Assembly (NCBI GenBank): GCA_945881735.1
Contig: CAMCVF010000002.1
Location: 1 to 64,000 of the forward strand
Length of the DNA stretch: 64,000 bases
Origin: Methylotenera oryzisoli
GTDB lineage: Bacteria; Pseudomonadota; Gammaproteobacteria; Burkholderiales; Methylophilaceae
Reading direction: 5' to 3'
This document shows, one piece after another, positions 1 through 64,000 of the stretch. The notes below the pieces were generated by a model, which searched no databases, was not told the origin of the DNA, and worked only from the letters and a program-made list of their open reading frames with translations. The translations under genes were made by a program, and so were the position numbers. How positions within the stretch are numbered: the first letter of the stretch is position 1; each line of letters begins with the position of its first letter.

Positions 1-267
1 GTTTCATTTCAAGACGGTTCTTTTTTAGGTCTTTCTCTAAATATTGAATCCGTATCGCCGAACGTAAACTTTACGTTTGTCGCCGGCAGTTTGGATACAT
101 CTGATGCTTTTACATCTTATGAGACAACTTCAGGAGTTAGTGGCTTAGGCGGTATTACTTACACAGCAGCAGCACCAGTTCCAGAACCAGAAACTTACGC
201 TATGCTATTAGCTGGATTAGGCGTTATGGGTGCTGCAGTACGTCGTCGTAAAAACACTCAAGCTTAA
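1..267 (+). CDS. PEP-CTERM sorting domain-containing protein (3' end)
   Basis: The reading frame is open from the window edge to a TAA, giving the last 88 residues of a protein whose start lies outside. The C-terminus is a classic PEP-CTERM tail: a Val-Pro-Glu-Pro-Glu motif, then a hydrophobic stretch (YAMLLAGLGVMGAAV), then a basic cluster RRRK. In this family the tail is the recognition signal for an exosortase (EpsH/XrtA type), so the mature protein is expected outside the cytoplasmic membrane, often tied to exopolysaccharide. The upstream part (Ser/Thr/Gly-rich beta-type sequence) has no recognisable domain. A Rho-independent terminator follows 25 nt after the stop. The exosortase itself is not in this window. 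Confidence 0.9.
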   Translation, partial: VSFQDGSFLGLSLNIESVSPNVNFTFVAGSLDTSDAFTSYETTSGVSGLGGITYTAAAPVPEPETYAMLLAGLGVMGAAVRRRKNTQA

Positions 268-291
268 TTAAAGTTAAATAAGTTAGAACAT

Positions 292-320
292 AAAGGGAGC
301 TTCGGCTCCTTTTTTGTTTT
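292..320 (+). terminator. Rho-independent terminator of the PEP-CTERM gene
   Basis: The stem GGAGC (296-300) pairs with GCTCC (305-309) around a stable TTCG tetraloop, followed by a T-rich run (310-320). It isolates the PEP-CTERM gene from the next transcription unit. Confidence 0.85.
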
Positions 321-323
321 TTT

Positions 324-350
324 GGGCGTGTCCTGAATTTTGTGTAAATG
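324..350. repeat. Possible solo insertion-sequence end (IS256-like)
   Basis: The sequence beginning GGGCGTGTCCTGAATTTTGT and running into GTAAATG resembles, from memory, terminal inverted repeats of IS256-family elements. No transposase and no partner inverted repeat is visible nearby, so at most this is a remnant. The family assignment is inference. Confidence 0.25.
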
Positions 351-388
351 TCGGTTATTTACTACTGATGAATTCGCTCCTCAAGCTG

Positions 389-421
389 AATAGTAAAACT
401 ATTTAATGAGGGTTTCCAATC
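389..421. repeat. 33-bp dispersed repeat, copy A
   Basis: The 33 bp starting AATAGTAAA and ending GGTTTCCAATC match 2808-2840 at about 26 of 33 positions, with the first 9 and last 11 bases identical. The function is unknown. Both copies lie in gene-free DNA in the accessory-looking start of the window. Confidence 0.45.
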
Positions 422-469
422 TCTGGCTTTAATAAAAGTGATTTTTATTAGAACAAGCCCGCGAGGAAT

Positions 470-489
470 TGTTCGTTACCGTACAGACA
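470..489 (+). promoter_or_regulatory. Crp/Fnr-type dyad upstream of candidate sRNA
   Basis: TGTTCGTTACCGTACAGACA is an imperfect inverted repeat, TGTnnGT-N6-ACnnACA. It is nearly the same as the site at 7319-7338 upstream of the Crp/Fnr regulator gene (18 of 20 identical). Its centre (479.5) lies about 41 bp upstream of the predicted start near 521, with a TAAATT -10 at 507-512. This is the geometry of class II activation by CRP-family proteins. Binding by the local regulator is inference. Confidence 0.6.
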
Positions 490-518
490 TAATTTTATTG
501 TAGGGGTAAATTAGAACT

Positions 519-580
519 GTTCTTTGCCTTGAACGTTTTTCCTCCCCCTTAAGGGTGCCTAACAAGCACCCTATTTTTTA
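519..580 (+). ncRNA. Candidate small RNA with C-rich motif
   Basis: A short unit is bounded by a probable -10 (TAAATT, 507-512) and a terminator (553-580), with no open frame. It contains a small hairpin (GTTC 519-522 with GAAC 531-534), an unpaired CCTCCCCCTT segment (541-550) complementary to Shine-Dalgarno-like GGAGG sequences, and a terminator stem. The arrangement resembles the candidate sRNA at 52234-52300. Transcription is not demonstrated; the start is estimated to within a few bases. Confidence 0.5.
553..580 (+). terminator. Rho-independent terminator of candidate sRNA
   Basis: GGGTGC (553-558) pairs with GCACCC (566-571) around a 7-nt loop, followed by TATTTTTTA. No protein gene ends upstream after the PEP-CTERM terminator, which is why a non-coding transcript is proposed. 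Confidence 0.75.
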
Positions 581-658
581 TGCTAGAAACTGAGGTTTGC
601 TTTTGGTGTGACTTGGTGGTGCCTACAGAGCTAGTGCCGATTCGCTCATTATTTATAA

Positions 659-1024
659 TCAAATAACAAATTGAGCAACTCCGCCACTAAATGACCAGTC
701 AATATCGTGGTTTTCAGTGATAGTAATTAACACATTGATTGTAGGTATGCCAGGGTTTGCTGCCAGATTTTCAGTTACTTTCTTGTAGAAAGCTTGTTTG
801 GATTTGTTTGAGCGACTAGCTCTCATGACCAAATGCATCATTACACGATCTCCTTCACGTGTTTGCAACTGCAGGCACTCTGGATCAAGCTGATGGATAA
901 TTTGATAGCGGTCATCTTCAGGAAATCCCATGGTTTCAATCACTGCCGCGTTGATTCCATCGGCAACTGCTTTAATGTATTCGGGCGACTTGCCCTTAAG
1001 TATAGATATGTTAACGAGAGGCAT
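659..1024 (-). CDS. Tautomerase family protein
   Basis: This 121-residue protein starts Met-Pro-Leu-Val-Asn-Ile. After removal of Met, Pro1 would be the catalytic base of tautomerase-superfamily enzymes (4-oxalocrotonate tautomerase/MIF fold). The frame is open further upstream, but the start at 1024 is preferred. It gives the N-terminal proline and follows a strong AGGAG ribosome site 8 nt away, and the longer frame runs into the neighbouring decayed gene. The length of about 120 fits the tautomerase_3-type group, with an internally repeated beta-alpha-beta pattern. The substrate cannot be inferred. It lies downstream of the SnoaL-like pseudogene on the same strand. Confidence 0.85.
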   Translation of the reverse strand: MPLVNISILKGKSPEYIKAVADGINAAVIETMGFPEDDRYQIIHQLDPECLQLQTREGDRVMMHLVMRASRSNKSKQAFYKKVTENLAANPGIPTINVLITITENHDIDWSFSGGVAQFVI

Positions 1025-1059
1025 GATTTTTTCTCCTAATGGTTTAAATCTATATATAT

Positions 1060-1385
1060 TTACATCTGAGCCAATTGCTATCTGAACCTTGCTCAAGCAC
1101 GCAAGTAGTGATGTTGCCAAATGATGGAGTTTTAAGGTTGGCTTCTGCACCTTGAGTTTTCCATTTAGCAACCTGATAAATCATTTTACCTGCGCCACCT
1201 CATTCGATAATTTCTAATGTGTGGTTATGGACACCACCATCAACAAAATCTTTAAATAGATTTTCGATTTCAGCACGATCTATTCGCGTCACTCCGTTTC
1301 GTGAAGAGATGATGGCATTCCCTGTGTAAAGTGCGGCTAAGCCTTTTACGTTAACGCTATTGAGTGCCTTGTTTCATTCAGCATT
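1060..1385 (-). pseudogene. SnoaL-like / DUF4440 family pseudogene
   Basis: Reading the minus strand from about 1385 gives a continuous NTF2-like (DUF4440/SnoaL) sequence: NKALNSVNVKGLAALYTGNA, later EIENLFKDFVDGGVHNHTLE, then GKMIYQVAKW. It is interrupted by two in-frame TGA codons, one just before NKALNS and one at 1200-1202 after LEIIE. No start codon fits this frame, and the C-terminal end is ragged. The family is a small ketosteroid-isomerase-like fold with varied roles. Both stops follow a Glu codon and sit where Trp could plausibly occur (TGG to TGA), so simple point-mutation decay is likely. It lies between the GPP34 gene and the tautomerase gene, all on one strand. Confidence 0.7.
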
Positions 1386-1390
1386 GCCGT

Positions 1391-2062
1391 TTAGCAAATC
1401 CTGATCACTGGAGTGCTATCAATAATTTTCTGCCAAGCTTCTTGTGCTGCAGCACCCAATGATCGATTAATTTCTTCCAGGTTTACAATATTATCAATCC
1501 GCACTTTCAATCTCTGCAACTCATCATGGGTGAGTAAATGATTAATGAGACTCGTCGCTTGCAATAAGCCCACAATCAATGAGTCACGAGGATTGGGGAT
1601 TTCGTCACTATTGATCAGTTGCATAACACGAGCCCTGACTTCGCGCTCTTCAATGCGGCTAGTAGGAGGGTAAACACGGGTTTTAAATACCCAAAGCATT
1701 CGTTTTTCAACCGACATGAGGACACCTTTATCTACTAAACTTTTGATAATCAGTTGATTAAGGCTTTCACCTTTTTTTCCAATTCGGGTTATCCAAACTG
1801 AGGTTGGCAGGCTTGTCTTTTCGGTATTAATTTCAGCAAGCGTATCATCAAGAATTTGATTTCCGGTTGGCGCGTTAGATAGTACGAAAAGTTTTTCTGA
1901 GTCAGTATCAATTCGTCCATTAAGTGTGAGCTCCATGATTAATGAGGCTGCAATGGCAATATCTATAGCAAACGGCTTAGCACTGGCAAATAACTTTCCC
2001 GAGCTATCATCCAATGTAATCAGTATTAGCTCTTCGGCGAGAGTGAGTTGATTTGAAAACAT
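1391..2062 (-). CDS. GPP34 family phosphoprotein
   Basis: A 223-residue soluble, alpha-helical protein opens with the GPP34 signature region (LTLAEELILITLDDSSGKL), followed by the helical repeats of the family. GPP34 is the bacterial relative of eukaryotic Golgi phosphoprotein 3 (Vps74/GOLPH3), a phosphoinositide-binding membrane adaptor. The bacterial role is largely undefined, and it is common in actinobacteria but patchy in proteobacteria. It lies 11 nt downstream of the STAS gene, so the two are almost certainly co-transcribed. That pairing hints at a signalling or membrane-associated role, which is inference. Confidence 0.85.
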   Translation of the reverse strand: MFSNQLTLAEELILITLDDSSGKLFASAKPFAIDIAIAASLIMELTLNGRIDTDSEKLFVLSNAPTGNQILDDTLAEINTEKTSLPTSVWITRIGKKGESLNQLIIKSLVDKGVLMSVEKRMLWVFKTRVYPPTSRIEEREVRARVMQLINSDEIPNPRDSLIVGLLQATSLINHLLTHDELQRLKVRIDNIVNLEEINRSLGAAAQEAWQKIIDSTPVIRIC

Positions 2063-2073
2063 TGCTGAATTCC

Positions 2074-2358
2074 TTAATTTTGAATTTCGATAATCTTATC
2101 AAAGCCGCTCATTACCAGAAGATCTAGAATAGCTGGGTTAGGTTTGGCAAGAATAAGTTTTTTATTATCATTTTTTAAAGCTTTAGCAACTTTTATAAAA
2201 ATACTAAGACCGATACTACTGATGTAATTTAGATCAGACAAATCAATCAAGAATGATTGTTCAGCATTTTTTGATAGGTATGAAATTTCAGTTTCATAAT
2301 GTTCTGCATTTGTACCATCTACTCGGCCACTTAATTTATAAGTTGAACTATCAATCAT
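2074..2358 (-). CDS. STAS domain protein (anti-sigma factor antagonist-like)
   Basis: A 94-residue single STAS domain of SpoIIAA/RsbV type. The pattern is beta strands, then SFLIDLSDLNYISSIGLSIF, then KLILAKPNPAILDLLVMSGF. The Ser in ISSIGL occupies the position phosphorylated by RsbW-type kinases in anti-anti-sigma factors. No RsbW-type kinase or sigma factor gene is adjacent. A degenerate RsbW-like domain is, however, fused to the permease at 4909-6651, about 2.5 kb away. The gene sits 11 nt upstream of the GPP34 gene. Its partner is unknown. Confidence 0.85.
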   Translation of the reverse strand: MIDSSTYKLSGRVDGTNAEHYETEISYLSKNAEQSFLIDLSDLNYISSIGLSIFIKVAKALKNDNKKLILAKPNPAILDLLVMSGFDKIIEIQN

Positions 2359-2418
2359 ATATTTCTCAATTTTATCTATAATAAGTTTTATCGAAAATTT
2401 TTATAAGGTGTAAATTTA

Positions 2419-2685
2419 TTACTTGTTACGATCAAAATTGAGCTTCATTACCATCACTGCACCAGCTAGAACTAAAGTAATACTATTGGCAGCAATCACA
2501 GGCCAAGACTGAATCATCAAGCCGTAGCAAAGCCATAGCGCAACTCCTGTATTAAATAAGGCGTACATGCCGAGTGAAACATCGCGAGCGGATTTAGTTT
2601 TCCAGACCCTAACCACCTGAGGGATGAAAGCGACGGTAGTAAAGGCGGCAGAGATAAATCCAATAGTGTCAGTTAAGGTGATCAT
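2419..2685 (-). CDS. SemiSWEET sugar transporter
   Basis: This 88-residue membrane protein has three predicted transmembrane helices and the PQ-loop motif FIPQV in helix 1, followed by the typical VWKTKSARDVSLGMYALF and a conserved Asn in helix 3 (ANSIT). SemiSWEETs (MtN3/saliva family) dimerise to form a facilitative sugar pore. The ATG at 2685 is preferred. A TTG three codons upstream (2694) in the same frame lies closer to a weak AGAAG and is an alternative. It lies 60 bp upstream of the STAS-GPP34 pair on the same strand. Confidence 0.85.
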   Translation of the reverse strand: MITLTDTIGFISAAFTTVAFIPQVVRVWKTKSARDVSLGMYALFNTGVALWLCYGLMIQSWPVIAANSITLVLAGAVMVMKLNFDRNK

Positions 2686-2694
2686 GTTGTACAA

Positions 2695-3078
2695 AAGACT
2701 TCTAAATCATAAAGATAGCTTATTGTTGATGCTAATCAATTAAAAGTCAAATTTCGTCTTAACCCCCTATTCAAAAGTGATGTTGATCCGAACAACTTAA
2801 CCGAGTAAATAGTAAACAGATCTAAGGCAGGTTTCCAATCATGCCCGGAATCGTCCATTATGAATATATAGTCTTGAACCTTTCACAAGAACTTAAGTAA
2901 CAATTCACCTCTCTGTTTCAAGCGTCAGACGCCCGCAAAGCGTTGATCAGAAGGAAGCTGACATCAACATCAATAGTAGCTTTTCCTATTAACGTATTTA
3001 AAACGACCATTACTTATTTAACGCTTAAAAAAATCTAACCAAAAAAATGATAGGATCTGAATTAACTCCCGCTTGAAT
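2695..3078. other. Intergenic region without gene
   Basis: No coding frame or RNA gene was recognised. It contains copy B of the 33-bp repeat (2808-2840); otherwise AT-rich sequence. Confidence 0.6.
2808..2840. repeat. 33-bp dispersed repeat, copy B
   Basis: Matches 389-421 at about 26 of 33 positions, with identical ends AATAGTAAA and GGTTTCCAATC. The origin is unknown; possibly a remnant of a mobile or repetitive intergenic element. Confidence 0.45.
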
Positions 3079-4626
3079 TTAAAAGCCTAATGCATATTTC
3101 ATTACATAATAAATATGTGTTTGCTCTTGCACTCCGTGAAACAAATGAGCCTTTGGTCCGCCCGCAAAAATAGCCACATCCTCACCAGAGTGAGTCTCTG
3201 AATTTAATGGAATATTTGCTTCTTGTCGATAATTTGGTAGCTGAGTGTTCACAGCTTCCAAATTTGTAAAACGACCTATTTGCAAGCTCACACCTTCTTC
3301 TTTTAAACCATTTTCATCCCTAATATCTTCGTGGTAGCCAACGCCATTTGCATAATTTAAAGTTGTATAAGGTTTACCGTCCGCCGCCTTTGTTGTAATT
3401 GTTTCACCGGCTGTAATTACTTTACCCAAAATAGGATTTCCTCTTGCCGGATAGCCAGAAATTGTAAATGTATGACTATGATCAGCTGTTACGATGACCA
3501 ATGTATTATTTAAATCCACCTTGGCTAAAGTTGCTCGCAACGCATCTGATAATGCAACTGTTTCACTAAGTGCTCGGTAGGCATTGCCTGCATGATGCGC
3601 ATGGTCTATGCGCCCTGCTTCCACCATTAAAAAGTAGCCTTTTTTATTTTTAGCTAAAATTTCAATGGCTTTGGTAGTCATTTCACTTAAAGAGGGCTCG
3701 TTAGCTCTGCCAGAAATTGTTCGGTCATACTCATATTGCATATGTGATGGCTCAAATAAACCTAATAAGCGTTCTGTTTTTTTTGGATCTATCGCATCAA
3801 ACTGAGCTTTATTCCAAACGTAATCGGCACTAAATTTTTCTTGATACTCGTTAATAAGATTACGTCCATCAGTTCGCTCTCCCTTTTTCATTTGATATTC
3901 TGGATCAGCAACAGTATTCGGCAAAAATTTTGTACGGCCGCCGCCTAAGGCAACTTCAATTCCGTTGCCAATAGTGCCCAAACCAAAACAATCAATCAGC
4001 TGTGCAGCAATATCTTTAATTTGAGTTTCTTCTGGTAATTCTGAATTTGTTTCCCAATCACGATTCGAGATATGAGCATATGTTGCTGCAGGGGTTGCAT
4101 GAGTTAATCGCGCAGTAGAAACTACTCCTGTAGACAAACCTTTTAATTCCGCTTGCTCGAGAATTGTTGTTAATTGTTTAGTGTGGAGTTTATGAACATT
4201 TTTTTCATTTTTTTCTGTGCTTTGTGATACAGAAATTAATCTGTCATTTGTTTTAACTCCAGTCACCATTGCCGTCATTGTTGGTGCAGAGTCTGGGGTT
4301 TGTTGATTAGCAGAATAAGTTTTAGAAAGCGCAACATAAGGTAGTGATTCGAAAGATAGTTGATTCCCTTCTCCGTCACGCCCGTATTGCTGACCTTCAA
4401 ATATTCGAGCTGCCGTAATTGTTGATACGCCCATCCCATCACCTATAAATAGAATGACATTTTTGGCATGATTATTATTTGGAACTACCTTTTGAGACGA
4501 AATTAATGCGGCTTCACCTCTCTCCACCCAAGTGCTTGCATCTTCTGCATAAGCTGAATTATGTAAATTGAATATCAGCGCATAAATCAATAATAGCCAA
4601 CAAGTCTTTTTAGAGTTAATCAACAT
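3079..4626 (-). CDS. Alkaline phosphatase (PhoA family)
   Basis: A 515-residue exported enzyme. The N-terminus is a signal peptide (basic start, hydrophobic core, ending ...NSAYAED). The metal-binding GDGMG motif follows at about residue 61. The nucleophile is the Ser in DSAPTMTAMVTG. The metal-ligand regions EAGRIDHAHHAGN and ADHSHT come next, and HSGEDVAIFAGGP near the C-terminus is typical of the family. It hydrolyses phosphate monoesters in the periplasm. The start follows AAGGA 6 nt upstream. It is divergent from the permease gene, with an 18-bp palindrome between them. No clear Pho box was seen. Confidence 0.92.
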   Translation of the reverse strand: MLINSKKTCWLLLIYALIFNLHNSAYAEDASTWVERGEAALISSQKVVPNNNHAKNVILFIGDGMGVSTITAARIFEGQQYGRDGEGNQLSFESLPYVALSKTYSANQQTPDSAPTMTAMVTGVKTNDRLISVSQSTEKNEKNVHKLHTKQLTTILEQAELKGLSTGVVSTARLTHATPAATYAHISNRDWETNSELPEETQIKDIAAQLIDCFGLGTIGNGIEVALGGGRTKFLPNTVADPEYQMKKGERTDGRNLINEYQEKFSADYVWNKAQFDAIDPKKTERLLGLFEPSHMQYEYDRTISGRANEPSLSEMTTKAIEILAKNKKGYFLMVEAGRIDHAHHAGNAYRALSETVALSDALRATLAKVDLNNTLVIVTADHSHTFTISGYPARGNPILGKVITAGETITTKAADGKPYTTLNYANGVGYHEDIRDENGLKEEGVSLQIGRFTNLEAVNTQLPNYRQEANIPLNSETHSGEDVAIFAGGPKAHLFHGVQEQTHIYYVMKYALGF

Positions 4627-4703
4627 GGATTTCCTTATTTTTGTTGTGTAATGAATACTATATTCTACAATTTCTGATTGACATCACACTTTTTGCTTTA
4701 GTC

Positions 4704-4721
4704 ATTACTTTTAAAAGTAAT
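4704..4721. promoter_or_regulatory. 18-bp perfect palindrome between divergent genes
   Basis: ATTACTTTTAAAAGTAAT is a perfect inverted repeat in the 282-bp region between the divergent alkaline phosphatase and NCS2 permease genes. It could be an operator for a dimeric regulator of either gene. The AT-rich composition means chance is not excluded. Confidence 0.35.
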
Positions 4722-4908
4722 TTTAAAATGACTTCATTGAATGAGAAATATAAACACTTTTATGCGATGTTATGAATTTTAACTAAAATTTATATAACCT
4801 CAGTAAAACCATCTCAAAAGTTCAAAAAACAGATAATTAGGTTCAAAAAGAGTTAAACTTCTATCAAGTACAAAAATAAAGCTATGAAACTAATTTAGGG
4901 AAACATGT

Positions 4909-6651
4909 ATGTCTGCTGAAAATAAAGTCCGTTTTGAACCACATGAAAAACCATCCCACTTATTGGCAGCAGGTCTTGGTGCACAAGTTACTATATTGAT
5001 AATCACCGGTATTATGATTACGCCATTGATAGTGTCTAGAACCGCTGGATTAGATGCTGGGCTTACCAGTTGGCTGGTATTTGCTGCGCTACTTGCCTGT
5101 GGTATTTCAACTTGGCTACAAGTTGCTAAAATCGGCATTATCGGCGGCGGTTTTACCCTTTTTGTAGGCTCAAATGTTGCATTTGTGTCTGTTAACGTTG
5201 CGGCTATTCAACATGGCGGAGTTGCCTTAATGGCTGCGTTGGTCTGCGCTGCATCAGTTACTACATTTATATTTACTTCCAAAATGGGCGCTTTACGTAA
5301 AATTCTAACGCCTGCTGTGGGTGGAACAGTGCTGATGCTGATGTCACTTAGCATAGCACCAGTCGTTTGGAAAATGCTTCAAAAAGTACCTGAGAGTTTT
5401 GTGGGTAGCCCAATTATACCGATGGTATTTCTAGCCACGCTTTTGCCCATCGTGATCATTTCATTGGTGAGTAAAAAAATGTTGCGTCTCTGGGCACCAC
5501 TGATTGGTGTTGTTATTGGATCGCTAGTCGCTGCACAATTTGGATTGGTAGATACTTCAAAAGTGGCTGATGCGCCCTGGATAGGTCTGCCGCAGGCGAG
5601 TTGGCCGGGCATTTCACTTGAATTCAACGAGTATTTCTGGACGCTACTCCCAACGTTTGTATTAATTACACTTGTCGGTTGTATCGAAACATATGCGGAT
5701 GGCATTTCTGTGCAAAGAACGTCTTATCGCCAATCCAAACCCATAGACTTTAGGTCAGTACAAGGTGCAATAAATGCAGATGGCTTAGGTAGTTTTATTG
5801 CGGGCTTATTGGGCACCGTTCCAAACACCGTATACTCAATGAGCGTGGGCGTTATGGAGTTAACCGGCGTTGCCGCTCGACGTGTAGGTTGGTGGGGCGG
5901 CGCATTCCTAATGATGCTGGCATTCTCACCCAAAATTTGTAGCATTGTCACTTGTATGCCAAGCCCAGTTGCAGGCGCTTACATTCTTATGATTTTAGTG
6001 CTGCTGTTCGGCCATGGCGTGCGTATGGTCAATGAAGATGACTTAACCTTTGAGGCGGGCATTGCTGTATGCCTAGGTTTTTGGGTTGGTACAGGCTTTC
6101 AGGGAGGATTTTTATTCAATGATATGCTACCTGAGTGGGCAAAATTATTCCTGTCAAACGGCACAACTTCGGGTGGTATTACGGCGATTCTCATCATGCT
6201 GTTTTTAAGTATGCGCAATCAACCTAAAAACAAAGTTGTACTACCGCTCAACACGGCAAGCCTGCTTGAACTCAGAAAACTTATCCAGAGCTTCTGCAAA
6301 CGATTAGCATGGGATGAAAAGGCAGAAAATCGCTTAATGCTCATTGCTGAAGAAGCACTAATTTTTCTTCTGCAAAACAAGCAAGAGGCAAAAAATGGCG
6401 ATGAAACAAAAAAATTAGATATGCTCCATGTGAGACTGACCGAAATAGACCACGAGGCAGAACTTGAATATATATCTGCACCGTCAAACATTAACGCAGA
6501 GTCAGCACTTTTGTCGCTAAATAAAGTGGGGGAATCTAATGAAGAAGATCAGATTTCACTGCGTCTTATAAAAGGTATGGCTAAAGACGTTAAACACTTA
6601 CAGTATCATGGTACGGACTATCTCTTACTAAGAGTAGACAGCACGGCTTAA
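4909..6651 (+). CDS. NCS2 family permease fused to a degenerate RsbW-like ATPase domain
   Basis: The protein has 580 residues. Residues 1 to about 440 form an NCS2 (xanthine/uracil permease) transporter with roughly 12-14 hydrophobic segments, the conserved helix-8 region GCIETYADG, and LTGVAARRVGWWGG. Where most NCS2 proteins have Gln-Asn-Val-Gly, this one has Met-Ser-Val-Gly, so substrate choice may differ. Residues about 450-580 are soluble and resemble anti-sigma HATPase_c_2 domains: LPLNTASLLELRKLIQSFCK, then RLMLIAEEALIFLL (N-box position, but without its Asn), ending SLRLIKGMAKDVKH. The ATP-binding site therefore looks eroded. The start is ATG with AGGG 8 nt upstream. A sensory or regulatory transporter is inference. 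Confidence 0.85.
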   Translation: MSAENKVRFEPHEKPSHLLAAGLGAQVTILIITGIMITPLIVSRTAGLDAGLTSWLVFAALLACGISTWLQVAKIGIIGGGFTLFVGSNVAFVSVNVAAIQHGGVALMAALVCAASVTTFIFTSKMGALRKILTPAVGGTVLMLMSLSIAPVVWKMLQKVPESFVGSPIIPMVFLATLLPIVIISLVSKKMLRLWAPLIGVVIGSLVAAQFGLVDTSKVADAPWIGLPQASWPGISLEFNEYFWTLLPTFVLITLVGCIETYADGISVQRTSYRQSKPIDFRSVQGAINADGLGSFIAGLLGTVPNTVYSMSVGVMELTGVAARRVGWWGGAFLMMLAFSPKICSIVTCMPSPVAGAYILMILVLLFGHGVRMVNEDDLTFEAGIAVCLGFWVGTGFQGGFLFNDMLPEWAKLFLSNGTTSGGITAILIMLFLSMRNQPKNKVVLPLNTASLLELRKLIQSFCKRLAWDEKAENRLMLIAEEALIFLLQNKQEAKNGDETKKLDMLHVRLTEIDHEAELEYISAPSNINAESALLSLNKVGESNEEDQISLRLIKGMAKDVKHLQYHGTDYLLLRVDSTA

Positions 6652-6699
6652 AAACAATTAAGATACATAACACTAACTTATCATTATCTAGGAATCTCA

Positions 6700-6993
6700 A
6701 TGGAAAATTTTGGAGTCATTCGTCATTACCACTTTAATGCAAAAGATAGCGCATTGATTGATAGTCAGATTAAAGAATTCTTTGTACCCTTGATTAAGAA
6801 ACAACCCGGCTTCGTTAGGTACTACTTTCTTGACGATGGAAAAGGCGAAGGCGCATCCGTGAGTATTTTTAAAACAAAAGAGGAAGCTGAAGCAACCATT
6901 GCTTTGGCTGCAGAGTTCGCAAAAACTCATTTAAAAGATGTAATAACTCAAAAACCGGAGATTATTGAGGGTTCAATTGTTGCTCATGATTAA
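6700..6993 (+). CDS. Small hypothetical protein, dimeric alpha/beta-barrel-like
   Basis: A 97-residue soluble protein. The pattern IRHYHFN...FFVPLIKKQPGFVRYYFLD...SVSIFKTKEEAEATI resembles antibiotic biosynthesis monooxygenase/EthD-like ferredoxin-fold domains, in which a 'last step: P-G-F-x-x-Y' strand precedes a 'sxs-F-x-s-x-e-e-A' helix. No catalytic residues can be assigned. AGGA 7 nt upstream of the ATG supports the start. It lies 48 bp downstream of the permease gene on the same strand and is probably co-transcribed. Confidence 0.7.
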   Translation: MENFGVIRHYHFNAKDSALIDSQIKEFFVPLIKKQPGFVRYYFLDDGKGEGASVSIFKTKEEAEATIALAAEFAKTHLKDVITQKPEIIEGSIVAHD

Positions 6994-6998
6994 AATTA

Positions 6999-7050
6999 AA
7001 ACGGTTGACTGAAATTTGATAGTAACAGCGTCATGATCAGTCAATCGTTT
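6999..7050. repeat. 14-bp inverted repeat with 24-nt loop
   Basis: AAACGGTTGACTGA (6999-7012) pairs with TCAGTCAATCGTTT (7037-7050) with a single G-T pair. It lies 6 bp after the stop of the preceding gene but lacks a long T run. It may act as a terminator or mRNA 3'-end stabiliser, or as a protein-binding dyad. Confidence 0.5.
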
Positions 7051-7097
7051 ATTGCTAATTCGTGAGCTGATTCCTGCAGGAATTGAGTCATCAAATG

Positions 7098-7147
7098 TGT
7101 AATCAGCTTCATTACATAATTGGTTTGCTGATTACAGTGCTTTTTTT
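7098..7147 (+). terminator. Probable terminator hairpin
   Basis: TGTAATCAGC (7098-7107) pairs with GCTGATTACA (7127-7136), followed by GTGC and seven T's (7141-7147). The 4-nt gap before the T run makes it less canonical. Confidence 0.5.
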
Positions 7148-7219
7148 AATTTATCCAATTTTTTTACTTCTTAAAATAACTTCTCAATTTTAAATCAACA
7201 CGATGCATAGTTAAATGTC

Positions 7220-7239
7220 TGTTCGGTTCCGCACTTAAA
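7220..7239 (+). promoter_or_regulatory. Crp/Fnr-type dyad, distal weak copy
   Basis: TGTTCGGTTCCGCACTTAAA matches the site at 470-489 at 14 of 20 positions, with the left half-site intact (TGTTCG) and the right half-site degenerate. It lies about 240 bp upstream of the regulator gene. Confidence 0.4.
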
Positions 7240-7318
7240 TTTCATTTACTTACCAAAAAAGTCAGTTTGATAGCGCACATATGCATCATTTAGATGATTA
7301 ACTAAATTAGCATTTCTA

Positions 7319-7338
7319 TGTTTGTTAACGTACAGACA
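7319..7338 (+). promoter_or_regulatory. Crp/Fnr-type dyad upstream of regulator gene
   Basis: TGTTTGTTAACGTACAGACA has the form TGTnnGT-N6-ACnnACA and is 18/20 identical to 470-489. Its position 135 bp upstream of the Crp/Fnr start suggests autoregulation. A good -10 at class II spacing is less clear here than at the sRNA. Confidence 0.55.
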
Positions 7339-7472
7339 TATATTTTAAATTTAGTAAGCTTCAGTACTTGAATTTGATTCGATGTAGCCTCCGACATTCG
7401 GAAATATGATGAATTTTCCTTTTGCCGCCTGTTGCTTTTTTAAATGTAACAGTGCCAAAAAAGGAATTATAA

Positions 7473-8177
7473 GTGTTAAATAATATAACTGCATTGGGAA
7501 GCAACCGCTTGTTAAATTTGCTGACTGACAATTGCCGTCAAAATCTTTTGACCCATTGCGAATTAGTCAGTATTAATTTAGATGAGGTACTATGTAACCT
7601 CGGTGATGTCATTAAATATGTTTATTTTCCTGTTGAAGGCATTGTGTCTTGGGAAAAAAAAATTACTGATAGCCCTTATTGGGTTGTTACCTTGATTGGT
7701 AATGAGGGAATGATTTGCATTAGTCTGTTACTGGGCATTAACGAAAGGTCATGTCGGGCTGTGGTGCAAAAATCGGGCTTTGCTTTGCGCATTCCAGCCA
7801 CTATTTTTACCCAACAGGTAGAACAAAAACCAGCCTTAAGTATGATATTAAATCGCTATGCCAACGTCATGTACAATCAAGCACTGCAAATTGCCGCCTG
7901 CAATCTCTTTCACGTGATAGAAAATCGTTTGGCAAGATTACTTTTAATGTTTCAACAACGTTCACAATCCGATGAAATAAATATCACGCAAGACAAATTA
8001 GCTAAAATGCTAGGGGTGCGCAGAGTGGGTGTTACCAAAGCAGCCGGTTCGTTGCAGCGTAAAAACTTAATCAGTTATATCCGTGGCAGCGTAATCATTC
8101 ATGATATTGCCGGCTTGAAAAAAGCGTCTTGTGGTTGCTATGAAGCAGATAACGCAACCTACAATAATATGATGTAA
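7473..8177 (+). CDS. Crp/Fnr family transcriptional regulator
   Basis: A 234-residue protein. Residues about 20-130 form a cyclic-nucleotide-binding-like beta-roll (GDVIKYVYFPVEGIVSW...LIGNEGMICISLLLG). A long helix follows, and a C-terminal winged helix-turn-helix of HTH_Crp_2 type occupies about 150-220 (ITQDKLAKMLGVRRVGVTKAAGSLQRK). The beta-roll lacks the Arg/Ser cAMP-contact motif of E. coli CRP and has no N-terminal Cys cluster as in FNR, so the signal is unknown. GTG is the start, with AAGGA 7 nt upstream. It is preceded by two copies of a dyad also found at a candidate sRNA and, weakly, before the next gene, which suggests a small local regulon (inference). Confidence 0.88.
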   Translation: MLNNITALGSNRLLNLLTDNCRQNLLTHCELVSINLDEVLCNLGDVIKYVYFPVEGIVSWEKKITDSPYWVVTLIGNEGMICISLLLGINERSCRAVVQKSGFALRIPATIFTQQVEQKPALSMILNRYANVMYNQALQIAACNLFHVIENRLARLLLMFQQRSQSDEINITQDKLAKMLGVRRVGVTKAAGSLQRKNLISYIRGSVIIHDIAGLKKASCGCYEADNATYNNMM

Positions 8178-8205
8178 ACAGTTTATAATCTCAAAACTTA
8201 TAATC

Positions 8206-8225
8206 TGTATGCTAGCGCACGCAGG
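8206..8225 (+). promoter_or_regulatory. Weak Crp/Fnr-type dyad upstream of PQQ lipoprotein gene
   Basis: TGTATGCTAGCGCACGCAGG matches 7319-7338 at about 13 of 20 positions, keeping TGTnnG and the central CGnAC. The centre (8215.5) lies about 42 bp upstream of the start predicted from a TGnTATAGA extended -10 at 8246-8251, as expected for class II activation. However, another TATAAT lies just upstream (8199-8204), and for that promoter the same site would block transcription. Confidence 0.35.
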
Positions 8226-8298
8226 GTCATATTGAATTTTTTTGATATAGAAAAAATGTTTTAACTTTTCTTAGAATGATTGCTAAAAATTTATTGCG

Positions 8299-10080
8299 AT
8301 GAAAAATAATTTTATAAAGTGCGTGCTATTGATTTCCATTGCAATATTACAAGCCTGTGCTGCCAATCAAAACACTATAAATAAATTGGCTGGCGATCAA
8401 GATTGGCCTAGTGCAGGGGGCGATTTTACTAATCAACATTTTTCACCTAATGCGCAAATTAATCAGCAAAACGCTAAAAACCTGCTGCAGGCATGGCAGT
8501 ATAAAAGTGGAGTAGTGGCTACTTTTCAAGCCACTCCAATTGTGCAAAATGGCATTATGTATTTATCGCTACCGTTCAACCATGTTGCCGCGCTGGATGC
8601 TAAAACAGGCAAAGAGCTGTGGCACTACACCCATTTTCGCAGAAAAGATTGGCAAATGTGTTGCGGTCCAGCAAATAGAGGCGTGGCTGTGGCGAATGGC
8701 AAAGTGTTTATTGGTACGGTGGATGCGCGTTTAATTGCCTTAAATGCTACTACAGGCGCCAAAGAGTGGGATATTGACGTAGTAGAAGCGGCCATCACCA
8801 CAGAAGGTCAAGACTCGTTAAGTAAAGACGATCCGAATAGCGCGCGTAAGGTTACTGGCGGTACTGGTATTGGTATCGCCATGGCCCCAGTGGTTTACAA
8901 TGGTAAAGTAATTGTAGGCATTACAGGCGTGGGTTATGGCTTGCATATTGACAACCCCACTGCCGATGCACCATTGGGCGCTGTGATTGGCGTTACAGGA
9001 CGTTTTGGCAGGCCTGGTTTTTTAGCCGCTTACGATGTAGATAGCGGTAAAAAAGCATGGCAATTTGACACGATTCCAGCAAGTGGCTGGGAAGGTCAGT
9101 TTATCCAAAAAACGGCGGATGGCATTTTGCTAAATCGCGATGTAGCCCAAGAAAAAGCCGATGCCGCGCAATACGCCGATTCTGCGCGCTTTGGTGGTGG
9201 TTCTGCTTGGAGCACGCCGGCAATAGATACGGCAACCGATACGCTTTACTTTGGTACAGGCAACCCAAGTCCACAAATGAACGATATTTCACGCCCTGGC
9301 GATAACTTATATACCGTCTCATTAGTGGCGCTAGATACAAATACTGGCAAGCTAAAATGGCATTACCAACAAGTGCCGCACGATTTATGGGGTTATGATT
9401 TAGCAAGTCCTCCGGTGCTATTTAATTACATATTGAATGGAAAAAAAATCGCTGCCGTCGGCCAAGCAAGTAAGACAGGTTGGTTTTATATTCACAATAG
9501 AGCCACTGGTGAATTCCTTAAAAAATCTGAAGCATTTGTTCCGCAGAAAAATCTATTTCAAAAAGCAACATTTGAGGGCACAGTGGTTTACCCTGGTATT
9601 TTAGGTGGTTCTAATTGGAGCCCTGTTAGTGTTGATGAAGCAAATCAACGCGCGTTTGTAGCAGGTATTCATGCACCGATTAAATATACACTGCACGAAA
9701 CTCCTGCTAGCAATGGCAAAGCAGCGATTCGTTACGCCGCCAGTGAGCCGACACAGGATGCGCGTTGGGGCTTGTTGTCGGGCATTGATTTAAGCACAGG
9801 CAAAATTGCTTGGCAGAATAAAACTGCGCAACCGCTAGTAGGAGGTGTTTTGGCAACGGCTGGCGGATTGTTATTTACAGGTGAGGGCAATGGCAACTTT
9901 AATGGCTACAACAGCGAAACAGGCGAACTATTATGGCAGGCCAAATCCGAGTTTGGCGTAAACGCGCCACCCATTACTTATAGTATTGATGGCGTGCAAT
10001 ATATTGCAGTAGTAAGTGGTGGCAACTCTATTTTTGGCTATAAAGTGGGTGATGCGGTACTGGTCTATCGTTTGCCTTAA
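8299..10080 (+). CDS. PQQ-dependent dehydrogenase-like beta-propeller lipoprotein
   Basis: A 593-residue protein with a lipobox (ILQAC, Cys20), so it is probably membrane-anchored on the periplasmic side. It then shows the eight-bladed quinoprotein fold with repeated W-motifs (ALDAKTGKELW, ALDTNTGKLKW, GIDLSTGKIAW). The vicinal Cys121-Cys122 pair (MCCGPANRG), GTGNPSPQ and RPGDN match methanol/alcohol dehydrogenases. Two key positions differ. The catalytic Asp of the W-D-Y-[A/D] motif is Gly365 (HDLWGYD), and the metal-ligand Glu before GVRG is Arg (TGRFGRPG). Alcohol dehydrogenase activity is thus doubtful; it may act on another substrate or be non-catalytic. No cytochrome domain is fused. 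Confidence 0.82.
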   Translation: MKNNFIKCVLLISIAILQACAANQNTINKLAGDQDWPSAGGDFTNQHFSPNAQINQQNAKNLLQAWQYKSGVVATFQATPIVQNGIMYLSLPFNHVAALDAKTGKELWHYTHFRRKDWQMCCGPANRGVAVANGKVFIGTVDARLIALNATTGAKEWDIDVVEAAITTEGQDSLSKDDPNSARKVTGGTGIGIAMAPVVYNGKVIVGITGVGYGLHIDNPTADAPLGAVIGVTGRFGRPGFLAAYDVDSGKKAWQFDTIPASGWEGQFIQKTADGILLNRDVAQEKADAAQYADSARFGGGSAWSTPAIDTATDTLYFGTGNPSPQMNDISRPGDNLYTVSLVALDTNTGKLKWHYQQVPHDLWGYDLASPPVLFNYILNGKKIAAVGQASKTGWFYIHNRATGEFLKKSEAFVPQKNLFQKATFEGTVVYPGILGGSNWSPVSVDEANQRAFVAGIHAPIKYTLHETPASNGKAAIRYAASEPTQDARWGLLSGIDLSTGKIAWQNKTAQPLVGGVLATAGGLLFTGEGNGNFNGYNSETGELLWQAKSEFGVNAPPITYSIDGVQYIAVVSGGNSIFGYKVGDAVLVYRLP

Positions 10081-10427
10081 TTGTTTTTAAACTGACCAGT
10101 TAGTTTTTAGATTGAGCAGTTATTTTTATATTGAATAGTTAATCCCACTAAGTTTGATAAAGCAATTCTTAAGCAGATCACACTTGAAAAGGTTTGTAAT
10201 GAAGAAATTGCACGCGCGGGTCTAGAAATAGGGATTACGATTTAATACTTGTAACTGAAACTGGTTTGCTGGCGGTTAGCCTTAATCCTGTTGTCTTTTC
10301 TCTAACTGATCAGCTAACTAGCACCGTATTATACCAATTCAGAATGTCAAAAACGAAAAACTAATTGACTTAATTAATTAGATTATTATTTTCACTTAAA
10401 TATATAATTGTAAAGAAAGAGATAAGG
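10081..10427. other. Intergenic region between PQQ gene and lipid operon
   Basis: It contains the 20-bp tandem repeat (10083-10142). About 30 open codons ending in TAA at 10244 look like protein remnant sequence (FDKAILKQITLEKVCNEE...) but have no start and no recognisable family. The rest is AT-rich and presumably contains the operon promoter. Confidence 0.5.
10083..10142. repeat. Three degenerate 20-bp tandem repeats
   Basis: Three head-to-tail copies start at 10083, 10103 and 10123 (GTTTTTAAACTGACCAGTTA, GTTTTTAGATTGAGCAGTTA, TTTTTATATTGAATAGTTAA). They lie immediately after the stop of the PQQ protein gene. The function is unknown. Confidence 0.6.
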
Positions 10428-11459
10428 ATGGGTTTAGCCATTAAATTAGCAGAATCAGGCAATTTGCCTGATTTCATTGTTCGTAAAGGTATTCGGCTAT
10501 TAGTAAAACAACGCTTGGTAGAAATATCAGCCAGCAATTGTGAAATAGGCATGGTCAATTTGACGGAATTTGTGTCTGATATGAATTTAGCAGCGATTGC
10601 ACCAGTGCCAGAACTTGCCAATGCGCAACACTACGAAGTGCCAGCGGCGTTTTTTCATTACTGCTTGGGTATTAATCGCAAATACAGCAGTTGTTTTTGG
10701 ATGCCAGATACAAAGGCATTAGACGAAGCAGAAGTGCTGGCGTTAACGCAAACCTGTCATCATGCTGATTTAAAAGATGGCCAAGCGATTTTAGAGTTGG
10801 GCTGTGGTTGGGGCTCCCTATCTCTATGGATGGCGGCAAACTATCCTAAATCCACGATTACTGGAGTATCCAATTCCAATTCGCAACGTGAATATATTAT
10901 GAATATGGCCAGATCGCGTGGTTTAACTAATATCAACATCATCACTGCAGATATGAATGTGTTTGAAGCGCCCGCTAAATACGACCGCGCGGTATCCGTT
11001 GAAATGTTTGAACATATGCGCAATTACCAAGTGCTGTATGGCAAAGTCGCAAGCTGGCTAAATACTGGCGGCAAATTCTTTAAACATATTTTTGTGCATC
11101 GCAATACGCCTTATGCTTTTGATGTAAAAGCCGATGACGACTGGATGAGTCAATTTTTTTTCAGCGGCGGCATAATGCCCAGTGAAGATTTACCTTTGCA
11201 CTTTCAGGATAATTTAAAGCTGATTCAACGCTGGCGTTGGGATGGCACGCACTACGAAAAGACAGCTAATGCCTGGTTAGAGAATATGGATAAAAATGCT
11301 AAGGCCATTACTCCGATTTTGGCGGCCACTTATGGTGATAATGATGTGGAAATGTGGCGAAATCGCTGGCGCATGTTTTATATGGCTTGTGCGGAATTAT
11401 TTGGTTATAACAACGGTCAAGAATGGTGGGTAGCACACTATTTATTTGAGAAAAGATAA
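10428..11459 (+). CDS. CFA synthase-family SAM-dependent methyltransferase
   Basis: A 343-residue class I methyltransferase. The SAM-binding loop is ILELGCGWGSLS (about residues 124-135), followed by SVEMFEHMRNY, where cyclopropane-fatty-acid synthases carry their active-site Glu. The N-terminal region (NAQHYEVPAAFF) is also CFA synthase-like. It is shorter than typical CFA synthases and distinct from the canonical copy at 17099. It is probably a lipid or sterol-type methyltransferase acting on membrane fatty acyl chains. It is the first gene of a nine-gene operon; the stop is 1 bp before the next ATG. Confidence 0.85.
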   Translation: MGLAIKLAESGNLPDFIVRKGIRLLVKQRLVEISASNCEIGMVNLTEFVSDMNLAAIAPVPELANAQHYEVPAAFFHYCLGINRKYSSCFWMPDTKALDEAEVLALTQTCHHADLKDGQAILELGCGWGSLSLWMAANYPKSTITGVSNSNSQREYIMNMARSRGLTNINIITADMNVFEAPAKYDRAVSVEMFEHMRNYQVLYGKVASWLNTGGKFFKHIFVHRNTPYAFDVKADDDWMSQFFFSGGIMPSEDLPLHFQDNLKLIQRWRWDGTHYEKTANAWLENMDKNAKAITPILAATYGDNDVEMWRNRWRMFYMACAELFGYNNGQEWWVAHYLFEKR

Positions 11460-11460
11460 A

Positions 11461-11982
11461 ATGGACCCACGTTTAGTAGTCAATTTTGTCTTGTTTCAAA
11501 TAGGTTGGTTTGCATGTGTGTTGGGTGCGGCCAAACAAATGCCGTGGCTGGGTTTTGCAACAGTTATTGCCATTTTTTTTTGGCATTTATCACAAGCCAA
11601 AAAAGCCAAAAAAGAACTGCAACTTTTATTAATTACACTGATAATTGGCGGTACTTTTGACCAAATTATGCTCAACCAACAGTTGGTTTCTTACCAAGCG
11701 CATGGCTGGACTAATACGATTGTGCCAGTATGGATTTTGGCACTGTGGGCCGAATTTGTAACAGTGTTAAATGTGAGTTTGCGTTGGATGAAAGGCCGCT
11801 GGCTAATTGCCATTTTATTTGGCGCGATTGGAGGCCCATTAGCTTATATGGGTGCCGAAAAATTGGGGGCCGTTACGCTAAACCATTTGCCTGTAAGCTA
11901 CATTGTACTGGGTTTAGGCTGGGCAATATTAACGCCATTACTATTAAAATTATCACAAAAATTTGATGGGTTTGCAGATTAA
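11461..11982 (+). CDS. DUF2878 domain-containing membrane protein
   Basis: A 173-residue hydrophobic protein with about five transmembrane segments and the conserved GGTFDQIMLNQQLVSY region of DUF2878. The function is unknown, but the family recurs in clusters with CFA-type methyltransferases, DUF1365 and DUF1295. The start ATG lies 1 bp after the previous stop; an upstream in-frame TTG (11446) would overlap the previous gene and is less likely. It is probably an inner-membrane component of lipid modification (inference). Confidence 0.8.
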   Translation: MDPRLVVNFVLFQIGWFACVLGAAKQMPWLGFATVIAIFFWHLSQAKKAKKELQLLLITLIIGGTFDQIMLNQQLVSYQAHGWTNTIVPVWILALWAEFVTVLNVSLRWMKGRWLIAILFGAIGGPLAYMGAEKLGAVTLNHLPVSYIVLGLGWAILTPLLLKLSQKFDGFAD

Positions 11983-11984
11983 AA

Positions 11985-12758
11985 ATGTTTAATTGGTCTA
12001 TATATATCTACGGCTTAGTGGCCATTGGCTTATTTGCGCTAATGGGTTGGATGCTGAGTTTAGTGCGTGACAATGTTACGCATGTAGACAGTATGTGGAG
12101 TTTATTTTTCCTCTTGGCCAGCTTTACTAGCGCCCTATTTGTGTTTGATTCCTCAACGCGGATTTTGATGGTATTAAGCCTGGTATCAATTTGGGCCATA
12201 CGCCTATGCGCATACCTTAGTTGGCGCAATTGGGGACCACACGAAGATCATCGTTATGTTGTAATTAGACGCAATAACGAGCCACATTTTTGGTTAAAAA
12301 GTAGCTATATTATTTTTGGCTTACAAGGCGTTTTAGCTTGGATTATTTCGCTGTCGTTATACGGCGCCATTGATTCAAATGCACCCATCAACGCCCTAGA
12401 CTACTTTGGTTTTGTTTTATTTGTATTTGGCTTTTACTGGGAAACAGTGGCCGATTGGCAATTAAGTTTATTTAAAGCCAGCCCACTAAATAAAGGCAAA
12501 GTTCTTGATAAAGGTTTATGGCGTTACAGCCGCCACCCCAATTATTTTGGTGAATGCTGCGTGTGGTGGGGCTTTTACTTGATTGCGCTGGCTGGCAGCG
12601 CTTGGTGGGCAATCATTTCACCAATTTTAATGACTTTATTACTATTAAAAGTCAGTGGTGTGAGCTTACTTGAAAAAGATATTGTTGAACGTAGGCCCGA
12701 TTATGTTGCCTATATTAAAACAACCAACAGCTTTATACCTGGCTTGCCCAAAAACTAG
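11985..12758 (+). CDS. DUF1295 domain membrane protein (steroid 5-alpha-reductase-like)
   Basis: A 257-residue multi-pass membrane protein of the DUF1295 family. It is related to steroid 5-alpha reductase C-terminal and isoprenylcysteine methyltransferase folds. The C-terminal NADPH-binding-type motif LWRYSRHPNYFGE at about residues 178-190 is characteristic, followed by the closing PDYVAYIKTTNSFIP. Members may reduce double bonds in lipids using NADPH. It starts 2 bp after the DUF2878 stop, within the lipid operon. Confidence 0.85.
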   Translation: MFNWSIYIYGLVAIGLFALMGWMLSLVRDNVTHVDSMWSLFFLLASFTSALFVFDSSTRILMVLSLVSIWAIRLCAYLSWRNWGPHEDHRYVVIRRNNEPHFWLKSSYIIFGLQGVLAWIISLSLYGAIDSNAPINALDYFGFVLFVFGFYWETVADWQLSLFKASPLNKGKVLDKGLWRYSRHPNYFGECCVWWGFYLIALAGSAWWAIISPILMTLLLLKVSGVSLLEKDIVERRPDYVAYIKTTNSFIPGLPKN

Positions 12759-12776
12759 GTTCTGAAATTAAATCAT

Positions 12777-13421
12777 ATGGCTAATATGTTCATATACCGA
12801 TCAGCATTACTACTGACTGTTCTAGCCGCTATGGCAAGCCCAGTCTTGGCAGAAGAATGGGCGTTTGATGTATTTTTAGACAAAAGTAAAATTGGTAAAC
12901 ATACGTTCACGTTAGACCAAAATCGGCAATTAACCAGCCGTGCAAAATTTAATATAAAAGTGTTTTTTATTGAAGCTTACAGCTACGTTCACACCGCTAA
13001 AGAGCAATGGAACGACGATTGTTTATTTAGCATTGACGCCAATACAACAGAAAATAAAATAGTCACCAATGTAAAAGGCGCGCAAAAAGAAGTTGGATTT
13101 GAAGTGTCCGATGGAAAAAAGACACAAATGTTAAGCAGTTGCGCGATGACTTTTGCTTATTGGAACCCCAAAATTTTAACGCAAACCAAATTGCTTAATC
13201 CACAAAATGCTGAATACCTAGACACACAATTTGAAAAATTGGCGACTGAAACTATTACGGTAAAAGGTAAGCCTGTAGAAACAATGCACTACAAACTAGA
13301 AGGTAATTTAAATGGTAAAAATAAGCTCAATATTGAGCTTTGGTATAACCTTAAAAATGAGTGGGTAGCCTTAAAATCCATTACACCAGAAGGCTACACA
13401 ATTAACTATAAATTAATTTAA
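12777..13421 (+). CDS. DUF6134-like exported protein
   Basis: A 214-residue protein with an N-terminal signal peptide ending near SPVLAEE. The remainder is beta-rich, starting WAFDVFLDKSKIGKHTF and closing with WYNLKNEWVALKSITPEGY. This matches my recollection of DUF6134 proteins found beside DUF1295 genes. The periplasmic role is unknown; the beta-rich fold could bind a lipid (inference). The gap to the previous gene is 18 bp. Confidence 0.7.
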   Translation: MANMFIYRSALLLTVLAAMASPVLAEEWAFDVFLDKSKIGKHTFTLDQNRQLTSRAKFNIKVFFIEAYSYVHTAKEQWNDDCLFSIDANTTENKIVTNVKGAQKEVGFEVSDGKKTQMLSSCAMTFAYWNPKILTQTKLLNPQNAEYLDTQFEKLATETITVKGKPVETMHYKLEGNLNGKNKLNIELWYNLKNEWVALKSITPEGYTINYKLI

Positions 13422-13427
13422 AAAAAT

Positions 13428-13997
13428 ATGTTAAATTATAAACTTAAAGTATTGCTTGTTTTATTATTTAGCTGGCTAATTGCTGGCTGTGCGAGCACAA
13501 GAATGGATTCTATTGTCACTGTAAAGCAAGTTGATTTACCGCGTTTTATGGGCGACTGGTATGTGATTGCGGCCATTCCAACGGCTATAGAAACACAATC
13601 GTATAACGCCATTGAGAATTACAAATTAGAGCAAGATGGAACCATTGCCACCACATTTACATTCAACAAAGGCGCCTTTGACGGCCCACTTAAAATCTAT
13701 AAGCCGCGTGGTTTTGTTGTAAAAGATACAGGTAATGCCTTATGGGGTATGCAGTTTATTTGGCCCATTAAGGCAGAGTATCGTATTGCTTACTTAGATG
13801 ACAATTATCAACAAACAGTCATTGCCCGCAACGCACGCGATTATGTATGGATTATGGCGCGTACGCCACAAATTGATGATGCCAAATATGCTGATTTAAC
13901 GCAACTTGTTAAGCAAATGGGCTACGACACGTCCAAACTGCGTAAAGTACCACAAAGCCGGAATGGCATTACCAATAAACCTAGCAAAGCCAATTAA
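13428..13997 (+). CDS. Lipocalin family lipoprotein (Blc-like)
   Basis: A 189-residue protein. The lipobox IAGC (Cys21) marks a lipoprotein. The bacterial lipocalin signature follows: LPRFMGDWYVIAAIP (G-x-W motif), then YNAIENYKLEQDGTI and ARTPQIDDAKYADL. Blc-type lipocalins sit on the outer membrane and bind fatty acids or lysophospholipids. That fits an operon that modifies acyl chains, perhaps as a carrier. It starts 6 bp after the DUF6134 gene. Confidence 0.9.
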   Translation: MLNYKLKVLLVLLFSWLIAGCASTRMDSIVTVKQVDLPRFMGDWYVIAAIPTAIETQSYNAIENYKLEQDGTIATTFTFNKGAFDGPLKIYKPRGFVVKDTGNALWGMQFIWPIKAEYRIAYLDDNYQQTVIARNARDYVWIMARTPQIDDAKYADLTQLVKQMGYDTSKLRKVPQSRNGITNKPSKAN

Positions 13998-14000
13998 TTT

Positions 14001-14954
14001 ATGTCATCGAATCGTTCTTTTTTAAGCACTTTAAGGAGTTGGCTCGATAACAATTCGGTAGCAGATAACACCAATCAAGAGACTGAACATCGCATTGATT
14101 ACTGGAGAGTGATTCCTTTTGTCGCCATGCACCTGGCTTGCCTAGCTTTTTTTTGGGTGGGTTATAGCGCATTTGCTATTATTTTTGCGATTGCGCTTTA
14201 CGCTATTAGGATGTTTGCGATTACTGGTTTTTATCACCGCTATTTTTCGCATAAAGCGTTTCAAACTAGCCGCTTTGGGCAGTTTATATTTGCAGTTTTG
14301 GGTGCTACCGCCGTTCAGCGTGGCCCTTTATGGTGGGCGGCGCATCACCGAAATCATCATAGCCACTCTGATGAGGAAAACGATGCTCACTCCCCTGTTC
14401 AGCACGGTTTTTTATGGAGTCATATCGGCTGGTTTTTATCACGTAGTAACTTTCATACTCAATTCGACAGGGTAAAAGAGTTGACAAAATTCCCCGAGTT
14501 GTGTTTTTTAGATCGCTTTGACGTGTTGATTCCAGTTGTATTTGCATTAGGAATTTTTGCTTTGGGCGCATTACTAGAAAATTATGTGCCAAGCTTGCAA
14601 ACTAATGGTTTGCAGTTATTGGTTTGGGGATTTGTTATTTCTACTGTAGCGCTGTATCACGCCACATTCAGCGTTAATTCATTAGCACACACTTGGGGCA
14701 AGCGCCGTTATGCCACGCGAGACCAAAGCCGTAATAATTTGTTAATTGCTATTCTGACACTGGGCGAAGGCTGGCATAATAATCATCATCACTACCCAGG
14801 TGCTGCAAAACAAGGCTTTTACTGGTGGGAAATTGATTTTACCTACTATGGTTTGCGCCTACTAGAGGCCACTGGGCTTATTTGGAATTTACGAAAAGTG
14901 CCTGCAGAAATTCGCGAGTCCAAACAATATAAAAATCAGCAATATATTAATTAA
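14001..14954 (+). CDS. Acyl-CoA/acyl-lipid desaturase (delta-9 type)
   Basis: A 317-residue integral membrane di-iron desaturase. It carries the three histidine boxes HRYFSH (about residue 77), HRNHHSHSD (about 115) and HNNHHHYPG (about 254), separated by hydrophobic segments. The family introduces a cis double bond into long acyl chains using O2 and an electron donor. The unsaturated product is the natural substrate of the CFA-type methyltransferases in the same operon. It starts 3 bp after the lipocalin gene. Confidence 0.92.
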   Translation: MSSNRSFLSTLRSWLDNNSVADNTNQETEHRIDYWRVIPFVAMHLACLAFFWVGYSAFAIIFAIALYAIRMFAITGFYHRYFSHKAFQTSRFGQFIFAVLGATAVQRGPLWWAAHHRNHHSHSDEENDAHSPVQHGFLWSHIGWFLSRSNFHTQFDRVKELTKFPELCFLDRFDVLIPVVFALGIFALGALLENYVPSLQTNGLQLLVWGFVISTVALYHATFSVNSLAHTWGKRRYATRDQSRNNLLIAILTLGEGWHNNHHHYPGAAKQGFYWWEIDFTYYGLRLLEATGLIWNLRKVPAEIRESKQYKNQQYIN

Positions 14955-14980
14955 TCACATCATAATTAGAAGATTTTCAA

Positions 14981-16234
14981 TTGAATATCGCCATCATTGG
15001 CAGCGGCATCGCTGGCAACATTATTGCCCATCATTTACATAAACAGCACGATATTACTGTGTTTGAAGCAAACAGCCATATTGGCGGCCACACACATACA
15101 CATAACATTGAATTAATGGGCAAAAATTATTCAGTAGACACTGGTTTTATTGTATTTAATGACCGTACTTATCCACATTTTATTGAAATGCTAGATGCGC
15201 AAAAAGTAGCTTGGCAGCCAAGTCAAATGAGCTTTAGTGTGCGCAACGAAGTCACTAAATTGGAATATAACGGCACTACTTTAAATAGCCTATTCGCGCA
15301 GCGCCGCAATTTATTTAAACTCAGCTTTTATGGCATGATTCGTGATATTTTGCGCTTTAATAAACAGTCCTTGGCCTTATTAGAAAACGAGAACGAGATT
15401 AAATTAGGTGATTATTTAACACAAAATAATTACAAACCTGACTTTATCAACAATTACATTCTGCCAATGGGCGCCGCGATTTGGTCTACCGATGCGGCGC
15501 AAATGTTAGATTTTCCGGCGAGATTCTTGGTGCGATTCTTTCATCACCACGGCATGTTAACAGTTAACAATAGACCGCAATGGCGAACTATTACTGGTGG
15601 TTCAGCTAGGTATATAGAAAAGCTAACCGAAGCTTTCAAATTCAAAATTAAGCTCAATACACCAGTTACCAGCGTGAGGCGCCTAAAAAATTCAGTCAGA
15701 ATTAAGCTGCAAAATGGCGAAGAGCAAAGCTTTGATTACATATTTTTTGCTTGCCATAGTGACCAAGCATTAAAAATATTGGGTAATGATGCCAGTGAGC
15801 AAGAGCGTGATATTTTAGCGGCAATTCCTTATCAAGAAAACACCGTATATTTGCATCACGACGCCAGCTTATTGCCAAAGCGCAAATTGGCTTGGGCGGC
15901 ATGGAATTACCATGTGACGGCTAAGCCATCTAAAAAAGTCCAGGTTACTTATAACATGAATATTTTGCAGAATATTCAATCGCCAGAGCCAATTTTAGTT
16001 ACCTTAAACCATACTGATTTTATCAATCCAGCAAAAGTCATCAAGCGTCTTAAATATACTCACCCAGTTTACACCTTAGCTGGCGTGGCAGCACAAGCAA
16101 GGCACGCCGAAATTAGCGGCCCTAATTTAACAGCATTTGCAGGAGCTTATTGGTTAAACGGCTTTCATGAGGATGGTGTTGTCAGTGCGCTATCCGCTTT
16201 ACAACATTTTAAAACGCACAGCATAATTTTGTAA
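14981..16234 (+). CDS. FAD-dependent oxidoreductase (amine oxidase-like)
   Basis: A 417-residue flavoprotein with the N-terminal Rossmann motif IGSGIAGN and [15 protein letters not shown]. The conserved GGHTHT comes next, then [16 protein letters not shown], and a C-terminal FAD contact at [14 protein letters not shown]. It belongs to the group usually encoded beside DUF1365 and CFA synthase genes, related to proteins of alphaproteobacterial lipid-oxidation and furan fatty acid clusters. It is a probable acyl-chain desaturase/oxidase; the substrate is not known. TTG is the start codon. Confidence 0.85.
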
Positions 16235-16236
16235 CA

Positions 16237-17001
16237 GTGAATAGCGCCATCTACAAAGGCTGGGTTGATCATCAACGCTATTCGCCTAAGATGCATGGTT
16301 TTCGCTATAGTGTATTTATGATGTATATCGATTTAGATGAATTGCCACTGCTTTTTAGCCAATCACGTTTCTGGTCGCTAGAAAAATTCAATATCGCCCA
16401 ATTTAAGCGCGCCGATTATTACGGTAATCCTGCAAAAGCTCTTAAATCAGAAATTACCGATTTAATAAGCGCCGCAACAGGTACTGCGCCGCGCGGTGCG
16501 ATTCGATTGCTCACCAATATGCGATATTTTGGATACTGCTTTAACCCTGTGAGCTTTTACTATTGTTTTGAGGCCGATGGAAAAACGCTACAAGCTATTG
16601 TTACCCATATTACCAACACTCCTTGGGGCGAAGATTATGCTTATGTGCATGACTACGCTAAAGAAAAGGCCTTTAAGCATACCAAAAATGGCGACACTAC
16701 CGTATTTAAATTGAAAAAAGATTTTCACGTTTCACCATTCATGCCAATGGATATTGAATATGTCTGGGCATTTAAGCTAGAAGGTACTCAACTTTTTGTG
16801 CATATGAAAAATATGCAAAATAATCAACAGTTGTTTAAAGCAACACTGGCTTTGCAGCGCCAAGAAATTACAAAATCCGCATTAAATTGGCTATTAATCC
16901 AATATCCCTTGATGACCATTAAGGTGTTGGCCGCGATTTATTGGAATGCGCTTAAATTATGGTTAAAGCGTGTACCATTTTATACTCACCCAACCGGATA
17001 A
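16237..17001 (+). CDS. DUF1365 domain-containing protein
   Basis: A 254-residue protein of the DUF1365 family, with conserved [19 protein letters not shown] near the start, the [13 protein letters not shown] core, and [12 protein letters not shown] later. GTG starts 2 bp after the FAD oxidoreductase stop. The family is almost always paired with such an oxidoreductase and CFA synthase. The biochemical role is unproven; possibly lipid binding or partner to the oxidoreductase. Confidence 0.88.
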
Positions 17002-17098
17002 TTAATTAACCTGATTGAACAAACTTGCACTTTAATAAGCCCTTTAATATGACCATTCATTTTTAATCCGAAATATAGCAAATAGCTTATAAACCTGA

Positions 17099-18379
17099 AT
17101 GAATTCTATGACCAATAACACCACAACTGCACAAGAAACCTTAACCACTGGCCTTAAACAAAAAAGCCGCTCTAAATGGGTAGCTAACTTTGCCAAATCG
17201 CAGATTCTTAAGCGCTTAAACAAACTACAAATTGGCAGTTTGACTATTAGTGATGACCAAGAAAAACATTTTTTTGGGCAATCCGATGACATTAAAGCCA
17301 CCATTGTCGTGCATGATGAGCGCTTTTATGGAGAGATAGCATTTGGTGGCAGCATCGGTGCAGGTGAAGCTTATATGCTAGGCTATTGGACCACTGATAA
17401 TTTAACAAATGTAATACGTCTAATGTGCGTTAATCAAAAGGTGATGGATACTTTGGAGGGCGGTTACCAATGGGCGACCAAACCGCTGATGAAAGTATTG
17501 CATTGGCTAAATAGCAACACCACAGAAGGGAGCCGCAAAAATATTGCCGCACATTATGATTTAGGCAACGATTTCTTTAAGCTATGGCTAGACCCTTCCA
17601 TGATGTATTCATCTGCTATTTTTGAAGATACAGCTAGTACATTAGAAGAGGCCTCCCTCAAAAAATTAAAAGTGATTTGCGATAAATTGGATTTAAAAGC
17701 CACAGACCATGTGGTGGAAATTGGCACAGGCTGGGGAGGTTTTGCGATTTTTGTTGCTAGGCATTATGGCTGTAAAGTAACAACAACGACTATCTCAAAG
17801 CAGCAATATGCACTGGCGGTAGAGCGTATAAAAGCTGCTAATTTGGATTCTGTTATTACCGTATTATTAAATGATTACAGAGACTTACAAGGACAATTTG
17901 ATAAACTAGTTTCAATTGAAATGGTTGAGGCGGTTGGGCATCAATATTACGACACTTACTTTGCTAAAGTTGGCTCATTATTAAAACCAAACGGTTTAGC
18001 ACTTATTCAAGCTATTACCATTGCCGACCAGCGATTTGAATCCGCCAAAAATAGTGTGGATTTTATTCAGCGCTATATTTTTCCGGGTTCATGCATCCCA
18101 TCCAATACCTCTATGCTAAATAGTATTACTAAAACCAGTGATTTGCGCTTGTTTGATTGCGAAGATATTGGCCCGCATTACGCAACGACTTTGGCAGCTT
18201 GGCGCGAAAACTTTTTTACTCATATCGACGAAGTCCGCAAACTTGGCTATTCGGAAGAGTTTATCAAGATGTGGGAATTCTATTTATGCTATTGCGAAGG
18301 CGGCTTTGCGGAGCGCGCACTAGGTGATGTGCACTTATTATTAGCCAAACCAGAGAATCGTAGAGCGGCGCTCGTTTAA
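17099..18379 (+). CDS. cfa: Cyclopropane-fatty-acyl-phospholipid synthase
   Basis: A 426-residue enzyme with the two-part CFA synthase layout. A lipid-binding N-terminal domain spans about residues 1-130. The methyltransferase domain follows, with NIAAHYDLGNDFFKLWLD, the SAM loop VVEIGTGWGGFA and SIEMVEAVGHQYYDTYF (bicarbonate-binding Glu region); the C-terminal CYCEGGFAER is typical. It methylenates cis double bonds of membrane phospholipids using SAM. It is the last gene of the lipid operon. A 97-bp gap precedes it, with TATAAA 5 nt before the ATG, so it may also have its own near-leaderless promoter. Confidence 0.93.
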   Translation: MNSMTNNTTTAQETLTTGLKQKSRSKWVANFAKSQILKRLNKLQIGSLTISDDQEKHFFGQSDDIKATIVVHDERFYGEIAFGGSIGAGEAYMLGYWTTDNLTNVIRLMCVNQKVMDTLEGGYQWATKPLMKVLHWLNSNTTEGSRKNIAAHYDLGNDFFKLWLDPSMMYSSAIFEDTASTLEEASLKKLKVICDKLDLKATDHVVEIGTGWGGFAIFVARHYGCKVTTTTISKQQYALAVERIKAANLDSVITVLLNDYRDLQGQFDKLVSIEMVEAVGHQYYDTYFAKVGSLLKPNGLALIQAITIADQRFESAKNSVDFIQRYIFPGSCIPSNTSMLNSITKTSDLRLFDCEDIGPHYATTLAAWRENFFTHIDEVRKLGYSEEFIKMWEFYLCYCEGGFAERALGDVHLLLAKPENRRAALV

Positions 18380-18389
18380 TTTAAAAACG

Positions 18390-18401
18390 TTTAGCGCTAA
18401 A
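18390..18401. promoter_or_regulatory. 12-bp palindrome upstream of mnmD
   Basis: TTTAGCGCTAAA is a perfect palindrome, 10 bp after the cfa stop, with the half-motif TTTAGCG repeated at 18441-18447. It is possibly an operator or part of the mnmD promoter region. Weak evidence. Confidence 0.25.
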
Positions 18402-18461
18402 ATACGCTAAATTGCCCGCATGCATTAGAATGTTATTTGCTTTAGCGACTAATTTTAATGC

Positions 18462-19202
18462 ATGCAAAATCCCAAACACAGCTATATTGAATGGCATACA
18501 TATCAACAAGGCCAGCCTCAGCCCTACTCCACCATTTTTCAGGATGTATATTACTCTAGCGATAATGGATTACTAGAAACCGATTATGTTTTTTTGCAAG
18601 GCAACCAATTAGTACAACGCTGGCAGCATCTTACAACTCCCAGCTTCACTATTATCGAAACTGGTTTTGGCACAGGCTTAAATTTTTTATGCGCCGCAGA
18701 ACTATGGCTTAACAATGCGTCTGACAAAGCCACTCTACACTTTATAAGTACAGAGAAATATCCACTTACCTTGCCAGAAATGACAGAAGCGCTTGAGGCA
18801 TGGCCTGATTTAAAGCACTTATCTAAGCTATTTTTAACCCAATACGAAGCATTAGCCAACAAAAGTATTCAGTTGTTTGATAATCGGGTGCAAGTGACAA
18901 TATTGATAGGCGATGCCACGGAAAGTCTAAGCAAAATAACGAAGGTAGCAGATGCTTGGTTTTTAGACGGATTTTCACCTGCAAAAAACCCTGAAATGTG
19001 GCAACCCGCTTTGTTTGCAGAAATGGCAAGACTTTCTAAAAGCAGCACAACATTTGCCACCTTTACAAGCGCTGGCAAGGTTAAGCGGGGCCTGCAAGCG
19101 GCAGGATTTAATGTCAGGAAGCAAGCAGGATTTGGTAAGAAACGAGAAATGTTGTTGGGCGAGGTGAGCGATTCAATAATGAGCACGCCTGATAATGGCT
19201 AA
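18462..19202 (+). CDS. mnmD: tRNA U34 methyltransferase MnmD (MnmC N-terminal half)
   Basis: A 246-residue SAM-dependent methyltransferase corresponding to MnmC domain 1: ETGFGTGLNFL (SAM loop), then DAWFLDGFSPAKNPEMW and the C-terminal GFGKKREML. It methylates nm5s2U34 to mnm5s2U34 in tRNA. In E. coli this domain is fused to the FAD domain; here it is a separate gene overlapping the next by 8 nt (ATGGCTAA). There is no strong ribosome site. Confidence 0.9.
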   Translation: MQNPKHSYIEWHTYQQGQPQPYSTIFQDVYYSSDNGLLETDYVFLQGNQLVQRWQHLTTPSFTIIETGFGTGLNFLCAAELWLNNASDKATLHFISTEKYPLTLPEMTEALEAWPDLKHLSKLFLTQYEALANKSIQLFDNRVQVTILIGDATESLSKITKVADAWFLDGFSPAKNPEMWQPALFAEMARLSKSSTTFATFTSAGKVKRGLQAAGFNVRKQAGFGKKREMLLGEVSDSIMSTPDNG

Positions 19203-20388
19203 TACGGCAATCGTAATTGGCGGTGGCATTGCGGGTTGCAGTAGCGCCTATGCGCTCGCTAAGCGCGGCATTGCTGTCACTTTAATTGAGCAACATAGCG
19301 AACTGGCTGCAGAGGCTTCTGGCAATCCGATTGCTACTTTATATCCCAAAACTAGTGCAAAACCCAGCACACAAAACACATTAGCACTGCAAGGCTTTAC
19401 TTTTACCTTAGATTTACTCAAGCAGTTATCCAACAATGCCGAATTCTTTAATGTCTGCGGGCAGATTCAGTTGGCGCATGACGCGCGTGAACAAGCCAGA
19501 CAAGCCGCATTAATTGCCCAGCAAGAGACTGCACTATTTCAAGCTTTAGATGCGCAATCCGCCAGTGAAATTGCTGGAATACCTCTAAAAATGGGTGGTT
19601 TATTTTTATCTCAAGCAGGCTGGGTTAAGCCAAAAGCCTTTTGCAAAGCGCTGGCAAGCATGCCTAGAATTACCAAGATGAATCACACACAGGTATTGGA
19701 TATTGTAAAAATCGGCGCGTTTTGGCAAGTTAAGTGCAACAATGATACTCTTCAGGCCGATATCATTGTCTTATGCAATGCGAATCAGTTGCAGCAATTT
19801 AGTCTTTGCGCCAGTGTTGCCAGCACTCCTGTCAGAGGCCAAGTGAATTTTTTTGCACCAACACCACAAAGCCAGCCTATTAAAACCATTATCTGCAGTA
19901 CGCACTTCCTAAACCCAGCCGTTGATGGCTTGCATTCTTTTGGCGCAACTTATGCTCCGAATGATAGAAACCCTGATTTAAGCGATGCCGATACCTTAGA
20001 AAATAGGCATGCCTTGCAAAAAATCTCCCCTGAAATTTTCAACAGCATCCAATCACAGCAACCTCAAGGCCGAGTGGCGTGGCGTAGCCATACATACGAT
20101 TATTTACCGCTTGCAGGGCAAATGTTGGATGAAAAAGCCCTACGTACTAAACCGCCACGCTACAATGCTAGTCCTGCCGATTTGCCTTGGCTGGATGGTT
20201 TATATGTGAATGCGGGGCACGGTTCTAAAGGCATGATTACGGCGCCCATTTGTGCTGAATTAATCGCTGATTTAGTTACCAGTAAGCCGGTGATTATTGA
20301 AAAAATGCTGGCCAGCAAGCTGAGTCCTAGTCGCTTATTATTAAAAGAACTAGGCTTAAAGCAACTAGCAAATATGCTAATTGTATAA
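19195..20388 (+). CDS. mnmC: FAD-dependent cmnm5s2U34 oxidoreductase (MnmC C-terminal half)
   Basis: A 397-residue flavoprotein with GGGIAGCSSAYALAKRG at the N-terminus and the DAO-like C-terminus VNAGHGSKGMITAP. It removes the carboxymethyl group from cmnm5s2U34, producing the substrate for MnmD. The ATG lies inside the last codons of mnmD in another frame (8-nt overlap), so the pair is translationally coupled. Together they equal a full MnmC (about 643 residues), with no coding sequence missing at the junction. Confidence 0.88.
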   Translation: MANTAIVIGGGIAGCSSAYALAKRGIAVTLIEQHSELAAEASGNPIATLYPKTSAKPSTQNTLALQGFTFTLDLLKQLSNNAEFFNVCGQIQLAHDAREQARQAALIAQQETALFQALDAQSASEIAGIPLKMGGLFLSQAGWVKPKAFCKALASMPRITKMNHTQVLDIVKIGAFWQVKCNNDTLQADIIVLCNANQLQQFSLCASVASTPVRGQVNFFAPTPQSQPIKTIICSTHFLNPAVDGLHSFGATYAPNDRNPDLSDADTLENRHALQKISPEIFNSIQSQQPQGRVAWRSHTYDYLPLAGQMLDEKALRTKPPRYNASPADLPWLDGLYVNAGHGSKGMITAPICAELIADLVTSKPVIIEKMLASKLSPSRLLLKELGLKQLANMLIV

Positions 20389-20410
20389 AATCTGCTAAAT
20401 AAATTTAAAT

Positions 20411-20422
20411 TAAAATGACGTC
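20411..20422 (+). promoter_or_regulatory. -10 element giving a predicted leaderless start
   Basis: TAAAAT (20411-20416) is followed by 6 nt and then ATG at 20423. There is no Shine-Dalgarno sequence. Transcription would begin at or next to the start codon. Confidence 0.4.
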
Positions 20423-22279
20423 ATGCAAGAAAATGAAATAATTCTAGCTTTAAAGCAAATACAGGAAGTGTTGTTGCACAACCCTAAAGACTTAGAGGCG
20501 CAAATTAAATGCGCCAACATTTGTGTAGAACTAAAAAGATTTGAAGAAGCGGCGGGTTATTTTAGGCGCATTGTTCGCATGCATAAACACAATATGCCAG
20601 CGCGAGATGCCCTATGTTTTGTACTACAAGAAATGGGCAATACTGCGCATGCTAAAGCGCAATTTGTGCAGGCAGAAGCCTGTTTTGAAGAGGCCCTTAT
20701 TTACCAGCCAAATAACGCTGACTTTTGGTATAACATGGGCAATGCACAACGTGAATTAGGAAAGTTAACAGCCGCACTCAATAGTTTTAAGCAATCTATT
20801 CGATTCAACCCTAACGATGCCGATGCGCAAAACAATTGTGGCAATGTGCAGCGTGAATTAGGTCTGCTTAATCATGCTATTGCCAGCTACGAAAAGGCTT
20901 TGCAAATAAAGCCAGACTTGCATCATGCTTTGGCGCATTTAGTGCATCAAAAGCAGCATATTTGCGATTGGGATAATATTGATTTGCAAATCAAACAATT
21001 ACGTGATTGGGTAAAAACAGAGCCAAGCGCGCAAATATCAACGTTTGCTTTTTTAAGTATGCAAGGCGCCACTAGTTTTGAGCAAAAACAATGTGCCAGC
21101 AATTGGGCTAGTAGCTTTTACAACAAACTAATAAAGCAACATACAGGCTTTGATTTCACGCATTTAAAAACACAGCAAACCAAACTGAAAATCGGCTATT
21201 TATCGGCCGATTTCAGGCTGCATCCTCTAGCTTATTTAATCACCGAACTCATTGAAAATAGCGATAAAACACTATTTGAAACGGTGGCTTATTCTTATGG
21301 CAAAGATGACAAAACATCTGAGCGCAAACGTTTAGAAAAGGCTTTTGATTGTTTTAACGATATTAAACACTTAACGGATATGGAAGCCGCACAAAAAATT
21401 CATCAAGACGGTGTGGCGATTTTGGTGGATTTGACTGGTTTTACCCAAAATAGCCGTACTGGCATCGTGGCGCTAAAACCAGCACCTATTAGTATTAATT
21501 GGCTAGGATTTGCTGGGACTATGGGCGAAGTAAATCGCAAGCCTCTATTTGACTATGTAATCAGCGATAAAATAATTAGTCTTAACCAAGCCGACGACAT
21601 GAGTGAAGAACTGCTCTACCTGCCCTGCTACCAGCCCAATAACAGCCAACGCCCTGTTGGCAATCCAACCACTAAAAACGAGCATAACTTGCCCGAAAAT
21701 AGCTTTGTATTTTGCTGCTTTAACCAAAGCTTTAAAATTACGCCTGTTGTATTTGCTATTTGGATGCGCATTCTGTATCAAACACCTAATAGTGTGTTTT
21801 GGCTATTGGATTGCAACACTTGGGCAAGGGACAATTTACGCAATGCTGCTGAAAAAGCAGGCATTGATAACAAAAGGCTGATTTTTGCGCCGCGCTTAGC
21901 AATTGCAGAACATCTTGAGCGCCAAATTCATGCGGATTTATTTTTAGACACATCGCCCTACAATGCCCATACCAGTGCTAGCGATGCCCTTTGGATGGGT
22001 TTGCCGCTATTAACTCGCATGGGTGATACCTTTGCATCGCGCGTAGCTGGTAGCTTGCTAAAACACATTAATTTGCCAGAATTAATTGCTCAAAACTGGC
22101 AAGAGTATGAGGATAAAGCCCTATTTTTTGCAAAAAATCCAACTGCTTTAAATGATTTAAAGCAGAAACTTACGACACAAATAACTCATTCAAGCTTGTT
22201 TAAGCCAGACCAATTTGCGAGAAATTTAGAACAGCGCTATCAACAAATCTGGCAAACCTATCAAGCTAAAATTGATTAA
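20423..22279 (+). CDS. TPR protein with SPINDLY-type O-GlcNAc transferase domain
   Basis: A 618-residue protein. Residues about 1-165 carry four to five tetratricopeptide repeats (e.g. ADFWYNMGNAQRELGKLTAA, ADAQNNCGNVQRELG). Residues about 245-610 form the GT41 catalytic region: LKIGYLSADFRLHPLAYLI, VDLTGFTQNSRTGIVALKPA, FNQSFKITP, and LFLDTSPYNAHTSASDALWMGLPLLT. GT41 enzymes transfer GlcNAc or another sugar to Ser/Thr or Asn of proteins. In bacteria, relatives modify flagellin or adhesins (HMW1C-like). No obvious substrate lies nearby, but pilU is adjacent. Confidence 0.88.
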   Translation: MQENEIILALKQIQEVLLHNPKDLEAQIKCANICVELKRFEEAAGYFRRIVRMHKHNMPARDALCFVLQEMGNTAHAKAQFVQAEACFEEALIYQPNNADFWYNMGNAQRELGKLTAALNSFKQSIRFNPNDADAQNNCGNVQRELGLLNHAIASYEKALQIKPDLHHALAHLVHQKQHICDWDNIDLQIKQLRDWVKTEPSAQISTFAFLSMQGATSFEQKQCASNWASSFYNKLIKQHTGFDFTHLKTQQTKLKIGYLSADFRLHPLAYLITELIENSDKTLFETVAYSYGKDDKTSERKRLEKAFDCFNDIKHLTDMEAAQKIHQDGVAILVDLTGFTQNSRTGIVALKPAPISINWLGFAGTMGEVNRKPLFDYVISDKIISLNQADDMSEELLYLPCYQPNNSQRPVGNPTTKNEHNLPENSFVFCCFNQSFKITPVVFAIWMRILYQTPNSVFWLLDCNTWARDNLRNAAEKAGIDNKRLIFAPRLAIAEHLERQIHADLFLDTSPYNAHTSASDALWMGLPLLTRMGDTFASRVAGSLLKHINLPELIAQNWQEYEDKALFFAKNPTALNDLKQKLTTQITHSSLFKPDQFARNLEQRYQQIWQTYQAKID

Positions 22280-22359
22280 TTCATATATCAAAACAGATGC
22301 TGTAAATACGAAGCATGTGATAAAGTTCAGCACAATTCACTCACCAAGATAGCATCACT

Positions 22360-23454
22360 ATGGCAGCAATCGACATTACCCCTGTTCTTAAGTTTATGAC
22401 GGATAAAAGTGGTTCTGACCTATTCTTTAGCACCAATACCTCTATTCATATGGATATTGAAGGCGAAACTGTGTCGATTAATAATCAGATTATGCAGCCT
22501 GGTATGATTAAAGAGATTGCCTACAGCATGATGAGTATGGATCAAATTAAAGAATTTGAAAGCACGTTAGAATCAAATTTTGCTATTGAAAAAAAAGATA
22601 TTGGACGTTTTCGCGTCAATGTGTTTCGCCAGCGTGGGGAAGTGGGCATGGTAATTCATCATATTAAAACCGATATTCCCTCTTTTGAAAAGCTAGGCTT
22701 GCCACCTGTTTTAAAAAAGCTGATTATGCGCAAGCGTGGGCTAATACTAATGGTGGGCGCAACTGGTTCTGGCAAATCTACATCACTGGCATCGATGATT
22801 GATTACCGCAATGAAAACGAAACTGGACATATTATTACCATTGAAGACCCAATTGAATTTGTGTACACACACAAAAAATCAATTGTTGACCAACGCGAAG
22901 TGGGTATTGATACGCTCAGTTTTGATAACGCATTAAAAAATGCCATGCGCCAAGCACCGGATGTGATTTTGATTGGTGAAGTTCGTGATATGGACAGCAT
23001 GAAACAAGCACTAGCTTATGCTGAGACAGGGCATTTATGCCTAGCCACTTTGCACGCAAATAACGCCAACCAAGCCTTAGAGCGCGTGGTTTCATTCTTC
23101 CCGACAGAAGCTAAAATTGGTCTTCTGCTTGGCTTGTCGCTTAATTTAGTAGGTATTGTTTCGCAACGTTTGGTGCCCGGCATTACTCAAAAACGCGTTG
23201 CCGCAGTTGAGGTGATGATTAACTCTCCCTATATGTCAGAGCTAATTCTAAAACAAAAGCTAAACGAAATGAAAGCCAACATGGCCGATAACAACGATAT
23301 TGGTATGGTTACCTTTGATCAATCACTGTTCAAACTATTTAACGACGGCAAAATCAGCGAAGACCAAGCGCTTGCTAACGCTGATTCACGTAATGATTTA
23401 TCTTTAAAAATACGTTTTGCGATTGAAGGTTCTCGAGGTGGCTTTGGTGATTAA
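22360..23454 (+). CDS. pilU: PilT/PilU family type IV pilus retraction ATPase
   Basis: A 364-residue hexameric ATPase with Walker A GATGSGKSTS (about residue 135), Asp box ITIEDPIEFV, Walker B VILIGEVRD and His box CLATLHANNANQALERV. The C-terminal ADSRNDLSLKIRF tail, and the lack of PilT's AIRNLIRE motif, favour PilU, the accessory retraction motor. No pilT or other pilus gene lies in the window; in most relatives pilT directly precedes pilU. It stands between the SPINDLY gene and the convergent EamA gene. Confidence 0.88.
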   Translation: MAAIDITPVLKFMTDKSGSDLFFSTNTSIHMDIEGETVSINNQIMQPGMIKEIAYSMMSMDQIKEFESTLESNFAIEKKDIGRFRVNVFRQRGEVGMVIHHIKTDIPSFEKLGLPPVLKKLIMRKRGLILMVGATGSGKSTSLASMIDYRNENETGHIITIEDPIEFVYTHKKSIVDQREVGIDTLSFDNALKNAMRQAPDVILIGEVRDMDSMKQALAYAETGHLCLATLHANNANQALERVVSFFPTEAKIGLLLGLSLNLVGIVSQRLVPGITQKRVAAVEVMINSPYMSELILKQKLNEMKANMADNNDIGMVTFDQSLFKLFNDGKISEDQALANADSRNDLSLKIRFAIEGSRGGFGD

Positions 23455-23470
23455 GGGTTACTTAATATGT

Positions 23471-24382
23471 TTAACCATCGCTATGATTAAAAACCGCCAA
23501 TAATCCCGCAAATATAATAAAACCTCCGCCTATCCATTCATTCAGCATCATAGCCTCATTAGCCAAATAATAGGCGGCAATGGCGGCTACTACTAGCTCA
23601 AACAAAAACAATACCGAAGCTCGCGAAGCTGTAATTTTAGTCACGCCATATTGCACAAAAAAAGTGGCCGCCATCAACAATAAAACAATAAAGCCCATCG
23701 TTAACCAATTGTTTAAGTTGAAAAAATCGGGGCTAGGAAAGTGCGCATTTATACCAAATAAACCCTGAAATGCGATAAATAATAAGGATATCGCAGCCAC
23801 GCCAACCCAAACCAACATGGATTTTGCCGCCAAACTTAAATGCACCGATTTGCGTGTGATGACATTGGTGAATGAAAAACCAATACCAGCCGACAATGCA
23901 AGCCATTCTGATTGGTTTTGAGGTAAAGGCAAGAAGTTAGATTGTCTATTAAATGGATCTGCCAGCATGATGTATGCACCAAGCATGGCAATGCCGATTG
24001 AAATAAATCCTGCTTTAGATATGGTCTCTTTTAGCCAAAAATGCGCCAAAACCAAGGTCCAAAGGGGCGATAAGTAAAAGAGCAGCATCACCCGCATCAC
24101 TTCACCGTCAATCACTGCCAGCACATAACTTAAATTAGTCCAGCCAGCAATAATACACAACCAAATGGCACTTTTGGGCAAAATAAAGGCACTGCGCCAA
24201 TGTTTAGCAAATAAGGTAGCACCTAAAATAATCGCTATCATATAAGTATAAAAGCTAGAGGTAATTCCAGAAACTCCTGCATCATTCATAATGCGATACG
24301 GATACCAAATAATCCCCCAGCACATGGCGCCAAACAACAATCCAAATATGGCTAAATAATTTTGTTTGCTGCTGTTACCCAT
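23471..24382 (-). CDS. EamA/DMT family transporter
   Basis: A 303-residue membrane protein with ten predicted transmembrane segments in two EamA repeats (about residues 10-140 and 155-295). It is probably a metabolite exporter or permease of the drug/metabolite transporter superfamily; the substrate is unknown. The ATG at 24382 is chosen because GGGAAA lies just upstream and the longer frame would overlap the divergent dapC. Only 41 bp separate the two start codons. Confidence 0.85.
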   Translation of the reverse strand: MGNSSKQNYLAIFGLLFGAMCWGIIWYPYRIMNDAGVSGITSSFYTYMIAIILGATLFAKHWRSAFILPKSAIWLCIIAGWTNLSYVLAVIDGEVMRVMLLFYLSPLWTLVLAHFWLKETISKAGFISIGIAMLGAYIMLADPFNRQSNFLPLPQNQSEWLALSAGIGFSFTNVITRKSVHLSLAAKSMLVWVGVAAISLLFIAFQGLFGINAHFPSPDFFNLNNWLTMGFIVLLLMAATFFVQYGVTKITASRASVLFLFELVVAAIAAYYLANEAMMLNEWIGGGFIIFAGLLAVFNHSDG

Positions 24383-24411
24383 TGTATTTCCCAATTTGTT
24401 GCTTACTAAAT

Positions 24412-24423
24412 TATAATATTGCA
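24412..24423 (+). promoter_or_regulatory. -10 element giving a predicted leaderless dapC start
   Basis: A perfect TATAAT (24412-24417) is followed by exactly 6 nt and then the dapC ATG. There is no Shine-Dalgarno sequence. The region is shared with the divergent EamA gene. Confidence 0.45.
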
Positions 24424-25614
24424 ATGAATCCGAACCTTAAACTGCTTCAGCCCTACCCGTTTCAACGCTTACGTGATTTGTTCGCTGGAACTACTCCGAA
24501 CCCACAATTGAAGCCGATTAATTTATCGATTGGCGAACCCAAACATGCCACACCAAAGTTAATTTCCGATGCATTAGTGAGTAATGTAGCTGGCTTAGCT
24601 AATTATCCCACGACTGTCGGTAGTTTGGCGCTACGCACGGCAATCTCTCAATGGATTACTCGCCGCTACAACGTGCCTACATTAAATCCAGAAACCAATA
24701 TTTTGCCTGTCAATGGCAGTCGCGAAGCACTGTTTGCCTTTGCGGAGGTGGTGGTTGACCGCAGCAAATATAAGCCAATTGTGATTTCGCCTAACCCGTT
24801 TTACCAGATTTATGAAGGTGCTGCCTTTTTAGCCGGTGCTGAGCCCTACTTTTTGAATACCACGCCTGAGAATGGTCATGCAATGGACTTTGAACAAGTG
24901 CCTGCTGAAATACTCAATCGCACGCAATTAGTATACGTTTGCAACCCAGGCAATCCATCTGGTAAGGTAATGAGCTTGGGGCAATGGAAAACCTTATTTG
25001 CACTATCTGACCAATATGGCTTTGTGATTGCGGCAGACGAATGTTATGCCGAGATTTATTTTGATGAAACCAATCCACCTTTAGGGGCCTTGCAAGCCGC
25101 ACATCAATTGGGTAGAGATTATAAAAACTTAGTCATTTTTAGCTCGCTTTCTAAGCGCTCAAATGTACCTGGCATGCGCTCTGGCTTTGTGGCGGGCGAT
25201 GCAAAAATTATTGGGGCTTTTACGCATTACCGCACTTATCACGGATGCGCCATGAATCCAGCCGTCCAAGCGGCATCAGAAACAGCTTGGAATGATGATT
25301 CGCATGTAATAGAAAATCGAAAGCTTTATGCGCAAAAATTTAAAACTGTTACGCCTATGTTGAGCAATATATTAGCTGTAGAAATGCCAGATGCCGCGTT
25401 TTATTTGTGGGCCAAAATCCAAAATCCCACCGAAACGGATGAAAGTTTTGCCTTAAAACTGTATCGCGATTTGAGTATTACCGTGTTGCCAGGCAGTTAT
25501 TTAGCGCGCGAAGTGAATGGTATCAATCCCGGAAAAAAGTTTATTCGCCTAGCATTGGTGGCTAGCACGGAAGAATGCGTGGAAGCATCAAGTCGCATTC
25601 AAAATATGCAATAA
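24424..25614 (+). CDS. dapC: Succinyldiaminopimelate transaminase
   Basis: A 396-residue fold type I PLP aminotransferase. It opens with LKLLQPYPFQRLRDLFAG, typical of betaproteobacterial DapC. NPGNPSGKVM and AADECYAEIYF are PLP-contact regions, SSLSKRSNVPGMRSGF contains the Schiff-base Lys, and ARIAL-type FIRLALVAS closes the domain. It makes N-succinyl-LL-2,6-diaminopimelate for lysine and peptidoglycan. The start at 24424 matches family length; the frame extends 14 codons upstream without other support. Confidence 0.9.
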   Translation: MNPNLKLLQPYPFQRLRDLFAGTTPNPQLKPINLSIGEPKHATPKLISDALVSNVAGLANYPTTVGSLALRTAISQWITRRYNVPTLNPETNILPVNGSREALFAFAEVVVDRSKYKPIVISPNPFYQIYEGAAFLAGAEPYFLNTTPENGHAMDFEQVPAEILNRTQLVYVCNPGNPSGKVMSLGQWKTLFALSDQYGFVIAADECYAEIYFDETNPPLGALQAAHQLGRDYKNLVIFSSLSKRSNVPGMRSGFVAGDAKIIGAFTHYRTYHGCAMNPAVQAASETAWNDDSHVIENRKLYAQKFKTVTPMLSNILAVEMPDAAFYLWAKIQNPTETDESFALKLYRDLSITVLPGSYLAREVNGINPGKKFIRLALVASTEECVEASSRIQNMQ

Positions 25615-25620
25615 GTTTTG

Positions 25621-25655
25621 GTTACATTTAATGAATAAAATACATTAAATGTAAC
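25621..25655 (+). terminator. Perfect hairpin after dapC
   Basis: GTTACATTTAATG (25621-25633) and CATTAAATGTAAC (25643-25655) form a 13-bp perfect stem with a 9-nt loop, 6 bp after the dapC stop. There is no adjacent T run, so it may be a weak or bidirectional terminator or a 3'-end protector. Confidence 0.5.
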
Positions 25656-25688
25656 TACTAACTATTTGTTTTAATAGAATTATTATTT

Positions 25689-26033
25689 TTAATTTACGGC
25701 AAACATACACATTCCAATCGATGTCACGCCAATAATTATTAGCGCAATTGACCACCGCAGTATATTGGCAAAATGCTTGGTAGTAAAATAGCTAATATAG
25801 GCCAAGATTGATAACGTGCCCACTACCAGCAACGCCCTGCTTAGCACTAAAGTGCTTAAAAAAATATTAAGGCAGCGACAAAGCCTAAATAGATAAATTC
25901 CAAGGGCGTGTATTCAACGGTCTCAAATAGCGACCACATACCAAAATGGCGAAATCCATATGACGTAATTGATTCAGGTCTTAGGCAATGCAAGTGATAG
26001 TTGCACCCATCAAAATTACCATCAATTTTTCAT
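25689..26033 (-). pseudogene. Small membrane protein gene broken by single-base indels
   Basis: Directly downstream of miaA (5 bp). The minus strand encodes a coherent small membrane protein only if frames are switched. A signal-peptide-like start (L-M-V-I-L-M-G-A-T-I-T-C-I-A) lies in one frame and SYGFRHFGMWSLFETVEYTP then YLGFVAALIFF in another. After a T7 run, STLVLSRALLVVGTLSIL and the C-terminus ending MCMFAVN-stop lie in a third. Adding one T to the T7 joins the last two segments (IFF-L-STLV) seamlessly, and adding one A to an A5 run near the ATG would give MKKLMVILMGAT. It is either a decayed gene or one with several homopolymer sequencing errors. The family is not recognised. Confidence 0.55.
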
Positions 26034-26038
26034 CGCGC

Positions 26039-26986
26039 CTAGCCTTTTATAAATTGCTGAACAAGTTGCAATATTGCGACATTCAAATCCGGATTTAAAC
26101 AATCCAATTCGTTAATTCCATTCATGCCACGTAGCCATGTGAGTTGGCGTTTAGCTAGCTGCCGCGTTGCAAAAATACCTCTATCACGTAACTCATCTAC
26201 ATCATATTCACCGTTTAAATGCTCTAAAGCCTGACGATAGCCCACACAACGCATCGCCGTTGAATCAGTCGTTAAGCTGGGATATTTCTCAAACAAGGCT
26301 TTTACTTCGCCCAAAAATCCCGCTGCTAACATCTGCTCAAATCGCAATGCAATACGCTCATGCAACACTTTACGATCGCTTGGCACTAATGCGATTTTAA
26401 GTATTTTGTAAGGTAAAGCTTCATTAGATTGTTTTGTAAACAAGGTAGACATGCTTTCACCCGTTATTTCAAACACCTCTAAGGCACGTTGGATGCGCTG
26501 TGCATCGTTGGGCTGCAAGCGAGCGGCGGTTTTAGGGTCAACTAAAGCCAGCTTTTGATGCATGGCAGGCCAACCAATTAATGCGGCACGCGCATCTAAC
26601 CTTGCTCGTACTTCTGGTTTTGCTTCAGGCAAGCCACTTAAACCAGCTTCCAGCGCCTTAAAGTAAAGCATGGTGCCACCAACCAACAAGGGAATCTTGC
26701 CACGTTCAGTAATATCAGCCATCACGCGTAAAGCATCACTTCTAAAAGTTGCCGCCGAATATGCATTAGTAGGGTCAATCATATCAATTAAATGATGAGG
26801 AGCTTTTGCTAGTTTTTCAGCGTCAGGCTTGGCAGTGCCAATATTCATATCTTTAAAAACTAAAGCAGAATCAACACTGATGATTTCAACAGGAAACTTT
26901 AAGGCAACCTCTACCGCCGCACCTGTCTTTCCGCTGGCAGTAGGCCCATACAAAAAAATAGCGGGGGGGAATAATGGTTGCGTCAT
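26039..26986 (-). CDS. miaA: tRNA dimethylallyltransferase
   Basis: A 315-residue protein with the P-loop GPTASGKTG at residues 12-20, then DSALVFKDMNIGTAKPD (substrate-binding Asp), PLLVGGTMLYFKAL, and RYRQALEHLNGEY-type helices (GYRQALEHL). It transfers the dimethylallyl group to A37 of tRNAs reading UNN codons. The ATG at 26986 gives the family length; the frame extends 21 codons upstream without support. A C7 tract lies in the sixth and seventh codons. It is followed by the broken small gene at 25689-26033. Confidence 0.93.
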   Translation of the reverse strand: MTQPLFPPAIFLYGPTASGKTGAAVEVALKFPVEIISVDSALVFKDMNIGTAKPDAEKLAKAPHHLIDMIDPTNAYSAATFRSDALRVMADITERGKIPLLVGGTMLYFKALEAGLSGLPEAKPEVRARLDARAALIGWPAMHQKLALVDPKTAARLQPNDAQRIQRALEVFEITGESMSTLFTKQSNEALPYKILKIALVPSDRKVLHERIALRFEQMLAAGFLGEVKALFEKYPSLTTDSTAMRCVGYRQALEHLNGEYDVDELRDRGIFATRQLAKRQLTWLRGMNGINELDCLNPDLNVAILQLVQQFIKG

Positions 26987-27129
26987 GAAGTTTATTTTTG
27001 TTTCAATAAAAGTAGTTATTTTAATGATGATTATGCATAATCTCGGCAATTTAACGAAATTAAAGCGGCTAAGCCAAATGTTATAGCGATACGACTCATT
27101 TAATTATCAATATTTATAAGGGTAGCTCC

Positions 27130-27381
27130 ATGAGTTTAGAAAAAGATATGTTTAGATTTTTTATCATATTAGGCATGAAGCTGAATTTTGCTATCTTTTT
27201 AGTGGATATTAATGACCCATCACATCGTGATGGCGATCGTATAGTGTTTTGTGGTATAGCATACGCAAAAGCAATTAAGCATTTGCTACTCAATAATATT
27301 AAAGTAATAACCTACGTGGGAGATGCTATTGAAGTTCCAGAAAGCGTCGTGTGGCGAAAATTTAAGAAAAAATTCGCTTAA
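27130..27381 (+). CDS. Small hypothetical protein
   Basis: An 83-residue protein of unrecognised family. The N-terminal half is amphipathic/hydrophobic (MFRFFIILGMKLNFAIFLVD), followed by SHRDGDRIVFCG and a basic tail ending VWRKFKKKFA. A good AAGGG ribosome site 8 nt before the ATG supports it as a real gene. It lies between divergent miaA and convergent mutL, alone in its orientation. It is not evidently membrane-spanning. Confidence 0.6.
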   Translation: MSLEKDMFRFFIILGMKLNFAIFLVDINDPSHRDGDRIVFCGIAYAKAIKHLLLNNIKVITYVGDAIEVPESVVWRKFKKKFA

Positions 27382-27405
27382 CTAACCTATACTTATAAAC
27401 TAGCA

Positions 27406-29286
27406 TCACTTTCCTCGCATAAACAACTTATCCAAGTCTAACATTGAAACTTGAAACCAAGTCAGACGACCGTGGTTGCACATACCGCTACGTTCTGTGG
27501 CTTCCATATCACGCAATAAACCATTCATTTCGGGGATGGTTAAAATACGATTGGCGCGAACGGCCGCATGGCAGGCCATAGTACCTAGTAGCTCGTTTCG
27601 GCGCTCAGTTAATGCTCTGCTTGCGCCAAATTCTCTCAAATCTTTCAGTACATCACGCGCTAAAGTAACAGCATCGGCATCCTTCAACATGCTTGGTACA
27701 GCGCGCACAGCTAAAGTTTTGGGTGACAGAATAGCAAATTCAAAACCGAGTTTCTGTAAGTTACCAAGGTCAGAACTTTGCTCTTCCTGTGCCATTAGTT
27801 CTTGAACCATTGCCACTTCTAATCTATCGGCGCTAAAACTGACAGGAATTAATAGCGGCTGCATTGGGACAGCTTTATCATCAAGCGCATTTTTAAGGCG
27901 CTCATACATAATGCGCTCATGCGCAGCATGCATATCCACCACTACCAAGCCTAACTTATTTTGCGCTAATATATACACCCCATGTATCTGTGCTACTGCA
28001 AAACCCAGCGGAAAATCATCAGTTTGTCCGGATCGTGCTTCGGCATACTCACTTGGAACAGCGTTTGCGTCTTGTGCATCAACCGCTTTAGAAGTTTTTT
28101 TTAAATCGCCAAATAATGTTTCATAAAATGCAGATGGTTGATTCGCATTTAAATTGATTCGTGCTTGATATTGTAAATTAGGGTATTGCGGGTAATTGGG
28201 CGATTGGGCATATTGCGAATTAAAAGGATTATGCGTGACTTGGCTGGCAGTGGCCAAATTGGATATGCCTGTTGGTGTGGCTAGATTTTTATTTAGGCTA
28301 TGATAAATAAAGCGGTGAATCGCCTGCCCGCCCCTAAAGCGAACCTCGGTTTTGCTAGGGTGTACGTTCACATCCACAAGACTAGGATCAAGCTCTAAAA
28401 AGAGCACAAAGGCTGGATGTCTATCGTGATGCAATACGTCTTGGTAGGCTTGACGAATGGCATGTGAGATTAATTTGTCGCGCACAAAACGACCGTTTAC
28501 ATATACATATTGCGTATCGCGACTATTGCGATTAAAAGTAGGTTTTGCCGCGACGCCCCATAAGCGCAAGCCCGCTGCCTCTTCATCTACTAAAATGCTT
28601 TCTGCGGCAAATTCTGCCCCTAGTACCTCATTAAACCTTTTGCTCGGCCCCCCTGCATTTGCTGAAATAGCAGCAAAGCGACTAAGCACTCTGCCATTGT
28701 GCTGCAAGGTAAAGCTGACATCTGGGCGCGATAATGCAACGCGTGTGAACGCTTCTTCGCAATGGCCGAATTCGGTGGTATCGGTTTTTAAAAATTTGCG
28801 GCGTGCGGGCGTATTAAAATATAGATCATTGACTTCAATCACGGTGCCAATATCAAGCGCTGCTGGCTCAATCGCGCTAATTACACTGCCGTCAGAGGCG
28901 ATGCGCCAAGCGTGCTTCGTTTCAAGCGCCCTGCTGATAATCAAAGTGCGAGAAACGGACGCGATGCTAGCTAATGCTTCACCGCGAAAACCTAAACTAG
29001 CTACAGCTTCCAAATCTTCCAAGCTAGAAATCTTGCTGGTGGCATGGCGAGTTAATGCCATCTTTAAATCGTCTTGCGGAATGCCGCTGCCGTTATCAGC
29101 CACGCGCAACTGCTTGATACCGCCTTGCATCAATGAAACTTGAATGTCGGTACTAGCCGCATCCAAACTATTCTCAAGCAACTCTTTTAATGCAGAAGCT
29201 GGCCGCTCCACTACCTCGCCTGCCGCAATTTGGCTTATCAGCTGGTCAGGTAATAATTTAATGGTGTTGGGCAGGTTGCTTAACAT
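27406..29286 (-). CDS. mutL: DNA mismatch repair protein MutL
   Basis: A 626-residue protein. The N-terminal GHKL ATPase spans about residues 1-330: LIAAGEVVERP-type start (ISQIAAGEVVERPASALKEL), NSLDAAS (Asn/Mg), DNGSGI and GFRGEALASI. A variable Pro/Gln/Asn-rich linker covers about 345-440. The C-terminal dimerisation domain contains the conserved MHAAHERIMYE and ends MCNHGRLTW. It couples MutS mismatch recognition to strand incision. It is divergent from the SUV3-like helicase gene. Confidence 0.95.
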   Translation of the reverse strand: MLSNLPNTIKLLPDQLISQIAAGEVVERPASALKELLENSLDAASTDIQVSLMQGGIKQLRVADNGSGIPQDDLKMALTRHATSKISSLEDLEAVASLGFRGEALASIASVSRTLIISRALETKHAWRIASDGSVISAIEPAALDIGTVIEVNDLYFNTPARRKFLKTDTTEFGHCEEAFTRVALSRPDVSFTLQHNGRVLSRFAAISANAGGPSKRFNEVLGAEFAAESILVDEEAAGLRLWGVAAKPTFNRNSRDTQYVYVNGRFVRDKLISHAIRQAYQDVLHHDRHPAFVLFLELDPSLVDVNVHPSKTEVRFRGGQAIHRFIYHSLNKNLATPTGISNLATASQVTHNPFNSQYAQSPNYPQYPNLQYQARINLNANQPSAFYETLFGDLKKTSKAVDAQDANAVPSEYAEARSGQTDDFPLGFAVAQIHGVYILAQNKLGLVVVDMHAAHERIMYERLKNALDDKAVPMQPLLIPVSFSADRLEVAMVQELMAQEEQSSDLGNLQKLGFEFAILSPKTLAVRAVPSMLKDADAVTLARDVLKDLREFGASRALTERRNELLGTMACHAAVRANRILTIPEMNGLLRDMEATERSGMCNHGRLTWFQVSMLDLDKLFMRGK

Positions 29287-29370
29287 AAGTTACGTGACAT
29301 AATTGGTTAGCGATTTTTCGTGTTATTTTACCTGTTTTAACGAGCAATCTTGCACTGCGAAGCTCTCATA

Positions 29371-30900
29371 ATGATATCAGTTAACTTAAATTTAGATGAT
29401 TACGCACACAGCTTTGCAAAAGCTCGCGCTATCCAGCGACATCATCACTTTTATGTAGGGCCAACCAATTCTGGCAAAACCTATCATGCCTTGAATACTT
29501 TAATGGCAGCCAAATCGGGTGTTTACCTAGCACCACTAAGATTACTGGCGATGGAAGTGCGCGATAAATTAATGGAAGCAGGCGTGCCTTGTAACCTGAT
29601 TACGGGTGAAGAGCGAATAATCATCGCAGGTGCACAACACACCGCGTCTACCATTGAAATGATGAACCCCATAAAACTGGTGGATGTAGCGATTATTGAT
29701 GAGATTCAAATGCTACAAGACCCAGATCGAGGCAGTGCTTGGACGGCTGCGTTAGTTGGCGTACCGGCTAGGCAGGTCTTTATCTGCGGATCAAATGCTG
29801 TCACCAAACTCTGCTTACAGGTAATTGTTCATTTAAATGAAACGGCTGAAATTACAGAGCTGCGGCGCATGACACCGTTAATTTTAGAGGATGAAAGCTT
29901 ATGCGGTAAAAGGTACAGCAAACCAAAATTAAAAGCCAAGCTGAATAAAGGAGATGCGATTATTGCGTTTTCGCGCAAGGATGTACTGACCTTCTCGGCA
30001 CGTTTTAGGCAATGGGGGTTTACAGTTGCCAGTATTTACGGTGCTCTTTCGCCTGAAGTGCGCAGGCACGAATCGGCTCGTTTTTGCAGCGGTGAAGCGG
30101 AAATTTTAGTGGCTACCGATGCGATTGGCATGGGATTGAATTTACCGATTCGGCGAGTGATTTTTGCCAACATCTTTAAGTTTGATGGCGCGGCATCGCG
30201 CTTGTTAAATGCCACCGAAGTGCGCCAGATTGCAGGCCGCGCAGGGCGTTTTGGCCTTTACGAAAATGGTTATGTAAATATCTTAGAGAGTGATGAGCGC
30301 TTTCACATTGAGCATATGCTGGCTACCGACGATACGGCTGATTCACAAAAGCTGCCGATTGCCGTAAACATTGAGCAAATTGAAGCCATTTCAAACCAAT
30401 TGCATACGGCTAAAATCTCAGAATGTTTAGAATATTTTGCCAACCGCTTGCAATTTAATCATGCCTTATTTACATTAAGTAAAATAAAAGCGCAAATTCA
30501 TCAGGCCATGTTTGTAGATGAATTCGCGTCAAAATTATCGTTAAAAGATAAATTTATTTTTACCTGCGCACCGATTGCCATTAATATGAATATTGAAAAA
30601 GATTATTTTTTACTATGCCTAAAAAGCGTGGTTGAGCATACTGTTCGTAAACTCCCTCCATCGCCTGTTTGGCTGAATTCTTTTAACCCTAAATATTTGG
30701 AATCGGCAGAAATATTAAGTCAAAATATTAGCTTATACGCTTGGTTAAGCTACAAATTTCCGCAAATTTTTGTTGACGCAGAACAGATTCCACCATTAAG
30801 ACTAAATGTTAGTCGTTATATCGAGCATGCTTTGCTGACGCAAACGGGCTACATTGATACGCAACGAGAAAGTGATTTTCTGAAGCGCATCAAACGTTAA
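29371..30900 (+). CDS. SUV3-like ATP-dependent RNA helicase
   Basis: A 509-residue superfamily 2 helicase. Motif I is GPTNSGKT (about residues 30-37), motif II DEIQM, motif III CGSNA-like, motif V ATDAIGMGLNLP and motif VI QIAGRAGRFG. A C-terminal SUV3-type helical domain follows. It resembles mitochondrial SUPV3L1/SUV3, the degradosome helicase, which is confined to some proteobacteria. RNA unwinding linked to decay is inferred from the family. ATG 29371 is preferred; an in-frame TTG at 29350 is an alternative. Confidence 0.88.
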   Translation: MISVNLNLDDYAHSFAKARAIQRHHHFYVGPTNSGKTYHALNTLMAAKSGVYLAPLRLLAMEVRDKLMEAGVPCNLITGEERIIIAGAQHTASTIEMMNPIKLVDVAIIDEIQMLQDPDRGSAWTAALVGVPARQVFICGSNAVTKLCLQVIVHLNETAEITELRRMTPLILEDESLCGKRYSKPKLKAKLNKGDAIIAFSRKDVLTFSARFRQWGFTVASIYGALSPEVRRHESARFCSGEAEILVATDAIGMGLNLPIRRVIFANIFKFDGAASRLLNATEVRQIAGRAGRFGLYENGYVNILESDERFHIEHMLATDDTADSQKLPIAVNIEQIEAISNQLHTAKISECLEYFANRLQFNHALFTLSKIKAQIHQAMFVDEFASKLSLKDKFIFTCAPIAINMNIEKDYFLLCLKSVVEHTVRKLPPSPVWLNSFNPKYLESAEILSQNISLYAWLSYKFPQIFVDAEQIPPLRLNVSRYIEHALLTQTGYIDTQRESDFLKRIKR

Positions 30901-30921
30901 TCTATATTAAAAATCAATTAA

Positions 30922-31035
30922 TCAAAGCTGACCTCTAACACTTTCTTGCTTACATTCCAGATTTACATCTTTATGCGCACCTAAGGCTACCATGCCGTGC
31001 GCTTCAAACTGTGTCAGTAAATTGTCGATGTAAAC
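30922..31035 (-). other. In-frame open stretch after the amiC stop, possible gene remnant
   Basis: Directly after the amiC TAA the same frame stays open for 37 codons (VYIDNLLTQFEAHGMVALGA..., ending ESVRGQL-stop). It has protein-like composition but no start codon of its own. It could be the 3' scrap of a lost gene. I could not assign a family. Confidence 0.25.
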
Positions 31036-32385
31036 TTAATCTTGCGCCATTTTGGTTTTAGTTAAAGCAGGGTTTGTCGCAAAATATTGCTTAATGCCAA
31101 CAAAAATGGAGTTTACTAATTTATCTTGATAGCCATCATCATTTAAAAGGCTCTCTTCTTCTGGGTTACTAATAAAAGCCGTTTCAACCAAAATAGAGGG
31201 GATATCTGGCGATTTTAAAACCGCAAAACCTGCTTGTTCTACATGATTTTTGTGTAATTTATTAATATCGGCAATTTGGCCTAATACGGCTTTGCCTAAT
31301 TTAAGGCTATCGTTAATGGTAGCCGTTTGCGATAAGTCTAATAAAGTTCTTGCCAGCACTGGGTCTCTTCCTCCCAAGCTAACGCCACCAATTAAATCCG
31401 ATTCATTTTCTTTTTTGGCTAGATAGCGTGCACTGGCACTGGTTGCACCTTTTTCAGATAGCGCAAATACCGATGAACCACGTGCAGCAGAGTTAGTAAA
31501 TGCATCAGCGTGAATAGAAATAAACAAATCGGCTTTTAATTTACGCGCTTTCACAACGCGCATGCCTAAAGGCACAAAATAATCGCCATCACGCGTTAAA
31601 ACGCCACGCATGCCTGGATCAGCGTCGATTTTAGCTTTTAATTTTTGGGCAATCGTCAATGTGATCACTTTTTCATGGCTTCCATTCGCACCTCGCGCGC
31701 CTGGGTCTTCACCTCCATGTCCTGCATCAATTGCAATGGTTATGTGCCGTTCATTTTCTTTTTCAATTGGGGTTTCTGTGCTTAAGTCAGGCAATACAGG
31801 CTCCGCGATTGGTGGAACAGTTGACAAATCTTGGTTAGCCTCTTCAATAGCAGAGGGAGGCAATTGCTCAATAATTGGTTTGGGTTGGGTACTTGCCATG
31901 CTGTAAGTGGCATCTGTATTTTTTTTACCCAACATGGCCATCAATTCATCTTGCAAGGGGTAAATATCCAGCACTAATCTATATTTATATTCGCCTGCTG
32001 GCGTTAATGCAAAAATATTTGGCTTAACTTCACCTTTTAAATCAATTGCTACGCGTACTACATTAGATTTAAATTTGGCGACGCGCACTTGTTTAATATA
32101 AGGGTCACCAGACAAAATTTTGTCTGTTAAGGTTTTTAATGTATTGTTTAAATCCACATTTTCAATATCTAGTACCAAGCGGTCGGGATTCTTTAAAAGA
32201 ATAAGTTGGTGCTTAATAGGCGCATCGGATTCAAACGCAATTCGCGTGTAATCTTGTGCAGGCCACACGCGTGCAGCGCTAATTGTGTTCGCCGCATAGG
32301 AACTTAAGCTTAGTAGAGATAGCGCTGAACATACTAAAAGCGTAAGCCATAGTAAGAATGTCTTTATGGCGATATTGAATGTCAT
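31036..32385 (-). CDS. amiC: N-acetylmuramoyl-L-alanine amidase
   Basis: A 449-residue exported cell-wall hydrolase. After a signal peptide (ending near SSYAAN), an AMIN domain spans about residues 35-140 and an acidic/Pro linker follows. The Amidase_3 domain has the zinc-binding IDAGHGGEDPGARG, later ISIHADAF, and SILVETAFISNPEEE with the catalytic Glu. It cleaves septal peptidoglycan to allow daughter-cell separation. The ATG at 32385 starts 4 nt after the tsaE stop. An in-frame ATG at 32412, overlapping tsaE, is an alternative. Confidence 0.92.
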   Translation of the reverse strand: MTFNIAIKTFLLWLTLLVCSALSLLSLSSYAANTISAARVWPAQDYTRIAFESDAPIKHQLILLKNPDRLVLDIENVDLNNTLKTLTDKILSGDPYIKQVRVAKFKSNVVRVAIDLKGEVKPNIFALTPAGEYKYRLVLDIYPLQDELMAMLGKKNTDATYSMASTQPKPIIEQLPPSAIEEANQDLSTVPPIAEPVLPDLSTETPIEKENERHITIAIDAGHGGEDPGARGANGSHEKVITLTIAQKLKAKIDADPGMRGVLTRDGDYFVPLGMRVVKARKLKADLFISIHADAFTNSAARGSSVFALSEKGATSASARYLAKKENESDLIGGVSLGGRDPVLARTLLDLSQTATINDSLKLGKAVLGQIADINKLHKNHVEQAGFAVLKSPDIPSILVETAFISNPEEESLLNDDGYQDKLVNSIFVGIKQYFATNPALTKTKMAQD

Positions 32386-32389
32386 TCGA

Positions 32390-32920
32390 TTACGCAGATT
32401 GTTTTTTATCATTAGCGTCCATATTCTCTTGTATCATTAAAGGTGCCAAACATTTCTCACCCTGAGTTGTGTTAGCTAAAAATTGAATTTTTCTGTGCAA
32501 GCCGTCATGTATGATATGCACATGAATATCTGGTTCTGGAAGCAAATTACCCGCTTTTTCTGGCCACTCAATCAAACAAATACTGTTTGCATTAAAATAC
32601 TCTCTAAAGCCCGTTGATTCCCATTCTTCTTCATCGATAAATCGATACAAATCAAAATGGTAAACGGTTAAATAGGTAAATGTGTAAGGCTCTACAAGTG
32701 TGTAAGTAGGGCTTTTTACCTTACCGAAAAAATCCAAACCTTGCAAAAATCCGCGCGTAAAAGTGGTTTTGCCTGCGCCTAAATCGCCATGTAAAAAAAT
32801 CACCATGCCCGCAAGCACACATTTTGAAAACCTTGCGCCTGCAACCAAGGTTGCCATTTCATCTTGCAGAAATAAAGGTTTCAATGAATCGCCGTCTAAG
32901 TTTAAATTGTTATCAATCAC
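32390..32920 (-). CDS. tsaE: tRNA threonylcarbamoyladenosine biosynthesis protein TsaE
   Basis: A 176-residue P-loop ATPase with Walker A GDLGAGKTTFTRG, SPTYTLVEPY and YHFDLYRF, followed by LIEWPEKA. With TsaB and TsaD it forms t6A37 in ANN-decoding tRNAs. The start is GTG without a ribosome site; an extended -10 (TGC-TAAAAT) ends 6 nt upstream, so a leaderless mRNA is predicted. It is followed immediately by amiC, a common pairing. Confidence 0.93.
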   Translation of the reverse strand: MIDNNLNLDGDSLKPLFLQDEMATLVAGARFSKCVLAGMVIFLHGDLGAGKTTFTRGFLQGLDFFGKVKSPTYTLVEPYTFTYLTVYHFDLYRFIDEEEWESTGFREYFNANSICLIEWPEKAGNLLPEPDIHVHIIHDGLHRKIQFLANTTQGEKCLAPLMIQENMDANDKKQSA

Positions 32921-32936
32921 AGTTTTATTTTAGCAA
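32921..32936 (-). promoter_or_regulatory. Extended -10 giving a predicted leaderless tsaE start
   Basis: On the minus strand TTGCTAAAAT ends 6 nt before the tsaE GTG. It has the TGn extension and no Shine-Dalgarno sequence. Confidence 0.45.
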
Positions 32937-32954
32937 GTGTAATATCATCTACCT

Positions 32955-34049
32955 ATGCAATCAAATGTAAGCAACGACTGGGAAAAGCTTTCCGCCGACA
33001 TAAAAAGTTGGGGATTGGCGCTGGGCTTTAATCAAATTGGCATTACCGATACCAATTTGCAAACTGCCGAGAGCAATCACCAAGCGTGGGTTGCTAAAGG
33101 TTTCCATGGTGAAATGGATTATATGGCAAAACACGGGGTGAAGAGAACCCGCCCTGCCGAATTAGTCCCAAATACCATACGCGTTATTTCGGCTAGGCTA
33201 GATTATTTGCCGCCTAACGCTGCAAATAGCGAAACCATTATCGATGACAGCGAAAAAGCGTTTATCTCACGCTATTCTTTGGGGCGTGATTACCACAAGG
33301 TAATGCGGAATAAACTGCAAAAACTAAGCGATAAAATTCAATTTGAATTAATGCAACTGAATTTTAACGACTTAAGCTACCGCGTATTTACCGATAGCGC
33401 ACCTGTGCTAGAAGTTGCATTAGCCGAAAAAGCTGGTTTAGGCTGGCGTGGAAAACATACCTTGTTGCTCAATAAAAATTGCGGCTCTTGGTTTTTTTTA
33501 GGTGAAATTTATACCAACTTACCATTAATAACGGATGAGCCAACCGCCAATCATTGCGGCACCTGCACTAACTGTATCGATATATGCCCTACTCAAGCCA
33601 TTACAGCGCCTTATGAAGTTGATGCTAGACGTTGTATTTCTTATCTAACCATAGAGCTTAAAACCAGCATACCAATTGAATTTAGGCCGCTAATTGGCAA
33701 CCGAGTTTATGGTTGTGACGATTGCCAACTGACTTGCCCTTGGAATAAATTTGCAGAAATCACTCAAGAGCCCGATTTTTCGGTTAAAAACGGTTTGGAT
33801 AATATTAGTTTAGTCGAATGTTTTAGCTGGTCAAAAGAATTATTTAAAGAAAAAATGGCTGGAAGCGCAATCTACCGAATTGGCTATGCGCAGTGGTTGC
33901 GTAATATTGCAGTTGGTTTAGGTAATGCTGTAAGTTCGCCAGAGATTATTAAAGCATTAAAGTCGCGCGAAAATGATGAAAGGGATATTGTTCGTGAGCA
34001 TGTAGTATGGGCTTTGCAGCAACATTTAATAGTTAAAACGCCTGCTTAA
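32955..34049 (+). CDS. queG: Epoxyqueuosine reductase
   Basis: A 364-residue iron-sulfur, cobalamin-dependent reductase. DUF1730 covers the N-terminus (FHGEMDYMAKHG), and SRYSLGRDYHKVMRNKL is conserved. Two [4Fe-4S] cysteine clusters are visible: CGTCTNCIDICPTQAI and CDDCQLTCPWNKFA. It performs the last step of queuosine synthesis at tRNA G34. It is divergent from tsaE, 34 bp between starts. QueD, for an earlier step, is at 55807. Confidence 0.94.
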   Translation: MQSNVSNDWEKLSADIKSWGLALGFNQIGITDTNLQTAESNHQAWVAKGFHGEMDYMAKHGVKRTRPAELVPNTIRVISARLDYLPPNAANSETIIDDSEKAFISRYSLGRDYHKVMRNKLQKLSDKIQFELMQLNFNDLSYRVFTDSAPVLEVALAEKAGLGWRGKHTLLLNKNCGSWFFLGEIYTNLPLITDEPTANHCGTCTNCIDICPTQAITAPYEVDARRCISYLTIELKTSIPIEFRPLIGNRVYGCDDCQLTCPWNKFAEITQEPDFSVKNGLDNISLVECFSWSKELFKEKMAGSAIYRIGYAQWLRNIAVGLGNAVSSPEIIKALKSRENDERDIVREHVVWALQQHLIVKTPA

Positions 34050-34120
34050 AATGCAATAAATAGTTTTAATTTGATAATTTTTTGTGTAACACAACGCTTT
34101 TAAAACTACTTACAGTATCT

Positions 34121-35071
34121 TTAAACTACATTGCGCATTTTTTGTTTAGCCAACATGGCGGCGCCAATAATACCTGCTTGATCACCCATGCTAGAAATGC
34201 TGATTATTAACTGATTACGCAATACAGGGATTAAATCGCATCTGAGTTGCGTTTGAAAAGCGTCCTGCATCAAAGGCCAAGCCGCGCTCATGCCGCCGCC
34301 GATGACAATTTTTTTAACATCAATTACTTTTAAGGTGTGCGCCAAGGCTTGTGCTAACGATTTACCAGCAAGTGCATAAGCTGCTAGCGCAGCTTGATTG
34401 CCTTGATGTGCCAGTGCAGCAATCTCACTGGCATTACATTTTTGTTGGGTAGCTTCAAAAAAAGAGAGGCAAACTCCGCTGGCGGACGCATATTGCTCCA
34501 TACAACCTGCATTTCCGCAACCGCATTGTCTCCCGTTGGGTTGCACGATAATATGCCCTACTTCCATCGCAACACCATGCTCGCCTTGAAACGGTTGTCC
34601 GTTTAAAATCAACCCACCACCAACACCAGTACCTAAACCCATGTAGATTAAATGGGTTGGCTTCGTAAAGTGTTGATTGGCATATTCGCCATATGCAGCC
34701 GCTAGTGCATCGTTTTCAACCACCACTGGCAATTGAATGAATTGCCTTAAATCGGCACTTAGATCCACATCTTTCAAGCCCGGCAAATTAGGTGACTGCG
34801 CAATTTTTTGCGTATATGGGTCAATAAATCCTGGAAAACCAATACCCACAGCGCTAATCTCTGGATATTGCTGACATACTTTTTGAATCGAATTTGCCGT
34901 GGTTGTTAAAATAGCTTGCCAAGCAAGTTCTGGCGAATTCGTTTTGAACATCTGTGAAAAATCGGCCCTAAAGCGCATTTCTTCTATCAATTGCAATGCG
35001 CCAACGCTAGATTTAACCACCCCTAAACGTAAGTTTGTGCCGCCAACATCAATTCCAATGAGCAAACTCAT
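34121..35071 (-). CDS. ROK family sugar kinase (glucokinase-like)
   Basis: A 316-residue ROK kinase. The phosphate-binding IGIDVGGTNLRLG is at the N-terminus, VENDALAAAYGE contains the catalytic Asp, and EVGHIIVQPNGRQCGCGNAG with CMEQYAS is the zinc-binding ROK signature. It probably phosphorylates glucose released by glucan breakdown. The start is 2 bp after the malQ stop, so it sits in the glucan operon. Confidence 0.88.
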   Translation of the reverse strand: MSLLIGIDVGGTNLRLGVVKSSVGALQLIEEMRFRADFSQMFKTNSPELAWQAILTTTANSIQKVCQQYPEISAVGIGFPGFIDPYTQKIAQSPNLPGLKDVDLSADLRQFIQLPVVVENDALAAAYGEYANQHFTKPTHLIYMGLGTGVGGGLILNGQPFQGEHGVAMEVGHIIVQPNGRQCGCGNAGCMEQYASASGVCLSFFEATQQKCNASEIAALAHQGNQAALAAYALAGKSLAQALAHTLKVIDVKKIVIGGGMSAAWPLMQDAFQTQLRCDLIPVLRNQLIISISSMGDQAGIIGAAMLAKQKMRNVV

Positions 35072-35073
35072 TA

Positions 35074-36540
35074 TTAATTGACATGCCGCCCATAACGTTG
35101 CACCGCATCAGCAAAACGCTGTTGTCGTTCTGATGTTAACTCTGACCAATCAAAACGCCAAAGCCAATTACCACCTAATGTGCCCGGGGTATTCATTCTA
35201 TTGGTGCTATCAAGCGCCAAAATATCTTGCATAGGGACAATCGCTAAATCAGCTCGCGATGCGAAAGCCATATCTATTAAGGCATTTGGCATATCTGGCT
35301 CATCATTATTTAGCACACTGTGCAAATGATTTTTGGCGTTTTCTTTAAGCCGTTGATACCAACCTAGTGTAGTATCGTTATCATGTGTGCCGGTATAGAC
35401 AACACTATTGGCTTCAATATTTTGCGGCAAATATAGATTATCGTCACCGCCACCAAATGCAAATTGCAAAATCTTCATACCTGGCATTTTATATTTATGC
35501 CTCAATTCATTCACTTCATCGGTAATAATGCCTAAATCTTCTGCTACTAAACACATTTTTTTGAAACGTTTTTTGATTGCCGCCAACAGCAAATTACCAG
35601 GTGCCACTTGCCACTTACCATTGATGGCGGTGTCTTCTTTTGCAGGAATCTCCCATGCAGCTTCTAAGCCTCTAAAATGATCAATACGCACCATATCAAA
35701 CATACTGTTTTGCGTACTCATGCGCGCCAACCACCACTTGAAACCTTCTTTTTTCATGGCGCGCCAATTGTAATGTGGGTTACCCCAGCGCTGACCATTG
35801 CTTGAAAAATAATCAGGCGGTACACCTGCAACAACCGTCATATTGCAGCGTTTATCCAACTTAAATAAATCAGGATTCGCCCATACGTCGGCGCTATCAA
35901 ATGCCACGAAAATTGGAATATCACCAAACATGGCAATATCGTGCTGATTGGCATAGGCTTTTAAAGCACTCCATTGTTTAAAGAAAATATACTGAGTGAA
36001 TTTAATCACAGCAATATCATGTGCGTATTGTTTTTTAGCAAGGTTTAGAGTTTCTAAATCTCGCTTTTTATATGCAACTGGCCAACTATTCCAACTGGAT
36101 TGATTAAATCGCTGGCGTAATACTAAAAATAAAGCGAAATCATTTAGCCAGAGGCTTTGCTTTCTGCAAAAATTTTTATAAGCCATGTAATCGGTTGACT
36201 CTGGATGTAAAGAGGCTACACAAAAGGCCTTTTCAAAAAATTTTTGGTGTTGCGCTAAAGTTGGGTCAGCCTTATACGCCTGTAAATCTAAAGCATGGAT
36301 ATACCCTGCTTCTATTAATTGTTGCAAATCGATAAATGCAGGATTACCAGCATGCGCGCTTAAACACTGATAAGGAGAGCCATCATTGTGCGGCATATTC
36401 AACGGCAGCGTCTGCCAAACACTTGTACCTGTCGCATTTAAAAAATCAACGAATCGCTTTGCATGCAAGCCCATCGTACCTTCTGGCAAAGAACTAATGT
36501 GTAATAAAACACCTGCTTTACGTTGCTGCGATTTTTTCAT
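35074..36540 (-). CDS. malQ: 4-alpha-glucanotransferase
   Basis: A 488-residue GH77 amylomaltase with GVLLHISSLPEG near the start, ANPDLFKLD, MVRIDHFRGLEAAWEIPA (catalytic nucleophile Asp region), EDLGIIT (acid/base) and YTGTHDNDTTLGWY. It disproportionates maltooligosaccharides. The ATG at 36540 is preferred over an upstream in-frame TTG at 36591 because it gives the usual length. It lies upstream of the ROK kinase and downstream of the GH57 gene, all on the minus strand. Confidence 0.92.
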   Translation of the reverse strand: MKKSQQRKAGVLLHISSLPEGTMGLHAKRFVDFLNATGTSVWQTLPLNMPHNDGSPYQCLSAHAGNPAFIDLQQLIEAGYIHALDLQAYKADPTLAQHQKFFEKAFCVASLHPESTDYMAYKNFCRKQSLWLNDFALFLVLRQRFNQSSWNSWPVAYKKRDLETLNLAKKQYAHDIAVIKFTQYIFFKQWSALKAYANQHDIAMFGDIPIFVAFDSADVWANPDLFKLDKRCNMTVVAGVPPDYFSSNGQRWGNPHYNWRAMKKEGFKWWLARMSTQNSMFDMVRIDHFRGLEAAWEIPAKEDTAINGKWQVAPGNLLLAAIKKRFKKMCLVAEDLGIITDEVNELRHKYKMPGMKILQFAFGGGDDNLYLPQNIEANSVVYTGTHDNDTTLGWYQRLKENAKNHLHSVLNNDEPDMPNALIDMAFASRADLAIVPMQDILALDSTNRMNTPGTLGGNWLWRFDWSELTSERQQRFADAVQRYGRHVN

Positions 36541-36641
36541 CCTATTTCTATTTTCATCTTTGTTATTTTTTATAGTAGTTTGGTACGGCAAAGAATTAAT
36601 GAGTCCCTATTTGTAGCTTAATTTTCATGCTAAATAATCGA

Positions 36642-38381
36642 TTATTCCTGCCCTCTGCGCATGGTTCCGCTATTTGAATCATTGGCGGCTCGGCTATCAC
36701 CCATACTGATTGACGCATTTAAATGCTCAGGAATCGGCAATTTAAGCAAACGATACAAGTTCATTAAATTGCGACGGTATAATTGATCAAAGCTGCTGAC
36801 ACTCATTGCGGCGTTATAATCTCCCAGCCACCAAAACCAATCGGAGCCTTCACAAACCGATAACTGGTGTTCGCAAAGATGCTTTTCTGCTGCCGTTAAT
36901 TTGCCCGACTTGATGCATTTATCGTAGGCCTTTTTTGCCTCACACAATAAATCCCAGCCGTAATTTTTATCTACACTACCAATCCAGGTGCTAAAGCTGC
37001 CATACACCCAGCTACCCGCTGAAATCTCTGGCAAAACTCCACAGTTAATTTTATAAGCACTTTTTTCAGGTGCCCTAATAGCTTGCAGCACTTCAGATTG
37101 TGTCACCATTTCAATATTTGGATGATTTACCAATGCCGCATAAAGCTCTGTTAAGAAATAATGGCCGTTATACGGGTAATATTCCCACGCGTTTTCGCCA
37201 TCTAAAATAACACTCACCACTGGGTTTTCTTGGCGTTGATACGTGTTATAAATATGCTCTAAAGTTTGAATAAAATCACTTACCGCTTCGCTACTGTGCA
37301 ATTTAGAATATTCAAAACCAATTTTGTCCGACAACCTGTCGTCTCTAAAGAAACAGGTAATAGAGTCATCGCCTTTGCTTACTTTGTAAGGCTTATATAA
37401 GTAATCATGGCGTGATAATAAAGCTTTTTTAGGAATAGATTTGCGTAAACTATTGGCCAGCACACCCTCACCAGAAGCCGCCCATTGCACACCCTGATTC
37501 GCCATTAATAACAGACTTTCTTTAGAAACCGCACCTTCCGATGGCCACATGCCTTTTGGCGCCATTCCAAATCGACGTGTGTGCGATGTTGTTGCACCTT
37601 TTAAATGGTCAATCGCACGCTCAATGCCACCTGGATATTTTGGAGTTTTCGGCAAAATAGCATTACTCATGGCGTCATGCGTGGTTTCAAAATCAATCAG
37701 CAATGGCAATATTGGATGGTAATGTGGTGTGCTGGATATTTCAATTTGGCCTATTTCTGCCAATTTTTTATAGCGCGGAATCAAATTGGCAATCAACTCA
37801 CCGACTAAATCAAACAAAGCCAAACGATCTTCGTTGGTAAAATGCTTACCCTTACTCATCAGCTTTTGCACTAATGCGTTATTCTGGCGAACACTTTCGC
37901 CCATCCATGCTAGGTGATACCAAACCAATAAATCGGATAAATACTGGCCAGATAAATAGATCAAATCATCGCGACCATCTTCTGTTAAAAACTCAAACAT
38001 CTTATGCAAGCGATCGTAATCGGGGAACGGCTTAAGCATTTTTTCGTGATAGCTTTTAAAGCAACTATCTTTAATTAATCGACGCTCTTCAAGCGTAATA
38101 ACCCATAAATCATTGGTGCTAAGTAATTTAAGAATCGGATCCTTAACGCGATTTGTTTGAAATTGCTGGGCGTAATCTTCTAATTGATCCAATAAAATAG
38201 GTACAAAGTTAAAACTGACTTTGGCTTTTGGATTCATCTCCAAATGGTAAGCCATATCAGAATAGTCTTTAATCGCGTGTAAATAAGTCCACGGCAATAC
38301 GTACTCACCAGAGATTGAATCTCGGTAATCTGGCTGATGCATGTGCCAATAAAGCGAAATTAATAATTTAGGTTGATTCAT
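36642..38381 (-). CDS. Glycoside hydrolase family 57 protein
   Basis: A 579-residue GH57 enzyme with the N-terminal barrel motif LYWHMHQPDYRD. The nucleophile Glu is likely in GMWPSEGAVS and the acid/base Asp in VVSVILDGENAWEYYP. Family members include alpha-amylases, 4-alpha-glucanotransferases and branching enzymes. Given the neighbouring glgC, malQ and glucokinase, a glycogen- or maltodextrin-degrading role is likely. No signal peptide, so it is cytoplasmic. Confidence 0.9.
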   Translation of the reverse strand: MNQPKLLISLYWHMHQPDYRDSISGEYVLPWTYLHAIKDYSDMAYHLEMNPKAKVSFNFVPILLDQLEDYAQQFQTNRVKDPILKLLSTNDLWVITLEERRLIKDSCFKSYHEKMLKPFPDYDRLHKMFEFLTEDGRDDLIYLSGQYLSDLLVWYHLAWMGESVRQNNALVQKLMSKGKHFTNEDRLALFDLVGELIANLIPRYKKLAEIGQIEISSTPHYHPILPLLIDFETTHDAMSNAILPKTPKYPGGIERAIDHLKGATTSHTRRFGMAPKGMWPSEGAVSKESLLLMANQGVQWAASGEGVLANSLRKSIPKKALLSRHDYLYKPYKVSKGDDSITCFFRDDRLSDKIGFEYSKLHSSEAVSDFIQTLEHIYNTYQRQENPVVSVILDGENAWEYYPYNGHYFLTELYAALVNHPNIEMVTQSEVLQAIRAPEKSAYKINCGVLPEISAGSWVYGSFSTWIGSVDKNYGWDLLCEAKKAYDKCIKSGKLTAAEKHLCEHQLSVCEGSDWFWWLGDYNAAMSVSSFDQLYRRNLMNLYRLLKLPIPEHLNASISMGDSRAANDSNSGTMRRGQE

Positions 38382-38417
38382 AACTCAATATTCAAATAAA
38401 TAAAATACACTTTTAAG

Positions 38418-39686
38418 TTAAAGTTTAAGTAGCATCGGTTTAGTCACCAATACTGTTCCTTTTTCGGATACATAAAAGCGCTTTTTATCGGCTTTTAAAT
38501 CGAAGCCAATTTCAATGCCTTCTGGAATTTCAACGCCTTTATCCACTACAACATTTTTTAATTTGGCATGACGATTCACTACCACATTCGGCAACAATAC
38601 CGCACCTTCAATATCGCAATAACTGTGCACACGCACGTTAGAAAACAACACCGAGCTAGTCACGCATGAGCCACTGATTAAGCAACCACCCGACACAATC
38701 GAATCGGTCGCTTTACCTGTTCTGCCTTCATCGTTAAACACAAATTTAGCCGGTGGCACTTGTTGTTGATAAGTCCAAATTGGCCAAATATTGTCATACA
38801 TATTAAGCTCAGGGGTCACACGCGTTAACTCCATGTTCGCTTCCCAATAGGCATCAACCGTGCCAACGTCGCGCCAATAATAAAAACCATTTTTGGCGCC
38901 TACGCAGCTTTCGGTAAACCGGTGTGCGTAAACTCTTGCGCGTGTAATTAAATAAGGAATAATATCGCCGCCGAAATCCTTAGTCGATTTTGGATCCGCC
39001 GCATCTCTGGCTAATTGCTCATACAAAAATTGCGCATTAAAAATATAAATGCCCATGCTAGCTAAGGCTTGGGTTTTATCGCCTGGCATGTGCTTCGGCT
39101 TATCTGGTTTTTCAGAAAATTCAATAATGCGGTCTTCATCATCAACCGCCATTACGCCAAATCCTTTGGCCTCTTCTAATGGCACGTTCAAGCAAGCAAT
39201 GGTCATATCGGCATTATTTTTGGCATGGGTTGCCAGCATCTGGCCATAATCCATTTTGTAAATATGATCGCCTGCTAAAATAACCACATATTGCGCATCG
39301 CTGGATTTTAAAATATCCACGTTTTGATGCACGGCATCGGCAGTACCTTTGTACCACTCTTCATTATTATTTTGTTGCGAAGCAGGCAATAGCTCAATAT
39401 ATTCGTTAAATTCACCGTTTAAAAAACTCCATCCACGCTGAATATGACGAATTAAACTATGCGATTTATATTGCGTAATCACGCCAACTCGGCGAATGCC
39501 CGAGTTAATGCAATTGGATAATGGAAAATCGATAATGCGGAATTTTCCGCCAAATGGAACGGCAGGTTTTGCACGACGATCGGTTAAATCTTTTAAACGG
39601 CTACCCCGACCACCAGCCAAAATTAGCGCAACCGTATTTTTAGTCATTGTGCTAATAAACCGTGAACTATTCGCATCTTGCGCCAT
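38418..39686 (-). CDS. glgC: Glucose-1-phosphate adenylyltransferase
   Basis: A 422-residue ADP-glucose pyrophosphorylase. The nucleotidyl-transfer motif is [20 protein letters not shown], the substrate motif [17 protein letters not shown], with [15 protein letters not shown] and a C-terminal left-handed beta-helix. It makes ADP-glucose for GlgA and is the committed, allosterically controlled step of glycogen synthesis. GAGGG lies upstream of the ATG. It is divergent from glgB. Confidence 0.95.
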
Positions 39687-39842
39687 GATTGCCCTCTTTG
39701 AACTTAGTCAATAAGAATAAACACCATTGTATTGTAGGCCATAAAAAAGCCATATCGGGCATAAAACATTAGTGTAATAATTATTTGATACTCAAGAAAG
39801 ATACAAAATTATTACAATTTAATTATAGGCTTAGATAAGGTT

Positions 39843-39848
39843 TATAAT
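39843..39848 (+). promoter_or_regulatory. glgB -10 element
   Basis: A perfect TATAAT hexamer 36 bp before the glgB GTG, in the 198-bp divergent region with glgC. No good -35 was found at 16-18 bp, so an activator may be needed. Confidence 0.4.
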
Positions 39849-39884
39849 CTAGTCTAATTCAACTGATTTTAAAGAAATTATATC

Positions 39885-42059
39885 GTGGTCAGCTCAACTC
39901 AAAACCAACTTCAATTGATACTCGATGCGAAACATCACGACGCTTTTGCTTATTTAGGTTTGCATAAAGAAGGCGCTGAATTTGTTTTCCGCACTTTTTT
40001 GCCGTATGCCGAAAAAGTGCACTTAAAAGTCAAAACAAGGTGGGTGGAATGTGAACGTGTTAATTTAGCTGGTCTATATGAATGGCGCGGCAAAACAGCA
40101 CCTACATTACCTTGCTTAATTCAAATTGAAGCGAATGGGCAAGCGCAAGAAACCTTTGATATATACAGTTTTAATCCAATATTAACCGATAACGAATTGT
40201 ATTTATTTGGTGAAGGCTCGCTCAATCAGGCTTACAATACCTTTGGAGCGCATATGGTTGAACACCAAGACTTATTTGGTGTGAGATTTGCTGTTTGGGC
40301 GCCAAATGCAGAGCGCGTTAGTGTGATCGGTAATTTTAACCAATGGGATGGCCGCATTAACCCTATGCGCGTACGCGGTAGCACAGGCGTTTGGGAATTG
40401 TTTATCCCTAATTTAGAGGCAGAAACTTTATATAAATTCGAAATCCGTAATCGTCAATCACACGCCATACTCACTAAAACAGACCCTTTCGCGCGAGAGT
40501 TTGAAGTGCGCCCAGGTACAGCCGCTAAAATATCTGCCAACAGCAACTACCAATGGCAAGATAGCGCATGGTTAAGCAAGCGCGCAAAAAACGATTGGTT
40601 GCATGCTCCTTTTAACTGCTATGAAGTGCACGTTGGCTCATGGCGCCGCAAAAGCGGTAATTTGCCATTGAACTATCGCGAATTGGCTGCTGAACTAGTG
40701 CCTTATGTGGCAGATATGGGCTATACGCACATTGAGTTATTGCCTATCACCGAGCATCCTTTAAATGAATCATGGGGATATCAAACCACTGGCTATTTTG
40801 GCGTCACTAACCGCTTTGGCACGCCTGACGATTTGAAATTTTTAATTGACGCCTGTCACCAAGCTAATATTGGCGTGATTTTAGATTGGGTACCGGGTCA
40901 TTTCCCTAAAGATGATTGGGCGCTAGCACGTTTTGACGGAACTGCATTGTACGAACACGAAGACCCACGCATTGGTGAGCACCAAGATTGGGGTACATTG
41001 ATTTTTAACTATGGTCGCAATGAAGTACGCAACTTTTTAATTGCCAGTGCCTATTTCTGGTTAAAAGAGTTTCATATTGATGGCTTACGTGTGGATGCAG
41101 TGGCATCAATGCTTTATTTGGATTACTCACGCAAAGCAGGTGAATGGGTACCCAATAAATTTGGCGGCCGCGAAAACTTAGAAGCAATCGACTTCTTAAA
41201 ACAACTCAATATGGTGGTGCATCAAGATTTCCCTGGTGCTCTCACTATTGCAGAAGAATCCACCGCATGGCCTGCCGTATCGCGGCCTATTTATTTGGGC
41301 GGCTTGGGCTTTAGTATGAAGTGGAATATGGGCTGGATGAACGATACGCTGAGCTACATTCAAAACGAGCCAGTGCATCGCAAATACCATCACAGCATGC
41401 TCACGTTCGGCCAATTGTATGCGTACAGCGAAAACTTTGTTTTACCGTTTTCACACGATGAAGTGGTACATGGCAAAGGCTCTTTAATTGGCAAAATGCC
41501 GGGTGATTCATGGCAAAAATTTGCAAATTTACGTTTGTTAATGACGTTGCAAATGACCTGCCCGGGCAAAAAACTCAATTTTATGGGCAACGAAATCGCG
41601 CAAGGCAATGAATGGAATGTTAATGCTAGTTTAGATTGGCATTTGCTAGAGCATCAAGCACATATTGGAATTCAGCGTACAGTGCGCGATTTGAATATGC
41701 ATTATTTACATCTCGAATGCTTGCATAATCTAGATTTTGAAGTGCAAGGTTTTGATTGGATTGATTGCCACGATTCGAATCAATCAATAATTAGCTTCGT
41801 CAGACGCGGCCTAGATAATTCTTTTGCTATAATGGTCATGAATTTTACACCTGTGTTACGTGAAAATTATCGTATTGGAGTGCCAAAAACAGGCCAATAT
41901 GCTGAGATATTTAATAGTGATGCTGGCTATTACGGCGGCAGCAATCAAGGTAATGGTGCTGGTTTGCAAACAGAAAATATTTCTTGGATGAACCATGCAC
42001 AATCGTTATTAATTACCTTACCACCGCTGGCAGGATTAATCATTACGCATCGATCATAA
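39885..42059 (+). CDS. glgB: 1,4-alpha-glucan branching enzyme
   Basis: A 724-residue GH13 enzyme. N-terminal CBM48 domains come first ([35 protein letters not shown]). The catalytic barrel follows, with [16 protein letters not shown] (nucleophile Asp), [12 protein letters not shown] (acid/base Glu) and [14 protein letters not shown]. It introduces alpha-1,6 branches into glycogen. GTG is the start. It is followed by pgi, 73 bp downstream. Confidence 0.95.
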
Positions 42060-42132
42060 TACTGAAACACTGCAATGATAATTTTATAATTAACGTTCAA
42101 TATAACTAATAAACTATTGTTTTAAATAATAA

Positions 42133-43785
42133 ATGACTACTCTTACTCAATTCCCCACTTGGCAAAAATTGTGTGCGCATCAAAAAGAAATTGCGACATT
42201 ACACATGCGTGATTTCTTTGCGGCAGACCCAAAACGCTTTGAACATTACAGCTTGCATTTTGGGGATATTTTGTTTGATTACTCGAAACATCGCATCAAC
42301 GATGAAACATTATCTTTGTTGTTTCAAATGGCACGCGAGGCGAAAATTGAGCAATGGCGTGTTGCCATGTTTAATGGTGAAAAAATCAATACCACCGAAA
42401 ATCGCGCTGTACTACATACCGCCCTGCGTAACCGCAGCAATACGCCGGTGATTGTAGATGGTAAAGATGTGATGCCAGATATTAACGCTGTGTTGGCGCA
42501 AATGCGTGAGTTCTCAGAAAATGTACGCAAAGGCACTTGGTTTGGTTTTACTGGCAAACGCATCACCGATATTGTAAATATTGGCATTGGCGGCTCAGAT
42601 TTAGGTCCAGTAATGGTTTGTGATGCCTTAAAACCATACGCCAGCCCAGAGTTAAACATTCATTTTGTATCTAATATTGATGGCGCGCATTTGATGCGCG
42701 CGTTGGAAAAATGCAAGCCTGAAACCACCTTATTTATTGTGGCTTCAAAAACTTTTACCACCCAAGAAACCATGACCAACGCAATGAGCGCTCGAACATG
42801 GTTTTTAGATTCCGCAAAAGATAGCAAACATGTAGCAAAACATTTTGTGGCTTTATCTACTAATGCCAAAGCGGTAGCAGATTTTGGAATTGATACCGCC
42901 AATATGTTTGCATTCTGGGATTGGGTAGGAGGCCGTTATTCACTATGGTCTGCCATCGGTTTAAGCATTGCTTTGTATGTTGGAATGGATAATTTCGAGT
43001 CATTGCTAGAAGGCGCACATGAAATGGATAATCATTTCAAAACTGCACCGCTAGAGCAAAATATGCCAGTTATCTTAGCCTTAATTGGAGTTTGGTATAA
43101 CAACTTTTTTCATGTTGATACCAATGCCATTTTGCCTTATGACCAGGGATTAGCACGCTTTCCAGCTTACATGCAACAAGCCGATATGGAAAGTAACGGT
43201 AAATTTATCTGCCGCGATGGCAGTCGTGTGAAATACAAAACGGGCCCAGTTATTTGGGGCGAAGCTGGCACCAATGGCCAACATGCGTTTTACCAATTGA
43301 TTCATCAGGGTACGCAGATTGTACCTGCAGACTTTTTAATGCCAGTACACAGCCACTACGCAATTGGCAAACACGGCTATGCGCATCACAAAATCTTGCT
43401 AGCTAACTTTTTAGCGCAAACGCAATCGTTAATGTTGGGTAAAACCAAAGATGAAGCGCGTGTAGAGCTTGAAAAACAAGGCTTAACAGGTGACGAATTA
43501 GAGAAGTTACTACCTCATAAAGTGTTTGTAGGCAACCGCCCTACTACTTCTATTTTATTTGACAAGCTAACACCAAATACATTGGGTAAATTAATCGCGC
43601 TGTACGAGCACAAAATATTTGTGCAAGGTATTCTGTGGGATATTAATAGCTTCGATCAATGGGGTGTTGAGTACGGCAAGCAGATTGCACAGCAAATCTT
43701 GCCACAATTAACCAGCGAAGGCAAAGTGACTAACTATGATAGCTCTACTAATGGGCTGATTAATCACACCAAACAATTACGCTAA
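42133..43785 (+). CDS. pgi: Glucose-6-phosphate isomerase
   Basis: A 550-residue enzyme carrying the PGI signatures: [25 protein letters not shown]-type sugar-phosphate loop ([13 protein letters not shown]), [18 protein letters not shown] and ANGQ-type [16 protein letters not shown]. It interconverts glucose-6-P and fructose-6-P, linking glycogen turnover with central metabolism (in methylotrophs, the ribulose monophosphate cycle). A strong terminator follows. Confidence 0.95.
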
Positions 43786-43800
43786 ACATAAGTTATAGCA

Positions 43801-43832
43801 ATTAAAAAACCGCTTAAAAGCGGTTTTTTAAT
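43801..43832. terminator. Bidirectional terminator between pgi and sppA
   Basis: ATTAAAAAACCGCT (43801-43814) pairs with AGCGGTTTTTTAAT (43819-43832) around a 4-nt loop. A and T runs on both sides serve the convergent pgi and sppA genes. Confidence 0.9.
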
Positions 43833-43845
43833 TAATACCGACTCA

Positions 43846-44787
43846 CTATCTTAACTGCCCACCCTTTAGCATGGCATCAATACCAATAGATTTTGCCATA
43901 CTAGCGCCCAAGCGTTTAGCAAAGCGATCTACAACGCTGTCTTGGTATGAATAATCGACTATTTCCTCTTGCTTAATCACTTCACGCGCCACATAGTCGG
44001 CACTACCTAAGGCATCAGCCAAGCCAATTTTAATGCTTTGCTCACCGCTCCAAAATAAACCACTGAAGGTTTCGCTATCCTCAACCAAGCGCTTGCCACG
44101 ACCCCGGCGCACTACTGTTTTAAATTGCTCATGTATTTGATTAAGCATAGCTTGCGCAAATTGTTGATGTTTTGGGTTTACTGGAGAAAATGGGTCTAGC
44201 ATGGCTTTGTTATCACCTGCTGTCAGCAAACGACGTTCAACACCCACTTTTTGCATAACTTCGGTAAAGCCGTAGCCATCCATTAAAACGCCAATTGAAC
44301 CGACAATACTAGCCTTATCCACATAAATTTTATCCGCTGCCGCCGCAATATAATAGCCCCCAGATGCGCATATATCCTCTACTACTGCGTATACAGGTAT
44401 GCTTGGGTGCAGTTTCCTTTGGCGTTTAATTTCATCAAAAATAATGCCAGACTGCACAGGGCTACCACCTGGGCTATTAATGCGCAGAATAATGCCCTTA
44501 GTACCATTGCTTTCATACGCATCGCTTAAGCTTGTTATAACAGAATCAGCATTGACTTCGCCGCCCGCCTCAATCACGCCTGCAATTTCAATAAGCGCCG
44601 TATGCTCGCCCGTGCCGGCTTTGGTGCCTCCCAGCCAACCTAGCGCTAAAAAAAGTACAACGAATAAATAGATAAACATGAGTGCTTTAAAAAAGATACT
44701 CCAACGCCTTGCCGATTTTTGCTCTTGCAAGCCTGATAATGCAAGTTTTTCAATGGTCTGTTGTTGCCAATTATTTTCTTCTGACAT
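43846..44787 (-). CDS. sppA: Signal peptide peptidase SppA, short form
   Basis: A 313-residue S49 serine protease. It has one N-terminal transmembrane segment (about residues 28-50), then GIILRINSPGGSPVQSG, EDICASGGYYIAAAADKI (Ser nucleophile) and SIVGSIGV with the likely general-base Lys at GDNKAMLDPFSP. It degrades cleaved signal peptides in the inner membrane. It is the last gene of the minus-strand series rluC-HAD-Rieske-sppA. Confidence 0.93.
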   Translation of the reverse strand: MSEENNWQQQTIEKLALSGLQEQKSARRWSIFFKALMFIYLFVVLFLALGWLGGTKAGTGEHTALIEIAGVIEAGGEVNADSVITSLSDAYESNGTKGIILRINSPGGSPVQSGIIFDEIKRQRKLHPSIPVYAVVEDICASGGYYIAAAADKIYVDKASIVGSIGVLMDGYGFTEVMQKVGVERRLLTAGDNKAMLDPFSPVNPKHQQFAQAMLNQIHEQFKTVVRRGRGKRLVEDSETFSGLFWSGEQSIKIGLADALGSADYVAREVIKQEEIVDYSYQDSVVDRFAKRLGASMAKSIGIDAMLKGGQLR

Positions 44788-44811
44788 GCTAATTGCTCTC
44801 TTTAAGTAAAC

Positions 44812-45174
44812 TTACAAATTTTTTTTAAGTTGTTCTAAATGAATCGTAATTTGATTATTTTGTTCTGTAAGATGCAACGCTTGCAAGCTTTTTCCTTTGC
44901 AAGGGCCCATCACACAATATCCAGTATCGGGCGCATAATGTGCGCCATGTGTTGCGCAAATCAAGTAATCTTTATCGACAGTAAAAAATTCACCTTGTTT
45001 CCAGTCAAGCTCAATCGGCACATGTGCGCATTTATTCACATAGGCATACGCTTTGCCGTGATAACGCACCGTAAAGCCAGTTACAAGCTCACCCAGTTGT
45101 GGCAGCGCAAAGCGTATACCCAGTGCTTTCTCAACTAAATCATAACTATTTAAAACAATGGTGTGTTTTTGCAT
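44812..45174 (-). CDS. Rieske [2Fe-2S] ferredoxin-like protein
   Basis: A 120-residue single Rieske domain. The cluster ligands are CAHVPIELD (Cys-x-His) and CATHGAHY (Cys-x-x-His), with the closing GPCKGKSL. It is a soluble electron carrier of ferredoxin type; the partner is unknown. The position between sppA and the HAD phosphatase is, from memory, common in betaproteobacteria. Confidence 0.9.
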   Translation of the reverse strand: MQKHTIVLNSYDLVEKALGIRFALPQLGELVTGFTVRYHGKAYAYVNKCAHVPIELDWKQGEFFTVDKDYLICATHGAHYAPDTGYCVMGPCKGKSLQALHLTEQNNQITIHLEQLKKNL

Positions 45175-45191
45175 GGTTTGATCGGATGGTT

Positions 45192-45866
45192 TTAAGTGTT
45201 TAGCAACCAGGTACTTAAGTCACAAAATTGATTAAATATTATCAGTGGATTATAACGCACTAATTTATCTTGCGTCTGTGCGCCAAACGTTACACCAACA
45301 GACGCCACCCCAGCATTTTGAGCCATTTCCAAATCATAACTGGTGTCGCCAATCATTAATGTGCGCTCTGGCGTTACAACCAGTATATCCATTAATTCAT
45401 CCAACATTTGTGGATGCGGCTTAGAAAAACATTCATCAACAGTGCGCGTTGCATGAAAATAATTGGTCAAGCCACAATGTTGAAGCGCCAAATTTAAACC
45501 ACGCCTGCCCTTACCTGTTGCCACAGCAAGCTTATATCCGCGTCGATTCAACTCAACAATTGTTTCTTTTACACCATCAAAAAGTGGAATTTCGCTTTCG
45601 CCTGCATAATAATTGGCAGTGTATTGTACTGCTAAAGCTTGTGCTTTTTCGGTAGGAATATCGCCATAAAGCACGTTAATAGATTCTTTTAAACCCAAGC
45701 CAATAATATTGCTGGCAGCTACTGCGTCTAACGTGGGCAAGCCAACTTGTTCAGCAGCTTTTACAATCGCATTGGTAATCGTGCCTGTCGAATTGGCAAT
45801 TGTGCCATCCCAATCCCAAACAATTAAATCAAACGTTCGATTTTTATTGGTGCTATTTTTTGCCAT
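45192..45866 (-). CDS. HAD-IA family phosphatase (Gph-like)
   Basis: A 224-residue haloacid-dehalogenase-superfamily hydrolase. Motif I is WDWDGTIANS (nucleophile Asp), motif II VATGK, motif III KPHPQM and motif IV MIGDTSYDLEMA. It resembles phosphoglycolate phosphatase-like proteins adjacent to rluC. Substrate not assignable. It lies 10 bp downstream of rluC. Confidence 0.88.
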   Translation of the reverse strand: MAKNSTNKNRTFDLIVWDWDGTIANSTGTITNAIVKAAEQVGLPTLDAVAASNIIGLGLKESINVLYGDIPTEKAQALAVQYTANYYAGESEIPLFDGVKETIVELNRRGYKLAVATGKGRRGLNLALQHCGLTNYFHATRTVDECFSKPHPQMLDELMDILVVTPERTLMIGDTSYDLEMAQNAGVASVGVTFGAQTQDKLVRYNPLIIFNQFCDLSTWLLNT

Positions 45867-45876
45867 GTTTGATATT

Positions 45877-46881
45877 TTAACTCTCTAACTTAGTCAAACT
45901 ATTCACAAATTTTTGAAGTTCTGGCGGCAATGGCGCAACCAAATTTAGTTTTTCAGCAGAAACAGGATGCCGTAAATTTGTTTCAGCAGAATGTAAAAAC
46001 ATGCGTTTTAAGCCTTTTTTCTGCAACGCTTTGTTGTTGGCAAAATCGCCGTATTTATCATCGCCTACAATCGGAAAGCCCAAATGCGCTAACTGCACGC
46101 GCAACTGATGCGTGCGTCCTGTAATCAATTGCGCTTCTAGCAAACTAAAGCCAACAAACGCTTGATTTAAATAAAAGATAGTTTCAGAATGCTGCGCTTG
46201 ATCATATTTATCTTTTGATTTATCGGTCACCACATTCACGCGGCGCTCGCCATTGGGCAATAAATACTTTTGTAAATCCAGCGACACACGTTTTTTCTTT
46301 TCAGTCCACTCGCCTGCAACCATCATTAAATATCGCTTATCGGTTTGGTTGTTGCGAATCATTTCATGCAAAGCTACTAATGCCACACGTTTTTTGGCTA
46401 GCATTAATATTCCAGAAGTCTCTCTATCTAGCCTATGCACCAATTCTAAAAACTTGGCTTTGGGACGCTCCATGCGCAATTGCTCAATGACACCGCGGCT
46501 AACGCCACTGCCACCATGCACAGCAAAGCCAGCAGGCTTATCAATAATTAGCAGAGCGTCATCTTCAAAAATAATCGTGCTTTCCAATACCGATGTTGCG
46601 GGCAGACTAATCACTTCTTTATCGTTTGCTGCAACGCGAATCGGCGGCACCCTCACAATGTCGCCGACGATTAACTTATATGAGGCATCAATTCTGCCTT
46701 TGTTTACACGAACTTCACCACTGCGCAAAATGCGATATACATGGCTTTTTGGAACGCCTTTCAGAATTTTGGTTAAAAAATTATCAATTCGCTGCCCTTC
46801 TGACGCATCATCTACAGTAATATTGGCTGCTGCATGCGCACCAATTTGGTTTTCTGGGGGATAATTTTGTTCTATTTGCAT
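45877..46881 (-). CDS. rluC: 23S rRNA pseudouridine synthase RluC
   Basis: A 334-residue protein. The N-terminal S4 domain (RIDNFLTKILKGVPKSHVYRILRSGEVRVN) is followed by a catalytic RluA-type domain with HRLDRETSGILMLAKK carrying the catalytic Asp. QLITGRTHQLRVQLAHLGFPIVGDDKYG is also conserved. It modifies U955, U2504 and U2580 of 23S rRNA in E. coli. It is divergent from rne, a conserved pairing. Confidence 0.94.
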   Translation of the reverse strand: MQIEQNYPPENQIGAHAAANITVDDASEGQRIDNFLTKILKGVPKSHVYRILRSGEVRVNKGRIDASYKLIVGDIVRVPPIRVAANDKEVISLPATSVLESTIIFEDDALLIIDKPAGFAVHGGSGVSRGVIEQLRMERPKAKFLELVHRLDRETSGILMLAKKRVALVALHEMIRNNQTDKRYLMMVAGEWTEKKKRVSLDLQKYLLPNGERRVNVVTDKSKDKYDQAQHSETIFYLNQAFVGFSLLEAQLITGRTHQLRVQLAHLGFPIVGDDKYGDFANNKALQKKGLKRMFLHSAETNLRHPVSAEKLNLVAPLPPELQKFVNSLTKLES

Positions 46882-47281
46882 GTTTAATTTTTGCTTATAA
46901 AAGGGATTACGCCTATAATCATTCCGTTATTGAATTAATAGGCTTATTTAGCTTTTATACAATTGACGAGCATATAGTACATCTATTAAAAATATTTATT
47001 TTTAACTCAATATTATATGAACAATATTTTGGCTAATACCGCTCGCCATATTTTTAAGTAGCGATAAAAAAATTGCGCTCTAGACGCCGCAGACAAATAA
47101 TATAAACGTGACTAAAGTTACTGAATATTGAATTTTAACGGATATTATGATAAACCAAACACAAAACGTTTGATATCAATTTAAAGATACTAAGTTTTAA
47201 GATGCAGGTGCATTTAATTTTAACCCATTCATTGCAACAAATTATTTTTTACAGATGCGAACTGCAATGAAAAACGCGATC

Positions 47282-47305
47282 GGCGTTAGATTAATAATCT
47301 TAGCC
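47282..47305 (+). other. Hairpin in rne upstream region
   Basis: GGC...AGATT pairs with AATCT...GCC around AAT, with one bulge and one mismatch. It could be part of an rne leader if transcription starts far upstream. Confidence 0.25.
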
Positions 47306-47350
47306 AGACGCTGCTGCAATGCCAAAACATGCTTAATTTAGCGCACTACT

Positions 47351-47390
47351 TTATAGTTCAGTCTATATCTATTTATAGTCCAATCTATAT
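47351..47390. repeat. Two 18-bp direct repeats upstream of rne
   Basis: TTATAGTTCAGTCTATAT (47351-47368) and TTATAGTCCAATCTATAT (47373-47390) are identical at 16/18 and spaced 22 bp, about two helical turns. They lie immediately before a possible -10 at 47396. A regulator-binding or bent-DNA element is plausible. Confidence 0.5.
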
Positions 47391-47494
47391 AACTCGATAA
47401 TGCGCATTACATCTATATTCCTTTTAATTCAGCGCTTTAGCTAACTTTATCCAAGTAAACACTGTCTGCATTGCTCTGAGCGCGGGAGCAATCA

Positions 47495-50191
47495 ATGAAA
47501 CGCATGTTATTTAATGCAACGCAATCCGAAGAACTTCGCGTTGCAATCGTAGACGGGCAAAAACTCGTCGATTTAGACATAGAACACGCGGGTAAAGAGC
47601 AACGTAAAAGTAATATTTACAAAGGCGTTATTACCCGTGTAGAGCCATCCTTGGAAGCCGCTTTTGTCGATTACGGCATGGAGCGCCATGGCTTTTTACC
47701 TTTTAAAGAAATCTCACGCAGCTACTATTCAGAGAAATCTGAAGGAGGCAAAACGCGTATTCAAGATGTGATTAAAGAAGGTCAAGAATTAATCGTTCAA
47801 GTGGATAAAGATGAGCGCGGTAATAAAGGCGCTGCTTTGACTACTTACATCTCACTGGCTGGTCGCTATCTAGTATTGATGCCAAACAATCCGCGTGGCG
47901 GAGGTGTATCACGCCGTATTGAGGGCGAAGATCGTAACGAATTACGTGATGTGATGGCGCAATTAGAAGTCCCAAACGGCATGAGCATTATTGCGCGTAC
48001 CGCAGGCATTGGCCGTAATGCTGAAGAATTACAGTGGGATTTAAACTACCTAACGCAATTATGGACAGCGGTTGAAGAAGCGTCACACATTCAACCTGGC
48101 GCGTTTTTAATCTACCAGGAAGGCAGCCTTGTAATTCGCGCCATTCGCGATTACTTTAGTGCCGATATTGGTGAGATTCTAATCGACACGCCAGATGTGC
48201 ATGAGCAAGCTGTTCAGTTTATGAACCACGTGATGCCAGGCAATGTCGCACGTGTTAAATTGTATCAAGACGAAATTCCACTATTCTCACGTTTTCAAAT
48301 TGAGCATCAAATTGAATCGGCTTTTTCACGGGAAGTACGCCTGCCCTCTGGTGGTGCGATTGTGATTGACCACACTGAAGCTTTAGTTTCTGTAGACGTT
48401 AACTCTGGCCGTTCAATTAAGGGCGCCGATATTGAACAAACTGCATTCAACACCAACCTAGAAGCAGCTGAAGAAGTGGCGCGCCAATTGCGCTTGCGTG
48501 ACCTTGGCGGCTTGGTAGTGATTGACTTTATTGATATGGAAAGCCAACGCAATCAGCGCGAAGTAGAAAATACATTACGCGATGCTTTACATGCTGACCG
48601 TGCACGCGTACAAACGGGGAAAATTTCACGCTTTGGTTTATTAGAGCTATCACGCCAACGTTTACGCCCAAGCTTAGGCGAAACTAATCATGCAGCCTGC
48701 CCGCGCTGTAGCGGCACAGGCCATATCCGTGGTATCGAATCGACTGCATTGCATATCTTGCGTATTACGCAAGAAGAGGCCATGAAAGACAATAGCGCTA
48801 TTATTCAAGTGCAATTGCCAGTAGAAGCAGCGACATTCTTGCTAAACGAAAAACGTTCCGATATTCACAAAATTGAGCAACGCATGGGTGTTGAAGTGGT
48901 GTTGATTCCTAACGTGCATTTGGAAACGCCTAATTACAGCATCACTCGCATTAAATCAGATGATGTTAATGAAGATACTTCACAAGCTAGCTACAAAATG
49001 GTTGAATTGCCAGCCGAAACAGCCTACGAGCGCGGCCTGAATGAAGACGCAAAACCTAAAGCGGCAGAAGCATTAGTAAAAGGCATTAAAACAACCACAT
49101 CTGCACCAATAGTAGAACAAAACCCAGAGCTAAAAGCATCAGAAACTCCAGCTTTAATTGCGAAAGTATCTATTTTTGGTCGCATTAAACAATGGATCTC
49201 TGGTAAGAGTAAAACAGAAGCCACGCCAGCTGTTACCGAAACCTCTACACGCGAAACCAAAGATGGTGCCCGTGGTAACAATGATCGCAATCGTAATAAT
49301 AATCGCGACCGTGATCGTAACCGTAACCGCAATGCCAATAATCGTGACCGCAACAATACTTCAGGCAACTTAGCTAATACTGACAAAACGCAGCAACAGC
49401 AAGCAAAACCGCAACAAGCTAAGCAAGAACGTCAAGAGCGTCCGCATCGTCAAGATAGAGCAGACAATAGAAATATTGAGGCTAAGACAGATGCACGTAC
49501 AGAGGTAGTTGAAAAGGTCGATTCAATACTTGTAGCTGTTGGCTTGCCAAATGAAGCGGCTAATAATGCAAATCAGACAACACGTCCAGAGCGTGGTGGC
49601 CGCCGAAGTCGCGGTGGTCGCAATCGTAACAAAAATCGTGATGTTAACCGTGAACAAGACCGCGACCTAGATTCAGCTTCTCGAGCATTTGTTCCAAATG
49701 ACGCGGTTGCGGATACAAGTCCAATCGTGGTTAAAGTAGAAGCAGTTGCCCCAACTGTTTCAGTTAACGATGTAAATGAAGCGCCTGCAAAAGAAACCAA
49801 AGTAGTAGAAACAATAGCAAAGGTGGAAAAAGCGCAAAAGCCTGCTAAACCAAAGGCGCAAAAATCGATTGCAGTGGATGCGAATATTGAAATGGTCAGC
49901 ACCAAAAAAGTAGCGGTTGATGAAACGACTACTCAAGTTTCAGCTGAAAAACCAACTAAACCAAAAGCGGCTAAAAAACCAGCTCGTAAAGCTGCTAAAG
50001 CTGTAGATTTAGGTGCCGATTTAAGCCTAGGTGGTTTGCAATTGGTTGAAACCAAAGATGATGCAAAAACAGCTACTCCTTCTGAAGAACCAGCAAAACC
50101 AAAAGCACTGCGTAAAGCGCCTAACTGGAAGAAAACAGCAGAATCACAATCGGACAATGCACCCCTAGTAATGGTAGAAACACAGAAGTAA
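47495..50191 (+). CDS. rne: Ribonuclease E
   Basis: An 898-residue endoribonuclease. It starts with the conserved [21 protein letters not shown]. The S1 RNA-binding domain spans about 35-125. The DNase I-like catalytic core contains [10 protein letters not shown] and VVIDFIDM (the two Mg-binding Asp). The Zn-link CPRCSGTG is at about 406. Residues beyond about 510 are unstructured, with an Arg/Asn/Asp-rich RNA-binding stretch and Lys/Pro/Ala-rich repeats; this is the degradosome-scaffold region. GGGAG lies 8 nt upstream of the ATG. Confidence 0.96.
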
Positions 50192-50210
50192 TGAACAATT
50201 AATAGCAATA

Positions 50211-50241
50211 AATAAAGCCCAGCTAAATGCTGGGCTTTATT
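50211..50241. terminator. Bidirectional terminator between rne and crcB
   Basis: AATAAAGCCCAGC (50211-50223) pairs perfectly with GCTGGGCTTTATT (50229-50241) around TAAAT: a 13-bp stem between two convergent genes. Confidence 0.9.
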
Positions 50242-50251
50242 ACGTCTAAAT

Positions 50252-50641
50252 TTAATGTTTAAAATACTGTATCAACATAAAACCAAGAGCAGTCATCAAC
50301 AAGCTACCAATCACATGGCTGGCAATATGGCTAAAAGCCCAAGCATATTGTTGTTTATGTAAAAAATTAAACGCCTCTGCCGAAAAGGCTGAAAAGGTGG
50401 TTAAGCCGCCTAAAAAACCTGTCATTACAAATAAGCGCAATTCATGTTGATGTGGCGTAGTTATAAAATAAGCCAATGCCATGCCCATTAATAAGCCACC
50501 ACTTAAGTTGGCGATTAAAGTGCCCATCGGCAACATACTGGCATTAAGCGCGATTCCTAGACCCCAACGTACCCAAGCCCCTAAAGCTGCACCACCACCT
50601 ACTGCTAGCCATTGTGATGCTAAAAATTTTCCTATCGCCAT
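50252..50641 (-). CDS. crcB: Fluoride efflux channel CrcB/Fluc
   Basis: A 129-residue membrane protein with four transmembrane segments. It has the family motifs GAALGAWVRWGLG (helix 1), PMGTLIANLSGGLLMGM (Asn for the channel) and GFLGGLTTFSAFSAEA (Thr/Phe box lining the fluoride path). A homodimeric F- channel. The ATG at 50641 matches family length. No fluoride riboswitch was recognised in the 95 bp upstream. Confidence 0.92.
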   Translation of the reverse strand: MAIGKFLASQWLAVGGGAALGAWVRWGLGIALNASMLPMGTLIANLSGGLLMGMALAYFITTPHQHELRLFVMTGFLGGLTTFSAFSAEAFNFLHKQQYAWAFSHIASHVIGSLLMTALGFMLIQYFKH

Positions 50642-50736
50642 ATTTTGCTTTCTGTTTAAAAATAATTTACCTATTAAAAAATAGAGCACTTAGCCACTAT
50701 AATAGGCAATATACCCATTTATTTGAAGAGAATATT

Positions 50737-52197
50737 TTGCGCGTTTTATTTGCCACCTCTGAAGCCTTCCCTCTTATTAAAACTGGCGGCCTTGCTGATG
50801 TTAGCGGTGCGTTACCCAAAGCGATTAGACAGTTAAGTACGTTTAAGGGTGATATTAAGTTAGTCATGCCTGGCTATAGCGCTGTTTTAGCTAAACTTAA
50901 ACATGTTGAAACAATTGCCAATATCGATGTGCTTGGCGAAACATGTACAATTTTGACGGGCACAATACCCGGCACTGTTTTAGATGTGATTGCCATTAAA
51001 AATGAAGCGCTGTATGAACGTGCTGGCGGCCCATACTCGGATGAAAATGGCAAAGACTGGCTAGATAATGCCTTGCGTTTTGGTGTGCTATCACGCGTAG
51101 CAAGCTTGCTGTGTAGCGCGAACAGTCCACTACCCAATTGGCAGCCAGATTTGATTCAATGCAATGACTGGCAAACAGGCCTAGCACCTGCCTACATGAA
51201 ACTACTAGACAACTCTACAACCAAGTCTATTTTTAGCATTCACAATTTGGCGTTTCAGGGTAATTTTCATGCGAATTGGCTCACTAGGCTTGAGCTTCCT
51301 GCGGCCCATTTTCAAATCAATGGGTTTGAATACTTTGAACAAATTTCGTTTTTAAAGGCAGGACTTTTTTACGCCGATCAACTAAGTACTGTTAGTCCAA
51401 CCTATGCACAAGAAATTCAAACGGAAAGCTTAGGCTTTGGCTTGCAAGGTCTACTACAAACGCGAAGCAACGATTTAACGGGCATTTTAAACGGAATAGA
51501 TACGCAAGAATGGAATCCTGAGCTTGATACGCATCTGCCCAAAAATTACAGTAATCAACGCATTACTGGCAAATCAGCCGTTAAAAAAAAATTACAACAA
51601 CAACTAGGGTTTCAAATTGATGCACACGCCCCATTATTGGGCATCGTCAGTCGACTTACGCATCAAAAAGGATTGGATTTATTACCATCCATCATGCCAC
51701 AACTCATTAATCAAGGTTGCCAATTTGTTATTTTAGGCAGTGGTGATAAAGCATTAGAAGCGAGCTTTACCGATTTAGCAAAACGCTTTTCTGATCAAGT
51801 CAGCATGAATATTGGCTATCACGAACATCTATCACATAACATCATTGCAGGTGCTGATATCTTTATAATGCCATCGCGTTTTGAACCTTGCGGTTTAAAT
51901 CAATTATATGGGCTAGCTTATGGAACACCCCCAATCGTAACGGCTACAGGCGGATTGGCGGACTCGGTAACCGATACCAATGACGCAACATTTAAGAATA
52001 ATACGGCGACTGGTTTTGTGTTGAAATCTGTCACTTCAGCATCACTTTTGACCACTATTCAGCGTGCGCTAAAAATCTGGAAAGACAAAACGGATTGGCG
52101 TAAGATTCAGAAAAATGGCATGAGTCGCGAGGTCAGTTGGGAGTTTAGCGCGCAGTTTTATTTAGATTTGTATAAAAAAACGCTATCAACGCATTAG
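50737..52197 (+). CDS. glgA: Glycogen synthase
   Basis: A 486-residue GT5 enzyme. The ADP-glucose-binding LIKTGGLADVSGALPKA is near the N-terminus. FSIHNLAFQGNF, LNGIDTQEWNPELD and the C-terminal MPSRFEPCGLNQLYGLAYGTPPIV (catalytic Glu) follow. It elongates glycogen from ADP-glucose. TTG at 50737 is chosen because family proteins begin M-R-V-L-x-x-x-S-E; the frame is open 41 codons further upstream without conserved sequence. It is separated from the glgC/glgB cluster by about 9 kb. Confidence 0.92.
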   Translation: MRVLFATSEAFPLIKTGGLADVSGALPKAIRQLSTFKGDIKLVMPGYSAVLAKLKHVETIANIDVLGETCTILTGTIPGTVLDVIAIKNEALYERAGGPYSDENGKDWLDNALRFGVLSRVASLLCSANSPLPNWQPDLIQCNDWQTGLAPAYMKLLDNSTTKSIFSIHNLAFQGNFHANWLTRLELPAAHFQINGFEYFEQISFLKAGLFYADQLSTVSPTYAQEIQTESLGFGLQGLLQTRSNDLTGILNGIDTQEWNPELDTHLPKNYSNQRITGKSAVKKKLQQQLGFQIDAHAPLLGIVSRLTHQKGLDLLPSIMPQLINQGCQFVILGSGDKALEASFTDLAKRFSDQVSMNIGYHEHLSHNIIAGADIFIMPSRFEPCGLNQLYGLAYGTPPIVTATGGLADSVTDTNDATFKNNTATGFVLKSVTSASLLTTIQRALKIWKDKTDWRKIQKNGMSREVSWEFSAQFYLDLYKKTLSTH

Positions 52198-52205
52198 GGT
52201 AAAAA

Positions 52206-52223
52206 GTTGGCACGGCTGATGCT
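52206..52223 (+). promoter_or_regulatory. Sigma-54 (RpoN) promoter
   Basis: GTTGGCACGGCTGATGCT has GG at 52209-52210 and GC at 52221-52222 with exactly 10 nt between, matching TGGCAC-N5-TTGC at all but one consensus base (A for T in TTGC). It is intergenic, 9 bp after the glgA stop, and points to a predicted start at about 52234, just upstream of a compact terminator-ended RNA. The required enhancer-binding protein site was not identified. Confidence 0.7.
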
Positions 52224-52233
52224 TAATTATAAT

Positions 52234-52300
52234 TAAGCTTCTCCAAAGCTAGCTTCTCCTCCCTAGGGGTATAACCTATTCGTTATGCCCCCTTTTTTTG
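52234..52300 (+). ncRNA. Candidate sigma-54-dependent small RNA with anti-SD motifs
   Basis: A predicted RNA of about 65 nt from the sigma-54 start to the terminator. Hairpin 1 is AGCTT (52236-52240) with AAGCT (52246-52250) and a CTCCA loop. A single-stranded AGCTTCTCCTCCCT (52251-52264) follows, then the terminator stem. AGCTTCTCC occurs twice. The CUCC/CUCCUCCC segments are complementary to Shine-Dalgarno sequences, as in CUCCUCCC-type regulatory sRNAs. No peptide frame is evident. Expression and targets are untested. Confidence 0.55.
52266..52299 (+). terminator. Strong terminator between glgA and orn
   Basis: GGGGTATAAC (52266-52275) pairs with GTTATGCCCC (52282-52291), one G-T pair, loop CTATTC, then C and seven T's. 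It ends the candidate sRNA and probably glgA readthrough. Confidence 0.9.
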
Positions 52301-52342
52301 GGCGGGAATTACAAGTTATTTTTCACAAAAATTGATAACAAC

Positions 52343-52915
52343 TTACTTAACTATAAAATGTTCGCGATAATATTTAAGCTCATCAATTGATTCGTAAATA
52401 TCGGCAAGGGCTTCATGCTTACTGGTTTTTTTAAATCCCGAGTAAATGCTTGGTTTCCAGCGACGCGCAAGCTCTTTAAAAACGCTCACATCTAAATTGC
52501 GGTAATGAAAAAAACTTTCTAAATCTGGCATATACCGTGCCATAAATCGTCTATCTTGGCAGATAGAATTGCCACACATGGGCGATTTACCTTCAGGCAC
52601 ATATTGCTTTAAAAAGGCAATCATCTGCTCAGTAGCCACCTGCTCATCTAAGGTTGAGGCTTTTACTTTTTCAATCAAGCCACTACGACCGTGTGTGCCT
52701 TTATTCCAAGCATCCATGCCTTCTAAGACGCTATCGGCTTGATGGATGACTAACACTGGTGATTCACCTAGTACATTTAAATCTGCGTCGGTTACCACGG
52801 CAGCAAGCTCCAAGATACGGTCACTGTCAGGCAGCAACCCGCTCATTTCCATGTCTAACCAAATTAAGTTGTCATTTGATTTTAAATTGTCTTTATTGCT
52901 GCTTAAAGCGGACAT
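52343..52915 (-). CDS. orn: Oligoribonuclease
   Basis: A 190-residue DEDDh 3'-5' exonuclease. The motifs are WLDMEMSGL (Exo I), [19 protein letters not shown] (Exo II region) and [19 protein letters not shown] (Exo III). It degrades 2-5 nt RNA fragments, including pGpG. ATG 52915 is chosen because GGAAA lies at proper distance; in-frame ATGs at 52918 and 52927 are alternatives. Confidence 0.94.
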
Positions 52916-53037
52916 CATGATTTCCATTAATTCGATTAAAATATTTAAATTATCGCACTTTATTTGAACGTATAGCGCTCAAATGCTTCACAATAACATA
53001 ATATTTAATTTTTAATGTTTTGGCGATTAACTCTATT

Positions 53038-54288
53038 ATGGCATCTACACTAACTTTTGTTTTCGTTTTCTTGCTGATCTCCACTTCGGCTATCCGCATC
53101 TGGTTGGGCTCACGTCATATTAGTTATGTGCAATCTAACCGCGTCGCCGTGCCAAAAGCGTTTGCGGGCAATATTAGTTTAGAAGCGCACCAAAAAGCCG
53201 CTGATTATTCATCAGCCAAAACTAAATTGGCACTAATCGAAACTGCTGCCCAAGCATTACTATTAGCCGTACTCACCATAGGTGGCGGCCTCCAGTTTAT
53301 TGACAACACCTGGTTTAACTTATTGCCAGCTCACGAAATTATTCGTGGAGCATTAGTGATTTGTTCGGCTATGCTGTTAAGCAGTGTTATTGACATCCCA
53401 TTTGATTATTACAAAATATTTACCATTGATGAGCAGTTTGGCTTTAATAAAATGACGCCCGCCATGTTTTTTAACGACATGCTTAAACACAGTCTGGTTG
53501 GCTTGGCTTTGGGCGCGCCCATTTTATTTGCCGCCTTATGGTTAATGCAAGGCGCAGGTGAGTATTGGTGGTTATACTTATGGGTGGTATGGAGTGTATT
53601 TAATATTGTCATGTTAGCCGTTTATCCAACCTTTATTGCACCGCTATTTAATAAATTTACTCCATTGACTGATGAAACACTCAAAACGCGTATTGAAGCC
53701 CTACTCACAAAATGCGGATTTAAATCGCAAGGTTTGTTTGTGATGGATGGTTCTACTCGCTCTGGTCATGGCAACGCCTACTTTACAGGCTTTGGTAGCA
53801 GCAAACGCGTAGTGTTTTTTGATACATTGTTAAGCAGATTGAATACAGAAGAAATTGAAGCAGTTCTTGCCCATGAGCTTGGTCACTTTAAGCATCATCA
53901 CGTGTTTAAACGTATCGCTATGTTGTTTTTTATGAGCTTTATTGGCTTAGCATTGCTTGGCTGGTTAATGAACCAAACTTGGTTTTACAATGGTTTAGGG
54001 GTTACGGAAATGAGCAAACATATGGCCTTGTTATTGTTTTTATTGGTTTCGCCCGTATTCTTATTTTTGCTTCGTCCTTTAATGGCGAGCTATTCTCGTA
54101 AAAATGAATTTGAGGCCGATGACTATGCTGCTAAGCATGCCAATGCCAAACATTTGGTTGCAGCCTTGGTTAAATTGTACCGTGATAACGCCTCAACCTT
54201 AACTCCAGACCCCTTGCACTCTGCGTTTTATGACTCGCATCCTCCTGCAAGCATTCGTATTTCAAAATTAGCACCTTATACAAGCTAA
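53038..54288 (+). CDS. M48 family metallopeptidase (STE24/HtpX-like)
   Basis: A 416-residue integral membrane zinc protease. There are about six hydrophobic segments, an N-terminal CAAX-protease-1-type domain (FTIDEQFGFNKMTPAMFFNDMLK), the zinc motif HELGHFKHHH at about residue 280, and a downstream EFEADDYAAKHA with the third ligand Glu. Bacterial STE24 homologues act in membrane protein quality control. ATG 53038 is preferred over TTG 53020. It stands divergent from orn. Confidence 0.9.
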   Translation: MASTLTFVFVFLLISTSAIRIWLGSRHISYVQSNRVAVPKAFAGNISLEAHQKAADYSSAKTKLALIETAAQALLLAVLTIGGGLQFIDNTWFNLLPAHEIIRGALVICSAMLLSSVIDIPFDYYKIFTIDEQFGFNKMTPAMFFNDMLKHSLVGLALGAPILFAALWLMQGAGEYWWLYLWVVWSVFNIVMLAVYPTFIAPLFNKFTPLTDETLKTRIEALLTKCGFKSQGLFVMDGSTRSGHGNAYFTGFGSSKRVVFFDTLLSRLNTEEIEAVLAHELGHFKHHHVFKRIAMLFFMSFIGLALLGWLMNQTWFYNGLGVTEMSKHMALLLFLLVSPVFLFLLRPLMASYSRKNEFEADDYAAKHANAKHLVAALVKLYRDNASTLTPDPLHSAFYDSHPPASIRISKLAPYTS

Positions 54289-54306
54289 TTGTTGCTTACC
54301 TAGTAA

Positions 54307-54639
54307 ATGCTGAGTGATATTACTCCATTAAGAAATTGTATATTTTGTGCGTTGCTAGCCTACGGTTTCAATGCGCAAGCAGACGAATTATTTGCTAAAG
54401 CGGATACTAATGCAGGCAAAGCCTTACACAGTCAACACTGCATTAGATGTCATGCCAGTAGCTTTGGCGGCGATGGATCTGCCATTTACACCCGCGAAAA
54501 TACAATTGTGAAATCATCTAAAGGCTTGCTAGAGCAAGTGCGTAATTGCAGCACTATGCTTGGCTTAAAATGGTTTGATGATGAAGAGCTTAATGTTGCC
54601 GGCTATCTAAATCAGAATTACTATAAATTTGATCATTAA
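54307..54639 (+). CDS. Small class I cytochrome c
   Basis: A 110-residue exported protein. The signal peptide ends near FNAQADE, then a single haem-binding CIRCH (about residues 38-42). The sixth-ligand Met is probably in STMLGLKW. A monohaem electron carrier; the partner is not known. It starts 18 bp after the M48 peptidase gene and ends 24 bp before rsgA, so the three may be co-transcribed. Confidence 0.88.
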   Translation: MLSDITPLRNCIFCALLAYGFNAQADELFAKADTNAGKALHSQHCIRCHASSFGGDGSAIYTRENTIVKSSKGLLEQVRNCSTMLGLKWFDDEELNVAGYLNQNYYKFDH

Positions 54640-54663
54640 CTACTTTTTGAAAATTATCCATTA

Positions 54664-55530
54664 ATGCCGCAAGGTCTAGTTGTATCTTCTTACGGCAAAC
54701 GGTATGAGATTGAACTTGCTGATAAATCACGTATTAGTTGTGTCACGCGAGGCAAAAAAAATGACCTAGCCTGCGGTGACCAAGTAAATATCAAGCTTAC
54801 GGCAACTGCCGAAGGCGTTGTGGAGTCTAGTTTAACCCGCACTAGCTTGCTTTACCGCAGCAACACCATCAAAAGCAAAATATTAGCCTCCAACGTCACA
54901 CAGATTGTGATTGTACTTGCGACGCAACCCAGCTTTTATGAGGCGCTATTAAATCGGTGCTTAATTGCAGCAGAAGCGGCCAGTATCGCGCCACTAATCG
55001 TTTTAAATAAATGCGATTTACCGGATATTGATAACGCTAAATCAAAGCTCCAACTATATACAGACCTAGGTTATAAAGTAGTGCATCTATCTGCTAAACA
55101 AGATATTCACATTATGAGACAATACCTAACTAATCATCAAAGTGTTTTGGTGGGTCAATCAGGAATGGGAAAATCTACTATAATCAATGCATTACTACCT
55201 CATATGAATGTAAAAACTCAAAATATTAGCACCGTTCTTGATAGCGGAAAACACACAACAACAGCAACACACTTATATCATTTAAACGAATCAAGTAACT
55301 TAATTGACTCGCCAGGCTTACAAGAGTTTGGTTTAAATCATTTATCAAATGAGCAAATCGAACTGGCTTTTAAAGAGTTCAGGCCTTTTCTAGGTAAGTG
55401 CCGATTTAACAATTGTAGGCACTCACACGAGCCAGATTGCGCTGTGCTTAACGCTGTTAAAGCCGACAAAATAACAACAACTCGACTGAGGTTTTATCAG
55501 CAACTTTCACTTGAATTATCTTTAAATTAA
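54664..55530 (+). CDS. rsgA: Ribosome small subunit-dependent GTPase A
   Basis: A 288-residue circularly permuted GTPase. An N-terminal OB fold comes first. The G motifs then appear in permuted order: G4 VLNKCDLPD, G1 VGQSGMGKSTIINALLP, G3 DSPGLQEFG. A C-terminal zinc-binding CRFNNCRHSHEPDCAV follows. It assists late maturation of the 30S subunit. Confidence 0.94.
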   Translation: MPQGLVVSSYGKRYEIELADKSRISCVTRGKKNDLACGDQVNIKLTATAEGVVESSLTRTSLLYRSNTIKSKILASNVTQIVIVLATQPSFYEALLNRCLIAAEAASIAPLIVLNKCDLPDIDNAKSKLQLYTDLGYKVVHLSAKQDIHIMRQYLTNHQSVLVGQSGMGKSTIINALLPHMNVKTQNISTVLDSGKHTTTATHLYHLNESSNLIDSPGLQEFGLNHLSNEQIELAFKEFRPFLGKCRFNNCRHSHEPDCAVLNAVKADKITTTRLRFYQQLSLELSLN

Positions 55531-55791
55531 AAGGTCCAAAATATAACTAAATACCAGTGCGATATTATTTAGATTTCAGCAAAATTGTAAATTAATGTTC
55601 TGATGCACAAACTAGCTATTAACTGTGTTTCGTCATGATTTATTATCTGTTCAAGTCATAAATGTTAACCTATAAAAATCTCGGTCTAGATTAAATAAAT
55701 GAAAATTCATAAATGCAAAGGCTTTTAGTTTGCATAACCTATGTCTTTTAAATAGTTTGTGATTTGGGCAAAACAGCACTAATCTTCCTAA

Positions 55792-55806
55792 TGCTATAAT
55801 AGCGTT
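55792..55806 (+). promoter_or_regulatory. Extended -10 giving a predicted leaderless queD start
   Basis: TGCTATAAT (TGn plus perfect TATAAT at 55795-55800) is followed by exactly 6 nt and the queD ATG at 55807. There is no Shine-Dalgarno sequence. The extended -10 compensates for the lack of a clear -35. Confidence 0.5.
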
Positions 55807-56247
55807 ATGAATATTACCACCCGTTTAGAATTTGATGCAGGCCACAGAATTCCTTATCACAAAAGTCAATGCCGCAATTTGCATGGCCATCGCTACGCCC
55901 TAGAAATCTCATTGTCAGGCGATATTATCACTCAAGATAATCTATCAGAAAGCGGGATGGTGATGGATTTTTCGGATGTAAAACGGATTGCTCGTGAAAG
56001 CGTGGTTGATGTTTGGGATCATGCTTTTTTAGTATTTAAAGATGATGTAGAAGTGCTGAATTTTTTAAATTCTCTAAACGATCATAAAACCGTGGTATTT
56101 CCCACTGTCCCTACGGCAGAAAACATGGCCGCTGAAGCATTTAAGATTTTACGCAGCCAATATAAAGATACTTATGGCAACCATCTTAAATTAGAGCGTG
56201 TTAGGCTTTATGAAACACCCAACAGCTGGGCAGATGCATTAAGCTGA
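55807..56247 (+). CDS. queD: 6-carboxytetrahydropterin synthase QueD family
   Basis: A 146-residue member of the PTPS/QueD family with FDAGHRIPYHKSQCRNLHGHRY (zinc His residues and catalytic Cys). SGMVMDFSDVKRI, WDHAFLVF and PTAENMAAEAF follow, with VRLYETPNSWAD at the C-terminus. It makes 6-carboxy-5,6,7,8-tetrahydropterin in queuosine synthesis. No preQ1 riboswitch was seen upstream. It is convergent with rfbD, 7 bp apart. Confidence 0.9.
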   Translation: MNITTRLEFDAGHRIPYHKSQCRNLHGHRYALEISLSGDIITQDNLSESGMVMDFSDVKRIARESVVDVWDHAFLVFKDDVEVLNFLNSLNDHKTVVFPTVPTAENMAAEAFKILRSQYKDTYGNHLKLERVRLYETPNSWADALS

Positions 56248-56254
56248 TTCCAGG

Positions 56255-57157
56255 CTAATTAATTTCAAGCGACTTTATTACTTGCTGTAAACCCTGCTCC
56301 CAACTTGGCAACTCTACACCAAACACTTGTTTAAGCTTTTGGTTATTTAACGTTGAGTTAGCTGGACGCGCTGCTGGCGTTGGATAATCAGCTGTTGTAA
56401 TTGGCTCAATTTTTTCCAAAGGCACTTTCAGAAAAGCTTTGTTATTTTCAGCAGCTAGAATATTATATTCACGAACAATTTCACAACTAAATCCATACCA
56501 AGAGATTTTACCTTGATTAGTAAAATGATAAACACCTGTTTGGATGTCATCTTGCGGCTGCCAACTATTTAACAATTCAATAACCGCATCGGCAATACTC
56601 TCAGAGCTGGTTGGCGCGCCAAATTGGTCCGCCACAATACGCAAGCTGTCACGCTCACTTGCTAATCGAATAATGGTTTTCAAGAAGTTCTTACCATAGG
56701 CGCCATAAACCCAACTGGTGCGCAAAACCAAGTGGGGCAAACCCACTGCTCGAATAGCTTCTTCGCCTGCCAATTTACTTTTACCATAAACACTCAAAGG
56801 GTTTACCGCATCTGTTTCAACATAATCTACTAATTTTGAGCCATCGTAGACATAATCAGTTGAAAAATGAATCATTGCAGCGTTTAGCTTAGAAGCTTCT
56901 TCCGCAAGAATTTGAGGTGCTATTACATTGATGGCAGAAGCCAAAGCAGTCTCTGATTCTGCTTTATCTACCGCTGTATAAGCTGCGGGATTAATAATTA
57001 AATCAGGCTTAATCGTTTGCACAACGCGCCTGATAACATCTTTATCAGCTAAATCAAGCTGTTCGCGATTTAAAGCAAAAACTTGATGATTTAAGATTTT
57101 TTTTTGAATTGCGTGGCCAACCTGACCATTAACACCGGTCAATAGAATTTTTTTCAC
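56255..57157 (-). CDS. rfbD: dTDP-4-dehydrorhamnose reductase
   Basis: A 300-residue SDR with GVNGQVGHAIQKKI (NAD(P)H loop), AAYTAVDKAESE, STDYVYDGS and VYGKSKLAGEEA (YxxxK). Final step of dTDP-L-rhamnose synthesis. Last gene of rfbBACD. Confidence 0.94.
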   Translation of the reverse strand: MKKILLTGVNGQVGHAIQKKILNHQVFALNREQLDLADKDVIRRVVQTIKPDLIINPAAYTAVDKAESETALASAINVIAPQILAEEASKLNAAMIHFSTDYVYDGSKLVDYVETDAVNPLSVYGKSKLAGEEAIRAVGLPHLVLRTSWVYGAYGKNFLKTIIRLASERDSLRIVADQFGAPTSSESIADAVIELLNSWQPQDDIQTGVYHFTNQGKISWYGFSCEIVREYNILAAENNKAFLKVPLEKIEPITTADYPTPAARPANSTLNNQKLKQVFGVELPSWEQGLQQVIKSLEIN

Positions 57158-57184
57158 TTGAATATGCGCAATAAATTGAGATTT

Positions 57185-57730
57185 TTATGCAAACTTTTTT
57201 GCTTCCTGCAAGCTTAAACCCATACTATCTTTAGCTGATAATAACGGGCTTGCATTTGTAGGCCACTGAATTGCTAAGGTTTGGTCATCCCATTTTAGGC
57301 AGCATTCATGCTGTGGCGCATAAAAGTTAGTTGTTTTATATAAAAACTCGGCTGTATCAGAAAGTACCAAGAAACCATGTGCAAATCCTGGCGGAATCCA
57401 CATTTGCCGCTTATTTTCACTGGATAAGATGGTCGATTCCCACTTCCCAAATGTAGGCGAAGAAATGCGTAAATCTACAGCCACGTCAAACACCTCACCG
57501 TGAGTGACCCTCACCAATTTGCCTTGCGCCTGCTCAATTTGATAATGCAAGCCGCGCAATACATTTTTAGCTGACTTTGAGTGATTATCTTGTACGAAAT
57601 GTGGATTTAAGCCTGTTGCTTGCTCAAACATATTTGCATTGAAGCTTTCGTAAAAAAAACCTCTATCGTCGCCAAAGACTTTAGGCTCAAAAATAATCAC
57701 ATCTGGGATGCTGGTTTTAACTGCCTGCAT
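57185..57730 (-). CDS. rfbC: dTDP-4-dehydrorhamnose 3,5-epimerase
   Basis: A 181-residue cupin-fold epimerase with FGDDRGFFYESFN, QDNHSKSAKNVLRGLHYQ (catalytic His) and PPGFAHGFLVLSD. Its ATG overlaps the rfbA stop by 1 nt (TAATG), giving translational coupling. Confidence 0.95.
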   Translation of the reverse strand: MQAVKTSIPDVIIFEPKVFGDDRGFFYESFNANMFEQATGLNPHFVQDNHSKSAKNVLRGLHYQIEQAQGKLVRVTHGEVFDVAVDLRISSPTFGKWESTILSSENKRQMWIPPGFAHGFLVLSDTAEFLYKTTNFYAPQHECCLKWDDQTLAIQWPTNASPLLSAKDSMGLSLQEAKKFA

Positions 57731-58605
57731 TAGAATACTCGTTCTGTTAGTACTTGTTTTAAATATTGGCCGTAACCGTTTTTGGCATACTTATTTGACA
57801 ACACTTTTAACTGCGCGGCATCAATAAAGCCAATGCGATAGGCAATTTCTTCTAGACATGCGATTTTTAAGCCTTGACGCTTTTCGATGGTTTGTATGAA
57901 CGATCCTGCTTCGATTAATGAATCATGCGTGCCAGTATCAAGCCATGCCATACCGCGCCCCATTACCTCTACTTGCAAGTCATCCCATTCCAAATATTGA
58001 CGATTGACATCGGTAATTTCTAATTCGCCGCGTGCCGACGGCTTCATATTTTTTGCGATATCAACGACGCGATTATCGTAAAAATACAAACCTGTTACCG
58101 CATAGCGCGATTTAGGGTGGGTAGGTTTTTCTTCTAAACTGATAGCTTTCCCGTCTGCATTAAATTCCACTACGCCATAACGTTCAGGGTCATGCACTGG
58201 GTAAGCAAATACAGTTGCGCCTTTGCTACGTTTGGCTGCATTTTGTGTCATTAATGCTAACTCATGGCCATAAAAAATATTGTCGCCAAGCACCAATGCG
58301 CATGGGTCATTGCCAATAAATTCCTCACCAATAATAAAGGCTTGTGCCAGACCATCTGGTGAAGGTTGCACCGCATACTGAATATCCATACCCCATTGTG
58401 TGCCATCACCTAACAGTTCTTTGAAGCGCGGTGTATCTTGTGGTGTAGATATAATTAAAACTTCGTGTATACCTGCCAGCATTAGCGCAGATAATGGATA
58501 GTAAATCATCGGCTTATCGTAAACTGGCAATAGCTGCTTAGAAACTACTTGCGTGACTGGATATAGACGCGTACCTGAACCACCTGCTAAAACAATACCT
58601 TTCAT
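57730..58605 (-). CDS. rfbA: Glucose-1-phosphate thymidylyltransferase
   Basis: A 291-residue protein with [20 protein letters not shown] at the N-terminus, [33 protein letters not shown] and [13 protein letters not shown]. It makes dTDP-glucose from glucose-1-P, the first step of the rhamnose branch, and so draws on the same sugar-phosphate pool as GlgC. Confidence 0.95.
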
Positions 58606-58613
58606 ACTAATTC

Positions 58614-59684
58614 CTAAACACGTTCTTTGTAATTTTGACTCACCCAGTTTTTATACTCGCCACTGGTCACGTTATCCACCCATTCCTGATGGGTTAAGTA
58701 CCAAGCAACGGTTTTTTTAATGCCTGTTTCAAATGTTTCAGCCGGTTTCCAGCCAAGTTCGCGCTCAATTTTTGTGGCGTCAATAGCGTAGCGTTGATCG
58801 TGACCTGGTCTGTCGGTCACATATGTAATTTGATTGCGATAACTGCCTGATTGTTTAGGTTTTTGCTCATCTAAAATATCGCATATTTTGTGCACCACCT
58901 CTAAGTTGGTTTTTTCATTCCAGCCACCAACATTATAGGTTTCACCTACTTTGCCGGCTTCTAAAACACGGCGGATCGCACTGCAATGGTCTTCCACATA
59001 AAGCCAATCGCGCACATTGCTACCGTTGCCATAAATTGGTAAAGGCTTGCCGTTTAATGCATGATGAATCACTAACGGTATCAACTTTTCAGGAAAATGG
59101 TACGGGCCATAGTTGTTAGAACAGTTGGTCGTCAACATAGGCATGCCATAAGTATGATGGTAGGCGCGCACCAAATGGTCGGAAGCCGCTTTAGACGCTG
59201 AGTAAGGGCTATTAGGCTCATACGGATTAGTTTCTTTAAACGCAGGGTCTGTAGCGCTTAATGAACCGTATACTTCATCGGTTGAGACATGCAAAAATCT
59301 GAAATTTGCTTTATCTGCTTCGTGCAAATCATTCCAATACGCACGTGCTGCTTCAAGCAAATTAAAAGTACCCACAATATTGGTTTGAATAAACTCATCA
59401 GGTGCATGAATTGAGCGATCGACATGACTTTCAGCCGCAAAATTCACGATCGCACGCGGCTGATATTGCAAAAGTAAAGCGTCAATCACCACTCTGTCGC
59501 CAATATCGCCATGCACAAATACATGCTCAGAGTATTCTTGTATATCAGCCAGATTGGCTAAATTACCCGCGTAAGTAAGTTTATCCAGTGTGACGCATTC
59601 ACCAAAGCCGCCCTTTACCCAATTTAAAACGAAATTACTACCAATAAAACCTGCGCCTCCTGTGACAATGATGCAATTTTTCAT
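58614..59684 (-). CDS. rfbB: dTDP-glucose 4,6-dehydratase
   Basis: A 356-residue extended SDR with [15 protein letters not shown] (NAD loop), [25 protein letters not shown] and [15 protein letters not shown] (YxxxK). It makes dTDP-4-keto-6-deoxyglucose. First gene of the four-gene operon, which supplies rhamnose for LPS or exopolysaccharide. Confidence 0.96.
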
Positions 59685-59740
59685 GTGATTAGAATCTATA
59701 TTAAATATATATTTATGTTATTAATTAGTATTTGCCGGCA

Positions 59741-60421
59741 CTACCATTGCTTTGCGCCGGATTTAACAAGGGTATTTATATAATCTTGATGCAATGTCAA
59801 TTCAAATTCATCGGCTTTTAATACTCTTATTTTTATCTGTTGAGCTTGATGGGTTTGCAATTGCATCAGCGGCTGATAATGGCCTAAATCCATCATTAAG
59901 CTGTCTTGCCCGCGCGTCATCGCCATGTAAACATCGGCCAGCAATTCCGCATCTAGTAAAGCACCATGCAAAGTACGCCTAGAATTATCTATACCAAATT
60001 GACGACATAAAGCATCCAAATTGTTACGTTGTCCAGGGCGTGAGTCTTTTGCCATTTTAAGCGTATCAGTTATTTTGTCGCAAAAGCTATTTATAGACTC
60101 TAGACCTATTTGGCCAAGTTCACTATTTAAAAAACCAATATCAAATGGGGCATTATGGATGATCAATTCCGCACCACTGATAAACGCAATTAAATCCTGC
60201 GCAACCGCTTTAAATAATGGTTTATCCTGCAAAAATTCCAGTGAAATGCCATGTACTTCTTGTGCTGCCGGATCAATTTCACGCTGCGGATTTAAGTAAA
60301 CATGAAAGTGATTATTAGTTGGACGCCGATTAATCATCTCAACCGCCGCAATCTCTATAATGCGATGCCCTTGAGCATGGTAAAGCCCTGTAGTTTCAGT
60401 ATCTAAAAATATTTGGCGCAT
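59741..60421 (-). CDS. dnaQ: DNA polymerase III epsilon subunit
   Basis: A 226-residue DEDDh proofreading exonuclease. Exo I is FLDTETTGLYHAQGHRIIEI, Exo II is HNAPFDIGFLNSEL and Exo III is HGALLDAELLADVYMAM. The C-terminal extension binds the polymerase alpha subunit. It lies 33 bp downstream of rnhA, the usual rnhA-dnaQ order. Confidence 0.94.
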   Translation of the reverse strand: MRQIFLDTETTGLYHAQGHRIIEIAAVEMINRRPTNNHFHVYLNPQREIDPAAQEVHGISLEFLQDKPLFKAVAQDLIAFISGAELIIHNAPFDIGFLNSELGQIGLESINSFCDKITDTLKMAKDSRPGQRNNLDALCRQFGIDNSRRTLHGALLDAELLADVYMAMTRGQDSLMMDLGHYQPLMQLQTHQAQQIKIRVLKADEFELTLHQDYINTLVKSGAKQW

Positions 60422-60454
60422 AACTGTTTGACTCTAAAGGATATGATTCCAAAA

Positions 60455-60892
60455 TTACAAAAATGCGGCAACGCCTTCATTTGCAAGCGTATCCGCGCGC
60501 TCATTACCAATATTGCCAGCGTGCCCTCTTACCCAAATCCACTCAATTTGATGTCGTTTTGCCAAGGTGTCTAAGATTTTCCATAAATCTTCGTTTTTAA
60601 CTGGCTTTTTATCAGCAGTACGCCAGTTGCGTGCTTTCCAGCCAACAATCCATTCAGATATCCCTTTTTGCACATAGGATGAATCGGTGTAAATTTTTAC
60701 AGTACTCGGATTTTTTAATGCTTCCAGCGCGCGAATCACCGCGGTCATTTCCATCCGATTATTGGTGGTCAGTGGCTCTCCTCCGCTTAAGGTTTTTTCT
60801 TTACCTTCGCAAGTTAACCAAGCACCCCAGCCACCAGGACCAGGGTTGCCTTTACAAGCACCATCTGCATATATTTCGACTATATTTGACAT
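60455..60892 (-). CDS. rnhA: Ribonuclease HI
   Basis: A 145-residue enzyme with the active-site residues visible: Asp in [16 protein letters not shown], Glu in [11 protein letters not shown], Asp in [11 protein letters not shown], and the last Asp in [10 protein letters not shown]. It removes RNA from RNA-DNA hybrids. Confidence 0.96.
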
Positions 60893-60912
60893 GAGTTTTA
60901 ACTATTTCTTTT

Positions 60913-61650
60913 CTACTTTTCTTGTTTCTTTTTTTGTTGCTGATATGGCTTGGTTCGTTGTGTGCTGGTGACTACCAAGCGCGATTTTAACGAACTTTTC
61001 TTCCAATTAGGTTTTAAAAGACGCATATTAACTACACGCTTTTTAGCGACAATAAAATAAACTCCTCCCATCATAGGCCACCAACGGCTTCCCAGTTTAT
61101 CCATCAATGAAAATCGATTCAACCATTGTTGATTATTAATTGGCGGCTCATAACATTCCATTTGCCCACTCACGTATTCCAGCCCCAGCAAAGCTAGCCA
61201 ATCTTTAATGCGAGAAAGCGTAAAAAAATGCCCCTGCCATGGGTAACTTTTATCTTGGCTTAATACTTGTTTAACACCCCAAGCGCTAACGGGATTAAAC
61301 CCCGTTAAAATCAAATGGCCTTCTGGTACTAAAATACGCTCTGCTTCACGCAAGGTTTGATGAGGGTTTTCGCTAAACTCCAACACATGCGGCAAGCAAA
61401 TTAAATCAATACAACTTTCGCTAAAAGGCAAATAATCGCTTTCGCAAAGTACTTCCCCAGCATTATTACCCACATGCAAGATATACGGCATGCGTGAATT
61501 TTTCAATGTATCTAATTGCGGCAAACCTAATTGCATCGCATTGAAACCAAAAATATCGCCCACGGTTAAGTCAAACATTTGCTGCTCACGCTGCAGCAAA
61601 TATTGCCCAAGTGTGGTGTTTAGCCAAATATTTTGTTGCGCTAATTGCAT
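60913..61650 (-). CDS. Class I SAM-dependent methyltransferase
   Basis: A 245-residue protein of the Methyltransf_11 type with degenerate motif I (PYILHVGNNAGEVLCE) and LICLPHVLEFSENPHQTLREAERILVPEGHLILTGFNP. The C-terminus is Lys/Arg-rich. This group is regularly encoded between gloB and rnhA in betaproteobacteria; the substrate is not known. It is divergent from gloB. Confidence 0.85.
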   Translation of the reverse strand: MQLAQQNIWLNTTLGQYLLQREQQMFDLTVGDIFGFNAMQLGLPQLDTLKNSRMPYILHVGNNAGEVLCESDYLPFSESCIDLICLPHVLEFSENPHQTLREAERILVPEGHLILTGFNPVSAWGVKQVLSQDKSYPWQGHFFTLSRIKDWLALLGLEYVSGQMECYEPPINNQQWLNRFSLMDKLGSRWWPMMGGVYFIVAKKRVVNMRLLKPNWKKSSLKSRLVVTSTQRTKPYQQQKKKQEK

Positions 61651-61744
61651 ACCAATATTTTTACACTAAATTTGTGACAAAATCGTGTTAAAAAAAATTA
61701 TGAAACAAGTATGGAGATTCAATTTTAATGGCATCATTACATAA

Positions 61745-62503
61745 ATGAGCATGCTAAAGATTACCCCTATTCCCGCCTTCGACGATAATTATATATGGCT
61801 TTTGCATAATGAAACCGATGCATTCGTGGTTGACCCGGGAGAAGCTTTACCTGTTATTGATTTTTTACATAAAAACAGTTTAAAACTTAATGCCATATTA
61901 ATCACGCATCACCATGCTGATCATATTGGCGGTGTGCACCAGTTACTCGACTATAAAAATGTGACTGTTTATGCACCGCAATATGAAAATTATACTTTTG
62001 AACATATTGCCGTTGGTGAAAATGCTGTAGTAAATCTGCCAGAAATCGCGTTACAGTTTCGAGTGTTGTGGCTGCCAGGGCATACTCTGGGACATATTGC
62101 ATATTACAACAATGACTATTTGTTTTGCGGGGATACCCTATTTAGCGCTGGTTGTGGACGATTATTTGAAGGAACACCAGAGCAAATGCTTGATTCACTT
62201 AATCGCCTTAAGCAATTAAATCCTGCCACAAAACTATTTTGTACTCATGAATATACTGCTAAAAATGTGGCTTTTGCACTTACTTTAGAACCAAGCAATC
62301 TCGCATTACTTAATCGGCAAACTGAAGTTCAGCAATTACGGCAACAACAATTGCCTACTTTGCCTTGCACTATTCAACTAGAATTGGCCACAAATCCATT
62401 TTTACGCTGTAGCCAAACCGAAATCTGGAAAAACTCGCACGCCGAAAACAGTCAGGAATTATCCGTTTTTACGGCAATTAGAACACTAAGAAATCATTAT
62501 TAA
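61745..62503 (+). CDS. gloB: Hydroxyacylglutathione hydrolase (glyoxalase II)
   Basis: A 252-residue metallo-beta-lactamase-fold hydrolase with the metal motif THHHADHIGG, later GHTLGHIAY, CGDTLFSAGCGRLFEGTPEQM and CTHEYTAKNVAFA. It hydrolyses S-lactoylglutathione in methylglyoxal detoxification. ATG 61745 is chosen; ATG 61751 is an alternative. Confidence 0.94.
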   Translation: MSMLKITPIPAFDDNYIWLLHNETDAFVVDPGEALPVIDFLHKNSLKLNAILITHHHADHIGGVHQLLDYKNVTVYAPQYENYTFEHIAVGENAVVNLPEIALQFRVLWLPGHTLGHIAYYNNDYLFCGDTLFSAGCGRLFEGTPEQMLDSLNRLKQLNPATKLFCTHEYTAKNVAFALTLEPSNLALLNRQTEVQQLRQQQLPTLPCTIQLELATNPFLRCSQTEIWKNSHAENSQELSVFTAIRTLRNHY

Positions 62504-62542
62504 TCATTAACATATGCATTAATAATCATGTAAAACTTTTAC

Positions 62543-62571
62543 TTGACTAATGCATTAGCGATGGCTACCAT
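62543..62571 (+). promoter_or_regulatory. Sigma-70 promoter of mltD
   Basis: TTGACT (62543-62548) and TACCAT (62566-62571) are separated by 17 bp, placing the start near 62578, about 50-60 nt before the mltD start codon. Confidence 0.55.
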
Positions 62572-62629
62572 ACAGTAGGTTTTATTACAGAACTTAATAC
62601 AGCAAACACCCAACAAAATATAGGAATAC

Positions 62630-64000
62630 GTGCTATCAATGCCGATTAACGCAATAAAATCTTTGCAAATCACTAAACTGCTCCACTTAATTTTGATGAG
62701 TGTTAGCTTGATTTTTTCAACACAGCTATTTGCAAATACTCCGAGTACTAATGTATCTGGGATTGAAATTGAAATAATTTCTGAAACGGTTGACAGCGAA
62801 TTGATTGGCGACCCAGTACAAGATTTTTTGGGTGATATTGATTCCAGCAACGCTGATCAACAAATCTATGAAGAGGCAACTGCGGATTCAGGTGATGATT
62901 TATGGTCACGAATTAAAAGCGGTTATGCTATTCCAAATGTTAAATCACAATACACCACCAATCACGAAACATGGTATGCGTCACGCCCCGATTACATTAA
63001 GCGCATGTTGGATCGCAGCCAAAGATACTTATTTCATATTGTAGAAGAAGTTGAAAAGCGTGGCATGCCAACAGAAATTGCACTATTACCCATGATTGAA
63101 AGCGCATTTAATCCACAAGCTTATTCGCGAAGCTCCGCATCAGGTATTTGGCAATTTATCCCATCAACTGGTCGTGATTTTGGCTTACAGCAAAATTGGT
63201 GGGTCGATAATCGGCGCGATGTGACCGCTGCGACCAACGCCGCACTTACCTACCTGCAAAAACTGCACGGCATGTTTGGCACATGGGATTTAGCGTTGGC
63301 TGCTTACAACGCAGGCGAAGGAACGGTGCAACGTGCGATTAACAAAAACCGTAGCAAGGGCTTGCCAACTGATTACGAAAGTCTGAGCCTACCTCCGGAA
63401 ACGAGAAACTACGTACCAAAATTACAAGCAATTAAAAATATCGTGACGCATCCAGAGCGCTTTGGTTTAAAAATTAATTCAATCCCCAACCGCGCCTATT
63501 TTGCCCGCGTGACGACCCCAAAACAAATTGATGCCAAATTGGCGGCGCAATTAGCTGAAATTTCATTTGAAGAATTCAGTTCACTAAATCCAAGTTATAA
63601 CCGCCCTCTCATTAACGCTACCAACGATAAAAACCAATTGCTATTGCCAGTATGGGCTGCAGAACGGTTTGTAAATAATTTGGCTAATTACGATAAACCG
63701 CTGACCAATTGGCAAACATACAATGCCAAACGCGGAGAACGCATGGATAACATAGCAAAAAAATTTGGCATTAATGTGGCCCAATTGCGCAATGTAAATG
63801 GATTATCTCATACTAAAAAAGTGCGCTCTGCGCAAACGATGCTTGTTCCCGCAAACTACAAAGACAACCCTGATCAACAGTCTGTCAATTCTTTAATTCT
63901 TGCAGAAAGCAATAACGAAGCAGAATTGGAACAAAATAGCATCAATAATGAATCAAATCAAAAAAGTGAACCTAAATTATCGACTCCTCTCATACACAAA
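62630..64000 (+). CDS. mltD: Membrane-bound lytic murein transglycosylase D (5' part)
   Basis: 457 codons to the window edge. A signal peptide (hydrophobic core LLHLILMSVSLIFSTQLFAN) is followed by an acidic stretch. The SLT domain comes next, with catalytic Glu in LLPMIESAFNPQAYS, then SASGIWQFIPSTGRDFGL and ALAAYNAGEGTVQRAI. A LysM domain follows (YNAKRGERMDNIAKKFGINV), then the start of a Ser/Asn/Glu-rich region. It cleaves peptidoglycan glycan strands. GTG 62630 has AGGA 4 nt upstream; ATG 62639 in the same frame is an alternative. Confidence 0.9.
   Translation, partial: MLSMPINAIKSLQITKLLHLILMSVSLIFSTQLFANTPSTNVSGIEIEIISETVDSELIGDPVQDFLGDIDSSNADQQIYEEATADSGDDLWSRIKSGYAIPNVKSQYTTNHETWYASRPDYIKRMLDRSQRYLFHIVEEVEKRGMPTEIALLPMIESAFNPQAYSRSSASGIWQFIPSTGRDFGLQQNWWVDNRRDVTAATNAALTYLQKLHGMFGTWDLALAAYNAGEGTVQRAINKNRSKGLPTDYESLSLPPETRNYVPKLQAIKNIVTHPERFGLKINSIPNRAYFARVTTPKQIDAKLAAQLAEISFEEFSSLNPSYNRPLINATNDKNQLLLPVWAAERFVNNLANYDKPLTNWQTYNAKRGERMDNIAKKFGINVAQLRNVNGLSHTKKVRSAQTMLVPANYKDNPDQQSVNSLILAESNNEAELEQNSINNESNQKSEPKLSTPLIHK

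Follow-up and report, generated by a model that had tools for sequence, protein, structure and literature searches.

Among the small RNAs (sRNAs) that depend on RpoN (σ54) are Qrr, CrcZ, and GlmY. GlnZ is described in PMC9731577 as another RpoN-dependent sRNA, which derives from the glnA 3′ untranslated region (UTR) and belongs to the NtrC regulon. RNAs of a second kind carry complements of ribosome-binding sites and so can be called anti-Shine-Dalgarno (anti-SD) sRNAs. The Rfam family RF02278, represented in Burkholderia cenocepacia by ncS03, ncS05, ncS27, and ncS62, comprises RNAs of 57 to 92 nt in that species, and the related literature describes post-transcriptional repression of BP2158 by S17 (PMC4603805, PMC5688073, PMC11722255). 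According to PMC5362039, Neisseria NmsRA represses prpB, prpC, and genes of the TCA cycle, and PMC10746234 presents Sinorhizobium NfeR1 (alpha-r14) as a multi-target anti-SD sRNA tied to NtrBC.

We analyzed a 64,000-nucleotide stretch of DNA from Methylotenera oryzisoli (hereafter, the window), in which the gap between glgA and orn holds a predicted sRNA that can be compared with each of these systems as the cited sources describe them. RF02278 and Bordetella S17S resemble it in being short and betaproteobacterial, in their C/U-rich complements of ribosome-binding sites, and in having a hairpin followed by a terminator. However, in the eight RF02278 loci that we compared by eye, seven of which scored above cut-off, UCUCCUCC comes first and the C/U-rich loop after it, an order that is reversed here, and upstream of these eight loci we saw only σ70-like sequence and no −24/−12 site. 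NmsR A and B also carry two anti-SD motifs, but they form a pair of RNAs with −35/−10 promoters, lie between dsbB and lrp, and are linked to relA. NfeR1 differs in having three hairpins, each with CCUCCUCCC, and a σ70 promoter repressed by NtrC; instead of this alpha-r14 layout, the locus studied here has one 5′ hairpin with a CUCCA loop and a terminator. GlnZ and NrsZ share σ54 control with the predicted RNA, and GlnZ also lies downstream of a metabolic gene, but both involve other genes and GlnZ answers to NtrC.

Titles and abstracts, in a search that mostly did not cover subscription journals, yielded no publication on this RNA; at the same level we found no PilR-driven sRNA in the literature. 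The main text of PMC3728764, on the transcriptomes of three Methylophilaceae, does not contain the terms “small RNA,” “non-coding,” or “intergenic.” On balance, we consider it probable that the locus encodes a trans-acting sRNA of about 65 nt that would be started by σ54, activated by PilR, and probably assisted by Hfq in blocking ribosome-binding sites, and that would represent a new family of the Methylophilaceae.

Results

The predicted RNA lies between glgA, encoding glycogen synthase (50614 to 52197, forward strand; NCBIfam NF001899 above cut-off), and the convergent downstream gene orn, encoding oligoribonuclease (52343 to 52927, reverse strand; NCBIfam NF003765 above cut-off), with the start codons of both genes being uncertain. 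The original prediction had placed in this gap a near-consensus RpoN site of the form GG-N10-GC, two copies of an SD-complementary motif, and a terminator stem, all of which we recovered on the forward strand. The −24/−12 promoter TTGGCACGGCTGATGCT occupies 52207 to 52223, with GG at 52209 and 52210 and GC at 52221 and 52222, and AGCTTCTCC occurs at both 52236 and 52251. Assuming a start 12 to 14 nt past the −12 GC, the predicted RNA would extend from 52235 to 52299. Its 5′ hairpin, AGCUU-CUCCA-AAGCU (52236 to 52250), presents the first anti-SD motif in the loop, the second motif lies in the single-stranded AGCUUCUCCUCCCUA (52251 to 52265), and the predicted intrinsic terminator (52266 to 52299) consists of a 10-bp stem (52266 to 52291) followed by C and seven T residues, giving a U7 tail. 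The 67 nt from 52234 to 52300 folded with −19.1 kcal/mol (z score of −4.24; none of 200 shuffles equaled it), and the predicted fold agreed with the earlier description in placing CUCCA in the first loop and leaving CUUCUCCUCCCU unpaired.

Taken alone, the promoter match is weak by single-genome counts. Within the window, TGGCACGN5TGC with up to two mismatches was observed 63 times versus 58.6 expected. Genome-wide, TTGGCACGN5TGCT had one mismatch-free match and, with up to one mismatch, 18 places versus 10 for a reversed-pattern control. Since such a match is unremarkable within a single genome, the case rests on conservation.

A blastn search with a 111-nt query that included the promoter matched 17 of 61 genomes, the genome of origin included, and all 17 loci keep TGGCA-N7-TGC and the RNA layout. 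Because this set had been picked with a promoter-containing query, we built a covariance model, R1, from the RNA alone. R1 matched the genome of origin at 52235 to 52298, and the matches extended to 117 of 187 family genomes, 89 of the 119 good ones, and 19 of 24 genera. We analyzed 122 of the 123 match places and found the strict pattern TGGCA-N7-TGC within the 45 nt upstream of 117 of them; outside the training set, it was kept at 100 of 105. By comparison, the pattern turned up in 0.05% of shuffles and in 40 of the 11,337 45-mers taken from other parts of these loci. Three of the five matches that lack the strict promoter also lie away from the glgA-orn place. Promoter positions that had not been selected for also fit the consensus, with TGGCA being followed by Y in 112 of 112 cases and then by R in 111 of 112, and with the two T residues after TGC being present in 109 and 106 of 112, respectively. 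The earlier proposal of a compact sRNA with its own σ54 promoter, for which a covariance search in the family and conservation of GG and GC in relatives had been named as tests, was thus supported, and the loss of the −24/−12 bases from close relatives that had been named as refuting it was not observed.

The gene order glgA-RNA-orn was found at 105 of the 122 places, whereas seven had only glgA, three only orn, and seven neither (contig ends included). An order-wide search with R1 matched 7 of 300 genomes, five of which belong to the Methylophilaceae, so the RNA appears close to family-specific. We also scanned public genomes for the promoter plus two CTCC motifs and obtained 103 stretches; among the 80 of these that were listed, 42 carry family names, and the other listed stretches come from proteobacteria without finer assignment or from scattered taxa.

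Conservation extends to the layout of the RNA. In 88 of 117 matches, TGC and the first CTCC-type motif are 17 to 19 nt apart, and a hairpin with UCC in the loop was present in 84 of the 93 different 5′ ends, a few of these 84 having long loops, compared to 10.9% of mononucleotide shuffles. The 5′ stems show compensatory changes (AGCTT/AAGCT, TGCTT/AAGCA, AGCTTA/TAAGCT, and AAGTCT/AGACTT). For the second motif, 93 of the 117 matches have CTCCTCC, 11 have CTCCCC, and 13 have just CTCC; in the terminator, four of the six consensus stem pairs show changes to both bases in one or more of 17 relatives. We considered and rejected as a separate element an inverted repeat, GCTT..AAGC, between the −12 region and the RNA, as its ends are the GCTT of the promoter and the AAGC of the RNA; by eye, the spacing between them is larger in part of genus g7.

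Four genomes contained a second R1 match: G096 (L181 and L264), G097 (L194 and L263), G092 (L215 and L229), and G149 (L219 and L254). In each, both copies have the σ54 pattern and one copy has neither glgA nor orn beside it, and the second copies are probable paralogues. Genera g14 and g16, with genomes of 0.7 to 1.4 Mb, gave no R1 match; rpoN was found in both of the genomes tested from these genera (G027 and G029).

No Rfam family reached its gathering threshold within the window. RF02278 was not among the seven Rfam matches up to an E value of 10 for 52150 to 52400, and it had no match at an E value of 0.001 anywhere in genome G000 (threshold of 50 bits). The suhB/mmgR family RF00519 scored 18.4 bits (E value of 0.12), below its 41 bits. 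Because the promoter and layout are conserved, no Rfam threshold was reached, and the RNA is distinct from RF02278, it most likely constitutes a new family of predicted σ54-driven anti-SD sRNA. Weak RF02278-like matches below cut-off were present in two genomes of the same genus, at G005:C65:80218-80277 (30.6 bits) and G011:C61:49586-49635 (31 bits), and because of these matches the two genomes may encode a second anti-SD sRNA.

The machinery for σ54-dependent transcription is widespread, with rpoN being found in 61 of 61 genomes, the genome of origin included. This genome encodes four clear σ54 activators: NtrC, which matched its NCBIfam model above cut-off; a regulator at L035; a regulator at L036, which we take from its gene context to be PEP-CTERM-like and for which TIGR02915 scored below cut-off; and a regulator at L037. 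The L035 regulator had no NCBIfam equivalog above cut-off, but because the adjoining kinase has the 6TM_PilS domain (PF25323), we regard it as a putative PilR, a name taken from its PilS neighbor only. The genome also encodes hfq, and the predicted RNA has a U-rich 3′ tail.

We found a candidate enhancer for this promoter inside the end of glgA. Over approximately the last 65 glgA codons, synonymous sites are more conserved than further upstream in the genus of origin and in g20; g7 did not show this pattern, and the four g11 genomes gave no clear signal. The alignment of this region shows CACTTTTGGTCAC, and the corresponding candidate in the window (52029 to 52055, forward strand) consists of TGTCAC at 52029 and CACTTTTGACCAC at 52043. 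Among 116 loci, CACTTTTGGTCAC was exact in 28, had one mismatch in 3, two in 5, and three or more in 80; the two-mismatch set includes the copy in the window, and two of its five members lie elsewhere. Downstream controls and shuffles never fell below three mismatches. The three alignment windows over CACTTTTGGTCAC were the most conserved ones both in g20 (of 164 windows) and in g1 and g20 combined (of 149), and the CACTTTTGGTCAC window ranked 19th of 286 in the genus of origin alone. The element is missing from g7 (0 of 43), although the promoter and RNA are kept there, and it has diverged in G007, which likewise keeps the promoter and RNA.

To score this element we used a weight matrix from 30 relatives, with the genome of origin excluded, and 252 background windows, all 252 of which scored below the site in the genome of origin. 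Among 18 σ54-like sites of that genome, the promoter of pilA (TGACACTTTTTGTCAT), a gene identified by Pfam PF00114 and PF07963, came second, a score reached by 1 of the 252 background windows; given the 17 other sites tested, each at 1 in 252, such a score would arise by chance about once in 15 tries. PilR had been proposed as the activator before pilA was identified. The upstream spacing of [TG]GTCA, which was 10/11, 20/21, 30/31, or 40/41 in 51 of 58 spacings and in 2 of 8 spacings from control stretches, is suggestive only, because most of these sites fall within homologous codons of glgA and so do not count independently. As described in PMC6058289, the hallmarks of PilR sites are TGT-N11-AGA and GTCT elements, to which the glgA element is only loosely similar. 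From the one pilA promoter in this one genome, we tentatively propose PilR as the best single candidate for the activator.

The same σ54-driven sRNA might respond instead to NtrC, the L036 regulator, or the L037 regulator, which we consider rather unlikely. All three are present in the genome, g7 keeps the RNA without the element, and a different palindrome, GCAAACTGTTA..TAACAGTTTGC, is found in four g11 genomes; on the other hand, the next-best σ54-like site for the conserved element in its own genome is the pilA promoter (n = 18), and we recognized no NtrC-type site in reading the alignments, which were not scanned systematically. The nitrogen signal proposed originally is not supported, as the element resembles that of the pilA promoter. 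A surface signal, here a putative type IV pilus signal, fits better than nitrogen, given the pilA-like element and the presence of pilS-pilR. The g11 palindrome lies in the gap between glgA and the promoter at all four loci (L218, L222, L226, and L238), from −102 to −70 relative to TGGCA, and may be a different enhancer or an operator.

We also weighed whether the RNA could be the 3′ UTR of the glgA mRNA, cut free by an RNase at the terminator of glgA and owing little or nothing to σ54. The position of glgA would allow this, as the gene precedes the RNA on the same strand in 112 of 122 matches and the forward strand from 51900 to 52500 has no terminator-like site other than that at 52266 to 52299; there are also precedents in Bordetella S17S, described as a processed 67-nt short form (PMC11722255), and in the origin of GlnZ from a 3′ UTR (PMC9731577). 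Yet cleavage would have no need of the −24/−12 bases that are kept in 100 of 105 matches outside the training set. Moreover, glgA and the promoter are 95 to 240 nt apart in 22 of 110 loci, and by eye a terminator-like hairpin stands between them in g15 and g18. We therefore regard release from the glgA mRNA as improbable and retain a σ54-started sRNA as the preferred reading.

The original prediction also cast the RNA as a global translation regulator that sequesters SD sequences. We found a single GGGAGGAG-N3-12-ATG in the genome, where this full 8-nt complement stands before prpC, encoding methylcitrate synthase, and four occurrences of GGAGGAG-N4-12-ATG versus two for the control (ATG starts only); of the four GGAGGAG starts, that of prpC alone leads into a long frame, and the frames of the other three have 31, 11, and 19 amino acids. 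The prpC ribosome-binding site GGGAGGAG (L272, 1501 to 1515) is the sole perfect complement of the second motif before an ATG. As a target, prpC is attractive because NmsRA represses prpC through anti-SD motifs.

As a conserved target, however, prpC was rejected. PrpC matched in 110 family genomes, of which the partial G124 and G063 were left out (108) and G144 had no start (107); the starts were chosen by script, and a few look misplaced. GGGAGGAG was present before 1 of these 107 starts, that of the genome of origin, and GGAGGAG before prpC in two more genomes (G021 and G026), with most prpC ribosome-binding sites being generic purine runs. The predicted duplex between sRNA and prpC ribosome-binding site was hardly better for own pairs (−15.67 kcal/mol) than for swapped pairs (−15.40 kcal/mol), with the own pair lower in 41 of 78. 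Both were better than shuffled RNAs (−12.78 kcal/mol), as any SD complement would be. Family-wide, GGGAGGAG-N4-11-ATG gave 53 matches in 31 g16 genomes and 19 in 15 genomes of the genus of origin; since g16 has no R1 match and yet 53 such starts, this count is uninformative on targets.

These results make it very unlikely that the RNA is directed at ribosomes globally and sequesters SD sequences in general. The motif does contain CCUCC, as does the 16S anti-SD core (PMC10783764), but the extended complement is rare before ATG (one GGGAGGAG and four GGAGGAG, with prpC as the only long frame), and at prpC most ribosome-binding sites have generic purine runs. The SD-complementary motifs themselves, in the loop and in the single strand, are kept in relatives; what fell away is the global role, with the full complement being found at one ATG start that is conserved in 1 of 107. 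A σ70 promoter formed by TTGGCA, 15 nt, and TATAAT (52228 to 52233) is more improbable still: TATAAT is present in the sequence and a spacer of 15 gave at least five matches in 21 of 112 loci (a spacer without shuffle control), but this spacer is short for a σ70 promoter, spacers of 16 to 18 gave at least five matches in 3 of 112 versus 6.65 in shuffles, and the TGC and Y/R positions have no σ70 role.

Discussion

Sequence and conservation show the promoter, the terminator, the layout of the RNA, the gene order, and the upstream element, the last of these being conserved in two genera; from these we infer transcription, the use of Hfq, translational repression, targets, and PilR as the activator. 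In the mechanism that we propose, the type IV pilus regulator PilR, from the two-component system PilSR, would act from the element inside the glgA end, σ54 RNA polymerase would initiate 12 to 14 nt past the −12 GC, and transcription would end at the predicted intrinsic terminator. The resulting RNA would expose two C/U-rich motifs, one in the 5′ hairpin loop and one in the single strand just before the terminator, which would pair with purine-rich ribosome-binding sites in a restricted number of mRNAs and keep these from being translated, with Hfq probably assisting the RNA in trans. It is possible, although we hold this broader view with some doubt, that the RNA acts across the family as a PilSR- and σ54-dependent anti-SD sRNA that couples surface or pilus sensing to translational repression through an enhancer within the glgA coding sequence.

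For the Methylophilaceae, these analyses provide a defined and conserved predicted sRNA within reach of one Northern blot. The locus is also a compact possible case of a σ54 enhancer embedded in a coding sequence, and if PilR drives the RNA, type IV pilus signaling would gain an RNA arm.

We additionally observed near-identical tandem type IV pilin genes at L002 (1612 to 2037 and 2273 to 2698), with a σ54-like promoter before the first of them only. Among the loci examined, these two pilins were the only frames with GFTLIEL[MLV].
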